A stretch of 34,298 nucleotides of DNA from an uncultured Bacteroidales bacterium (GTDB lineage Bacteria > Bacteroidota > Bacteroidia > Bacteroidales > UBA932). Position 1 is the stretch's first letter, and every line of letters begins with the position of its first letter. The notes below the pieces were generated by a model. That model was given only the letters and a program-made list of their open reading frames with translations. It was not told the origin of the DNA and ran no database searches. The DNA lies in assembly GCA_944325965.1 (NCBI GenBank), contig CALVCB010000018.1, forward strand, positions 1 to 34,298, given 5' to 3'. The position numbers were made by a program, and so were the translations under genes. Shown here one piece after another: positions 1-34,298 of the stretch.

Positions 1-89
1 CTCAGGTCAAGTACCCTGTCATTCCCGACAGTGAAGTCCTCCACAATCTGTGTGGCTTCAGTCCCTTTGTTCCATAGTGTCTCGGCCAT
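1..89 (-). CDS. argH: Argininosuccinate lyase, N-terminal 29 residues only
   Basis: The minus strand from 89 to the window edge encodes MAETLWNKG followed by FTVGNDRVLDL, which matches the conserved N-terminus of argininosuccinate lyase (the LW-K-G start and the FTVG-DR-LD-L block). The enzyme splits argininosuccinate into arginine and fumarate, the last step of arginine synthesis. The ATG lies one base beyond the mgsA stop codon, so the gene is the downstream member of the argB/argE-like/mgsA run. The rest of the gene is outside the window, so integrity cannot be judged. Identification rests on about 29 residues plus the arginine-gene context. Confidence 0.8.
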   Translation of the reverse strand, partial: MAETLWNKGTEATQIVEDFTVGNDRVLDL

Positions 90-90
90 T

Positions 91-546
91 TCAGAGTTTC
101 CTGTTTTTGTAGTTCTCGATGGCTTTCGGGATAATCCTCTCATAGTCTTCGCTTTTGTAAAGCGGGGACGAGATTATGAAGTCCGCCGTGCTGCGGTTGG
201 TGGCGAACGGCACGTTGTAGAGGGAGGCGAGGCGCACAAGACTCATAACGTCGTTCTGGTGCCCCTGCATTATGAGGTTGTCGCAGAAGAACACGAGCAT
301 GTCCACCTTGCCTTCGGCAATCATCGCGCCTATCTGTGCATCCCCTCCGAGAGGGCCGCTCAGCAGGCAGTGGACTTCCGGTTTCCTGTCCCCGAGGACA
401 TCAGACAGGGCCGCTCCGATAAGGCGTCCTGTAGTCCCGGTGCAAAACAATGTACAGTTTTCGAGCGAACCGGCATTGAACCTTACCCAGTCTACCAGTT
501 CGGCTTTTCTGGCGTCATGCGCCACAAGTGCGATATTCTTTATCAT
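91..546 (-). CDS. mgsA: Methylglyoxal synthase
   Basis: A 151-residue protein, the normal length for MgsA, which converts dihydroxyacetone phosphate to methylglyoxal plus phosphate as a bypass of lower glycolysis. Family signatures are visible in order: an N-terminal ALVAHD (His10, Asp11) with K14, TGTTG at about 36-40, SGPLGGDAQIG with the catalytic Asp69, a QGH with His96, and NRSTADFIISSP near 117. The usual PHDPDV motif is altered to GHQNDV. It sits between the argE-like gene (51 nt upstream) and argH (stop and ATG one base apart), so it is probably co-transcribed with arginine genes, with which it has no direct metabolic link. Confidence 0.93.
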   Translation of the reverse strand: MIKNIALVAHDARKAELVDWVRFNAGSLENCTLFCTGTTGRLIGAALSDVLGDRKPEVHCLLSGPLGGDAQIGAMIAEGKVDMLVFFCDNLIMQGHQNDVMSLVRLASLYNVPFATNRSTADFIISSPLYKSEDYERIIPKAIENYKNRKL

Positions 547-597
547 GATCTGGAAAATTTTTCGGTTTTATCCGGAAAGTTCCGGAATATCAAAAAC

Positions 598-1794
598 TTA
601 TTGTCTCCTGTAAATTTGGCAGAAATTCCTGATGAAATCAATGTATGTGCCGACTGCATTTTCTATTTCATCTACATACACGAATTCATCTTTCCTGTGC
701 GACCTGCTGGATTCGCCCGGCCCCATTTTTACCGCTTCGCAACCTATCCTCATCCAGTCTGAGGTGGTGGGGGAGGAGAATGTCCTGAGCCCCATTGACC
801 TGATGCATTCTGAAAGAAGGGATTTTCCGGGGGTGGCGGATGACCTGTTGTCCAGGTTCCTTGCCGTCAGGCGGCTTTTGCATACGGCCTGCAGTTCGTC
901 AAGTATTTCACGGTTGGAGTACATTTCGGTAGGGCGTATGTCTATTACGAAACTGCATCTGTCAGGTATGATGTTGTGTGCAGTGCCGGCATTTATCTGG
1001 GTCACGTTAAGGTTGACCCTGCCCATCTGGCCGGACACTTTTGTGAACATGTGCCTGTGCAGGCTTTCTATGTCCTTCACGGCAATGTCGATGGCGTTCA
1101 CCCCTTCATTCCTTGCCGCATGACCGCTGACACCTTCAGCCACGGCGTCTATTACCAGCAGCCCGCGCTCAGATGTAGCAGCTGCCATGCCTGTAGGCTC
1201 CCCGACTACCGCCCATTGCGGATGGCTGAAGGACAATGGGCTATTGCTGTCACCGCTGGAGCCCCAGGTGCTTCCTGACCGCATCGTCAGGCGGTATGCC
1301 TCTCCGGCTATACGGGGGAATTCCGTCCATATTTTTTCCATTCCGTTTTTCCCTGACCTCTCCTCCTCTGACGTTAGGACAAGTATGAGGTTTATCGGGA
1401 GGGGTGCATCATAGAAATGCCTGAAGGCGGCTGTCATTGACACTGCGGAGGCCCCGTCATCGTTGCTCCCGAGCCCGCAGACATAATCCCTGTCCCCCGG
1501 AATTGATGCCGCAGCCTTCGTGTAGTCCGGCCTGTACGGGTCGAAGGAATATCCGCCGGCAGGAGGGACCGTATCTATGTGCGCGTTGAGCATCAGGCTC
1601 TTGTATGCAGGGTCGAAATGCCTGTTCAGGGCGATGATGTTGTTCTTTTCGCGGTAGTGGACGATTCCGCACCTGTCAAGGAAGCTGCATATATGGCTGC
1701 ACACCTCATCTTCATGGAACGAGGGTGAGGGGATGGCTATCATTTCCTTGAGCAGCCGTACGGATTCCTCTATGTATGGATTGCAGGTATGCAT
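598..1794 (-). CDS. argE: M20-family amidohydrolase, ArgE-like (N-acyl-ornithine/citrulline deacylase)
   Basis: This 398-residue protein has the dinuclear-zinc pattern of the ArgE/DapE/M20 family: NAHIDTVPP with His72 and Asp74, GSNDDG with Asp112, the catalytic Glu pair in TSEEERSG (143-144), GEPT with Glu199, the lid residue His225 in SGHAA, and a C-terminal metal His in the SRSHRKDEF block. Such enzymes remove an acyl group from an acylated arginine precursor. In Bacteroidota the substrate may be an N-acetyl or N-succinyl citrulline or ornithine, which the sequence cannot decide. Its ATG abuts the argB stop codon, indicating translational coupling. It is about 40 residues longer than the usual ~355, because of a Ser/Gly-rich insertion at about 160-190 just before GEPT. 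Confidence 0.82.
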   Translation of the reverse strand: MHTCNPYIEESVRLLKEMIAIPSPSFHEDEVCSHICSFLDRCGIVHYREKNNIIALNRHFDPAYKSLMLNAHIDTVPPAGGYSFDPYRPDYTKAAASIPGDRDYVCGLGSNDDGASAVSMTAAFRHFYDAPLPINLILVLTSEEERSGKNGMEKIWTEFPRIAGEAYRLTMRSGSTWGSSGDSNSPLSFSHPQWAVVGEPTGMAAATSERGLLVIDAVAEGVSGHAARNEGVNAIDIAVKDIESLHRHMFTKVSGQMGRVNLNVTQINAGTAHNIIPDRCSFVIDIRPTEMYSNREILDELQAVCKSRLTARNLDNRSSATPGKSLLSECIRSMGLRTFSSPTTSDWMRIGCEAVKMGPGESSRSHRKDEFVYVDEIENAVGTYIDFIRNFCQIYRRQ

Positions 1795-2613
1795 TTATAA
1801 TATTATCGAAGTCCCTTTTGCGTTCAGCAGGTTTCCGGCATTCTTGATGACCACCCTGGAAACTCCGTGCCTGATTGCTCGGAATGCATTGTCTATCTTG
1901 GGAATCATCCCGTCAGCGACACGTCTTTCGGCCTTCAGGGCCTCATAGTACTGCGGAGTTATTTCCGGGATTATGCTGTCCGGGTCATCCTTGTCCTCCA
2001 GGACGCCGTCCTTTTCGAAGCAGAATGTGAGGGTAGTTTCGTGTCCGGCGGATGCGAATGCCTCTGCTATGCTTGATGCAACGGTGTCGGCGTTTGTATT
2101 GAGGAGGCTGCCGTCCCCGTCGTAGGTAATGGCACACAGCACAGGGGTCATCCCCCGCTCAAGGAGCATTTCCAGCAGGGCCGTGTTCACTCCGTCCGGC
2201 ATAATGTCCCCGACAAAACCGTAGTCCACCTGACGGGATGTCTCCTGCCCCGCCGCGTCGGGCATTGCGACCATGACAGGAGGCCTTTTTGAGGCCGTTA
2301 CCGCTTTCCCGTCCGCTCCGCTAAGGCCTATGGCGTTGCATCCGTTCTTCTGAAGGGACGCGACTGTGTGCTTGTTGCACCACCCGGCGTAAACCATTGT
2401 GGCTATCTCCAGTGTCCGGGCGTCAGTGACCCTCCTTCCGGCAATCATCACAGGCTCGATACCGAGGTTTTTCTGCATGGCGCTGGTCATCTTGCCTCCG
2501 CCGTGTACCAGTACCTTAGACCCTTCAAGCGCGGCGAATCTGCAGGCGAAGTCCTGCAGCATCCGCTCGTCCTCCACCACGTTCCCGCCTATCTTTATGA
2601 TATTTATCTTCAT
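1795..2613 (-). CDS. argB: Acetylglutamate kinase (N-acylglutamate kinase)
   Basis: A 272-residue amino-acid-kinase fold protein that phosphorylates N-acylglutamate in arginine synthesis. Visible motifs are an N-terminal IKIGGNV lysine loop, LVHGGGK at about 35-41, a central GLSGADG, VGDI, a TNADTVASSIAEAF block typical of ArgB, FCFEKDGVL, and a C-terminal segment with GMIPKI (usual ArgB GGM-PK) and the NAGNLLNAKGT end. Length is normal. It heads the minus-strand arginine run, and its TAA stop directly touches the start of the argE-like gene. Bacteroidota enzymes may use N-succinyl- rather than N-acetylglutamate; the sequence does not settle this. No clean TAnnTTTG promoter was found in the 287-nt gap before hydB on this strand. 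Confidence 0.92.
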   Translation of the reverse strand: MKINIIKIGGNVVEDERMLQDFACRFAALEGSKVLVHGGGKMTSAMQKNLGIEPVMIAGRRVTDARTLEIATMVYAGWCNKHTVASLQKNGCNAIGLSGADGKAVTASKRPPVMVAMPDAAGQETSRQVDYGFVGDIMPDGVNTALLEMLLERGMTPVLCAITYDGDGSLLNTNADTVASSIAEAFASAGHETTLTFCFEKDGVLEDKDDPDSIIPEITPQYYEALKAERRVADGMIPKIDNAFRAIRHGVSRVVIKNAGNLLNAKGTSIIL

Positions 2614-2795
2614 TTCTTATGTTCCTGTACTGTATCAACTCCAAATGTCTGTCCGAAAAACGGATGTTCCTGTACATAGGTCCGGACATTCTTTCCGCGA
2701 ATGTACTACAAATTTTTCAAGTCGTGCATTTAATTGCCCGGGACAAGGCCTTTCCATCCCGTTGAAGGCAATATTGCAGGATTAAAGATTGTAAT

Positions 2796-2827
2796 GTTGT
2801 AATTTCAATTCTCTTTTCATATCTTTG
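2796..2827 (+). promoter_or_regulatory. Bacteroidota-type promoter of the hydrogenase operon
   Basis: TATCTTTG at 2820-2827 matches the Bacteroidota -7 element TAnnTTTG. GTTG at 2796-2799 lies 20 bp upstream in the -33 position. Transcription would start near 2833, giving a leader of roughly 68 nt before hydB. The rest of the 2614-2900 gap holds no gene or repeat that I can see. Confidence 0.65.
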
Positions 2828-2900
2828 TTTCCGGCAGGATCTGATTATAAATTGAATCTTCATCGCTAACCACAACAATAAATCCTCAATCTTTATAAAT

Positions 2901-4808
2901 ATGAAAATACTCTCAATCGGGGATCTTGAAGCCGTCATGGGCAGGGCAGCCGGAAGACTGCAGCTCAGGGAACAGGGCGACAGGAACGCTGACGGCCGCT
3001 GCTGCGGACTGGAATCAGGTACCGGACACATGCAGGTGCTGATATGCGGAGGAACAGGCTGCAAGGCCTCCTCAAGTCATCTTATCTGCGGGAAAATCAA
3101 GGAACTGCTGGAAGAAAAAGGCTTTTCGGACCGTGTGGACGTGGTCACTACGGGATGCTTCGGCTTCTGCGAGAAGGGGCCGGTGGTCAAGATTATACCG
3201 GACAATACTTTCTACACTCAGGTGAAGCCTGAGGATGCCGTGGAGATAGTGGAGGAGCATATCGTAGGGGGCCGCAGGGTGGAGCGCCTGCTGTACCTGG
3301 ACCCGAAGTCCGGGCAGCATGTCAGCGACTCCAAGCACATGGATTTCTACCGCAAGCAGAAGCGTGTGGCCCTGCGGAACTGCGGGTTCATAGATCCAGA
3401 GAACATAGAGGAATATATCGCCAGGGACGGTTATATGGCATTGGCCCATAGCCTTCTGGACAGGACTCCGGAGGAAGTGATAGAGGAAGTGAAACGCTCC
3501 GGGCTGCGCGGACGTGGAGGCGGAGGCTTTCCTACGGGGGTCAAATGGGAATTCGCCAGGAAGAGCGTGTCCGACATCAAGTATGTGGTCTGCAATGCCG
3601 ACGAGGGCGACCCGGGGGCTTTCATGGACCGCTCAATCATGGAGGGCGACCCCCATTCCATAGTCGAGGCAATGGCGATATGCGGGTATTCCATCGGGTC
3701 CTCAAAGGGCCTGGTCTACATCAGGGCCGAATATCCGCTGGCTATCCACAGGCTGCAGACGGCCATAGCACAGGCCCGGGAATACGGACTGCTCGGGGAA
3801 AACATCCTGGGCACCGGATTCAGTTTCGACATCGAGATACGCTACGGGGCCGGAGCCTTTGTATGCGGAGAGGAGACGGCCCTGATACATTCGATGGAGG
3901 GCAAGAGAGGGGAGCCGACCATGAAGCCCCCTTTCCCTGCGGAGTCAGGATACCTGGGGAAGCCTACCAATGTGAACAATGTCGAGACTTTTGCCAATAT
4001 CCCCGTCATCCTTACCCGCGGGGCTGACTGGTTCGCATCCATCGGGACGGAGAAGTCGAAGGGTACCAAGGTGTTTGCCCTGGCCGGGAAGATAAACAAT
4101 GTGGGGCTTATAGAAGTGCCGATGGGGACGACCCTCCGGGAAGTGATCTACGAGATCGGAGGCGGCATCAAGGGCGGGAAGAAATTCAAGGCTGTCCAGA
4201 CAGGAGGCCCTTCCGGAGGATGCCTTACGGAGAAGCATCTCGACATACCTATTGACTTCGACAGCCTGCTGGCGGAAGGCTCGATGATGGGCTCCGGCGG
4301 CATGATAGTGATGGACGAGGACGACTGCATGGTGTCCGTGGCGAGGTTCTATCTGGATTTCACCGTGGAGGAGTCCTGCGGGAAATGCACCCCTTGCCGC
4401 ATCGGGAACAAGAGGCTGCTGGAGACGCTCAACAAGATAACCGAGGGCCGGGGTACAGAGGATGACCTGAAGACCCTTTCTACGCTCGGGAAGGTCATAA
4501 AGGACACTGCGCTTTGCGGACTGGGGCAGACTTCTCCGAACCCGGTGCTTTCCACTCTGAACAATTTCTATGACGAATATCTGGAGCATGTGCGCGACCA
4601 TAAATGCAGGGCGCGCCAGTGCAAGGCTCTGCTTACTTATGTCATAGACTCCAAGCTGTGCATCGGCTGCCATCTGTGTGCGCGCAACTGCCCGGCCGAG
4701 GCTATCATCGGGGATGTGCGCAAGCCTCATGTCATCATCCCGGACAAATGCATCAGGTGCGGGATGTGCATGGCCAGGTGCAAGTTCAAGGCTATTTCAG
4801 TATATTGA
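2901..4808 (+). CDS. hydB: Bifurcating [FeFe]-hydrogenase subunit B (NuoF-like, NAD/FMN binding)
   Basis: The 635-residue protein has the HydB/HndC architecture. A thioredoxin-like [2Fe-2S] domain carries Cys49, 54, 86 and 90. The NuoF core has the FMN loop GLRGRGGGGFPTG (201-213) and the NAD-site stretch YGAGAFVCGEETAL (about 315-328). An SLBB-like region follows. The NuoF [4Fe-4S] motif ESCGKCTPCR is at 491-500 with Cys539. Two C-terminal ferredoxin clusters have Cys at 587/590/593/597 (C-x2-C-x3-C order in IGCHLCARNCP) and 617/620/623/627. In characterised HydABC enzymes this cytosolic subunit exchanges electrons with NAD(H). Met1 rather than Met44 is chosen because family members often carry a similar N-terminal extension and the promoter is correctly placed. 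hydA follows after 57 nt. Confidence 0.92.
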   Translation: MKILSIGDLEAVMGRAAGRLQLREQGDRNADGRCCGLESGTGHMQVLICGGTGCKASSSHLICGKIKELLEEKGFSDRVDVVTTGCFGFCEKGPVVKIIPDNTFYTQVKPEDAVEIVEEHIVGGRRVERLLYLDPKSGQHVSDSKHMDFYRKQKRVALRNCGFIDPENIEEYIARDGYMALAHSLLDRTPEEVIEEVKRSGLRGRGGGGFPTGVKWEFARKSVSDIKYVVCNADEGDPGAFMDRSIMEGDPHSIVEAMAICGYSIGSSKGLVYIRAEYPLAIHRLQTAIAQAREYGLLGENILGTGFSFDIEIRYGAGAFVCGEETALIHSMEGKRGEPTMKPPFPAESGYLGKPTNVNNVETFANIPVILTRGADWFASIGTEKSKGTKVFALAGKINNVGLIEVPMGTTLREVIYEIGGGIKGGKKFKAVQTGGPSGGCLTEKHLDIPIDFDSLLAEGSMMGSGGMIVMDEDDCMVSVARFYLDFTVEESCGKCTPCRIGNKRLLETLNKITEGRGTEDDLKTLSTLGKVIKDTALCGLGQTSPNPVLSTLNNFYDEYLEHVRDHKCRARQCKALLTYVIDSKLCIGCHLCARNCPAEAIIGDVRKPHVIIPDKCIRCGMCMARCKFKAISVY

Positions 4809-4865
4809 CACAGAAGATTATGTACATGGGCCGGAGCAATGCCGGCCGGCAAGCATCGGAAAAAT

Positions 4866-6629
4866 ATGGAAGAGAAACAGATAACACTCCAGATAGACCA
4901 TCATTTCGTGACGGTGCCCCAGGGGACCACAATCCTGGATGCCGCACAGAAAATAGGCATAGACATCCCGACTCTGTGCCACATCGACCTGAAAGGCACA
5001 TGCATCAGGAACAATCCTGCTTCATGCCGTATCTGCGTGGTAGAGATCGAGGGGCGGCGTAACCTGGCTCCTGCCTGCGCCACAAGATGTGCACAGGACA
5101 TGGTGGTGCGCACAAGCACGTTGAGGGTGATGAATGCTCGTAAGATCGTGGCCGAGCTCATTCTTTCAGACCATCCTAACGAATGTCTCACCTGCCCCAA
5201 GGCAGGGGACTGCGAGCTGCAGAACCTTGCGCTCCGTTTCAACATAAGGGAGATGCCTTTCAACGGAGGGGAGCTCTCCCAGCGCAAGAGGGAGGTGACT
5301 GCCTCCATAGTGAGAAACATGGACAAGTGCATTTTCTGCCGCAGGTGCGAAAGCGTATGCAATGAGGTGCAGACAGTCGGGGCATTGGGGGCGATAAGGC
5401 GGGGGTTCAACACCACCATAGCACCGGCATTCGACAAGATGATGTCCGAGAGCGAATGTACCTATTGCGGGCAGTGCGTGGCCGTATGTCCGGTGGGCGC
5501 CCTGACCGAGAGGGACCATACCAACCGCCTGGTAGAGGACCTTGCCGACCCGGAGAAGGTGGTCATAGTGCAGACGGCCCCTGCTGTGAGGGCTGCCATA
5601 GGGGAAGAGTTCGGGCTTCCGGCAGGGACGCTCGTGACAGGGAAGATGGTCGCTGCGCTCAGGGAGCTGGGCTTCGACTATGTGTTCGATACGGATTTCG
5701 CGGCCGACCTTACTGTAATGGAGGAAGGAGCCGAGATGCTTGACCGCCTGACCAGGTATCTGGGCGGCGACAGGACGGTGCGCCTTCCGATCCTTACATC
5801 ATGCTGCCCCGCCTGGGTCAATTTCTTTGAGCACCAGTTCCCTGACATGCTTGACATACCTTCCACTGCACGGTCTCCGCAGCAGATGTTCGGCTCCATA
5901 GCCAAGACATGGTGGGCAGAGAAGATGGGAATCCCGAGGGAGAAGCTCGTGGTGGTGTCAATAATGCCATGCCTTGCAAAGAAATATGAGTGCGACAGGG
6001 ATGAATTCAAGACAGACGGCAACCCTGATGTGGACTATTCACTTACCACGCGTGAACTTGCGCGCCTTATCAAGAGGGCCAATATCAGCTTCACTCTGCT
6101 GCCTGACATGGATTTTGACCAGCCTCTGGGGGCCTCTACGGGAGCAGGCGTGATCTTCGGGGCTACCGGGGGAGTGATGGAAGCTGCTCTCAGGACTGTC
6201 TACGAGCTGTATACGGGAAAGACTTTGAAGAGCGTCAATTTCCAGAATGTCAGAGGTATGGACGGCGTGAGACGGGCTTCCGTGGACCTGGACGGGTTTG
6301 AACTGAAAGTGGGGATAGCGCATGGACTTGGAAATGCCCGCCACCTGCTCGAGGACATAAGGCACGGCAGGAACGAGTACCATGCCATAGAAATCATGGC
6401 CTGTCCGGGCGGATGTATCGGCGGTGGAGGGCAGCCGCTTCACCACGGGCATTCGGAAGTGCTCTATGCCAGGGCCAACGCCCTCTATAAGGAGGATGCA
6501 GGGAAGACCCTGCGCAAGTCACATGAGAATCCTTATATCAGGCAGCTGTACAGCGAGTTTCTGGGCAAGCCTCTGAGCGGGACGGCTGAACATCTGCTCC
6601 ATACGCACTATTTCAACAAATCGATCTAA
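4866..6629 (+). CDS. hydA: [FeFe]-hydrogenase catalytic subunit (H-cluster)
   Basis: The protein is 587 residues from the ATG at 4866. An in-frame ATG at 4839 would add nine residues; the later start fits the family N-terminus better. The order is an N-terminal plant-type [2Fe-2S] domain, a His/Cys cluster (DHPNECLTCPKAGDC), two [4Fe-4S] motifs (CIFCRRCESVC and CTYCGQCVAVCP), then the catalytic domain. All three H-cluster signatures are intact: TSCCPAW (about 311-317), MPCLAKKYE (367-375) and MACPGGCIGGGGQP (511-524). TSCCP includes the Cys thought to pass protons. It should make or oxidise H2 in the cytosol, taking electrons from NADH and reduced ferredoxin. hydC starts 12 nt after its stop. 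Confidence 0.95.
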   Translation: MEEKQITLQIDHHFVTVPQGTTILDAAQKIGIDIPTLCHIDLKGTCIRNNPASCRICVVEIEGRRNLAPACATRCAQDMVVRTSTLRVMNARKIVAELILSDHPNECLTCPKAGDCELQNLALRFNIREMPFNGGELSQRKREVTASIVRNMDKCIFCRRCESVCNEVQTVGALGAIRRGFNTTIAPAFDKMMSESECTYCGQCVAVCPVGALTERDHTNRLVEDLADPEKVVIVQTAPAVRAAIGEEFGLPAGTLVTGKMVAALRELGFDYVFDTDFAADLTVMEEGAEMLDRLTRYLGGDRTVRLPILTSCCPAWVNFFEHQFPDMLDIPSTARSPQQMFGSIAKTWWAEKMGIPREKLVVVSIMPCLAKKYECDRDEFKTDGNPDVDYSLTTRELARLIKRANISFTLLPDMDFDQPLGASTGAGVIFGATGGVMEAALRTVYELYTGKTLKSVNFQNVRGMDGVRRASVDLDGFELKVGIAHGLGNARHLLEDIRHGRNEYHAIEIMACPGGCIGGGGQPLHHGHSEVLYARANALYKEDAGKTLRKSHENPYIRQLYSEFLGKPLSGTAEHLLHTHYFNKSI

Positions 6630-6641
6630 TACAGGAATGTC

Positions 6642-7118
6642 ATGCCAGATATAAAACTGCCTTGTGATGTCGCCGGAAAAGTAGAGGAGATCTGCGACCG
6701 CCACGGGAACAATCCCGGTGAACTTATCAATATCCTCCATGAAGCACAGCATATTATGGGGTATCTTCCGGAAGAGATGCAGCGGATTGTAGCCAGGAAG
6801 CTGGGCATACCTGTCTCTAAAGTGTACGGTGTAGTCACTTTCTATGCTTTCTTTACCATGACGGCCAAAGGCAGGTACCCTGTTTCGGTGTGTATGGGAA
6901 CGGCCTGCTATGTGCGCGGTTCCGAGAAGCTCCTCGACGAATTCAAGCGCATTCTCGGCATAGACGTAGGGCAGACGACACCGGACGGGAAATTCTCCCT
7001 GGACTGCCTGCGGTGTGTGGGGGCCTGCGGGCTTGCCCCTGTCGTGATGATCGGGGACAAGGTGTATGGCCGCCTCCAGCCTGTGGATGTGAAGCGTATC
7101 CTTGACGAACTGGAGTAG
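6642..7118 (+). CDS. hydC: Bifurcating [FeFe]-hydrogenase subunit C (NuoE-like [2Fe-2S])
   Basis: A 158-residue NuoE/HndA-type protein. The N-terminal helical part includes the conserved NPGELINILHEAQ and GYLPEEMQ segments. The thioredoxin-like [2Fe-2S] site has Cys84-x4-Cys89 (CMGTAC) and Cys125-x3-Cys129 (CVGAC). It completes a HydABC trimer, the smallest known electron-bifurcating hydrogenase layout, in which NADH and reduced ferredoxin are oxidised together to form H2. It is last in the plus-strand operon and converges on hydF with only 29 nt between stop codons. No terminator hairpin is evident in that gap. Confidence 0.92.
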   Translation: MPDIKLPCDVAGKVEEICDRHGNNPGELINILHEAQHIMGYLPEEMQRIVARKLGIPVSKVYGVVTFYAFFTMTAKGRYPVSVCMGTACYVRGSEKLLDEFKRILGIDVGQTTPDGKFSLDCLRCVGACGLAPVVMIGDKVYGRLQPVDVKRILDELE

Positions 7119-7147
7119 GGAAGTCCGGTCCCGTCCATGTACAATGG

Positions 7148-8377
7148 TCATTCAGGCCCCTCCCCGGGGCATGGCTCCGGGAGTGTGATGCTGTCGAGGA
7201 TACCTGTAAGCCAGGCTATGGCTATGCCGTAGTTGGTGATGGGGATTCCCTGTCTTCGGGCGGAGGCGATCCGGTCCAGGACATACCTGCGGTTGAACAT
7301 GCATGCCCCGCAGTGGATTATAAGGTCATATGCAGAGAGGTCCTGCGGGAAGTCATTGCCGCTTGCCGTGTCTATTCTCATACCCTGCCCGAACCTTCTG
7401 CGCAGCATTCCCGGGATCTTGACCCTGCCGATGTCCTCAGCGGCCGGGGCATGGGTGCAGGCTTCTGCTATCAGGACCCTTGAGCTATCGTTGAGGCGCT
7501 CCATCGCCCTTGCCCCTTGGGTGAATGTCCTGATATCGCCTTTGTATGCTGCGAAAAGGACTGAGAAAGAGGTGATGCGGCATCCTTCGGGCTTGGCCGC
7601 CATGGCTTCTGGGAATGCCTGAGAGTCAGTGATTATCAGGTCGGGCCGGACCGATAGCCTCCCTATTGTTTTTTCTGCATCTCCGGCCGTACAGCACACC
7701 ACTGTGCATTTCCTGTCTAAAAGTTCCCTGATGGTCTGTACCTGCGGCAGGATGAGGCGGCCTTTGGGGGCCTGGGAGTCCTGGGGCATTACCAGCATGA
7801 CCGTGTCGCCTTCACGGACAAGGCCTCCGGTGATGGAGCGGTGTGAAGTTGCGTCAGGCAGCCTGTGAAGTACGGCGGAAAATAAATTCTCTATCCCTTC
7901 TCCTGTCAATGGATTGACCGTCACTGGTTTTTCTCTGCAAAGGCTTTCTGTGTACCTTGCTGTCCGGGCCAGGTCATTCTGCGGATGCGCCCCGTGCGGG
8001 CCGCCGGTGTTTATCACCGGGATTACCGGTATGCCCTTCCCGGAGAGCCTGCCGTACCATTCCTTTTCCTCTGGGTCGCAGTCCCTGAAGATCATAATGG
8101 CAATGTCTGTCCCGTCCATTGCCTTGGCGGCGAGCCACACCCGTCCTGCCCCTATTCCTTCGGCGTCATCATCGAACCCTGCGGTGTCGGTGAAGATGCA
8201 TGGTCCCAGACCCGGGATTTCCATCGCTTTCCGTACAGGGTCGGTGGTCGTGCCCGGCATGTCCGACACGAGGGATGTTTCCTGGCGCGTTATTGCATTT
8301 ATCAGTGAGGATTTTCCTGTGTTCCGTTTTCCGAACACCGTTATGTGGAGCCTTTCGGCGGATGGGGTCTGGTTCAT
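7148..8377 (-). CDS. hydF: [FeFe]-hydrogenase maturation GTPase HydF
   Basis: A 409-residue protein with a Ras-like GTPase domain followed by the dimerisation and iron-sulfur domains of HydF, the scaffold that carries the pre-formed 2Fe subcluster to HydA. The P-loop GKRNTGKSS is at 16-24, the switch region PGTTTDPV at 41-48, and DTAGFDD at 64-70. The C-terminal cluster ligands are recognisable: EACTH with Cys307, then HCGAC with Cys356 and Cys359. The guanine-specificity motif, normally NKxD, reads INTG at about 122-125. That is unusual and may change nucleotide specificity or affinity. It is the last gene of the hydE-hydG-hydF run, 110 nt downstream of hydG. Confidence 0.93.
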   Translation of the reverse strand: MNQTPSAERLHITVFGKRNTGKSSLINAITRQETSLVSDMPGTTTDPVRKAMEIPGLGPCIFTDTAGFDDDAEGIGAGRVWLAAKAMDGTDIAIMIFRDCDPEEKEWYGRLSGKGIPVIPVINTGGPHGAHPQNDLARTARYTESLCREKPVTVNPLTGEGIENLFSAVLHRLPDATSHRSITGGLVREGDTVMLVMPQDSQAPKGRLILPQVQTIRELLDRKCTVVCCTAGDAEKTIGRLSVRPDLIITDSQAFPEAMAAKPEGCRITSFSVLFAAYKGDIRTFTQGARAMERLNDSSRVLIAEACTHAPAAEDIGRVKIPGMLRRRFGQGMRIDTASGNDFPQDLSAYDLIIHCGACMFNRRYVLDRIASARRQGIPITNYGIAIAWLTGILDSITLPEPCPGEGPE

Positions 8378-8487
8378 CGGATGATAATTAACGTCAGTTC
8401 GACGAATTGATGTTTAATAATATTTGTTAAAGGGCGCCACCTCCGCCAACACCTCGCCGGGGGTTCTGCCGCAGGCCTGCTCCTTTA

Positions 8488-9942
8488 TCAGAAGCGGAAG
8501 TCACGCTGTCCGTCCACTATCTCCTTCAGGCGGAGGACTGTGAGTTCGCGGACTTTGCCGCTGCCGATGTGCTCCAGTTCCCTGCGGATGGCTTCCATTC
8601 CTTTGGCCCTGGTCTGCGCGGAGGCATAGTCCTGGAGGTATTCCATCAGGGTCATCAGGGCGTTGGGCTGGCAGCAGTCTGCTATCTTGCCGCGCTTGAC
8701 GAGGGACATGAACCTGTCACCGGTGCGTCCCTCCCGGTAGCATGCAGTACAGAAACTCGGTATATGGCCGGTGTCCAGCAGCCATCCGACTATTTCATCA
8801 AGTGTCCTCCTGTCGCTGACGTCGAACTGTGAGCTGTCTGCCTCATACGGGACTTCCTTGCCCGCCATCCTGTCCATGGCATCGGCATATCCTCCTACGC
8901 TGGTCTTCGAGCCTCCGCTGATCTGGGAGATGCCGAGCCCCAGCACCTTCTCCCTTACGGCTGCGGACTCCCTGGTGGAGATGATCATCCCGGTGTATGG
9001 CACTGCAAGCCGTATGACCGCTACAATGCGGCAGAAGACATCATCCGGGACCGCATCGGGGAAGTCCCCGGTGTCTATGCCGTCTGCAGGGCAGATCCTC
9101 GGTACGCTCACCGTGTGCGGTCCGACCCCGAAACGGGCCTCCAGATGCTCTGCGTGCATGATGAGCCCGGCCAGGTCGTACCTGAATGTGCCCAGGCCGA
9201 AAAGCACCCCTATCCCAACATCGTCTATCCCGCCCTGCATCGCCCGGTCCATTGCCTCGGTATGCCATGCATAGTCGCTTTTGGGACCGCTCGGGTGGAG
9301 GGCTTCGTAGTTCGCCTTGTTGTACGTCTCCTGGAACAGTATGTATGTCCCGATTCCCGCCTCCTTCAGCCTGCGGTAATTGTCCACCGTGGTCGCCGCG
9401 ATGTTTATGTTCACCCTGCGGATTGCCCCGTTGCGGTGGCGTGTGCCGTAGACGGTAGCGATGGAGTCAAGTATATATTCTATCGGGCTGTGTACGGGGT
9501 CTTCCCCGGATTCTATCGCCAGCCTCTTGTGCCCCATGTCCTGCAGGGCGATGACCTCTCTGCGTATCTCTTCCTGGGAGAGCCGCTTCCTGGGGATATG
9601 CCTGTTCTTTGCATGATACGGGCAGTATACGCAGCCGTTTATGCACCAGTCCGACAGGTAAAGGGGGGCGAACATCACAATCCTGTTGCCGTACAGCCTT
9701 GCTTTGATTTCTTTCGCGAGGCGGAACATGCGTTCGTTCAGGTCCGGCTGGTCACATTCCATCAGTACGGCCGCCTCGCGGTGGGTGAGGCCTCTGCATT
9801 CCGATGCTTTCCGTATTATGCCTTCTATCAGGCTGCGGTCGTTCCTGTGTGCGGCCGCGTATGCCAGTGTGTCGAGGATTTCCCCGTGGTTTATGAATTC
9901 TTCCGCCTTTTCCGAGGCGGGGTTATATGGTATGCTGTCCAT
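8488..9942 (-). CDS. hydG: [FeFe]-hydrogenase maturation radical SAM tyrosine lyase HydG
   Basis: A 484-residue radical SAM enzyme that cleaves tyrosine to p-cresol, CO and cyanide and delivers an Fe(CO)2(CN) synthon for the H-cluster. The SAM-binding cluster motif is Cys100-x3-Cys104-x2-Cys107 (CINGCVYC). The C-terminal auxiliary cluster motif is an exact C-x2-C-x22-C at Cys398, Cys401 and Cys424. Other family features are YLSDWC before the motif, AIESGEDP at about 142-149, and the RDFRF terminus. Length is typical. It begins 21 nt after hydE, so the two are co-transcribed. Confidence 0.95.
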   Translation of the reverse strand: MDSIPYNPASEKAEEFINHGEILDTLAYAAAHRNDRSLIEGIIRKASECRGLTHREAAVLMECDQPDLNERMFRLAKEIKARLYGNRIVMFAPLYLSDWCINGCVYCPYHAKNRHIPRKRLSQEEIRREVIALQDMGHKRLAIESGEDPVHSPIEYILDSIATVYGTRHRNGAIRRVNINIAATTVDNYRRLKEAGIGTYILFQETYNKANYEALHPSGPKSDYAWHTEAMDRAMQGGIDDVGIGVLFGLGTFRYDLAGLIMHAEHLEARFGVGPHTVSVPRICPADGIDTGDFPDAVPDDVFCRIVAVIRLAVPYTGMIISTRESAAVREKVLGLGISQISGGSKTSVGGYADAMDRMAGKEVPYEADSSQFDVSDRRTLDEIVGWLLDTGHIPSFCTACYREGRTGDRFMSLVKRGKIADCCQPNALMTLMEYLQDYASAQTRAKGMEAIRRELEHIGSGKVRELTVLRLKEIVDGQRDFRF

Positions 9943-9963
9943 GTGGTGGATTTTTTGTCGTGT

Positions 9964-11058
9964 TCATTCCTGTTCTTCCGGTCTCCCGGGCCTGTCTCCC
10001 CGGCTGACTGAGATATTGTATCCCGTTTTCCGGAGCTGTTCTTTCAGTTTTCCAATCCCTTCGGCCGCCTCTGTCCCGGAGCTGGCCTTATTGTCATAAA
10101 GCGAGTATCTTGCCCGGACGGAAGGAGGGGAGAGGTTGGGCATTATTACATTGGCTCCGGCGAGGATTCCTTTTTGATGGCCTTCGGGGTCGAGTGTGGC
10201 GAGGGCCGTCGTCGCGGGTATCAGGCTGTCAGGGAACATCAGCCTGAAGATGGATATGAGCTTCAGCGTCAGTTCGACAGCCTCTTCCTTATGGCTCTTG
10301 CCTTTCAGGATGGCTGTTTCGGAGTTCCAGTAGTCGGCGAATACGGTGTCCCTGTGCGGGATGAATGGGCCGAGGCCTATCATGTCAGGCCCGAATTTCC
10401 CTATGTAAATGATGTCCCCGATGATGCTGTCGATGCTCTGGAAAGGGCTTCCGACCATTATCCCGGTGCCGGTCTGGTATCCGTATCTTTTAAGCGTGTC
10501 GAGGCAGAGGAGCCTGTTTTCAAGCGACATCCCCGGCGGATGGAGCCTTGCGTAATGTCCCGGGTCATGCGTTTCATGCCGGAGCAGGTACCTTGACACC
10601 CCGGCTTGCCTGAATCTCCGGTAGGCCTCCTCAGTGCGCTCCCCGATGGAAAGGGTGATGGCGCAGTCCGGGAATTCCCTATGGATTGCCCGGCAGATGG
10701 CCTCTATCCTGCTGTCCTGCCCCAGGGGCGGTTCACCTCCCTGCAGGACGAAGGTCCGGAAGCCGAGCCCGTAGCCGAGACGGCAGCATTCCATTATCTC
10801 CTCTTCCGTGAGTGTGTATCTGGAGACGGCCCTGTTGCTCTTCCGGATTCCGCAGTAGAGACAGTCGTTGCGGCAGATGTTGCTGATTTCTATCAGCCCC
10901 CTGATGTATATGTCCCTTCCGAACCTCTCCACGGCGGTCTGCCTCGCCCTCTCATGCAGCCTGCCGACCGTCTGCGGGTCCTCACATAAAAGCAGGGACC
11001 TGTATTCACAGGCCTCGAGTATCCGTTTTTCATGCAGTTTGTCGACAAGTCTTTCCAT
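9964..11058 (-). CDS. hydE: [FeFe]-hydrogenase maturation radical SAM enzyme HydE
   Basis: From the ATG at 11058 the product is 364 residues, the normal size. The radical SAM motif Cys62-x3-Cys66-x2-Cys69 (CRNDCLYC) is preceded by IEISNIC. QGGEPP (106-111) and SIGERTEEAYRRF (about 137-149) follow, then the barrel strands MVGSPFQS and the GLGPFIPH segment typical of HydE. HydE acts on the HydG-derived iron synthon during assembly of the 2Fe subcluster. The frame stays open up to 11598, but that part overlaps the upstream transporter gene out of frame and has no family similarity. A second possible ATG at 11100 would overlap the transporter by 22 nt. The 20-nt gap supports the start chosen. Confidence 0.93.
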   Translation of the reverse strand: MERLVDKLHEKRILEACEYRSLLLCEDPQTVGRLHERARQTAVERFGRDIYIRGLIEISNICRNDCLYCGIRKSNRAVSRYTLTEEEIMECCRLGYGLGFRTFVLQGGEPPLGQDSRIEAICRAIHREFPDCAITLSIGERTEEAYRRFRQAGVSRYLLRHETHDPGHYARLHPPGMSLENRLLCLDTLKRYGYQTGTGIMVGSPFQSIDSIIGDIIYIGKFGPDMIGLGPFIPHRDTVFADYWNSETAILKGKSHKEEAVELTLKLISIFRLMFPDSLIPATTALATLDPEGHQKGILAGANVIMPNLSPPSVRARYSLYDNKASSGTEAAEGIGKLKEQLRKTGYNISVSRGDRPGRPEEQE

Positions 11059-11078
11059 GGCTTTGCTGGTTTCCGCTT

Positions 11079-11795
11079 TCAGACCGAGAAGAACAGCCAT
11101 ATCGAGGCTGTGATCATGACGGCGGCGACTATCTTGCGGAAATTCCTGCGCTTGATGTTGCGGATGTTCTTCATTGCTATGAAATTCCCTGCGGCCATGG
11201 CCACGCCTATGTATATGCCGTCCCTCAGGACGTGGATGTTCAGCAGGTCGAACTGTCCGTACATGACCATCTGCACCACATGCATCACTGTGGCTGAAGC
11301 CGCCTCCGTGGCGATATAGGCGACAGGGGAGAGCCCGAGGGTGAGGAACACTGCGCTGCTGACCGGTCCCGAGAGGCAGAGCAGCCCGTTTATGACACCG
11401 GATATGCCTCCTCCCGCAAGCATTGTCCAACGGGAGCGTGGAAGCCTGATCTTGTCGTACAGCTCCAGCAGGGCGAATATTATGAGCATAACGCTCAATA
11501 TCTTGGTCATCAATTCTTTGGGAACAACGACAAAGCCGTATGCCCCTAATACCGTGAGAGGAAGGGCCGGAATGAGGAAGCGGACAACCTGCCTCCATCT
11601 GATGGCCTTGAATCCGGCCCCCATGCGGAAGATGTTGCTCAGCAGCTGCGATACGGTAGCCATGGGCACAGCCGTTTCAATCCCGGAGAAAGACGTTATC
11701 AGAGGAAGCAGAATCAGGCTGCCTCCGAAACCCACGGTCCCGGAGATAAGGCCGGAGACGAGTCCGGCTGCTATCAGTATGATGTCTTCCAACAT
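11079..11795 (-). CDS. TSUP-family (TauE/SafE) membrane transporter
   Basis: A 238-residue integral membrane protein with about seven or eight hydrophobic helices and the two-repeat TSUP layout. The first repeat has GLISGTVGFGGSLILLP at about 15-31 and the second GGGISGVINGLLCLSGP. Family members move sulfite, organosulfonates or other small sulfur-containing anions; substrate cannot be read from the sequence. It lies 20 nt upstream of hydE and 18 nt downstream of the CDF gene, all on the same strand. It is therefore likely transcribed with the hydrogenase maturation genes, and a supporting role in sulfur supply or disposal is only inference. Confidence 0.85.
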   Translation of the reverse strand: MLEDIILIAAGLVSGLISGTVGFGGSLILLPLITSFSGIETAVPMATVSQLLSNIFRMGAGFKAIRWRQVVRFLIPALPLTVLGAYGFVVVPKELMTKILSVMLIIFALLELYDKIRLPRSRWTMLAGGGISGVINGLLCLSGPVSSAVFLTLGLSPVAYIATEAASATVMHVVQMVMYGQFDLLNIHVLRDGIYIGVAMAAGNFIAMKNIRNIKRRNFRKIVAAVMITASIWLFFSV

Positions 11796-11813
11796 TGTAT
11801 CGTCTTGACGGAC

Positions 11814-12764
11814 CTACTGTGTCTGCCCGGATTTTCCCGGACTTTTTTCCTCTACCCCGTACACGTCCTCCGGACAGGTCCCGTATGGCTCCAGATGGAC
11901 TACTATGTCGTATACCTCAGGTATGCTGCTGCGGATATTCTGTTCCACCCTGTTGGCCAGGGCATGGGCCTGTGAGAGGGTCATGTCCCCGCTTGCCTCC
12001 ACATCCAGTGTTATCATGTATTTCCCCCCGATGCTGCGAGAGCGTACCCTGTGCGGATTGCTTACCCCCTCGACAGTACTTATGGCATCGAATATTTTCT
12101 GGTATATGGAGGTGTCCTTCACCCCGTCCATCAGCTCTACATTCGAGTCCATGAATATCTTGATTGCGGAACGTATGATGAAGCAGCTGACCAGCAGGGC
12201 AGTAATGGAGTCGAATACAGGCATTTCCAGGACGAAGGAGAAGAACAGCCCGACGAGGACACTCAGGGAGATGATCACGTCGTTGCGCATGTTTATGCCG
12301 TTGGCAATCAGCATTGAAGAACCTGTTTTCCTTCCGGCGGATGTCTGGTAAAGGGACAGCAGGAGCTTGCATACTATCGACGCTGCCGTAACATATATTG
12401 CAATTGTGCCCGGCATTTCGCGAGGCTCCTTTGAAAACAGGTGGCCGACAGCGGAGAAGAGCATCTGGCCTCCGGCAAAGAAGATTACCATGGAGAGTAT
12501 CTTGGTGGCTATCGACTCTGCCTTGGCATACCCGTATGCGTATCTGGCATTCGGCCTCTTCTCCATTATCTTGGCTGTCACGGCGATGACTGCCGATACA
12601 GCTACATCGGACGCGGAGTCGATTCCGTCGCTCACGACCGCGGAACTTCCGCTGACGGCCCCTGCCACCAGCTTTGCCGCAGACAGGACCCCGTTCCCGA
12701 TGATGCTCCCGTAGGACGCCCGCAGTATCTGTTTCTGGATATTATGTTGTCCGGTACTTTCCAT
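11814..12764 (-). CDS. Cation diffusion facilitator transporter, probably Mn-type
   Basis: A 316-residue CDF protein with six predicted membrane helices and a C-terminal cytosolic domain containing GGKYMITLDVEASGDMTLSQAH-like features (about 245-266). The transport site in helix 2 is Asp49-x3-Asp53. In helix 5 the usual His-x3-Asp is replaced by Asn158-x3-Asp162. In characterised bacterial CDFs the DD plus N-x3-D arrangement marks manganese exporters such as MntE, whereas zinc/iron exporters of the FieF/YiiP type have His. The protein is therefore more likely a Mn2+ exporter than a zinc pump. It is 27 nt after the MFS gene and 18 nt before the TSUP gene. Confidence 0.85.
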   Translation of the reverse strand: MESTGQHNIQKQILRASYGSIIGNGVLSAAKLVAGAVSGSSAVVSDGIDSASDVAVSAVIAVTAKIMEKRPNARYAYGYAKAESIATKILSMVIFFAGGQMLFSAVGHLFSKEPREMPGTIAIYVTAASIVCKLLLSLYQTSAGRKTGSSMLIANGINMRNDVIISLSVLVGLFFSFVLEMPVFDSITALLVSCFIIRSAIKIFMDSNVELMDGVKDTSIYQKIFDAISTVEGVSNPHRVRSRSIGGKYMITLDVEASGDMTLSQAHALANRVEQNIRSSIPEVYDIVVHLEPYGTCPEDVYGVEEKSPGKSGQTQ

Positions 12765-12791
12765 AAGCAGGCTCTAAGATAGCGAAAAAAA

Positions 12792-14015
12792 TCATTCCGC
12801 GTTCGCGGGGCGTATGTCAGGAAGGAAGATTGCCACTATCCCGAGCAGCGGGAGCCACGTGCTTACCTTGAATATGAACTCTATGCCGGCAATGTCTGCA
12901 AGCCATCCGAAAAATGCGGAGCCTATGCCGCCGAGCCCGAACATGAGCCCGAAGAAGATACCTGCGACCATACCCACCTTGTCAGGTTTGAGGTCTGTGG
13001 CATAGACCACGATGGCGGAGAATGCGGAAGATATTACAAGCCCGGTGATTACAGACATTACAAACGTCCAGAAAAGGTTCAGATACGGCATTGCCAGGGT
13101 AAAAGGCGCCGCCCCGAGGATGGAGACCAGGATTACATATTTGCGGCCGAACCTGTCTCCGAGGAAGCCGCCTGCAAGGGTTCCGGCCGCGAAGGCTGCG
13201 AGGTATGCGAAAAGGCAGACCTGGGACTGCTGCACCGTGACGCCGAACTTTTCGATAAGGTAGAACGTGAAGTAGCTCGTCATGCAGGCGTTGAAGAAAT
13301 ATTTGGAGAAAATCATCAGCACGAGAATCCCCATTGCAATGCTTACAGTCCTGCCCGGCAGGCTGCATGCCCTCCGGAATACTTCTTTGCGTGTCGTCCT
13401 TATTTCATCAAGAAGCATGCTGTACCAGTGTCCTACCCTGGTCAGGAGCCCTGCCGCCAGCATTGCCGCCATGGCGAACCATCCTACGGCATGCTGTCCC
13501 GACGGTATGACTACAGCTGCGGCAAGGAGAGGGCCTATGGCGTTGCCTCCGTTACCGCCAACCTGGAAAATGGATTGCGCGAGGCTTTTCTTCCCTCCGG
13601 AGGCAAGCTGCGCCACCCTGGAAGCTTCAGGGTGGAAGACCGACGAGCCGCATCCGATGACCGCCACCGAAGCCAGGATCAGCATGAAGGTTGTCGAATA
13701 TGCGAGGGCAAGCAGGCCCAGCAGCATGAATCCCATTCCTGCAGCCATGAAATACGGCTGGGGATGCCGGTCTGCGTATCTCCCTATGAACGGCTGGAAA
13801 ACAGATGAAGTCATCTGGAATACCAGCGTGATGACGCCTATCTGTGCGAAGGTGAACCCGTAGTTCTCCTTAAGAAGCGGGTATATCGCCGGAATGACCG
13901 ACTGGATCATGTCGTTCAGCAGGTGGCAAAGCCCCATCGTGAACAGTATTGCATATGCCGTACCCCCTGTGATATGGGGATTGCCCTTTATCTTGTCAAG
14001 TATGCCGTGTATCAT
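12792..14015 (-). CDS. MFS transporter, fosmidomycin-resistance (Fsr)-like
   Basis: A 407-residue major facilitator with about twelve helices. The N-terminal motif GLCHLLNDMIQSVIPAIYPL and the helix-4 region GCGSSVFHPEASRVA are characteristic of the Fsr subgroup. The loop GRYADRHPQP and a second-half GGFLGDRFGRKY (MFS motif A-like) are also present. Fsr proteins export drugs or small organic molecules in proteobacteria; the natural substrate here is unknown. It heads the minus-strand run MFS-CDF-TSUP-hydE-hydG-hydF. A -7 element lies 20 nt upstream of the ATG. Confidence 0.87.
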   Translation of the reverse strand: MIHGILDKIKGNPHITGGTAYAILFTMGLCHLLNDMIQSVIPAIYPLLKENYGFTFAQIGVITLVFQMTSSVFQPFIGRYADRHPQPYFMAAGMGFMLLGLLALAYSTTFMLILASVAVIGCGSSVFHPEASRVAQLASGGKKSLAQSIFQVGGNGGNAIGPLLAAAVVIPSGQHAVGWFAMAAMLAAGLLTRVGHWYSMLLDEIRTTRKEVFRRACSLPGRTVSIAMGILVLMIFSKYFFNACMTSYFTFYLIEKFGVTVQQSQVCLFAYLAAFAAGTLAGGFLGDRFGRKYVILVSILGAAPFTLAMPYLNLFWTFVMSVITGLVISSAFSAIVVYATDLKPDKVGMVAGIFFGLMFGLGGIGSAFFGWLADIAGIEFIFKVSTWLPLLGIVAIFLPDIRPANAE

Positions 14016-14034
14016 GCACCGAATTTTCCGGCAG

Positions 14035-14042
14035 CAAAAATA
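14035..14042 (-). promoter_or_regulatory. -7 element upstream of the MFS-to-hydF run
   Basis: On the minus strand this reads TATTTTTG, matching TAnnTTTG, 20 nt upstream of the MFS start codon. No good -33 element is found at 19-21 bp, so confidence is limited. Confidence 0.45.
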
Positions 14043-14065
14043 ACAATATTCGGGTACAATTAAAA

Positions 14066-14096
14066 TTTCATGTATCCGGCCAGTTGATTAAATTTG
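14066..14096 (+). promoter_or_regulatory. Promoter of the metallophosphoesterase gene
   Basis: TAAATTTG at 14089-14096 fits the -7 consensus, with TTTC at 14066-14069 placed 19 bp upstream as the -33. The predicted start near 14102 lies downstream of the TTG at 14084, so that earlier start is not in the transcript. This supports the ATG at 14150. Confidence 0.5.
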
Positions 14097-14149
14097 CGGT
14101 CTGCCGGAAGGGCGGGGCAGCCTGCCGTACCGGTATTAAATCTCAGTCA

Positions 14150-15151
14150 ATGATGGAATTGTTGTTTGTCGCGGTAGCCCTTGTCTTTGTCAGTGCGGCT
14201 ATCATTATAGTACTGCTCGCAGTGGCAGGTGCCGCTGTCGCTTTCGGAGCAAGTTTCCAGTCCGTTTTCGTGAACGGGCTCTGGGTGCTCATTCTGCCTC
14301 CGCTTCTTATCCTGTACGGATACCTGTGGGGCCGCAGCTCCATAGCCGTGAACCGTCTTGAAATCTCATCGGAAAAGGTCCCTGCCTCATTCGGCGGCTA
14401 CAGGATTGTCCATATATCCGATATGCATCTGAGGTCATTCCGGGACAGGCCGCGTGTACTTTCCAGGATAATGGACATGGTGGCAACGGAAAATCCGGAC
14501 CTGATAGTGTTCAGCGGGGACCTTGTGACTACTCTCCCTGACGAGATCACGCCGTTCATGGATGAACTCAGGCGTCTCAGGGCGGCAGACGGGGTAGTCT
14601 CGGTGATGGGAAACCATGATTACTGCCCATACAACAAATGGGAATCCGACAGGGACCGCATAGCCGCCGTAGATTCTGTCCGCTCGAAGGAAAGGGCTCT
14701 CGGATGGCATCTTCTTGACAATGCCCATATCGACCTCGTCCGTGCCGGAGCGCCGGGCGGGGCCCCGGATACAATATCCGTCATCGGAGTGGAGAACATT
14801 TCAGCGATGAAGCAGTTCGAGTCACATGGAGACCTGGCCAAGGCAATGTCAGGGGCGGAAGGGGAGTTCAAGATCCTTGTCTCGCATGACCCGACCCACT
14901 GGAGGGCGGATGTCCTCGGAAGGACGGACATAGACCTGATGCTCTCCGGCCACACCCACAATGCCCAGCTGCGCCTTTTCGGCATTGAGCCGGACCGGCT
15001 GGTATTCAAGGAGAACAGCGGCCTCTATACGGAAGAGGGCGCTTCCGGTACGCAGCGTCTCTATGTCAATGACGGGCTCGGCACCACGCTTTTCCCTGCC
15101 CGTATCGGAGTGAAGGCGGAGATTACCGTATTCACTCTGGTGCATGAATGA
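14150..15151 (+). CDS. Membrane-anchored calcineurin-like metallophosphoesterase
   Basis: A 333-residue protein with two N-terminal hydrophobic helices (about residues 2-29 and 36-54) followed by a calcineurin-like phosphoesterase domain. All metal-binding blocks are present: HISDMH, FSGDLV, GNHDY, VSHDP and GHTHNAQ. Related YkuE/YaeI-type proteins hydrolyse phosphoesters, in some cases lipid pyrophosphates, at the membrane surface; the substrate here is not identifiable. The frame is open from a TTG at 14084, but the ATG at 14150 is chosen because the likely promoter overlaps the earlier codons. It converges with the Spy-like gene across a shared terminator. Confidence 0.88.
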   Translation: MMELLFVAVALVFVSAAIIIVLLAVAGAAVAFGASFQSVFVNGLWVLILPPLLILYGYLWGRSSIAVNRLEISSEKVPASFGGYRIVHISDMHLRSFRDRPRVLSRIMDMVATENPDLIVFSGDLVTTLPDEITPFMDELRRLRAADGVVSVMGNHDYCPYNKWESDRDRIAAVDSVRSKERALGWHLLDNAHIDLVRAGAPGGAPDTISVIGVENISAMKQFESHGDLAKAMSGAEGEFKILVSHDPTHWRADVLGRTDIDLMLSGHTHNAQLRLFGIEPDRLVFKENSGLYTEEGASGTQRLYVNDGLGTTLFPARIGVKAEITVFTLVHE

Positions 15152-15201
15152 CATGCAGGCTTTGTCCGCCGCAGAAAGACGATTTTTACATACTTTAAAG
15201 A

Positions 15202-15233
15202 GGCTGCATCAAAACATTCATTTTGATACAGCC
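15202..15233. terminator. Bidirectional hairpin terminator between convergent genes
   Basis: GGCTG-C-ATCAAAA pairs with TTTTGAT-A-CAGCC around a CATTCA loop: a 12-bp stem with one mismatch, lying between the phosphoesterase stop (15151) and the Spy-like gene stop (15258). The A/T-rich upper stem and near-symmetry make it usable from either strand. Confidence 0.65.
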
Positions 15234-15257
15234 CCTTGTCGTTCAGGTTTCTGTTAT

Positions 15258-15812
15258 CTATCTTACGCGGTTGCAGCATGGACGTTCAGGTCCGTTGCAT
15301 GGATGCGGCCCGTCGCAGTACGGACCTCCGCACGGTGCCGGCCTGCGGTCCGGACGGCGGAAGTCTCTGTTGAAATGCGGGCGCTGCATATCGTACACCT
15401 TCTGTATCTGTCGAGGGTTCAGGAACTTGCTGTATTCCTCATAGTATTTCACCTTGAGATCCAGCATTTTCTGGCTGCATTCGAGCCTGTTTCTGATGGC
15501 CTGGTCTATTTCCTTGTCGGTTTTCTGCTTTACCGTCTGTCCCGGCTCCTGCCCTTCCTGTGGCTTGTCCTCCGGCTTATAGCTCTGGAATATCGCATGC
15601 ATTTCCTTGAAATAGTTGCAGTATGTGTCGATGAACTGCGTACGTGTCGCGTCATCCAGTGCGAGTTCCCCTGCTATGTGTTCAGCGCGGATGGCGACAT
15701 GCTGTTCAGGGGTCATTTCCTGTTTCTGTCCGGTTTTCGGCTGGGCGACAACCGTTACGACGCACGCCGATATGGCTGCCGCCGTAATGATGATTCTGTG
15801 CAATGTCTTCAT
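15258..15812 (-). CDS. Spy/CpxP-like periplasmic helical protein with Cys-rich tail
   Basis: A 184-residue secreted protein. A signal peptide (MKTLHRIIITAAAISACVVTVVAQ) is followed by an alpha-helical region with two repeats of the Spy-like type: MTPEQHVAIRAEHIAGELAL near 33-52, and a helix ending YSKFLNPRQIQKVYDMQ near 131-147. Spy-like proteins act as periplasmic chaperones or metal-stress sensors. The last ~35 residues are rich in Arg, Pro, Gly, Cys and His, with five cysteines (PCGGPYC, HPC, PCC), which is not part of the core fold and could bind metal. It lies downstream of the transglutaminase gene but behind that gene's strong terminator, so it probably has its own promoter, which I could not locate. 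Confidence 0.65.
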   Translation of the reverse strand: MKTLHRIIITAAAISACVVTVVAQPKTGQKQEMTPEQHVAIRAEHIAGELALDDATRTQFIDTYCNYFKEMHAIFQSYKPEDKPQEGQEPGQTVKQKTDKEIDQAIRNRLECSQKMLDLKVKYYEEYSKFLNPRQIQKVYDMQRPHFNRDFRRPDRRPAPCGGPYCDGPHPCNGPERPCCNRVR

Positions 15813-15870
15813 ATCAAATAATTTAAAACCGATATATAAGACACCCGTACGGTAAAAAGGTTTATAAAAA

Positions 15871-15901
15871 AGGGTGAAAAAAAATCACTTTTTTCACCCT
15901 T
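15871..15901 (-). terminator. Rho-independent terminator of the transglutaminase-like gene
   Basis: On the minus strand AGGGTGAAAAAA and TTTTTTTTCACCCT form a long stem with a very short loop, immediately followed by a T-run (TTTTTT). It begins 20 nt after the stop codon at 15922. Confidence 0.8.
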
Positions 15902-15921
15902 CAAATGTCTTTCTTTGAACA

Positions 15922-18537
15922 TCATTTCTGGAAATCCCTCAGGAGCCTTTCCCCTATACCTATGGTATATCCGCTTGAAAAGAAGGATATGTTCCCGAAC
16001 CTGTCTACCACGGCAACAACCGGAAGGGCATCTTTTAATGAGTCCGCACCCTTTACCAGGGCTTCTTTCACGTTGCCGTCCATGTCTGTACCGAAGACAA
16101 TGTTGCCGGGCAGTCCAGGGAAGTCGGACGGGTTGTACCTTGCGGCGTTCTCCTCGCTGGCAAACAGCATGAGCATCTTTATTCCAGCCTTATCAATCTC
16201 CTGCCTGAAAAAGGATATGTCATTGAGGATATGGTTGGTAGGTTCTTCCCCTGCGCCGAGTACCGCCACTACGCACCTGTCCGTCCCCACAAAGTCCTTC
16301 AGTGTGGCTTCATTGCCGTCCTTTCCGGTATATGCAGCGTCGAGGCTTGCGGTCCCCAGGATTTCGGAAGCTCCTTCCTTTTCCGGCAGCACGAGCTCTA
16401 CCTTTACGGAGCCGTTTTCAGGAATATTGAAGGAACGTATCTCTGAGAGTACTTCCCCTCCGACAAGGCGTGTCCCGCTTGTGAGTATATAGTCTCCCGC
16501 CTCAAGCCTTGCCCCTGTGGTGAAAAGCTCCTTGACGGCTTCCCCGTCATCGAAGTTCATCAGTACCGGACTTCCGTTCTCGATTCTGGAAATAGTGAAA
16601 TGCGTATAGTAGCGCGGCTCCCTCACATGCTTTGCCGGCCTGTAGGCAAGCGTCACCGTGCCGTAGCTGTCTGTCCTTGGTTCCATGGCTTCGAAATCCA
16701 CATCGTATTCTTTCCCGTCATGGCTGTAGCGGACTTTTCCGCTTATCTCGTCTACCCATGCCGGAATACCGAGGCTTCTGCATGCGGCCACGAAGAACAG
16801 GTCCCTTGAGTACCGGTCGGAGACCTTTGATTTCCATGTGCCTTCAGGGCGTACCTGTACCAGCGGCATGCTGTAGTCATCCCTCAAGACCAGGTTTTCG
16901 CGGCACCATTCCACAAGAGTCTGCGGATCCTGGATGAACCTGTAGGCAAGCTCTACAGGGATGTTTTCCTGAAGAAACGAGCGGTATGGGGTGAGCAGCT
17001 CCATCCTGACCCTCGGACTGAGTATTTCCGGTGCATTCCCCCCGCTGTTGTACAGGTGGTCGTCAAGCACTTCCTTAGGTGTGTCGCTCAGGTCTTTGGG
17101 CAGGATGTATCCCAGCAGGTCGAGAGCTTTGTCCTCCATGTCCTTGCCCTTGGCCTCGGTCAGGAAGGCCTCGATTACGGCATGGTTGCCTTTGGAGTCC
17201 ACAAGGAATTGTGCTGTACGGCCTGCATCGAGGTCGTTCTTCTCAGCAAAATCCTTTCCGTCCTCGAGAGTACAGAACGTTGACACGTATGCGTTGCGTA
17301 TGGAGTCTTCCTGTGCCATGCGGCGGGTGTTCTCCTCCCTCTGCTCCTCGGTCACCGGCGGAAGCTCCCCGCTTTCCTCAGGTGGCACTACGGACATTCC
17401 GCAGCGGAAAATGTCCCCGGGCCCGCGCTCCAGCACGATGTCTGCTGATGTGTCTTTCCCGAAGGACACAAGCCGGAATCCGTATCTCTGTCCGTCGGTG
17501 GCCCAGATGAGCGCATCCCCGCATCCGGCCTCTATTGAGGTCATTCCCTGTCTGTCAGCTGTCCTGGTGGCTGCAGAGTAGAATTCAGCATAGTTGTATA
17601 TCTTGAATTCCACCTTTGCTCCGGGGACAGGATTTCCCTCCGTGTCCACCACCCTTATCCCGGCTGTCGCTGTCGGTGCGTAATTGCCGGTGACATTGAT
17701 TTCAGTGGACAGCTCCGTGCGTGACATCACCTGCTCAGGACCGTTGTAACGCCCGAACACGTTGGTATGCATGAGCATTCCTCGGCTCGCCGAGCTGTTG
17801 AACCAGCCCAGGTCGAGGACCGGCTCCGGCTCGCAGGCTCCCAGGAAGTGCCATTCTCCGTCAGCCCAGGCCTCTACCCATGCGTGGTTGTCATCAGTAT
17901 GTGCCCATCTCGGGGTATAGACCTGCCTGGCCGGGATTCCGACAGAGCGCAGGGCACTTACAAGGAAAGTGGACTCTTCACCGCATCTCCCGGCCCCGCT
18001 GCTGACCAGAGACAGCGGGCCTCTGGTCCTGGAGTCGGTAGGGGTGTAGATCACTTTTTCGTGGCACCAGTGGTTGACTTCGAGGACGGCATCTTCCATC
18101 GTGAGGTCCTTTACCCTCGGGGCGAGCTCCTTGAAGAATACTGCACGGGACCCGTCCAGGTCTTCATTGTTAACCCTTACCGGCACAACGAAATGCCGGT
18201 AGAGAATCTCCGGCACCTCCCGTCCCCACGGCATGGTCTCCCTCGCATGTTCGCTCAGCCTGACGTTCTGCAGGAAATACTCTCCGCTGCAGTTGATCAT
18301 ATCCCCGTATGGCATATAGGCGTAGAGGAAGCGCAGGATGTCCTTCTCCCTCGGCGAGACGGAAGGGTCATCGACAATTGCTGTTGCGTTGTACCCGTTA
18401 AGCAGTTCGACCCGGTGTCTGTAGTCCTCCATGACCGTTTTCCTGCAGGAACGGTCTGAAATGAATCTGTCACCTGTGCTGCAGGAGGCCAGGAACAATA
18501 TGGCAGCGCTGACGGCTGCCGGCAGGGAATGTCTCAT
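15922..18537 (-). CDS. Transglutaminase-like lipoprotein with thioredoxin-like C-terminus
   Basis: An 871-residue lipoprotein; the lipobox LASC places the lipidated Cys at 19. The transglutaminase-like domain spans about 135-250. The catalytic Cys185 is in GAGRCGEES and His218 in DNHAWVEAW. The third residue is less clear, since the usual Asp region reads FLGACEPEP. A short Ig-like segment (VDTEGNPVPGAKVEF, about 295-310) and a long central region follow. The last ~120 residues look like a thioredoxin/peroxiredoxin fold (VVAVLGAGEEP near 757, then LPVVAVVDRFGNISF) without a CxxC. Bacteroidota carry many such surface proteins and their substrates are mostly unknown. It is divergent from the glycosidase-like gene at 18663 and has a good promoter and terminator of its own. 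Confidence 0.82.
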   Translation of the reverse strand: MRHSLPAAVSAAILFLASCSTGDRFISDRSCRKTVMEDYRHRVELLNGYNATAIVDDPSVSPREKDILRFLYAYMPYGDMINCSGEYFLQNVRLSEHARETMPWGREVPEILYRHFVVPVRVNNEDLDGSRAVFFKELAPRVKDLTMEDAVLEVNHWCHEKVIYTPTDSRTRGPLSLVSSGAGRCGEESTFLVSALRSVGIPARQVYTPRWAHTDDNHAWVEAWADGEWHFLGACEPEPVLDLGWFNSSASRGMLMHTNVFGRYNGPEQVMSRTELSTEINVTGNYAPTATAGIRVVDTEGNPVPGAKVEFKIYNYAEFYSAATRTADRQGMTSIEAGCGDALIWATDGQRYGFRLVSFGKDTSADIVLERGPGDIFRCGMSVVPPEESGELPPVTEEQREENTRRMAQEDSIRNAYVSTFCTLEDGKDFAEKNDLDAGRTAQFLVDSKGNHAVIEAFLTEAKGKDMEDKALDLLGYILPKDLSDTPKEVLDDHLYNSGGNAPEILSPRVRMELLTPYRSFLQENIPVELAYRFIQDPQTLVEWCRENLVLRDDYSMPLVQVRPEGTWKSKVSDRYSRDLFFVAACRSLGIPAWVDEISGKVRYSHDGKEYDVDFEAMEPRTDSYGTVTLAYRPAKHVREPRYYTHFTISRIENGSPVLMNFDDGEAVKELFTTGARLEAGDYILTSGTRLVGGEVLSEIRSFNIPENGSVKVELVLPEKEGASEILGTASLDAAYTGKDGNEATLKDFVGTDRCVVAVLGAGEEPTNHILNDISFFRQEIDKAGIKMLMLFASEENAARYNPSDFPGLPGNIVFGTDMDGNVKEALVKGADSLKDALPVVAVVDRFGNISFFSSGYTIGIGERLLRDFQK

Positions 18538-18585
18538 ATTTTGAAATGGTTAATGGATATAAGCATATGTATGGTCAATCGGCAT

Positions 18586-18616
18586 CAAAATTATTAATTT
18601 ATTCGTAAAATTGCAA
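18586..18616 (-). promoter_or_regulatory. Promoter of the transglutaminase-like gene
   Basis: On the minus strand TTG (18614-18616), a 20-bp spacer, then TAATTTTG (18586-18593): both elements of the Bacteroidota promoter at the ideal distance. The leader is about 40 nt. A small perfect hairpin, GCAGCA/TGCTGC at 18621-18638, lies just outside it in the leader of the divergent gene. Confidence 0.65.
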
Positions 18617-18662
18617 TTTGGCAGCATAGCGGTGCTGCAGTTCGCACAGATTAAACATAAGG

Positions 18663-20708
18663 ATGATGAAAAAGTTACTTTTGATTGTTTTTGCGGCATG
18701 TGTCTCATTCTCGGTATCAGGCCAGCCGCTGTTTGAGCGTTACAAGGCCGTTCTTACGGAACCCCGCAGCTATGACTGCTTCCGTACTGTGGACCGGATC
18801 AAAGTCGACGGAAATCTGAAGGAAGCTTCATGGCTCCGCGCACAGCCTTCAGAAGCATTCGTGGACATCAGGGGAGAAGGTTATCCTGCCCCGTGCAAAG
18901 AGACTACGGTCAAGATGCTCTGGGACGACGACTGCCTTTATATCGCCGCCACCCTCATGGAGGACAATATTGTGGCGAAGCTCACACAGAGGGACACTAT
19001 CATCTATTATGACAATGATTTCGAGGTCTTCCTCGACCCTGACGGGGACGGGGTGCATTATTTCGAGATAGAGAACAATGCGCGGGGTGTCATCTTCGAC
19101 CTCATGCTGGACAAGCCGTACCGCAGCGGAGGGTCGTTCTTCATCCCGTGGAACTGCGAAGGGCTCCAGCTCGCTGTCGGCTATGACGGCACGCTGAACA
19201 AGGAGAAGGACACCGACCGCAGCTGGACAGTGGAGATGGCCATCCCGTTCGAGGCGCTTACATGGAATTTCTCCGACCCGAGGCAGTACACCACCTGGAG
19301 GATAAATTTCTCACGGGTGCAGCACCTTGTGGAAGGGCAGCCTGAAGAGAACTGGGTGTGGACCCCGACAGGGCGGGTCGACATGCACATGCCTGACCGC
19401 TGGGGCTTCCTCAATTTCGTGGACGCACCGGCCGGGTCAAGGACTATGGGAGGCCATACCCTCGATCTGGATGCGTATAAGCTTCTCTGGGCCATGTTCT
19501 ATGCCCAGCTTGACAACAAGTCCGCAAAGGGCAATTTCCTCCGCACCGTGGACGACTTCTTCCTTACGGAGGCCGAACTTTCCTCAATCGGCGAGAATGA
19601 CAGGATAGATGTCGAGGCCACTTCGGGCAGCTTCCTTGTAAAGATCACGCTTGCAGGCAGGAACGAGTATTATGCCGTTGACCAGGACGGGAAATTCACC
19701 ATAGGCAAGGTGCAGCCGCAGGTCGTGAAGAACTGGATGTGGATGAGGTTCAAGCCTGAATGGAGCGATGACCGCTACAGGGAGCATTTCGCCAAGGTCC
19801 ACAGTTGCGGCATCAGCGGCATCCTGTTCGAGGGATATGACGAGGATGTGTTCCGCATGTGCAAAGAGGCCGGACTGGAGGCACATTACTGGAAGTGGAC
19901 CATGAACCGTGCGGAGTGCCTGGAGACACATCCGGACTGGTTTGCCGTGAACAGGAAAGGGGAGTCCTGCTTTGACCATCCCGCATACGTGGACTACTAC
20001 AGATTCCTCTGCCCTTCACACGATGGCGTGGCTGAATATCTGGCCGAAGATTACCTGAAGATGGCCAACCTTCCTTATGTGGACGGGATGCACCTCGACT
20101 ATGTGCGCTTCCCGGATGTCATCCTGCCTGTCAGCCTGTGGAAGAACTACGGGATAGAGCAGGTACAGGAGCTTCCGGAGTATGATTTCTGCTACTGCGA
20201 TGTCTGCCGTGCCAAGTTCAAGGCCCTTACCGGAAAAGACCCTCTTGAGCTTAAATACCCTATGGAGGACCAGTCATGGCTTAACTTCAGGTACGACGCC
20301 ATCACCAATGTCGTCAAGACCATTACAGCCAGGCTCAAGACCGAAGGCAAGACCCTTACCGCCGCCGTGTTCCCTGGCCCTACAATGGCCAAGCGAATGG
20401 TCCGCCAGGACTGGGGCAACTGGCCTTTAGATGCTTATTTCCCTATGATATACAATGGGTTCTACTATGAAGGCCCGGAATGGATCGGCCGTTCTGTCGC
20501 TGAAAGCGTGAAGGCTGTCGGAGGTCGTGCACATATCTATGCCGGCCTCATGTTCCCTGACATCAAGGGAGATGATTTTGAAAAGGCCCTCGATGCCGCA
20601 TACGGCAACGGGGCAAGCGGAGTCTCATTCTTCGACGGCCCTGACTATGAATACCTTGAGCGGCTGAAGGTTTATATGGACAGCCACAACATGGTCCCTG
20701 CCAATTAG
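18663..20708 (+). CDS. Secreted CBM9-like plus glycoside-hydrolase-like protein
   Basis: A 681-residue secreted protein. The signal peptide is residues 1-21 (hydrophobic core LLLIVFAACVSF, cleavage near SGQ). Residues ~40-262 resemble the family 9 carbohydrate-binding domain: IKVDGNLKEASWL, LWDDDCLYIAATL, NDFEVFLDPDGDG, and a WTVEMAIPFEAL strand before the closing RWGFLNF. The C-terminal ~335-670 resembles a (beta/alpha)8 barrel of the GH10-like/putative glycosyl hydrolase group. It contains CKEAGLEAHYWKWTMNR, DGMHLDYVRFPD (a strand end with acidic residues) and GASGVSFFDG. Likely role: binding and hydrolysis of a polysaccharide outside the inner membrane. Catalytic residues are not assigned. 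No SusC/SusD pair is next to it, so this is not a classical polysaccharide utilisation locus. Confidence 0.72.
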   Translation: MMKKLLLIVFAACVSFSVSGQPLFERYKAVLTEPRSYDCFRTVDRIKVDGNLKEASWLRAQPSEAFVDIRGEGYPAPCKETTVKMLWDDDCLYIAATLMEDNIVAKLTQRDTIIYYDNDFEVFLDPDGDGVHYFEIENNARGVIFDLMLDKPYRSGGSFFIPWNCEGLQLAVGYDGTLNKEKDTDRSWTVEMAIPFEALTWNFSDPRQYTTWRINFSRVQHLVEGQPEENWVWTPTGRVDMHMPDRWGFLNFVDAPAGSRTMGGHTLDLDAYKLLWAMFYAQLDNKSAKGNFLRTVDDFFLTEAELSSIGENDRIDVEATSGSFLVKITLAGRNEYYAVDQDGKFTIGKVQPQVVKNWMWMRFKPEWSDDRYREHFAKVHSCGISGILFEGYDEDVFRMCKEAGLEAHYWKWTMNRAECLETHPDWFAVNRKGESCFDHPAYVDYYRFLCPSHDGVAEYLAEDYLKMANLPYVDGMHLDYVRFPDVILPVSLWKNYGIEQVQELPEYDFCYCDVCRAKFKALTGKDPLELKYPMEDQSWLNFRYDAITNVVKTITARLKTEGKTLTAAVFPGPTMAKRMVRQDWGNWPLDAYFPMIYNGFYYEGPEWIGRSVAESVKAVGGRAHIYAGLMFPDIKGDDFEKALDAAYGNGASGVSFFDGPDYEYLERLKVYMDSHNMVPAN

Positions 20709-20773
20709 CTGCCTGATTCACCGGATGGTGCGTCTTTAATGTCTGGGCGGATTCAAATCTGCCTCAACTTTAT

Positions 20774-20781
20774 TATTTTTG
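20774..20781 (+). promoter_or_regulatory. -7 element of guaD
   Basis: TATTTTTG fits TAnnTTTG and lies 21 nt upstream of the ATG at 20803. The transcript would have a very short leader, excluding the TTG at 20779 as start. The -33 region is weak. Confidence 0.5.
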
Positions 20782-20802
20782 TGTTATGACATATTTGAGA
20801 TT

Positions 20803-21270
20803 ATGACAAAAGAAGAGTTGATGCGTAAAGCTATAGAGTTGTCTATCAATAATGTAGCAGAGGGAGGAGGCCCTTTTGGGGCAGTAATTGCAAAAAACGG
20901 TGAGATTGTCGCCACAGGCGTGAACAGAGTTACGGCGGAGCATGATCCCACAGCCCATGCGGAAATTGGCGCGATCCGGGCTGCAGCGAAGGTGCTCGGT
21001 ACCTTTAATTTGAGCGGTTGTGAGATTTACACTTCATGCGAACCGTGCCCTATGTGCCTGGGCGCGATCTACTGGGCGCATCTGGACCGTATGTTCTACG
21101 GGAATGACAAGCATGATGCCGCAGAGATAGGCTTCGATGATGATTTCATATACAGGGAGCTGGACCTTAAGCCTGAACACCGCCGCCTGAAATCGCAGCG
21201 TCTGCTCCCCCAGGAGGCGTCAAGGGCATTCGAAGACTGGAAATCCAAGCCTGACAAGACGGAGTATTGA
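20803..21270 (+). CDS. guaD: Guanine deaminase (cytidine-deaminase-fold, GuaD type)
   Basis: A 155-residue zinc deaminase resembling Bacillus GuaD, converting guanine to xanthine in purine salvage or catabolism. The zinc site is intact: HAEIGAIR (His, catalytic Glu) and SCEPCPMCLGAIYWA (PCxxC). The GGGPFGAVIAKNGEIVATG start, NRVTAEHDPTAHAE, and the C-terminal AEIGFDDDFIYREL block separate it from tRNA adenosine deaminase TadA. The ATG at 20803 is chosen over an upstream TTG because the -7 element overlaps the latter. No terminator is evident after its stop; the following 200 nt are non-coding or decayed sequence. Confidence 0.9.
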   Translation: MTKEELMRKAIELSINNVAEGGGPFGAVIAKNGEIVATGVNRVTAEHDPTAHAEIGAIRAAAKVLGTFNLSGCEIYTSCEPCPMCLGAIYWAHLDRMFYGNDKHDAAEIGFDDDFIYRELDLKPEHRRLKSQRLLPQEASRAFEDWKSKPDKTEY

Positions 21271-21349
21271 TGAGGCTTCCCATATCCGTTCTTGTGCCGG
21301 ATTATGAACATTGTCCATGTCCTCAAGGTCCCGGATTTTTGTACGCGGG

Positions 21350-21381
21350 CAAAGGTATGGTGCGGTTTGCCTTTATGCAAG
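21350..21381 (-). promoter_or_regulatory. Orphan Bacteroidota-type promoter pointing at the guaD 3' end
   Basis: Reading the minus strand, CTTG (21378-21381), a 20-bp spacer, then TACCTTTG (21350-21357): a well-formed -33/-7 pair. It points left, but no open frame on that strand follows before guaD, which is convergent. It may be a leftover of a deleted gene or start an antisense RNA to guaD. Confidence 0.4.
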
Positions 21382-21476
21382 ACCGGGCGCCGCTGCGTTC
21401 CATCCGTATGCTGATATGCCCGGACAGGTTTTCCATGAACTGCAGCATCACGCCCTGCATTATGTCCTGCTCCAGG

Positions 21477-21668
21477 TCAAGAGCCGGGACAGGCTGCCCC
21501 TGTCTCCAGCCCTTTCACCTTGTCGTCTGTGGAATCCTTCGTAGAGACGATGATTACCCCGGCTGGGCTGTTCTTTCGGCGGATTTCCCTCAGGATGTCT
21601 ATCCCGTCTCCGCCCGGAAGCATCAGGTCGAGCATTATGCAGTCGTAGCTGTACAGGTTCACCTTCAT
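21477..21668 (-). pseudogene. Response regulator remnant (OmpR-like receiver domain)
   Basis: About 58 residues of a receiver domain survive. YDCIMLDLMLPGGDGIDIL contains the phospho-acceptor Asp region, and GVIIVSTKDSTDDKVKGLETGA corresponds to the strand-4/helix-4 part. The N-terminal ~40 residues with the acidic pair are missing: MK is joined directly to VNLYSYD. After GLETGA the frame runs into unrelated sequence. The conserved Lys region and the DNA-binding domain are absent. The ATG overlaps the RND remnant stop (TAATG). A full protein would be about 225 residues. Non-functional as a phosphorelay output. Confidence 0.75.
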
Positions 21669-23076
21669 TATGGCTTCGCCGTGGCAAGGTCCGAATCGAT
21701 GTCTTTTACGCCGACCTTTGAAAAAATGGCAGTCAGTGCCGGCAGGACTATCAGCAATAGCGGGAGTCCTGCGATGAACCCTCCGATCACGGCTACGGCC
21801 AGAGGCTGCTGCATCTGTTCTCCATCCTGTACGGAACCGATTTGAAGCCCTCCGGTCATGGCGGCCTGGGATGGGTCCGGTTCTGCCATGCCTTCAGCCT
21901 GGCAGAGGGGGATGCCTCCGGTATAGGCTGCGACCTGTTCCTGGAAGCCTGTCAGAGAGATTCCGAACCGGGATAGCTTTTCTTCATCGGGAGTGAACAC
22001 AAGGGACATCCCTGCAGGTGAATGGTAGTCAAGAACTATCGTGCCTTCGTCCAGGTCTGGAAGGAATCCCGAAGACAGTCTGCTGGAGGCAAGCCAGCCA
22101 CCCAGGCCAAGGAAAAGGACGAGGGCAGCAGCTGCTGCCGGTTTTCTGTATATGGCCGTCAGAAAGCGTACTTTCCGTATGGAGGCCTCTTCCAGTTCCT
22201 TTACACCCAGCGACTTCGGGCGGAACTTTTCCTTGTAGCCGATTACCAGGTGCAGCACAGGCAGAAGGAGCCATGTCACAAGGAATGATGCCACCATCGT
22301 GAGCTGCATCGTGTCCGAGAGTTCCTTGAAGAAACTGCCGGCCAGCCCGCTCATGAGCCTGAACGGGAAATGTATTACAATGGTTGCAAGGGATGAAGCC
22401 GCCATTGCTCCGAGCGACATGACATTCACTGTTGTTCCTGCACTTCTACATCCGCAAAGTCACGCAGACGGATCACACGTTTCCCGTCATTGCGGATTAC
22501 CGTGTTCCTGATTCCTTCCGCGTTATCCAGGCGGGTGTCTGTCAAAGATAAGTAGAGCCTGTCATATCCCTCCACATTCCCGTTGGCGGATACGAAGTTG
22601 GTGCCGGCAAATACAGCTTTGACCTGCTCGGGTGTGATGCCGAGTGCAGACATCGCATGTGCATCGGGCTTCACCACAAACTCTTTTGCCTTGCCTCCTC
22701 GCACCACCACATTGCTTATTCCCTCAACTTGAGAGAACATCGGGCGCACCAGCAGGTTGCCCACATCCCGCAAGTCTATCCGGCTGTGCGTCCCGCTTTC
22801 AAGGGTGAATCCGTAGACCGGGAAGAGGGACTGGTTCATCGCTTCCGTGGAGATGACCGTCCCTGCCGGGAGGAATCCCTTTATTTCATTGACTCTGCTT
22901 TCCAGCTGTGTCTTCAGTGAATATATGTCCAGACCCCAGCGGAAATACACGTCTATTACACAGCTTCCTCGCGATGTGCTGCTTTTGACCACGGTCGTGC
23001 CCTGTACTTTCTTTACAGCGCTTTCCAGGGGCTTGGTGTAAAGCTGGTGAAGCCCTTTTTTCTGTATGGTGTCCAT
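21668..23076 (-). pseudogene. RND efflux permease remnant with several internal deletions
   Basis: Two fragments of one RND pump. The first (22426-23076, 216 residues) begins MDTIQKKGLHQ, then jumps to porter-domain sequence (YTKPLESAVKKVQGTTVVKS, FSQVEGISNVVVRGGKAKEF, RVIRLRDFADVEVQEQQ). The second (21668-22429, 253 residues) starts in a different frame at NVMSLGAMA and shows three more joins where distant parts of an RND protein are fused: MA|ASSLATIV near residue 10, GMSL|VFTPDE near 143 (about 22000), and GEQM|QQPLAVAV near 206 (about 21812). An intact homologue would be about 1000 residues, so over half is lost, including most membrane helices. One join shifts frame; the others do not. 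It follows the adaptor remnant by 10 nt, preserving operon order. Confidence 0.8.
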
Positions 23077-23086
23077 GGCTGTCCTT

Positions 23087-23344
23087 TTATCTGGATACGG
23101 TTATTCTGGCTCCGTCAGCCAGTCCGTACCCTCCTGTGAGGATAATCCGGTCCTGGGGCGAAAGGGCAGGGGAGAGGATTTCGATGCTGTCTGCCGTGCT
23201 GAAGCCTGTTTTTACCGGTACCATTACTGCAGTACTGTCATCGGACAGCCTCATTATCCAGTATTCCTTCAGTGTCTCGTCGCTGTGTACTACGCTTTTT
23301 GGGAGGAGCATGACAGTTCCAGGGGCATCCTCGGACAGGAAATT
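23087..23344 (-). pseudogene. RND periplasmic adaptor (membrane fusion protein) C-terminal remnant
   Basis: Only about 85 C-terminal residues remain: NFLSEDAPGTVMLLPKSVVH, then YWIMRLSDDSTAVMVPVKTG and the ending IILTGGYGLADGARITV, the usual last beta-barrel and membrane-proximal domain of HlyD/RND adaptors (normally ~350 residues). The upstream part is replaced by the hsp20 terminator hairpin. There is no promoter or signal peptide. It is the first gene of the decayed adaptor-pump-regulator operon. Confidence 0.7.
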
Positions 23345-23357
23345 CCGGCCCGGGCAG

Positions 23358-23399
23358 AAAAAAAGCAGGGGGCCGGCCGTTTCCGGCCAGCCCCCTGCT
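23358..23399 (-). terminator. Rho-independent terminator of hsp20
   Basis: A 15-bp GC-rich stem (AGCAGGGGG plus GGCC arms, one mismatch) with a six-base loop is followed on the minus strand by seven Ts. It lies 40 nt after the hsp20 stop and separates it from the efflux remnants. Confidence 0.88.
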
Positions 23400-23439
23400 G
23401 TACTACATTATGCAAGTCCATCCGCTTCGGATGTTTGCA

Positions 23440-23871
23440 TTATTTTACTTCTATCACTTTCTTTGGCTCTTCTGCCGTTTTCTGGATTTTAGGGATATTG
23501 ACATTCAGGACACCGTTTTCTACATGTGCGCTGATGTTGTCTTTGTCCGCGTTTTCCGGCAGGACCATTGTCTGCTGGAACTGTGAGTAGGAAAATTCAC
23601 GGCGGAGATAGTGCCCGTGTTTCTTCCCGCTCTTTTCCTCGGTCTTCTTTTCCATTTCGATTACGAGGTTGCCCTCTTCGTTTACATGTACTTTGAAGTC
23701 TTCTTTGGTCAGGCCCGGAGCGGCTAGCTCAAGGTCATACCCGTTTTCGTTCTCGATGACGTTGATGGCAGGTGCCGTTGCGTTCATCCTTTCCATCCAG
23801 TCGGTATCGAAAAAGTCATTGAAAATATCCGGCAACCAAGTACGGTTGTAATTTCTTCTTGCAGGTAGCAT
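23440..23871 (-). CDS. Small heat shock protein, Hsp20/alpha-crystallin family
   Basis: A 143-residue cytosolic holdase chaperone. The N-terminal arm (MLPARRNYNRTWLPDIFNDF) is short. The alpha-crystallin domain runs from about 35 to 125 with NGYDLELAAPGLTKEDFKV, GNLVIEMEKK, the RREFSYSQFQQTMVLPENAD segment, and the A-x-x-x-n-G-V-L-x-V motif (AHVENGVLNVNIPK). The C-terminal tail is Lys/Glu-rich; no clear IxI motif follows, apart from VIEV near the end. The ATG at 23871 is preceded by a perfect AGGAGG eight bases away, which is rare in this phylum and decides the start over a TTG two codons upstream. Its leader is structured (see 23879-24039). Confidence 0.93.
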   Translation of the reverse strand: MLPARRNYNRTWLPDIFNDFFDTDWMERMNATAPAINVIENENGYDLELAAPGLTKEDFKVHVNEEGNLVIEMEKKTEEKSGKKHGHYLRREFSYSQFQQTMVLPENADKDNISAHVENGVLNVNIPKIQKTAEEPKKVIEVK

Positions 23872-23879
23872 AATCAAAT

Positions 23880-23885
23880 CCTCCT
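23880..23885 (-). promoter_or_regulatory. Strong Shine-Dalgarno of hsp20
   Basis: AGGAGG on the minus strand, 8 nt before the ATG at 23871. Most genes in this window lack any such site, so its presence suggests translation-level control of this gene. Confidence 0.75.
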
Positions 23886-23970
23886 ATTTATTAATAATTT
23901 CTTTTCCGTCCGTCTCCCGGACCCTTGTTGAACCTTCCGGTTTCTTTCGGGTCCTTCGGTCGGACGCCAT
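23884..23970 (-). CDS. Possible 28-codon leader ORF ahead of hsp20
   Basis: An ATG at 23970 opens a 28-codon frame starting MASDRRTRKKPEG, rich in Arg/Lys/Glu, whose TAG stop overlaps the first bases of the hsp20 Shine-Dalgarno (AATAGGAGG). The placement would couple translation of leader and chaperone. No ribosome site precedes it and no family is recognised. It could also be a chance frame through the structured leader. Confidence 0.3.
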   Translation of the reverse strand: MASDRRTRKKPEGSTRVRETDGKEIINK

Positions 23971-24125
23971 GGATAACATCAACCGACGTGCCATTTCAGG
24001 ATTATTGTGTATTTTGACTTATTAGTATTAAAAGGAGGAATTTTTGGCATGTTCCAATGACAATGTGTCTTTAAAAAGTGTCAAAATGTCGTTTTTTGGT
24101 GCCCATCCGGTTTGCGGGTCCGGTA

Positions 24126-25175
24126 TCAGTCTCTATTGTAATGCGGTACACTTTCCGGGAGTGCCATGGATATTTCACACAGGCCCATGACTTTTCCTCC
24201 TTCTTTCCATGCACTCTGGTATATCATCTTGCGGATGCCGTTCTTTTCTATCGTATAGACATTCTGTCCGCCTGTCTCAATGAGCTTCCTGATGATTCCT
24301 TTCGACCTTTCTCCATGGCAGTCCATGAGGTTCCTGCCTGTGAGGTCCCCGTACCTGATGTACGTTTCCCTTGACATGGCGTTCATGTAGAGGATTGTCC
24401 CTTCTGCATCGCATACAGTTATGGCGCAGTTCATTTCTTCCGCCCAGGCAGGGACAGCCTTGCGTACGGCATTTATCCTGCTGCGGATCCTGCTCCAGCC
24501 GGCGGTGTCACTGAAGCAGCACCGGTCCATTGTCCCGGCCATTGCCCCGAATCTGCATGCCGGTATCACGAAACTGAAGACATCCTCATCGAACCACTGC
24601 CTTGCGGAAGGGTCGGTAAGGCCCACGAATGTCCTGAATCCGCCCCTGGCATTTTCCCTCGCTGCATTTGCCACTATGGACGAGCATCCGGAGCCGAATA
24701 CCAGCGAAACTGTTTCGGGGTCGTTCCTGTCAAAGAAAGCCCATGCGCACAGTCCCGAAATGACATCCGGGGAGGCTATGAAAAGCAGTCCTTCCATTCC
24801 GTCGAAACTTTCCGCCTGGTCTGCCCTGACGAAGTTCAGGAACTTCTTCTGTGCAGGTACAGGCCCCATGAAATCCAGATATTCCTTTATGAGTCCGGGT
24901 GATTCCTTGTATTTTTCTTTCTGTGAGACAAATACCGGCACATGGTCCGGCATCGGGGTGAAACCTGCATAGAACCTGCCTCCCCCGCATGTTATGTTCC
25001 CGGAGTCAAGGCATACAGGCTGTCCGTCAAATGCCTGGCGGAGATATTTCAGAAAGCATCCGGGGACCTTCTCGGTCGCTGCTTTCCGATGGTCGCTGTA
25101 GAAGAATACGAGCGGAAGCGGGGCGGCCTCTCCGAAAGCCTCCCTGTATCTGGTGATGAAAGTTCTTGTATCCAT
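24126..25175 (-). CDS. DUF169 domain protein with C-terminal PAS domain
   Basis: A 349-residue cytosolic protein. Residues ~1-245 match the DUF169 family (PLPLVFFYSD, CLDSGNITCGGGRFYAGF, VFVSQKEKYKESPG, LLFIASPDVISGL, VFGSGCSSI), a Cys-containing family of unknown function common in anaerobes. Residues ~255-349 look like a PAS domain (MNCAITVCDAEGTILYMNAMS, then NVYTIEKNGIRKMIYQSAW). No output domain such as kinase, cyclase or DNA-binding fold follows. The ATG at 25175 is chosen because DUF169 similarity starts there and a -7 element sits 24 nt upstream; the open frame extends to 25427 but overlaps the divergent promoter. It may sense a small ligand or redox state. Confidence 0.72.
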   Translation of the reverse strand: MDTRTFITRYREAFGEAAPLPLVFFYSDHRKAATEKVPGCFLKYLRQAFDGQPVCLDSGNITCGGGRFYAGFTPMPDHVPVFVSQKEKYKESPGLIKEYLDFMGPVPAQKKFLNFVRADQAESFDGMEGLLFIASPDVISGLCAWAFFDRNDPETVSLVFGSGCSSIVANAARENARGGFRTFVGLTDPSARQWFDEDVFSFVIPACRFGAMAGTMDRCCFSDTAGWSRIRSRINAVRKAVPAWAEEMNCAITVCDAEGTILYMNAMSRETYIRYGDLTGRNLMDCHGERSKGIIRKLIETGGQNVYTIEKNGIRKMIYQSAWKEGGKVMGLCEISMALPESVPHYNRD

Positions 25176-25198
25176 ATACCTGATGTGTTTTCCGCCTG

Positions 25199-25206
25199 CA
25201 AATATA
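25199..25206 (-). promoter_or_regulatory. -7 element of the DUF169-PAS gene
   Basis: TATATTTG on the minus strand, 24 nt before the ATG at 25175. The -33 is not clear. Confidence 0.45.
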
Positions 25207-25303
25207 CGTAAAACAATCCTCTTTCCCTCCTTCCACGGAAGGCAGGGAAAAAGGCGGACTGCATTATTGTGATGTTTTTCATCCGTTTCCGGGCAGGACC
25301 TTG

Positions 25304-25311
25304 TATATTTG
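25304..25311 (+). promoter_or_regulatory. -7 element of the divergent membrane-protein gene
   Basis: TATATTTG, identical to the element serving the divergent DUF169-PAS gene, 41 nt before the ATG at 25353. The -33 position holds only a T-rich stretch. Confidence 0.45.
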
Positions 25312-25352
25312 TCCTGGATTCCGGAGAAATACAGCCGGATAAAAGACAATTT

Positions 25353-26351
25353 ATGACACAGAAAAAATATTGGGGAAAGACCGTGGCGTCTTTTTTCCTT
25401 GTGCTGTTTACGATGCCGCTCGGCCATGCGCTTATGAAAATCATGGAATCTTCAATGGATGAGGCCACTCTTCATTACTCTGCTTTCGCAATGGGGGCAG
25501 CGGGGCTTGCAATGGTAATAGCAGGGGTGTTTGTGAAAGGGGATACGAAGCAGACCCTCTGGGGCCTTTTCGGCGGGCTGCTTTTCTGGACCGGATGGGT
25601 GGAGTTCCTCTTTGCATATTATGCTGCGCGTTACGGGGTGCATTTCGATCTGGCCGGTTCGGGGATAGTCTCTACCACAACGGAATATCTGAACGGGGTG
25701 GGGATTATTCACGAAACTTTTATAAATGGTGTGAATATCAAGGATATACCGGCAGACCAACTGAAAGATATGACCGGATCCCGGCCGGAATACCTGATTA
25801 TGCCGGCGACTTTCGGCATCTGGATGATGTTCATAGTCCTGTACCTTTTCAATACTCGTTCCGGCTGCCATGCGTTCAACTGGCTTCAGAAAATACTGTT
25901 CCGCAGCAGAAGGCAGGAAATAGTCCCCGGATCCATGTCGCACCATACCTCCATTACCACTTTTCTAGAGCTCAATGTAATGATGTGGACACTGTATCTT
26001 GTGCTGATGTTTGCCTATGACCCTGTTTTCCTTGGTGATCATCATCCTGTCACTATCGCCCTTGCCGTGGTCTGCCTTACCGGATCTGTGTTCATGTTCA
26101 GATACCAGCTGAAGCTTGCTTCCTGGGGAGCCAATATCAGGATGGGGATATCCACTGTAATCATTTTCTGGACATTTATCGAAGTCTTTTCCCGAAACAA
26201 TCTGCTTACCGAGTTCTGGGTCGACCCTATGAACCACAAGGTTGAGATGGTCAGCATTCTTGTGTGCTTTATCGCACTTGCAGTATTTTTTGTGGGCAAG
26301 GCCTCACGCCGGAAGAAGGGCCCCGATGATTTGCCGCAGCAAAAAAGCTAA
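25353..26351 (+). CDS. Polytopic membrane protein of unknown function
   Basis: A 332-residue integral membrane protein with about eight hydrophobic helices: near 10-30, 45-62, 70-90 and 155-175, two between 215 and 265, one near 280-295, and a last one at 305-322. A hydrophilic loop at about 100-150 includes ETFINGVNIKDIPADQL, and the C-terminal tail is basic. I do not recognise the family. The helix segments PLGHALMKIMESS and HHTSITTFLELNVMMW contain His and Glu residues within or beside membrane spans. It is divergent from the DUF169-PAS gene with matching promoter elements and may act with it. The ATG at 25353 is preferred over an earlier in-frame ATG at 25269, which would lie upstream of the promoter. 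Confidence 0.75.
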   Translation: MTQKKYWGKTVASFFLVLFTMPLGHALMKIMESSMDEATLHYSAFAMGAAGLAMVIAGVFVKGDTKQTLWGLFGGLLFWTGWVEFLFAYYAARYGVHFDLAGSGIVSTTTEYLNGVGIIHETFINGVNIKDIPADQLKDMTGSRPEYLIMPATFGIWMMFIVLYLFNTRSGCHAFNWLQKILFRSRRQEIVPGSMSHHTSITTFLELNVMMWTLYLVLMFAYDPVFLGDHHPVTIALAVVCLTGSVFMFRYQLKLASWGANIRMGISTVIIFWTFIEVFSRNNLLTEFWVDPMNHKVEMVSILVCFIALAVFFVGKASRRKKGPDDLPQQKS

Positions 26352-26381
26352 TTCGGGAAAACCGGTGCTGTTCTGAATTTC

Positions 26382-27407
26382 TTACAGGTATCTTATCAGT
26401 TCTTCCACTTCATTCTGGCATGTAGCCCAGTCCGTTACAAATCTGGCCGGGGTCTTTTCCCCGTTTCTCGGCCCCCAAAGTTCGAAGGTGGCGACTTGCA
26501 TCAGTTTGTCAATCTTGCCGTCAGGCAGAATGAAGAACTGCTGGTTGGTCGGGGAGTCTATATAAAGTTCATACCCTTTGCCAATGAATCCCTCTTTCAG
26601 TTTCATTGCTGCCTGGACGGCGTTGCGGCAGATACGCATATACAGGTCTCCTGTGAAAAGCGTCTCGAACTGGATGCCGAGCAGCCTTCCCTTGGCCAGC
26701 ATGGCGCCGTGCTGCTTGATGAGCGGGGCGAAATGACCCAGGAGGTCCGGTCTGGTGGCCACTACCGCTTCTCCGAAAAGGGCCCCGGCCTTTGTCCCTC
26801 CGATGTAGAATACGTCACACAGCCTGGCTATGTCTTTCAGTGTCACATCAGTACCGTATGCCGCGAGACCGTATCCGAGTCTGGCTCCGTCCATATACAA
26901 CGGGATTCCAGCCTCCCTGCATACGGAACACAGGCCTTCCAGTTCAGCCAGTGTGTAAAGTGTCCCCAGTTCGGTGGGATGAGAAATGTAAACCATCCCC
27001 GGAGCCACCATGTGCTCGTATGAACTGTCTTTGTAAAAATCTGAAATATACTGTCTTATGGTCTCTGCTGACAGTTTTCCCCCGGACGAGGGCAGCGTGA
27101 TGACCTTGTGCCCTGCAGCTTCCACTGCTCCGGCTTCATGTACGTTGATGTGTGCTGTCCCGGCCGCCAGCACTCCTTCATGGCGTGAGAGCAGCCCGTC
27201 TATGACCGTGGCGTTGGTCTGTGTGCCTCCTGTGAAGAAATACACTTTTCCGTCTTTCAGTCCGCAGGCGTCCAGGATGAGCCTTTCCGCATTTGCCGTA
27301 TGGCAGTCTGTCCCGTAGCCGGGAGTCTGTTCCATATTGGTCTCCATGAGACGCTTCATCACTTCGGGATGGGCCCCGCGCATGTAGTCGCTGTCGAAAT
27401 GTAGCAT
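26382..27407 (-). CDS. ltaE: Low-specificity L-threonine aldolase / beta-eliminating-lyase family
   Basis: A 341-residue PLP-dependent fold-type I enzyme, predicted to split threonine or allo-threonine into glycine and acetaldehyde. Visible are the N-terminal FDSDYMRGAHPEVM and the GYGTD loop. FFTGGTQTNA binds cofactor phosphate, HEAGAVEAAGHKV is at ~90-102, MDGAR carries the cofactor-ring Asp173, and YIGGTKAG carries the Schiff-base Lys206. Length is normal. The gene stands alone, converging with the membrane protein (30 nt between stops). The family also contains related beta-eliminating lyases, so substrate is not certain. Confidence 0.87.
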   Translation of the reverse strand: MLHFDSDYMRGAHPEVMKRLMETNMEQTPGYGTDCHTANAERLILDACGLKDGKVYFFTGGTQTNATVIDGLLSRHEGVLAAGTAHINVHEAGAVEAAGHKVITLPSSGGKLSAETIRQYISDFYKDSSYEHMVAPGMVYISHPTELGTLYTLAELEGLCSVCREAGIPLYMDGARLGYGLAAYGTDVTLKDIARLCDVFYIGGTKAGALFGEAVVATRPDLLGHFAPLIKQHGAMLAKGRLLGIQFETLFTGDLYMRICRNAVQAAMKLKEGFIGKGYELYIDSPTNQQFFILPDGKIDKLMQVATFELWGPRNGEKTPARFVTDWATCQNEVEELIRYL

Positions 27408-27446
27408 GATAAAAGTCCGTTTAAATCCAGTCTGCTTAACTCACCG

Positions 27447-27454
27447 CAAATCTA
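27447..27454 (-). promoter_or_regulatory. -7 element of the threonine aldolase gene
   Basis: TAGATTTG on the minus strand, 39 nt before the ATG at 27407. No convincing -33. Confidence 0.4.
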
Positions 27455-27533
27455 ATGATACTTTCAAAAGAAATGTCCATCCGGCCCGAAATATATGTGA
27501 TATTTCATGTTTTCGGATTTAATGTTTTTTGCG

Positions 27534-27541
27534 TATCTTTG
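27534..27541 (+). promoter_or_regulatory. -7 element of the one-TM hypothetical gene
   Basis: TATCTTTG, 20 nt before the ATG at 27562; TTTC at 27511-27514 lies 19 bp upstream in the -33 position. Confidence 0.5.
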
Positions 27542-27561
27542 AGAATTGATGACCATAAGCT

Positions 27562-27960
27562 ATGAAAACATATACACCCATAGATGACCCGGATCCGTTA
27601 GACGGCATCTGGAAAAGAATTGTCGTATGGCTTGTCATATGGATTATTCTTCCTGCCATCTTTTTCTCTTACAGGTATTACAATAATCTCCAGAAACATG
27701 TCAGGGAATATGTCCCTGAGGAGAAATATCATGTAATCAGGGATCCGGAGAGAAGCAATGCCGAAATCCGGGATATAGTGATGAGGGGAGATACTTTGGA
27801 GTATATCTATGAGGGAGACCCAAGAATCATTCATAAGCAAAGGGTCAAGGAACCTGATATCGACTCTGATTACGATGTGGATCTCAGTGACCCTGTTGTA
27901 GTGGAGAGAATATTCGAAACTTCTGATTTCTGGGAACTGTATGAAAGATATGCCGACTGA
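27562..27960 (+). CDS. Hypothetical protein with one membrane helix
   Basis: A 132-residue protein: a short N-terminal cytosolic part, a hydrophobic helix at about 22-40 (VVWLVIWIILPAIFF), then a charged, acidic soluble domain with many Asp, Glu, Arg and Tyr. No known domain is recognised. A Bacteroidota promoter sits correctly upstream. The stop codon overlaps the degenerate first CRISPR repeat, so any read-through transcript would run into the array. Function unknown. Confidence 0.65.
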   Translation: MKTYTPIDDPDPLDGIWKRIVVWLVIWIILPAIFFSYRYYNNLQKHVREYVPEEKYHVIRDPERSNAEIRDIVMRGDTLEYIYEGDPRIIHKQRVKEPDIDSDYDVDLSDPVVVERIFETSDFWELYERYAD

Positions 27961-28135
27961 GCCGCGTATGATTCAAACTTTATAACTTTGACAGACTGAA
28001 AACAGTAAAACGGATAGGAACAGTAGCCTTGCCAAGGTTGTGAATTGCTTTCAAACTTTATAACTTTGACAGACTGAAAACAGTAGAGTCTGTGTAATTA
28101 TATGATTCACAAAATGTTAAAGATTGTTTTCAGAA
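27959..28135 (+). CRISPR. Minimal type II-C array: one full 47-bp repeat, two half-degenerate repeats, two spacers
   Basis: The full repeat is 28037-28083, beginning GTTGTGAATTGCTTTCAAAC. Repeat 1 (27959-28005) is identical over its last 34 bases but degenerate over the first 13. Repeat 3 (28116-28135) keeps only a 5' half, matching at about 14 of 20 positions, before the terminator. Spacer 1 is 28006-28036 (31 nt), spacer 2 is 28084-28115 (32 nt). The 47-bp length and general sequence resemble the type II-C repeats I remember from Bacteroides. Orientation is plus: the repeat 5' half pairs with the tracrRNA anti-repeat (34146-34166), so crRNAs are spacer followed by repeat 5' half. The spacer targets are unknown. 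Confidence 0.85.
28038..28068 (+). promoter_or_regulatory. Promoter embedded in the CRISPR repeat
   Basis: Within the intact repeat TTG (28038-28040) is followed after exactly 20 bp by TAACTTTG (28061-28068), a full Bacteroidota -33/-7 pair. Initiation about 6-8 nt downstream would place the RNA 5' end in the last bases of the repeat, just ahead of spacer 2. Repeat 1 carries the same -7 (27983-27990) but not the -33. Confidence 0.6.
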
Positions 28136-28167
28136 TAAAAAATCCGATAGCGATATCGGATTTTTTT
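28135..28167. terminator. Bidirectional terminator between CRISPR array and cas2
   Basis: AATCCGATA (28141-28149) and TATCGGATT (28154-28162) form a perfect 9-bp stem with a 4-nt loop, with A-run to the left and T-run to the right. It can end array transcription on the plus strand and cas9-cas1-cas2 transcription on the minus strand. Confidence 0.85.
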
Positions 28168-28193
28168 GTTGGAATGTTTTCGTTTTTCTGTTT

Positions 28194-28535
<342 letters not shown>

Positions 28536-28540
28536 TTATA

Positions 28541-29479
28541 TCAAGTCATTTCCGGATATATTATTTTACGGAGTTCCCCATTGAAACATTTTGCCAGAGA
28601 AGATGTCGTCTGGGATGCCGCCACCATCAGCGGACTGCCCCTACCGTTGATTACAACTTCTATTGTCGGTATTGACAGCAATTTGATTTTTATCTCTTTG
28701 GTAATCTCCTTACAGTCTGTGCTTCTCCATATATCGTATACAATCCTGTCGACAAACGGCCGATACGGCTCCATGATATCATCGGCAAGGCAGTATGCAT
28801 TGTATTTGTTATGGTGATGGATTCCCAGAGTGGGAAGCAGACCGCTTGCGACCAGTGCTCTTGCAATTACCGCACGAAGCACTGCGTATCCATAGTTAAG
28901 GAGGTTGTTGGGTTCATCTTCGTCCCGGCCTCTGATAAAATCGGCTTTATCAGGAAAGATTGTTTTCCAGTAGTAAGCTGCCGCGCGGGCCTCCATATTG
29001 TCCGTATCCCCGCTTTTGACACTTGCTGCCCAGATTTTCATGTTGTTGTGCTCTTCTCCTGTTACATATCTAAGGACGCTTGCCTGGTTGGAGATCTTAC
29101 TCTGTATGGTTTGCTGCCATAGTTGTTTTTTTAGAGGAAGAGAAGAGTCCAGCTGCTGCCTGAATCTTTCGTTCTGGAGCGTATTACCGTATAAAGGCAG
29201 CATCAGTCCTACGGGAAGGTGGTTTGACCCGCAGGTTATTACTGCGCAGTTGTTGTCAATCAGCTCTTCCAGAAGCCCTTGTGTGATAGTTATTTGCTTG
29301 TTGTCTAATATGACAATGCCGATATCTTCCACCGGCACTGTCTTGACGGTGGAATCATAGCACCTTGCATCATCGAAATCAGGCAGGTCTCCAGCATCGT
29401 CCGGTACTCTGATGACCAATTGCCTGAGTTTCATTGACAGGTAGGCTGGATTGCCGAAATATAGTGTGCGTTTGATCAT
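28541..29479 (-). CDS. cas1: CRISPR-associated integrase Cas1, type II
   Basis: A 312-residue Cas1. After the beta-sheet N-terminal domain (RTLYFGNPAYLSMK, VEDIGIVILDN), the helical catalytic domain carries Glu163 (NMEARAAAYYWK), the His stretch at 221-223 (GIHHHN) and the acidic patch Asp233/Asp234/Glu237 (LADDIMEPYRPFVD), the metal ligands for spacer integration. Length is normal. It follows cas9 after 66 nt and precedes cas2 by 5 nt. It appears intact, so acquisition may remain possible even where cas9 is interrupted, although type II acquisition normally also uses Cas9 for PAM selection. Confidence 0.95.
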   Translation of the reverse strand: MIKRTLYFGNPAYLSMKLRQLVIRVPDDAGDLPDFDDARCYDSTVKTVPVEDIGIVILDNKQITITQGLLEELIDNNCAVITCGSNHLPVGLMLPLYGNTLQNERFRQQLDSSLPLKKQLWQQTIQSKISNQASVLRYVTGEEHNNMKIWAASVKSGDTDNMEARAAAYYWKTIFPDKADFIRGRDEDEPNNLLNYGYAVLRAVIARALVASGLLPTLGIHHHNKYNAYCLADDIMEPYRPFVDRIVYDIWRSTDCKEITKEIKIKLLSIPTIEVVINGRGSPLMVAASQTTSSLAKCFNGELRKIIYPEMT

Positions 29480-29545
29480 AACCTATTGTTTTGTGCTCGG
29501 AGGATAAAATACCCACAGGCAGTTTGTTATACACGGCACTCAAAA

Positions 29546-32500
29546 TCAAAGAATATTTTGATTGAATTTGATTATGTTGCCAAGTCTGTCAATTTTTAAT
29601 GGTATGCAGGTTTCTTTGATCATTTCACCAGTTATTGCTCTTTCCATTTTATTCAGTGTAGAAAATTCTACCTTATCAACAATTGGGTTTGCAACTGAAT
29701 ATTTAATAAAGAAACATTGTTTACCAGAAGATGAGACCATTTTATAAATTCTGCTTCTATCCAAAGGCAATGACACAACCCCTCTTTCCAGTTCATCTTC
29801 ATTAGGAAGATATACCAGATCGTTCGGCGACAGAGAGAATAGTAATGGTTCCCCGATATTGTTAAATTCGGGAACAGTATTTATCCCTGATTTCATGTTG
29901 TCTATAACCTTATTCAGAGGAACTGTATCGTATGACCGGCCATATTCTGATTTATAGATGGCAAAAAACAGATTTGTCCCCTTTGCGGCTTCTACAAATT
30001 TCTTAGATTTGTTACCGCGCTCTCCTATCGGGAACTTTTCAGCTTTTTCATATTTCCGCACTTTGAAAATAGGTTTATGCTGTTTCCCTCCATTAAGTGC
30101 AGTAATGTTGGAATTCATTTTGTCCATTCCGTCAGGAGAAAATGCAATGGCCGGGTCTTTCCCGAATGTGAGCAAATGGTTTTTGAGTATTTTCTGGATA
30201 CCGGTATCGGTAATATTTTCTATGGCTGAATCAATCTTATCCTTGGAAATTTTAGATAAAAATCCGGATAAATCATTACGTGACGCAAAAAATCGCTCAT
30301 TAGTTTCATTGGAAAATACATATGTCTCAATTTTGGAAATGTCTTTCCCATTGAATTTCATTTCTCGTTGTTTGAAAAACGATTTGATTGATTTATAGTC
30401 CATTCCTTTGGACAAAAGGTCCAGTATTTTCGATTTTAACTGTTTGTCGACAATTCTATCAGGTTTCCTTAATGCTTCTGAAAATGAGACAGATTTAGGA
30501 TACCTTAAGTTCACTTCTCCAAATACCGTGTCTTTATGGAGCGGTTTTCGAATTGCCCAGTTTTCGCCGTGGCTTTGCTTTACGTATTCTTTTTTACCAT
30601 TGTTATATTTGACATAACGATTTGATGCCTTGTTGATGACACGGAGATTTTTCTTGAAACTGATGATGATTTCAGATAAAGTATTCCTGGTGTCGACTAT
30701 AAAATTATCCCAAGGTATGTTTACAGAATACTTGCCGTTTTCACCATGCACTTGATGGCAGACCAGATCCCGGAGGTCATACCTGCTAATACTGGATCCG
30801 TTGCCTGCCGATGCATTATTCAGATAGTTGACTATGTTCCGGTTTGCACAGGCAATGACAATGGCATCCATTGCATGATGTCTGTGATCAATCCTTTTTT
30901 TGCTGAATCCTTTTTGGAATTCGAGCGGCATATCAGGAATCAATTTCCCATTTGTATTATACCTGGTGAATCTTTTATCTAAAACTGATTCCATCCGCTC
31001 AAAACGTGGCAGTACAATCTCATTCCAGATGTTATTGACACCCCAGTCTTTTTTCAGCCTGTCTGTAATGGCCCCAGTACAGGTAATGACATTTTTTGAC
31101 ATAGCTTCTTCCTCTCCGTCTTCTCTGACAATATTTGAGAGGAGCGATTTGACAAGTTTGCTTATGTATCTACTGTCGTTCAACTGTCTTTGGATGAAAT
31201 CATCCGGTATCTCGTCCATCAGAAGCTTCCGTTTCTTTACTTGATTGTGGCTATAGTTGTCATTGACAAGTTTTTCATATGCGTCAACAGTTAGTATTTG
31301 TACAGTCCTCCCATAATTCAATGTTACGATTTCGCCTCCATGTGCCTGGATGAATTCATGGCCGAGAAGTCTGTCTTTAAGTTTATTGACCTCAGATTCG
31401 CAGATTACTTTATTGCTAAATGAGTCATCAAAATATCTGACTTTAGGTATTATGTGTTCTATTTCATAGGCAGGGGTGAACAGTTTGCCTAGGGGAATCG
31501 GATTTCCTGTATAAGGAGATATGTATTTCTGGTCAAGCCATAGTTTGTATTTTAATATTTCAGAAGTTGTCGGTCTCTTCTTTATATCTGATTCGTTGAA
31601 TTTTTTCAGAATGCCTTCTATTTCTATATCAAGCTGTACAGCGTTCTCGAGCACATTTTCCTCATAAATCTTGAGGATTTCCTGCTGGTATGGAGAATAT
31701 GGCCGGACATCTTCAATTCCAAATTCCGGATTAAGGAATTCACTTAGCAATGCCTTGATTCTGAGGTTTGTATTCTCATTTTTATTAATCTGCTCCGATA
31801 TTTTTCTTCGTTTATCGGCAGGATTTTTCATCTCCCGTCCGAGCTCAATATGAATTTCGTCTATGTGTCCCACTTGTTTCCATATATCCCGGACGGTGCG
31901 AAGTGTTTCAAGTACTACTTGTTCTACTATAGGATTATGTAGGGAGTGCTGCCTGAATGATTTAAGGTAGAAATCGATATCTTCAGGTGTTCTCCACTGG
32001 GCTGCATCTGAACTTTCAGAATGTCTGTTATAAACAATATAGCAGGCCAGCCATAATGGCAGTCCTTGGAATGCAGAAATATCAGTCAGTGAAATAGCTT
32101 TTTCTCTGACCATATCCTTTATTTTTGGGTCGTATTCCCCGGATAGTATTTTTATGATTCTGTCCTTTGTTGCTATATCAATTGATGCTTCGCTCCAGAA
32201 TTTACCAGCCCGCATCAGAGGCAGAAGTTTTTTTATTGCTTTAGCTGAATATGCCCCGTAGTTTCTTTCGAACGGTGGAAATTTACTGAAAATATCAACA
32301 AAAGATCCAATATCATCAATATTGTGATTTACAGCAAATCTGGTGAGTGCTTTTTTCAGTTCATCCTTAGTCGTAATTGAATACAATATGTGCCATAGCT
32401 GTATCTCTGTGTCTCCCGATAAGAAATCTGCACTTAACCCAGCTTTTTCAAGATATTTGACAATATCAGACCTGGTTTCATTCCCTGGATATGTTTTCTC

Positions 32501-33176
32501 TGTGGGGTAGTTCCATCTGTATTGTTCGACTTCTTTTTTATTGATTTTAAAAAGCGGGCACGCCAGCATGGTTTTCATGCTGATTTTGTCCTTGCTGGCA
32601 AGCCATTCATATAGAGATGCATAACTGTTATGGTCTGGAAGCAGTTCTTTGGTGATGTTGACATCATTGATGAACTTTCCGTTAATGTCCTTTCCGTCCC
32701 TATATATCCTTAGATTTGAAATGAACTGCCATAACCTGAATTCCTGGAATAAAGGATGTGACTTTGCTATGCATTTTATGTGTGAAATAATTTTTTCGTT
32801 TGTCTGTTGATCGAGATATACCCGATGTTCATAAGGACATTCATCAATAGTAGTTTTTTTACTTTTGAGAGGCCTTTGATAGAAAATTATATCGTCAAGG
32901 AACAGATATGAAAAATCTTTATTTTGAATATTTGCCTTGTGGGAATCATTATGCCTGTATAGCAGATTCAAGCATCTTTCATATAGTGCATGGTCATTAA
33001 GGTCTGCATTATATTCCCGCTGTTTTGCCAGTATTGACTGAAGTTCTTTTTTATAGTATTTACGTTCAATTGTCCTGACTAATTTGCCTTTTATTTTTTG
33101 GGAAGGGTTTGCGAGAAGAGAATCATAGATAAATTCACCTACAGTCTTGCGTGAATTTTCTATATCTGCTTCTGTC
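29546..33176 (-). CDS. cas9: Cas9 (type II-C), C-terminal frame downstream of a frameshift
   Basis: This frame encodes residues ~296-1504 of the reconstructed Cas9. It has no ATG near its beginning: the first possible start is a TTG at 32971, and an in-frame TAA precedes the A-tract. It contains the rest of the REC lobe, RuvC-II (IDEIHIELGRE, Glu739 in full-length numbering), the HNH domain (KYISPYTGNPI, YEIEHIIPK with His869, SEVNKLKDR), RuvC-III (RIDHRHHAMDAIV, His1062 and Asp1065), then the PAM-interacting C-terminal region ending LGNIIKFNQNIL. All nuclease residues checked are intact. No other frameshift or stop is found, which argues for recent or reversible loss. The restored protein would be 1504 residues, normal for large Bacteroidota II-C Cas9. 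Confidence 0.9.
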
Positions 33177-34061
33177 TTTTTTTTTGATTAAAGTCCAGTC
33201 GTTTTCGTTAGGTGCACGGAAAGATCGTTTTACATTGCCCTCCTTGTCCACGACCGGGTTGCCGTATTTGTCTATATCTGTTGTGATGATGAGGTCTTTT
33301 GTTTTTCCGATCCAGTCTGGTTTGTTATTGAATGATCTTCTGAAAGACCAACCATTTTCAAGGATAACGGTATACCATGTACCTTTGCTGCTTTTTTCCT
33401 CTGAGTCTGCTATAATATCTGTAACGGTTAAAGAGAAATATTCAGTTCTTTTCCCCGATTCCTCTTCTTCCTCGTTGTCTCTTAGCTGGTAGTATCCTCT
33501 TTTCTGATTGAAATTAAGGAGGATCCATGCCAATTCGAATTTACTGACCGGTTTTTCGAGTGCTTTTTTCCTCAAATAGTATATTGTCCAGTCATATGGG
33601 ATTTTCAGTCCATGTTCCGATAACTCAGGATATCGGGCGCTGAAATCGTCCAGCATTTCATTGAAAGACTCGATAAATAAAAACCTATACCGGTTATCAG
33701 TATCTTTTACCCAAGCGATTTTCGGCTCCTGGTTATTTATGAAATTACCGTATCTGTCAATATGCTGAGCATAATGAGAAGGCAACCAATCCATTTCCAT
33801 GAGAACCCTATGCAATCTTGCTCGTCTCAGATGACTTCTTTCTATAAGCCTGCGGATACTGCGAAGTCTTGTTCTTTCGGCTGTTTGAGATATTGAGTTT
33901 CCTTTATCGAAATCCCCCAGAGTTTTAGCATCCATGGGAATGATACGGCTACCGGCACAGTCTATTCCTTTCAAGAATTTCTTGCCATCAATATTATCCT
34001 CATTGACAACTGCCCATCCTATTGAATTTGTCCCGAGATCAAGTCCTAGAATGTTTCTCAT
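33135..34061 (-). CDS. cas9: Cas9 (type II-C), N-terminal frame ending at a frameshift
   Basis: A 308-residue truncated product carrying RuvC-I (ILGLDLGTNSIGWAVV, catalytic Asp8), the arginine-rich bridge helix (RTRLRSIRRLIERSHLRRAR at about 63-82) and the start of the REC lobe (FNQKRGYYQLRD near 180). After DWTLIKKK the frame departs and ends DRSRYRKFTQDCR. Reading one A fewer instead gives KKKTEADIENSRKTVGEFI, which continues smoothly into the downstream frame. By itself this fragment lacks HNH and the rest of RuvC and cannot cleave DNA, though it could in principle bind RNA. ATG 34061 is preceded by a TAAATTTG promoter element. Confidence 0.9.
   Translation of the reverse strand: MRNILGLDLGTNSIGWAVVNEDNIDGKKFLKGIDCAGSRIIPMDAKTLGDFDKGNSISQTAERTRLRSIRRLIERSHLRRARLHRVLMEMDWLPSHYAQHIDRYGNFINNQEPKIAWVKDTDNRYRFLFIESFNEMLDDFSARYPELSEHGLKIPYDWTIYYLRKKALEKPVSKFELAWILLNFNQKRGYYQLRDNEEEEESGKRTEYFSLTVTDIIADSEEKSSKGTWYTVILENGWSFRRSFNNKPDWIGKTKDLIITTDIDKYGNPVVDKEGNVKRSFRAPNENDWTLIKKKDRSRYRKFTQDCR
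33177..33185 (-). other. A9 homopolymer tract that interrupts cas9
   Basis: Nine As on the coding strand (ATC, A9, GAC). Eight would keep the cas9 frame open. Such a tract is prone to replication slippage (phase variation), transcriptional slippage, or sequencing error. The tract overlaps three Lys codons, so loss of one A costs no conserved residue. Confidence 0.85.
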
Positions 34062-34095
34062 GTTTCAGTGTGGTTTAGTTATACTGTTAATGTTT

Positions 34096-34103
34096 CAAAT
34101 TTA
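34096..34103 (-). promoter_or_regulatory. -7 element of cas9
   Basis: TAAATTTG on the minus strand, 34 nt before the cas9 ATG. No clear -33 at the expected distance. It lies 9 bp from the divergent tracrRNA -33, so the two promoters are nearly back to back. Confidence 0.5.
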
Positions 34104-34111
34104 AGAATTAA

Positions 34112-34142
34112 TTTGATATTTAATTAAAAAAGAATATATTCG
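34112..34142 (+). promoter_or_regulatory. tracrRNA promoter
   Basis: TTTG (34112-34115), a 19-bp spacer, and TATATTCG (34135-34142), one mismatch from TAnnTTTG. Initiation around 34145-34150 would begin the RNA at the anti-repeat. Confidence 0.6.
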
Positions 34143-34144
34143 CG

Positions 34145-34227
34145 GAAAGTTTGAAGCAATTCACAATAAGGATTATTCCGTTGTGAAAACATTTAAGGCG
34201 GCGGGTTTTCCCGTCGCCTTCTGTTTG
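34145..34227 (+). ncRNA. tracrRNA of the type II-C system
   Basis: The anti-repeat AAAGTTTGAAGCAATTCACA (34146-34165, plus the following A) is complementary to repeat positions 2-23 (TTGTGAATTGC, one bulged T, TTCAAACTTT). It is followed by a short GGA/TCC hairpin (34170-34179), an A/U-rich nexus-like section, and the terminal hairpin at 34195-34220. The RNA is about 83 nt, divergent from cas9 and upstream of it, a common II-C position. It should pair with crRNA repeats and load Cas9. The 5' and 3' ends are inferred from promoter and terminator. Confidence 0.85.
34195..34220 (+). terminator. tracrRNA terminal hairpin
   Basis: AAGGCGGCGGG and CCCGTCGCCTT form an 11-bp stem with one G-U pair and a TTTT loop. 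The tail CTGTTTGT is only moderately T-rich. In type II systems this hairpin also contacts Cas9. Confidence 0.75.
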
Positions 34228-34298
34228 TATGCTCGGCATGAGTATCAGCTAACGGGTGCAAGACCCTAATGAGCCCTGATAGCGGGAATCATACAGCC
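34228..34298 (+). other. Structured sequence at window edge, possible 5' part of a group II intron
   Basis: No open frame is seen. TATCAG (34243-34248) pairs with CTGATA (34276-34281), enclosing GGGT-GCAAG-ACCC (34254-34266), a hairpin resembling the GGGUGCAAGUCCC element of bacterial group II intron domain I. Group IIC introns insert directly after terminator hairpins, which is the position here. The 5' end GTATG differs from the usual GTGYG. The rest is outside the window, so this is a tentative reading. Confidence 0.3.

Follow-up and report, generated by a model that had tools for sequence, protein, structure and literature searches.

The type II-C CRISPR locus at the end of the 34,298-nt stretch analyzed here (the window; contig CALVCB010000018.1 of an uncultured Bacteroidales bacterium) raises the question of whether its repeat contains a promoter written in the code of its own host. 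Repeat-embedded promoters were reportedly described in 2013, by Zhang and by Dugar, for the type II-C arrays of Neisseria and Campylobacter. In these arrays, a sigma70-like -10 element occupies the very end of a 36-nt repeat and transcription starts inside the spacer. Promoters within II-C repeats are treated as established in parts of the literature (PMC12080349, PMC13187072). The Bacteroides sigma-ABfr promoter consists of TAnnTTTG at -7 and TTTG near -33 (PMC7366714, PMC12632263), and the reviewed consensus is TANNTTTGY (PMC12632263).

A type II-C locus with a single spacer

At the end of the window, cas9, cas1 and cas2 lie in a row on the minus strand: cas2 at 28,194 to 28,535 (TIGR01573), type II cas1 at 28,541 to 29,479 (TIGR03639) and cas9, in two frames, at 29,546 to 34,061. 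These are the only cas genes and an anti-repeat lies beside cas9, which identifies the locus as type II-C. The cas9 frame is broken in the assembly near a run of nine T at 33,177 to 33,185, which could reflect a misassembly, gene decay or a slippery site. The system may be nonfunctional in this strain, or the sequence may have been assembled incorrectly at this point. In four relatives, the locus has a longest stop-free stretch, presumably cas9, of 1,402 to 1,513 codons. The nearest record by Cas1, at 88% identity, comes from Candidatus Cryptobacteroides faecipullorum.

Beyond cas2, on the plus strand, the array comprises a truncated repeat, one spacer and one full repeat. In the truncated, terminal (oldest) copy at 27,972 to 28,005, most of the first 13 positions are changed, with TTG now AGC, and TAACTTTG is kept at 27,983 to 27,990. 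The spacer (28,006 to 28,036) measures 31 nt when the repeat is taken as 47 nt, and 28 nt of it had no exact match in viral contigs. The only full-length repeat (28,037 to 28,083) is leader proximal, groups in one family with the 48-nt repeats of L122 and L198, and has no other copy in the genome assembly (2.06 Mb, 78% complete). Between the array and cas2 lies the leader (28,084 to 28,193), in which folding predicts a terminator-like 13-bp hairpin with a T-rich 3' side at 28,137 to 28,166, one that a simple terminator scan did not flag. With the truncated repeat upstream and the leader beside cas2, the array appears to have the II-C layout, in which reading proceeds from the oldest repeat toward the acquisition end.

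On the far side of the array, a small plus-strand open reading frame (ORF) without an NCBIfam match (27,562 to 27,960) ends at the array and is preceded by a candidate -7 element, TATCTTTG, at 27,534 to 27,541; read-through into the array is possible. Beside cas9, a candidate tracrRNA promoter on the plus strand (34,113 to 34,142) combines TTG at 34,113 to 34,115, a 19-nt gap and TATATTCG at 34,135 to 34,142. It precedes the anti-repeat (34,148 to 34,167, plus strand), which aligns without gaps to the repeat complement at 15 of its 20 letters. An anti-repeat read on the plus strand behind TTG-N19-TATATTCG fits a crRNA sense that is also plus, toward cas2.

The repeat conforms to the host genome's promoter code

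Within the full repeat, TTG at repeat positions 2 to 4 (28,038 to 28,040) is a candidate -33 element and TAACTTTG at positions 25 to 32 (28,061 to 28,068) a candidate -7 element, both on the plus strand. The letters, coordinates and 20-bp spacing reported in a preliminary description of the window are all correct. With the -7 element centered at -7 (PMC7366714), transcription would start at repeat positions 36 to 41 (28,072 to 28,077, plus strand). TTG-N20-TAnnTTTG occurs four times on the two strands of the window, compared with 0.20 expected from shuffles, and shuffling the full repeat from position 17 onward places TAnnTTTG at a gap of 19 to 21 with P = 0.005. TTG alone is weak evidence because it is part of the GTTGTG start common to nearly all examined repeats. 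A sigma70-type scan of 27,500 to 28,250 returned one match, compared with 2.1 in shuffles.

To define the host's own code, we used an 834-kb sample of the genome (41 stretches, including the window) with 327 upstream regions. These regions contain TAnnTTTG 155 times, compared with 33.8 after shuffling; its reverse complement is enriched too (96 versus 34.0), which we read as the mark of divergent genes. Ahead of 142 TAnnTTTG sites, TTG stands 14 times at a gap of 19 and 15 times at a gap of 20, whereas all other gaps between 12 and 31 have 0 to 5 occurrences each. On both strands of the 834 kb, TTG-N19/20-TAnnTTTG is found 98 times (shuffled mean, 11.5). Judged by the enrichment and the gap peak, the window's repeat therefore fits the code that its own host uses for promoters.

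The match has its limits. The full repeat agrees with the sigma-ABfr promoter in having TAnnTTTG with TTG or TTTG 19 to 20 nt upstream, and differs from it in lying inside a CRISPR repeat and in the letter after the -7 element, which is A (28,069) rather than C or T. At genome sites, C or T follows TTTG in 83% and A in 10%. The repeat's -7 core ranks at the 18th percentile among the genome's 153 upstream TAnnTTTG sites, probably because of this A and of a C at two AT-rich positions before it.

In a comparison with other genomes, this code is strongest in Bacteroidales. Counts of TTG-N19 versus TTG-N26 before TAnnTTTG are 79:31, 98:34, 164:53, 150:70, 204:50 and 164:66 in six Bacteroidales genomes, a 2.1- to 4.1-fold difference, compared with 0.6- to 1.7-fold in ten others. 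Pooled loci of f1 (the window's family) and f2 (a family of the window's order), which share homologous genes, give a different picture: ahead of their 106 sites, TTG occurs 9 times at a gap of 19 and 12 times at 20, but also 10 times at 14 and 11 times at 24. This profile is not clean and counts against the promoter reading.

The motif is conserved across Bacteroidales II-C repeats

Of 395 genomes of the phylum, 59 have a type II cas1 gene above the cutoff, as do 38 of 199 sampled genomes in the family; both counts include the genome of the window. We took 96 of the 97 cas1 places above the cutoff outside the window, leaving out a partial one in G560. Counting the window, a usable array was recovered from 82 of 97 loci. 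Another 13 yielded none, and the remaining two, L125 and L127, were removed by a filter on the start of the repeat (L127 has TATCTTCG). To these we added named loci, the best 80 of 156 relatives, of which 57 gave an array; several duplicate the first set, and their Bacteroidales status was assigned by hand according to record titles. The consensus of L215 is a 34-nt core.

The preliminary description had suggested that TTG-N19/20-TAnnTTTG would prove conserved, and across Bacteroidales it mostly is. Exact TAnnTTTG is found in 44 of 52 distinct forward II-C repeats, some of which are close relatives, and is absent from eight. It begins 17 to 21 nt after TTG or CTG (18 to 21 nt in 43 of the 44), with a gap of 19 or 20 in 37; repeat positions 2 to 4 read TTG in 43 and CTG in one. 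Named carriers include Xylanibacter muris, Prevotella aurantiaca, P. amnii and Phocaeicola oris, and the repeats of Porphyromonas pasteri and P. catoniae hold near matches only. A 47-bp Bacteroides repeat, cited in the preliminary description as having the motif at 19 bp, has a counterpart in L062 of the same order, which reads GTTGTGATTTGCTTTCAAATTAGTATCTTTGAACC... and has TATCTTTG at a gap of 19.

In f1 and f2, 17 of 20 forward repeats have TAnnTTTG at a gap of 19 to 21, compared with 0.085 expected when the 3' part is shuffled. For pairs of repeats that agree in no more than 50% of the downstream part, identity is 93% at the six fixed -7 letters, 59% at the two free letters and 33% in the downstream part; the comparison was anchored on the best motif match, which favors the motif. 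The two free letters are never G in the 44 repeats, and G makes up 1 to 2% in genomic sites. Against the promoter consensus, A follows TTTG in 24 of the 44.

Reversed arrays of the same family carry the motif in the leader

In eight f1 arrays, the repeats are 36 nt long and the array is co-directional with the cas genes. Support for this orientation comes from the seven loci tested, each of which has a sequence complementary to the repeat's first half about 5.0 to 5.7 kb upstream of the array; in L143 it lies just upstream of cas9. None of their seven distinct repeats contains TAnnTTTG. The motif stands instead 109 to 116 nt upstream of the first repeat in all eight arrays, which are related and do not represent eight independent events, and this is where a leader promoter would belong. 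Forward f1 and f2 arrays with a full 160-nt flank, in contrast, have TAnnTTTG upstream in 1 of 15 cases, with about 1.3 expected from the shuffle rate, and an inward-pointing TAnnTTTG is found in 2 of 51 Bacteroidales leaders. The forward arrays thus have no conserved external promoter of the TAnnTTTG type, the only type looked for, in their upstream flanks or leaders. None of the 20 forward f1 and f2 arrays has a 36-nt repeat, compared with 28 of 54 forward arrays of other families.

In the reversed arrays L143, L144, L150 to L153, L155 and L156, the putative leader promoter is immediately followed by a segment that looks like the complement of the repeat's first half (CTACATCA in L151), an arrangement reminiscent of the leader-repeat hairpins reported for II-A and Cas13 systems (PMC13187072). 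In the window, positions 28,123 to 28,133 of the leader are complementary to the 3' end of the repeat at 28,074 to 28,084, and folding joins the two in one hairpin with the last repeat. This leader complement changes with the repeat between species (mean score, 7.68 with a leader's own repeat versus 5.66 with the repeats of others). It has a rank p of ≤0.1 in 29 of 51 Bacteroidales leaders and 33 of 66 in other groups, counts that are uncorrected for relatedness. Both Cas1-Cas2 recognition and an RNA hairpin are possible roles.

Most eroded terminal repeats keep the -7 letters, and the window's array appears nearly worn out

The preliminary description held that every repeat carries a complete host-type promoter. 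The motif, its conservation in Bacteroidales and its direction toward the leader support the presence of a putative host-type promoter in the repeat, but not a complete one in every copy. The copy that precedes the only spacer has AGC in place of TTG and no other TTG at gaps of 17 to 22. The complete copy at 28,037 to 28,083, which had been put forward as driving a crRNA, is the last, leader-side repeat, beyond which there is no spacer; a crRNA cannot arise from its promoter because only the leader and the 13-bp terminator-like hairpin lie downstream. The design thus appears nearly worn out in the window, with the complete copy pointing into leader and terminator, and the window's spacer would depend for its expression on a -7 element lacking TTG or on transcription continuing from the ORF that ends at the array. 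Nor would the crRNA be born with a trimmed 5' end, as had been supposed: with starts 4 to 9 nt after TTTG, about 7 to 12 nt of repeat and the whole spacer would be kept, so that trimming would still be needed.

Excluding copies at contig ends and duplicates, 12 of 34 terminal copies judged in Bacteroidales are eroded from the 5' end. All 12 have lost TTG, nearly by definition of 5' erosion; the fixed -7 letters are kept in 10 (not in L206 and L228), and a replacement TTG at gaps of 17 to 22 is present in two. In other groups, 19 of 52 terminal repeats are eroded, and the -7 letters are kept in five of the seven that have them in the consensus. For the oldest repeat, mutations within its first 15 nt have already been described and explained (PMC12080349). 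As proof of selection on the promoter, terminal repeats were rejected, the rates of change being equal inside and outside the -7 letters (7 of 199 versus 26 of 746 letters in Bacteroidales).

Repeats outside Bacteroidales

Outside Bacteroidales, promoter codes were judged from small upstream samples and whole-genome spacing counts. In five other families of the class, exact TAnnTTTG is present in 2 of 20 distinct repeats and the looser TAnnTT[TAC][GA] in 15 of 20 (3.1 expected). Other classes have the exact motif in 7 of 27 repeats (1.0 expected), with a gap of 19 to 21 only in L069 and L116. All three repeats of family f29 contain it at a gap of 16, and genome G043 of that family lacks the host code (9:14); the agreement between repeat and host is therefore imperfect. 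In f18, f36 and f47, the repeats mostly keep CTTTG at a similar place. TAnnTTTG occurs upstream of genes there 8 times versus 7.5 expected in a small sample, and nTTCTTTG 4 times versus 1.2 expected, too few to judge. Many long repeats of the phylum's other classes (L064, L080, L086, L225 and others; L225 is Ignavibacteriota by title) have TTCTTTG at positions ~23 to 29 and no TA.

A further group of forward 36-nt repeats ends in GATATT, TAGATT or TACATT and has TTG at positions 9 to 11, exactly 19 nt before the hexamer, in 19 of 19 arrays (including L079, L085, L097, L101 and L108), several of which share one repeat. These repeats possibly have a Neisseria-like layout with starts in the spacer, which we offer as a suggestion. 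The first letters of their 569 spacers in the 19 arrays have no TG bias that would complete a -7 element.

Alternative explanations

It may be that only the -7 element matters, with TTG at positions 2 to 4 being the fixed II-C start used for tracrRNA pairing and integration and the spacing a by-product of repeat length. The host genome itself has TTG at a gap of 19 or 20 in just 30 of 153 upstream TAnnTTTG sites (123 lack it), and the eroded Bacteroidales terminal repeats all lost TTG while 10 of 12 kept the -7 letters. The gaps of 19 and 20 in 37 of 44 repeats, however, are the same two that peak in the genome, and we regard this explanation as possible but somewhat doubtful. A second possibility is that transcription enters the array from an external promoter or continues into it from the gene upstream, TAnnTTTG in the repeat being inactive. 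This would suit the window in particular. There, the ORF ending at 27,960 abuts the array and has TATCTTTG at 27,534, a simple scan found no plus-strand terminator from 27,500 to the array, and read-through would suffice for one spacer. We consider this explanation improbable. The upstream flanks are unconserved: of 29 Bacteroidales arrays judged, the nearest gene is on the opposite strand in 8 and more than 300 nt away in 10, and TAnnTTTG within 160 nt is at chance level (1 of 15 flanks).

The CTTTG core could also be kept for Cas1-Cas2 recognition or repeat RNA structure, its likeness to a promoter being partly coincidence. In keeping with this, most long f18, f36 and f47 repeats have TTCTTTG but no TA, and their genomes show no enrichment of TAnnTTTG; f29 repeats have TAnnTTTG without the host code. 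Yet the motif is missing from the repeats of the reversed f1 arrays, G is avoided at the free letters just as in genomic promoters, and exact matches are commonest in Bacteroidales, the order with the strongest code; we give this account little credence.

A probable housekeeping promoter in the repeat

We consider it likely that the 46- to 48-nt II-C repeats of Bacteroidales contain a housekeeping-sigma promoter and that transcription initiates in each repeat in the crRNA sense. Motif, spacing, orientation, conservation, the match to the host code and a contrast group with a leader promoter all support this at the sequence level, and from them we infer initiation, start site and crRNA form. 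The promoter would comprise TAnnTTTG at -7 and, usually, TTG at -33, 19 to 20 nt upstream, supplied by the GTTGTG start of the repeat, which would also pair with tracrRNA. RNA polymerase would start in the last part of each repeat, transcribe one spacer and continue into the repeat that follows; the first half of that repeat would then, as in known II-C systems, pair with tracrRNA for cleavage by RNase III. With transcription running toward the leader and cas2, a leader promoter would not be needed. The f29 repeats and the pooled gap profile leave our estimate unchanged because it rests mainly on the -7 data.

That the arrangement is the Neisseria II-C design rebuilt in Bacteroidota code, as the preliminary description proposed, fits at the level of sequence. 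Like the arrays of Neisseria and Campylobacter, those of Bacteroidales would have a promoter per repeat, transcription toward the acquisition end and the oldest repeat upstream. Unlike there, the Bacteroidales -33/-7 pair ends mostly 14 to 16 nt before the end of a 46- to 48-nt repeat, so that starts would fall inside the repeat. The link to Neisseria had earlier been proposed for Flavobacterium, of the same phylum as the window's bacterium (PMC8092290, PMC10309648). For the II-C arrays of F. columnare and F. psychrophilum, TTG in each repeat was proposed as a promoter element, and eight reads from F. columnare are within-array transcripts toward the leader; in the sections cited, TTG is named for the repeats and TAnnTTTG only for the F. 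psychrophilum cas9 promoter (PMC8092290, PMC10309648). The repeat of the eight 36-nt arrays of family f7 contains no TAnnTTTG. CRISPR1 of Riemerella anatipestifer resembles the arrays described here in having 47-bp II-C repeats in Bacteroidota and acquisition beside cas2 (PMC5006608, PMC6008519); its repeats were reported to contain no potential promoter, and promoters predicted in the leader were favored (PMC5006608). In the open-license literature searched, we did not find TAnnTTTG named inside a II-C repeat. What is already known is thus that II-C repeats carry promoters in principle, and the TTG half in Flavobacterium; the -7 element, the clade-wide test and the contrast group are added here.

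More tentatively, the host promoter may have set the 46- to 48-nt length itself, the repeat having grown beyond 36 nt to accommodate TTG-N19/20-TAnnTTTG and a start and co-evolving with the host sigma code, while its reversed kin have 36-nt repeats and would use a TAnnTTTG promoter in the leader. The absence of 36-nt repeats from forward f1 and f2 arrays would fit a promoter-tied length and also common descent. If length is set in this way, the sigma-factor code would limit the hosts that a II-C array can enter.

The reading of the repeat as a promoter bears on the Riemerella report of no promoter in such repeats. If each repeat is a promoter of the sigma-ABfr type, crRNA levels would track housekeeping transcription, the direction of an array could be read from its repeat, and transfer of an array between phyla would require a changed promoter code.
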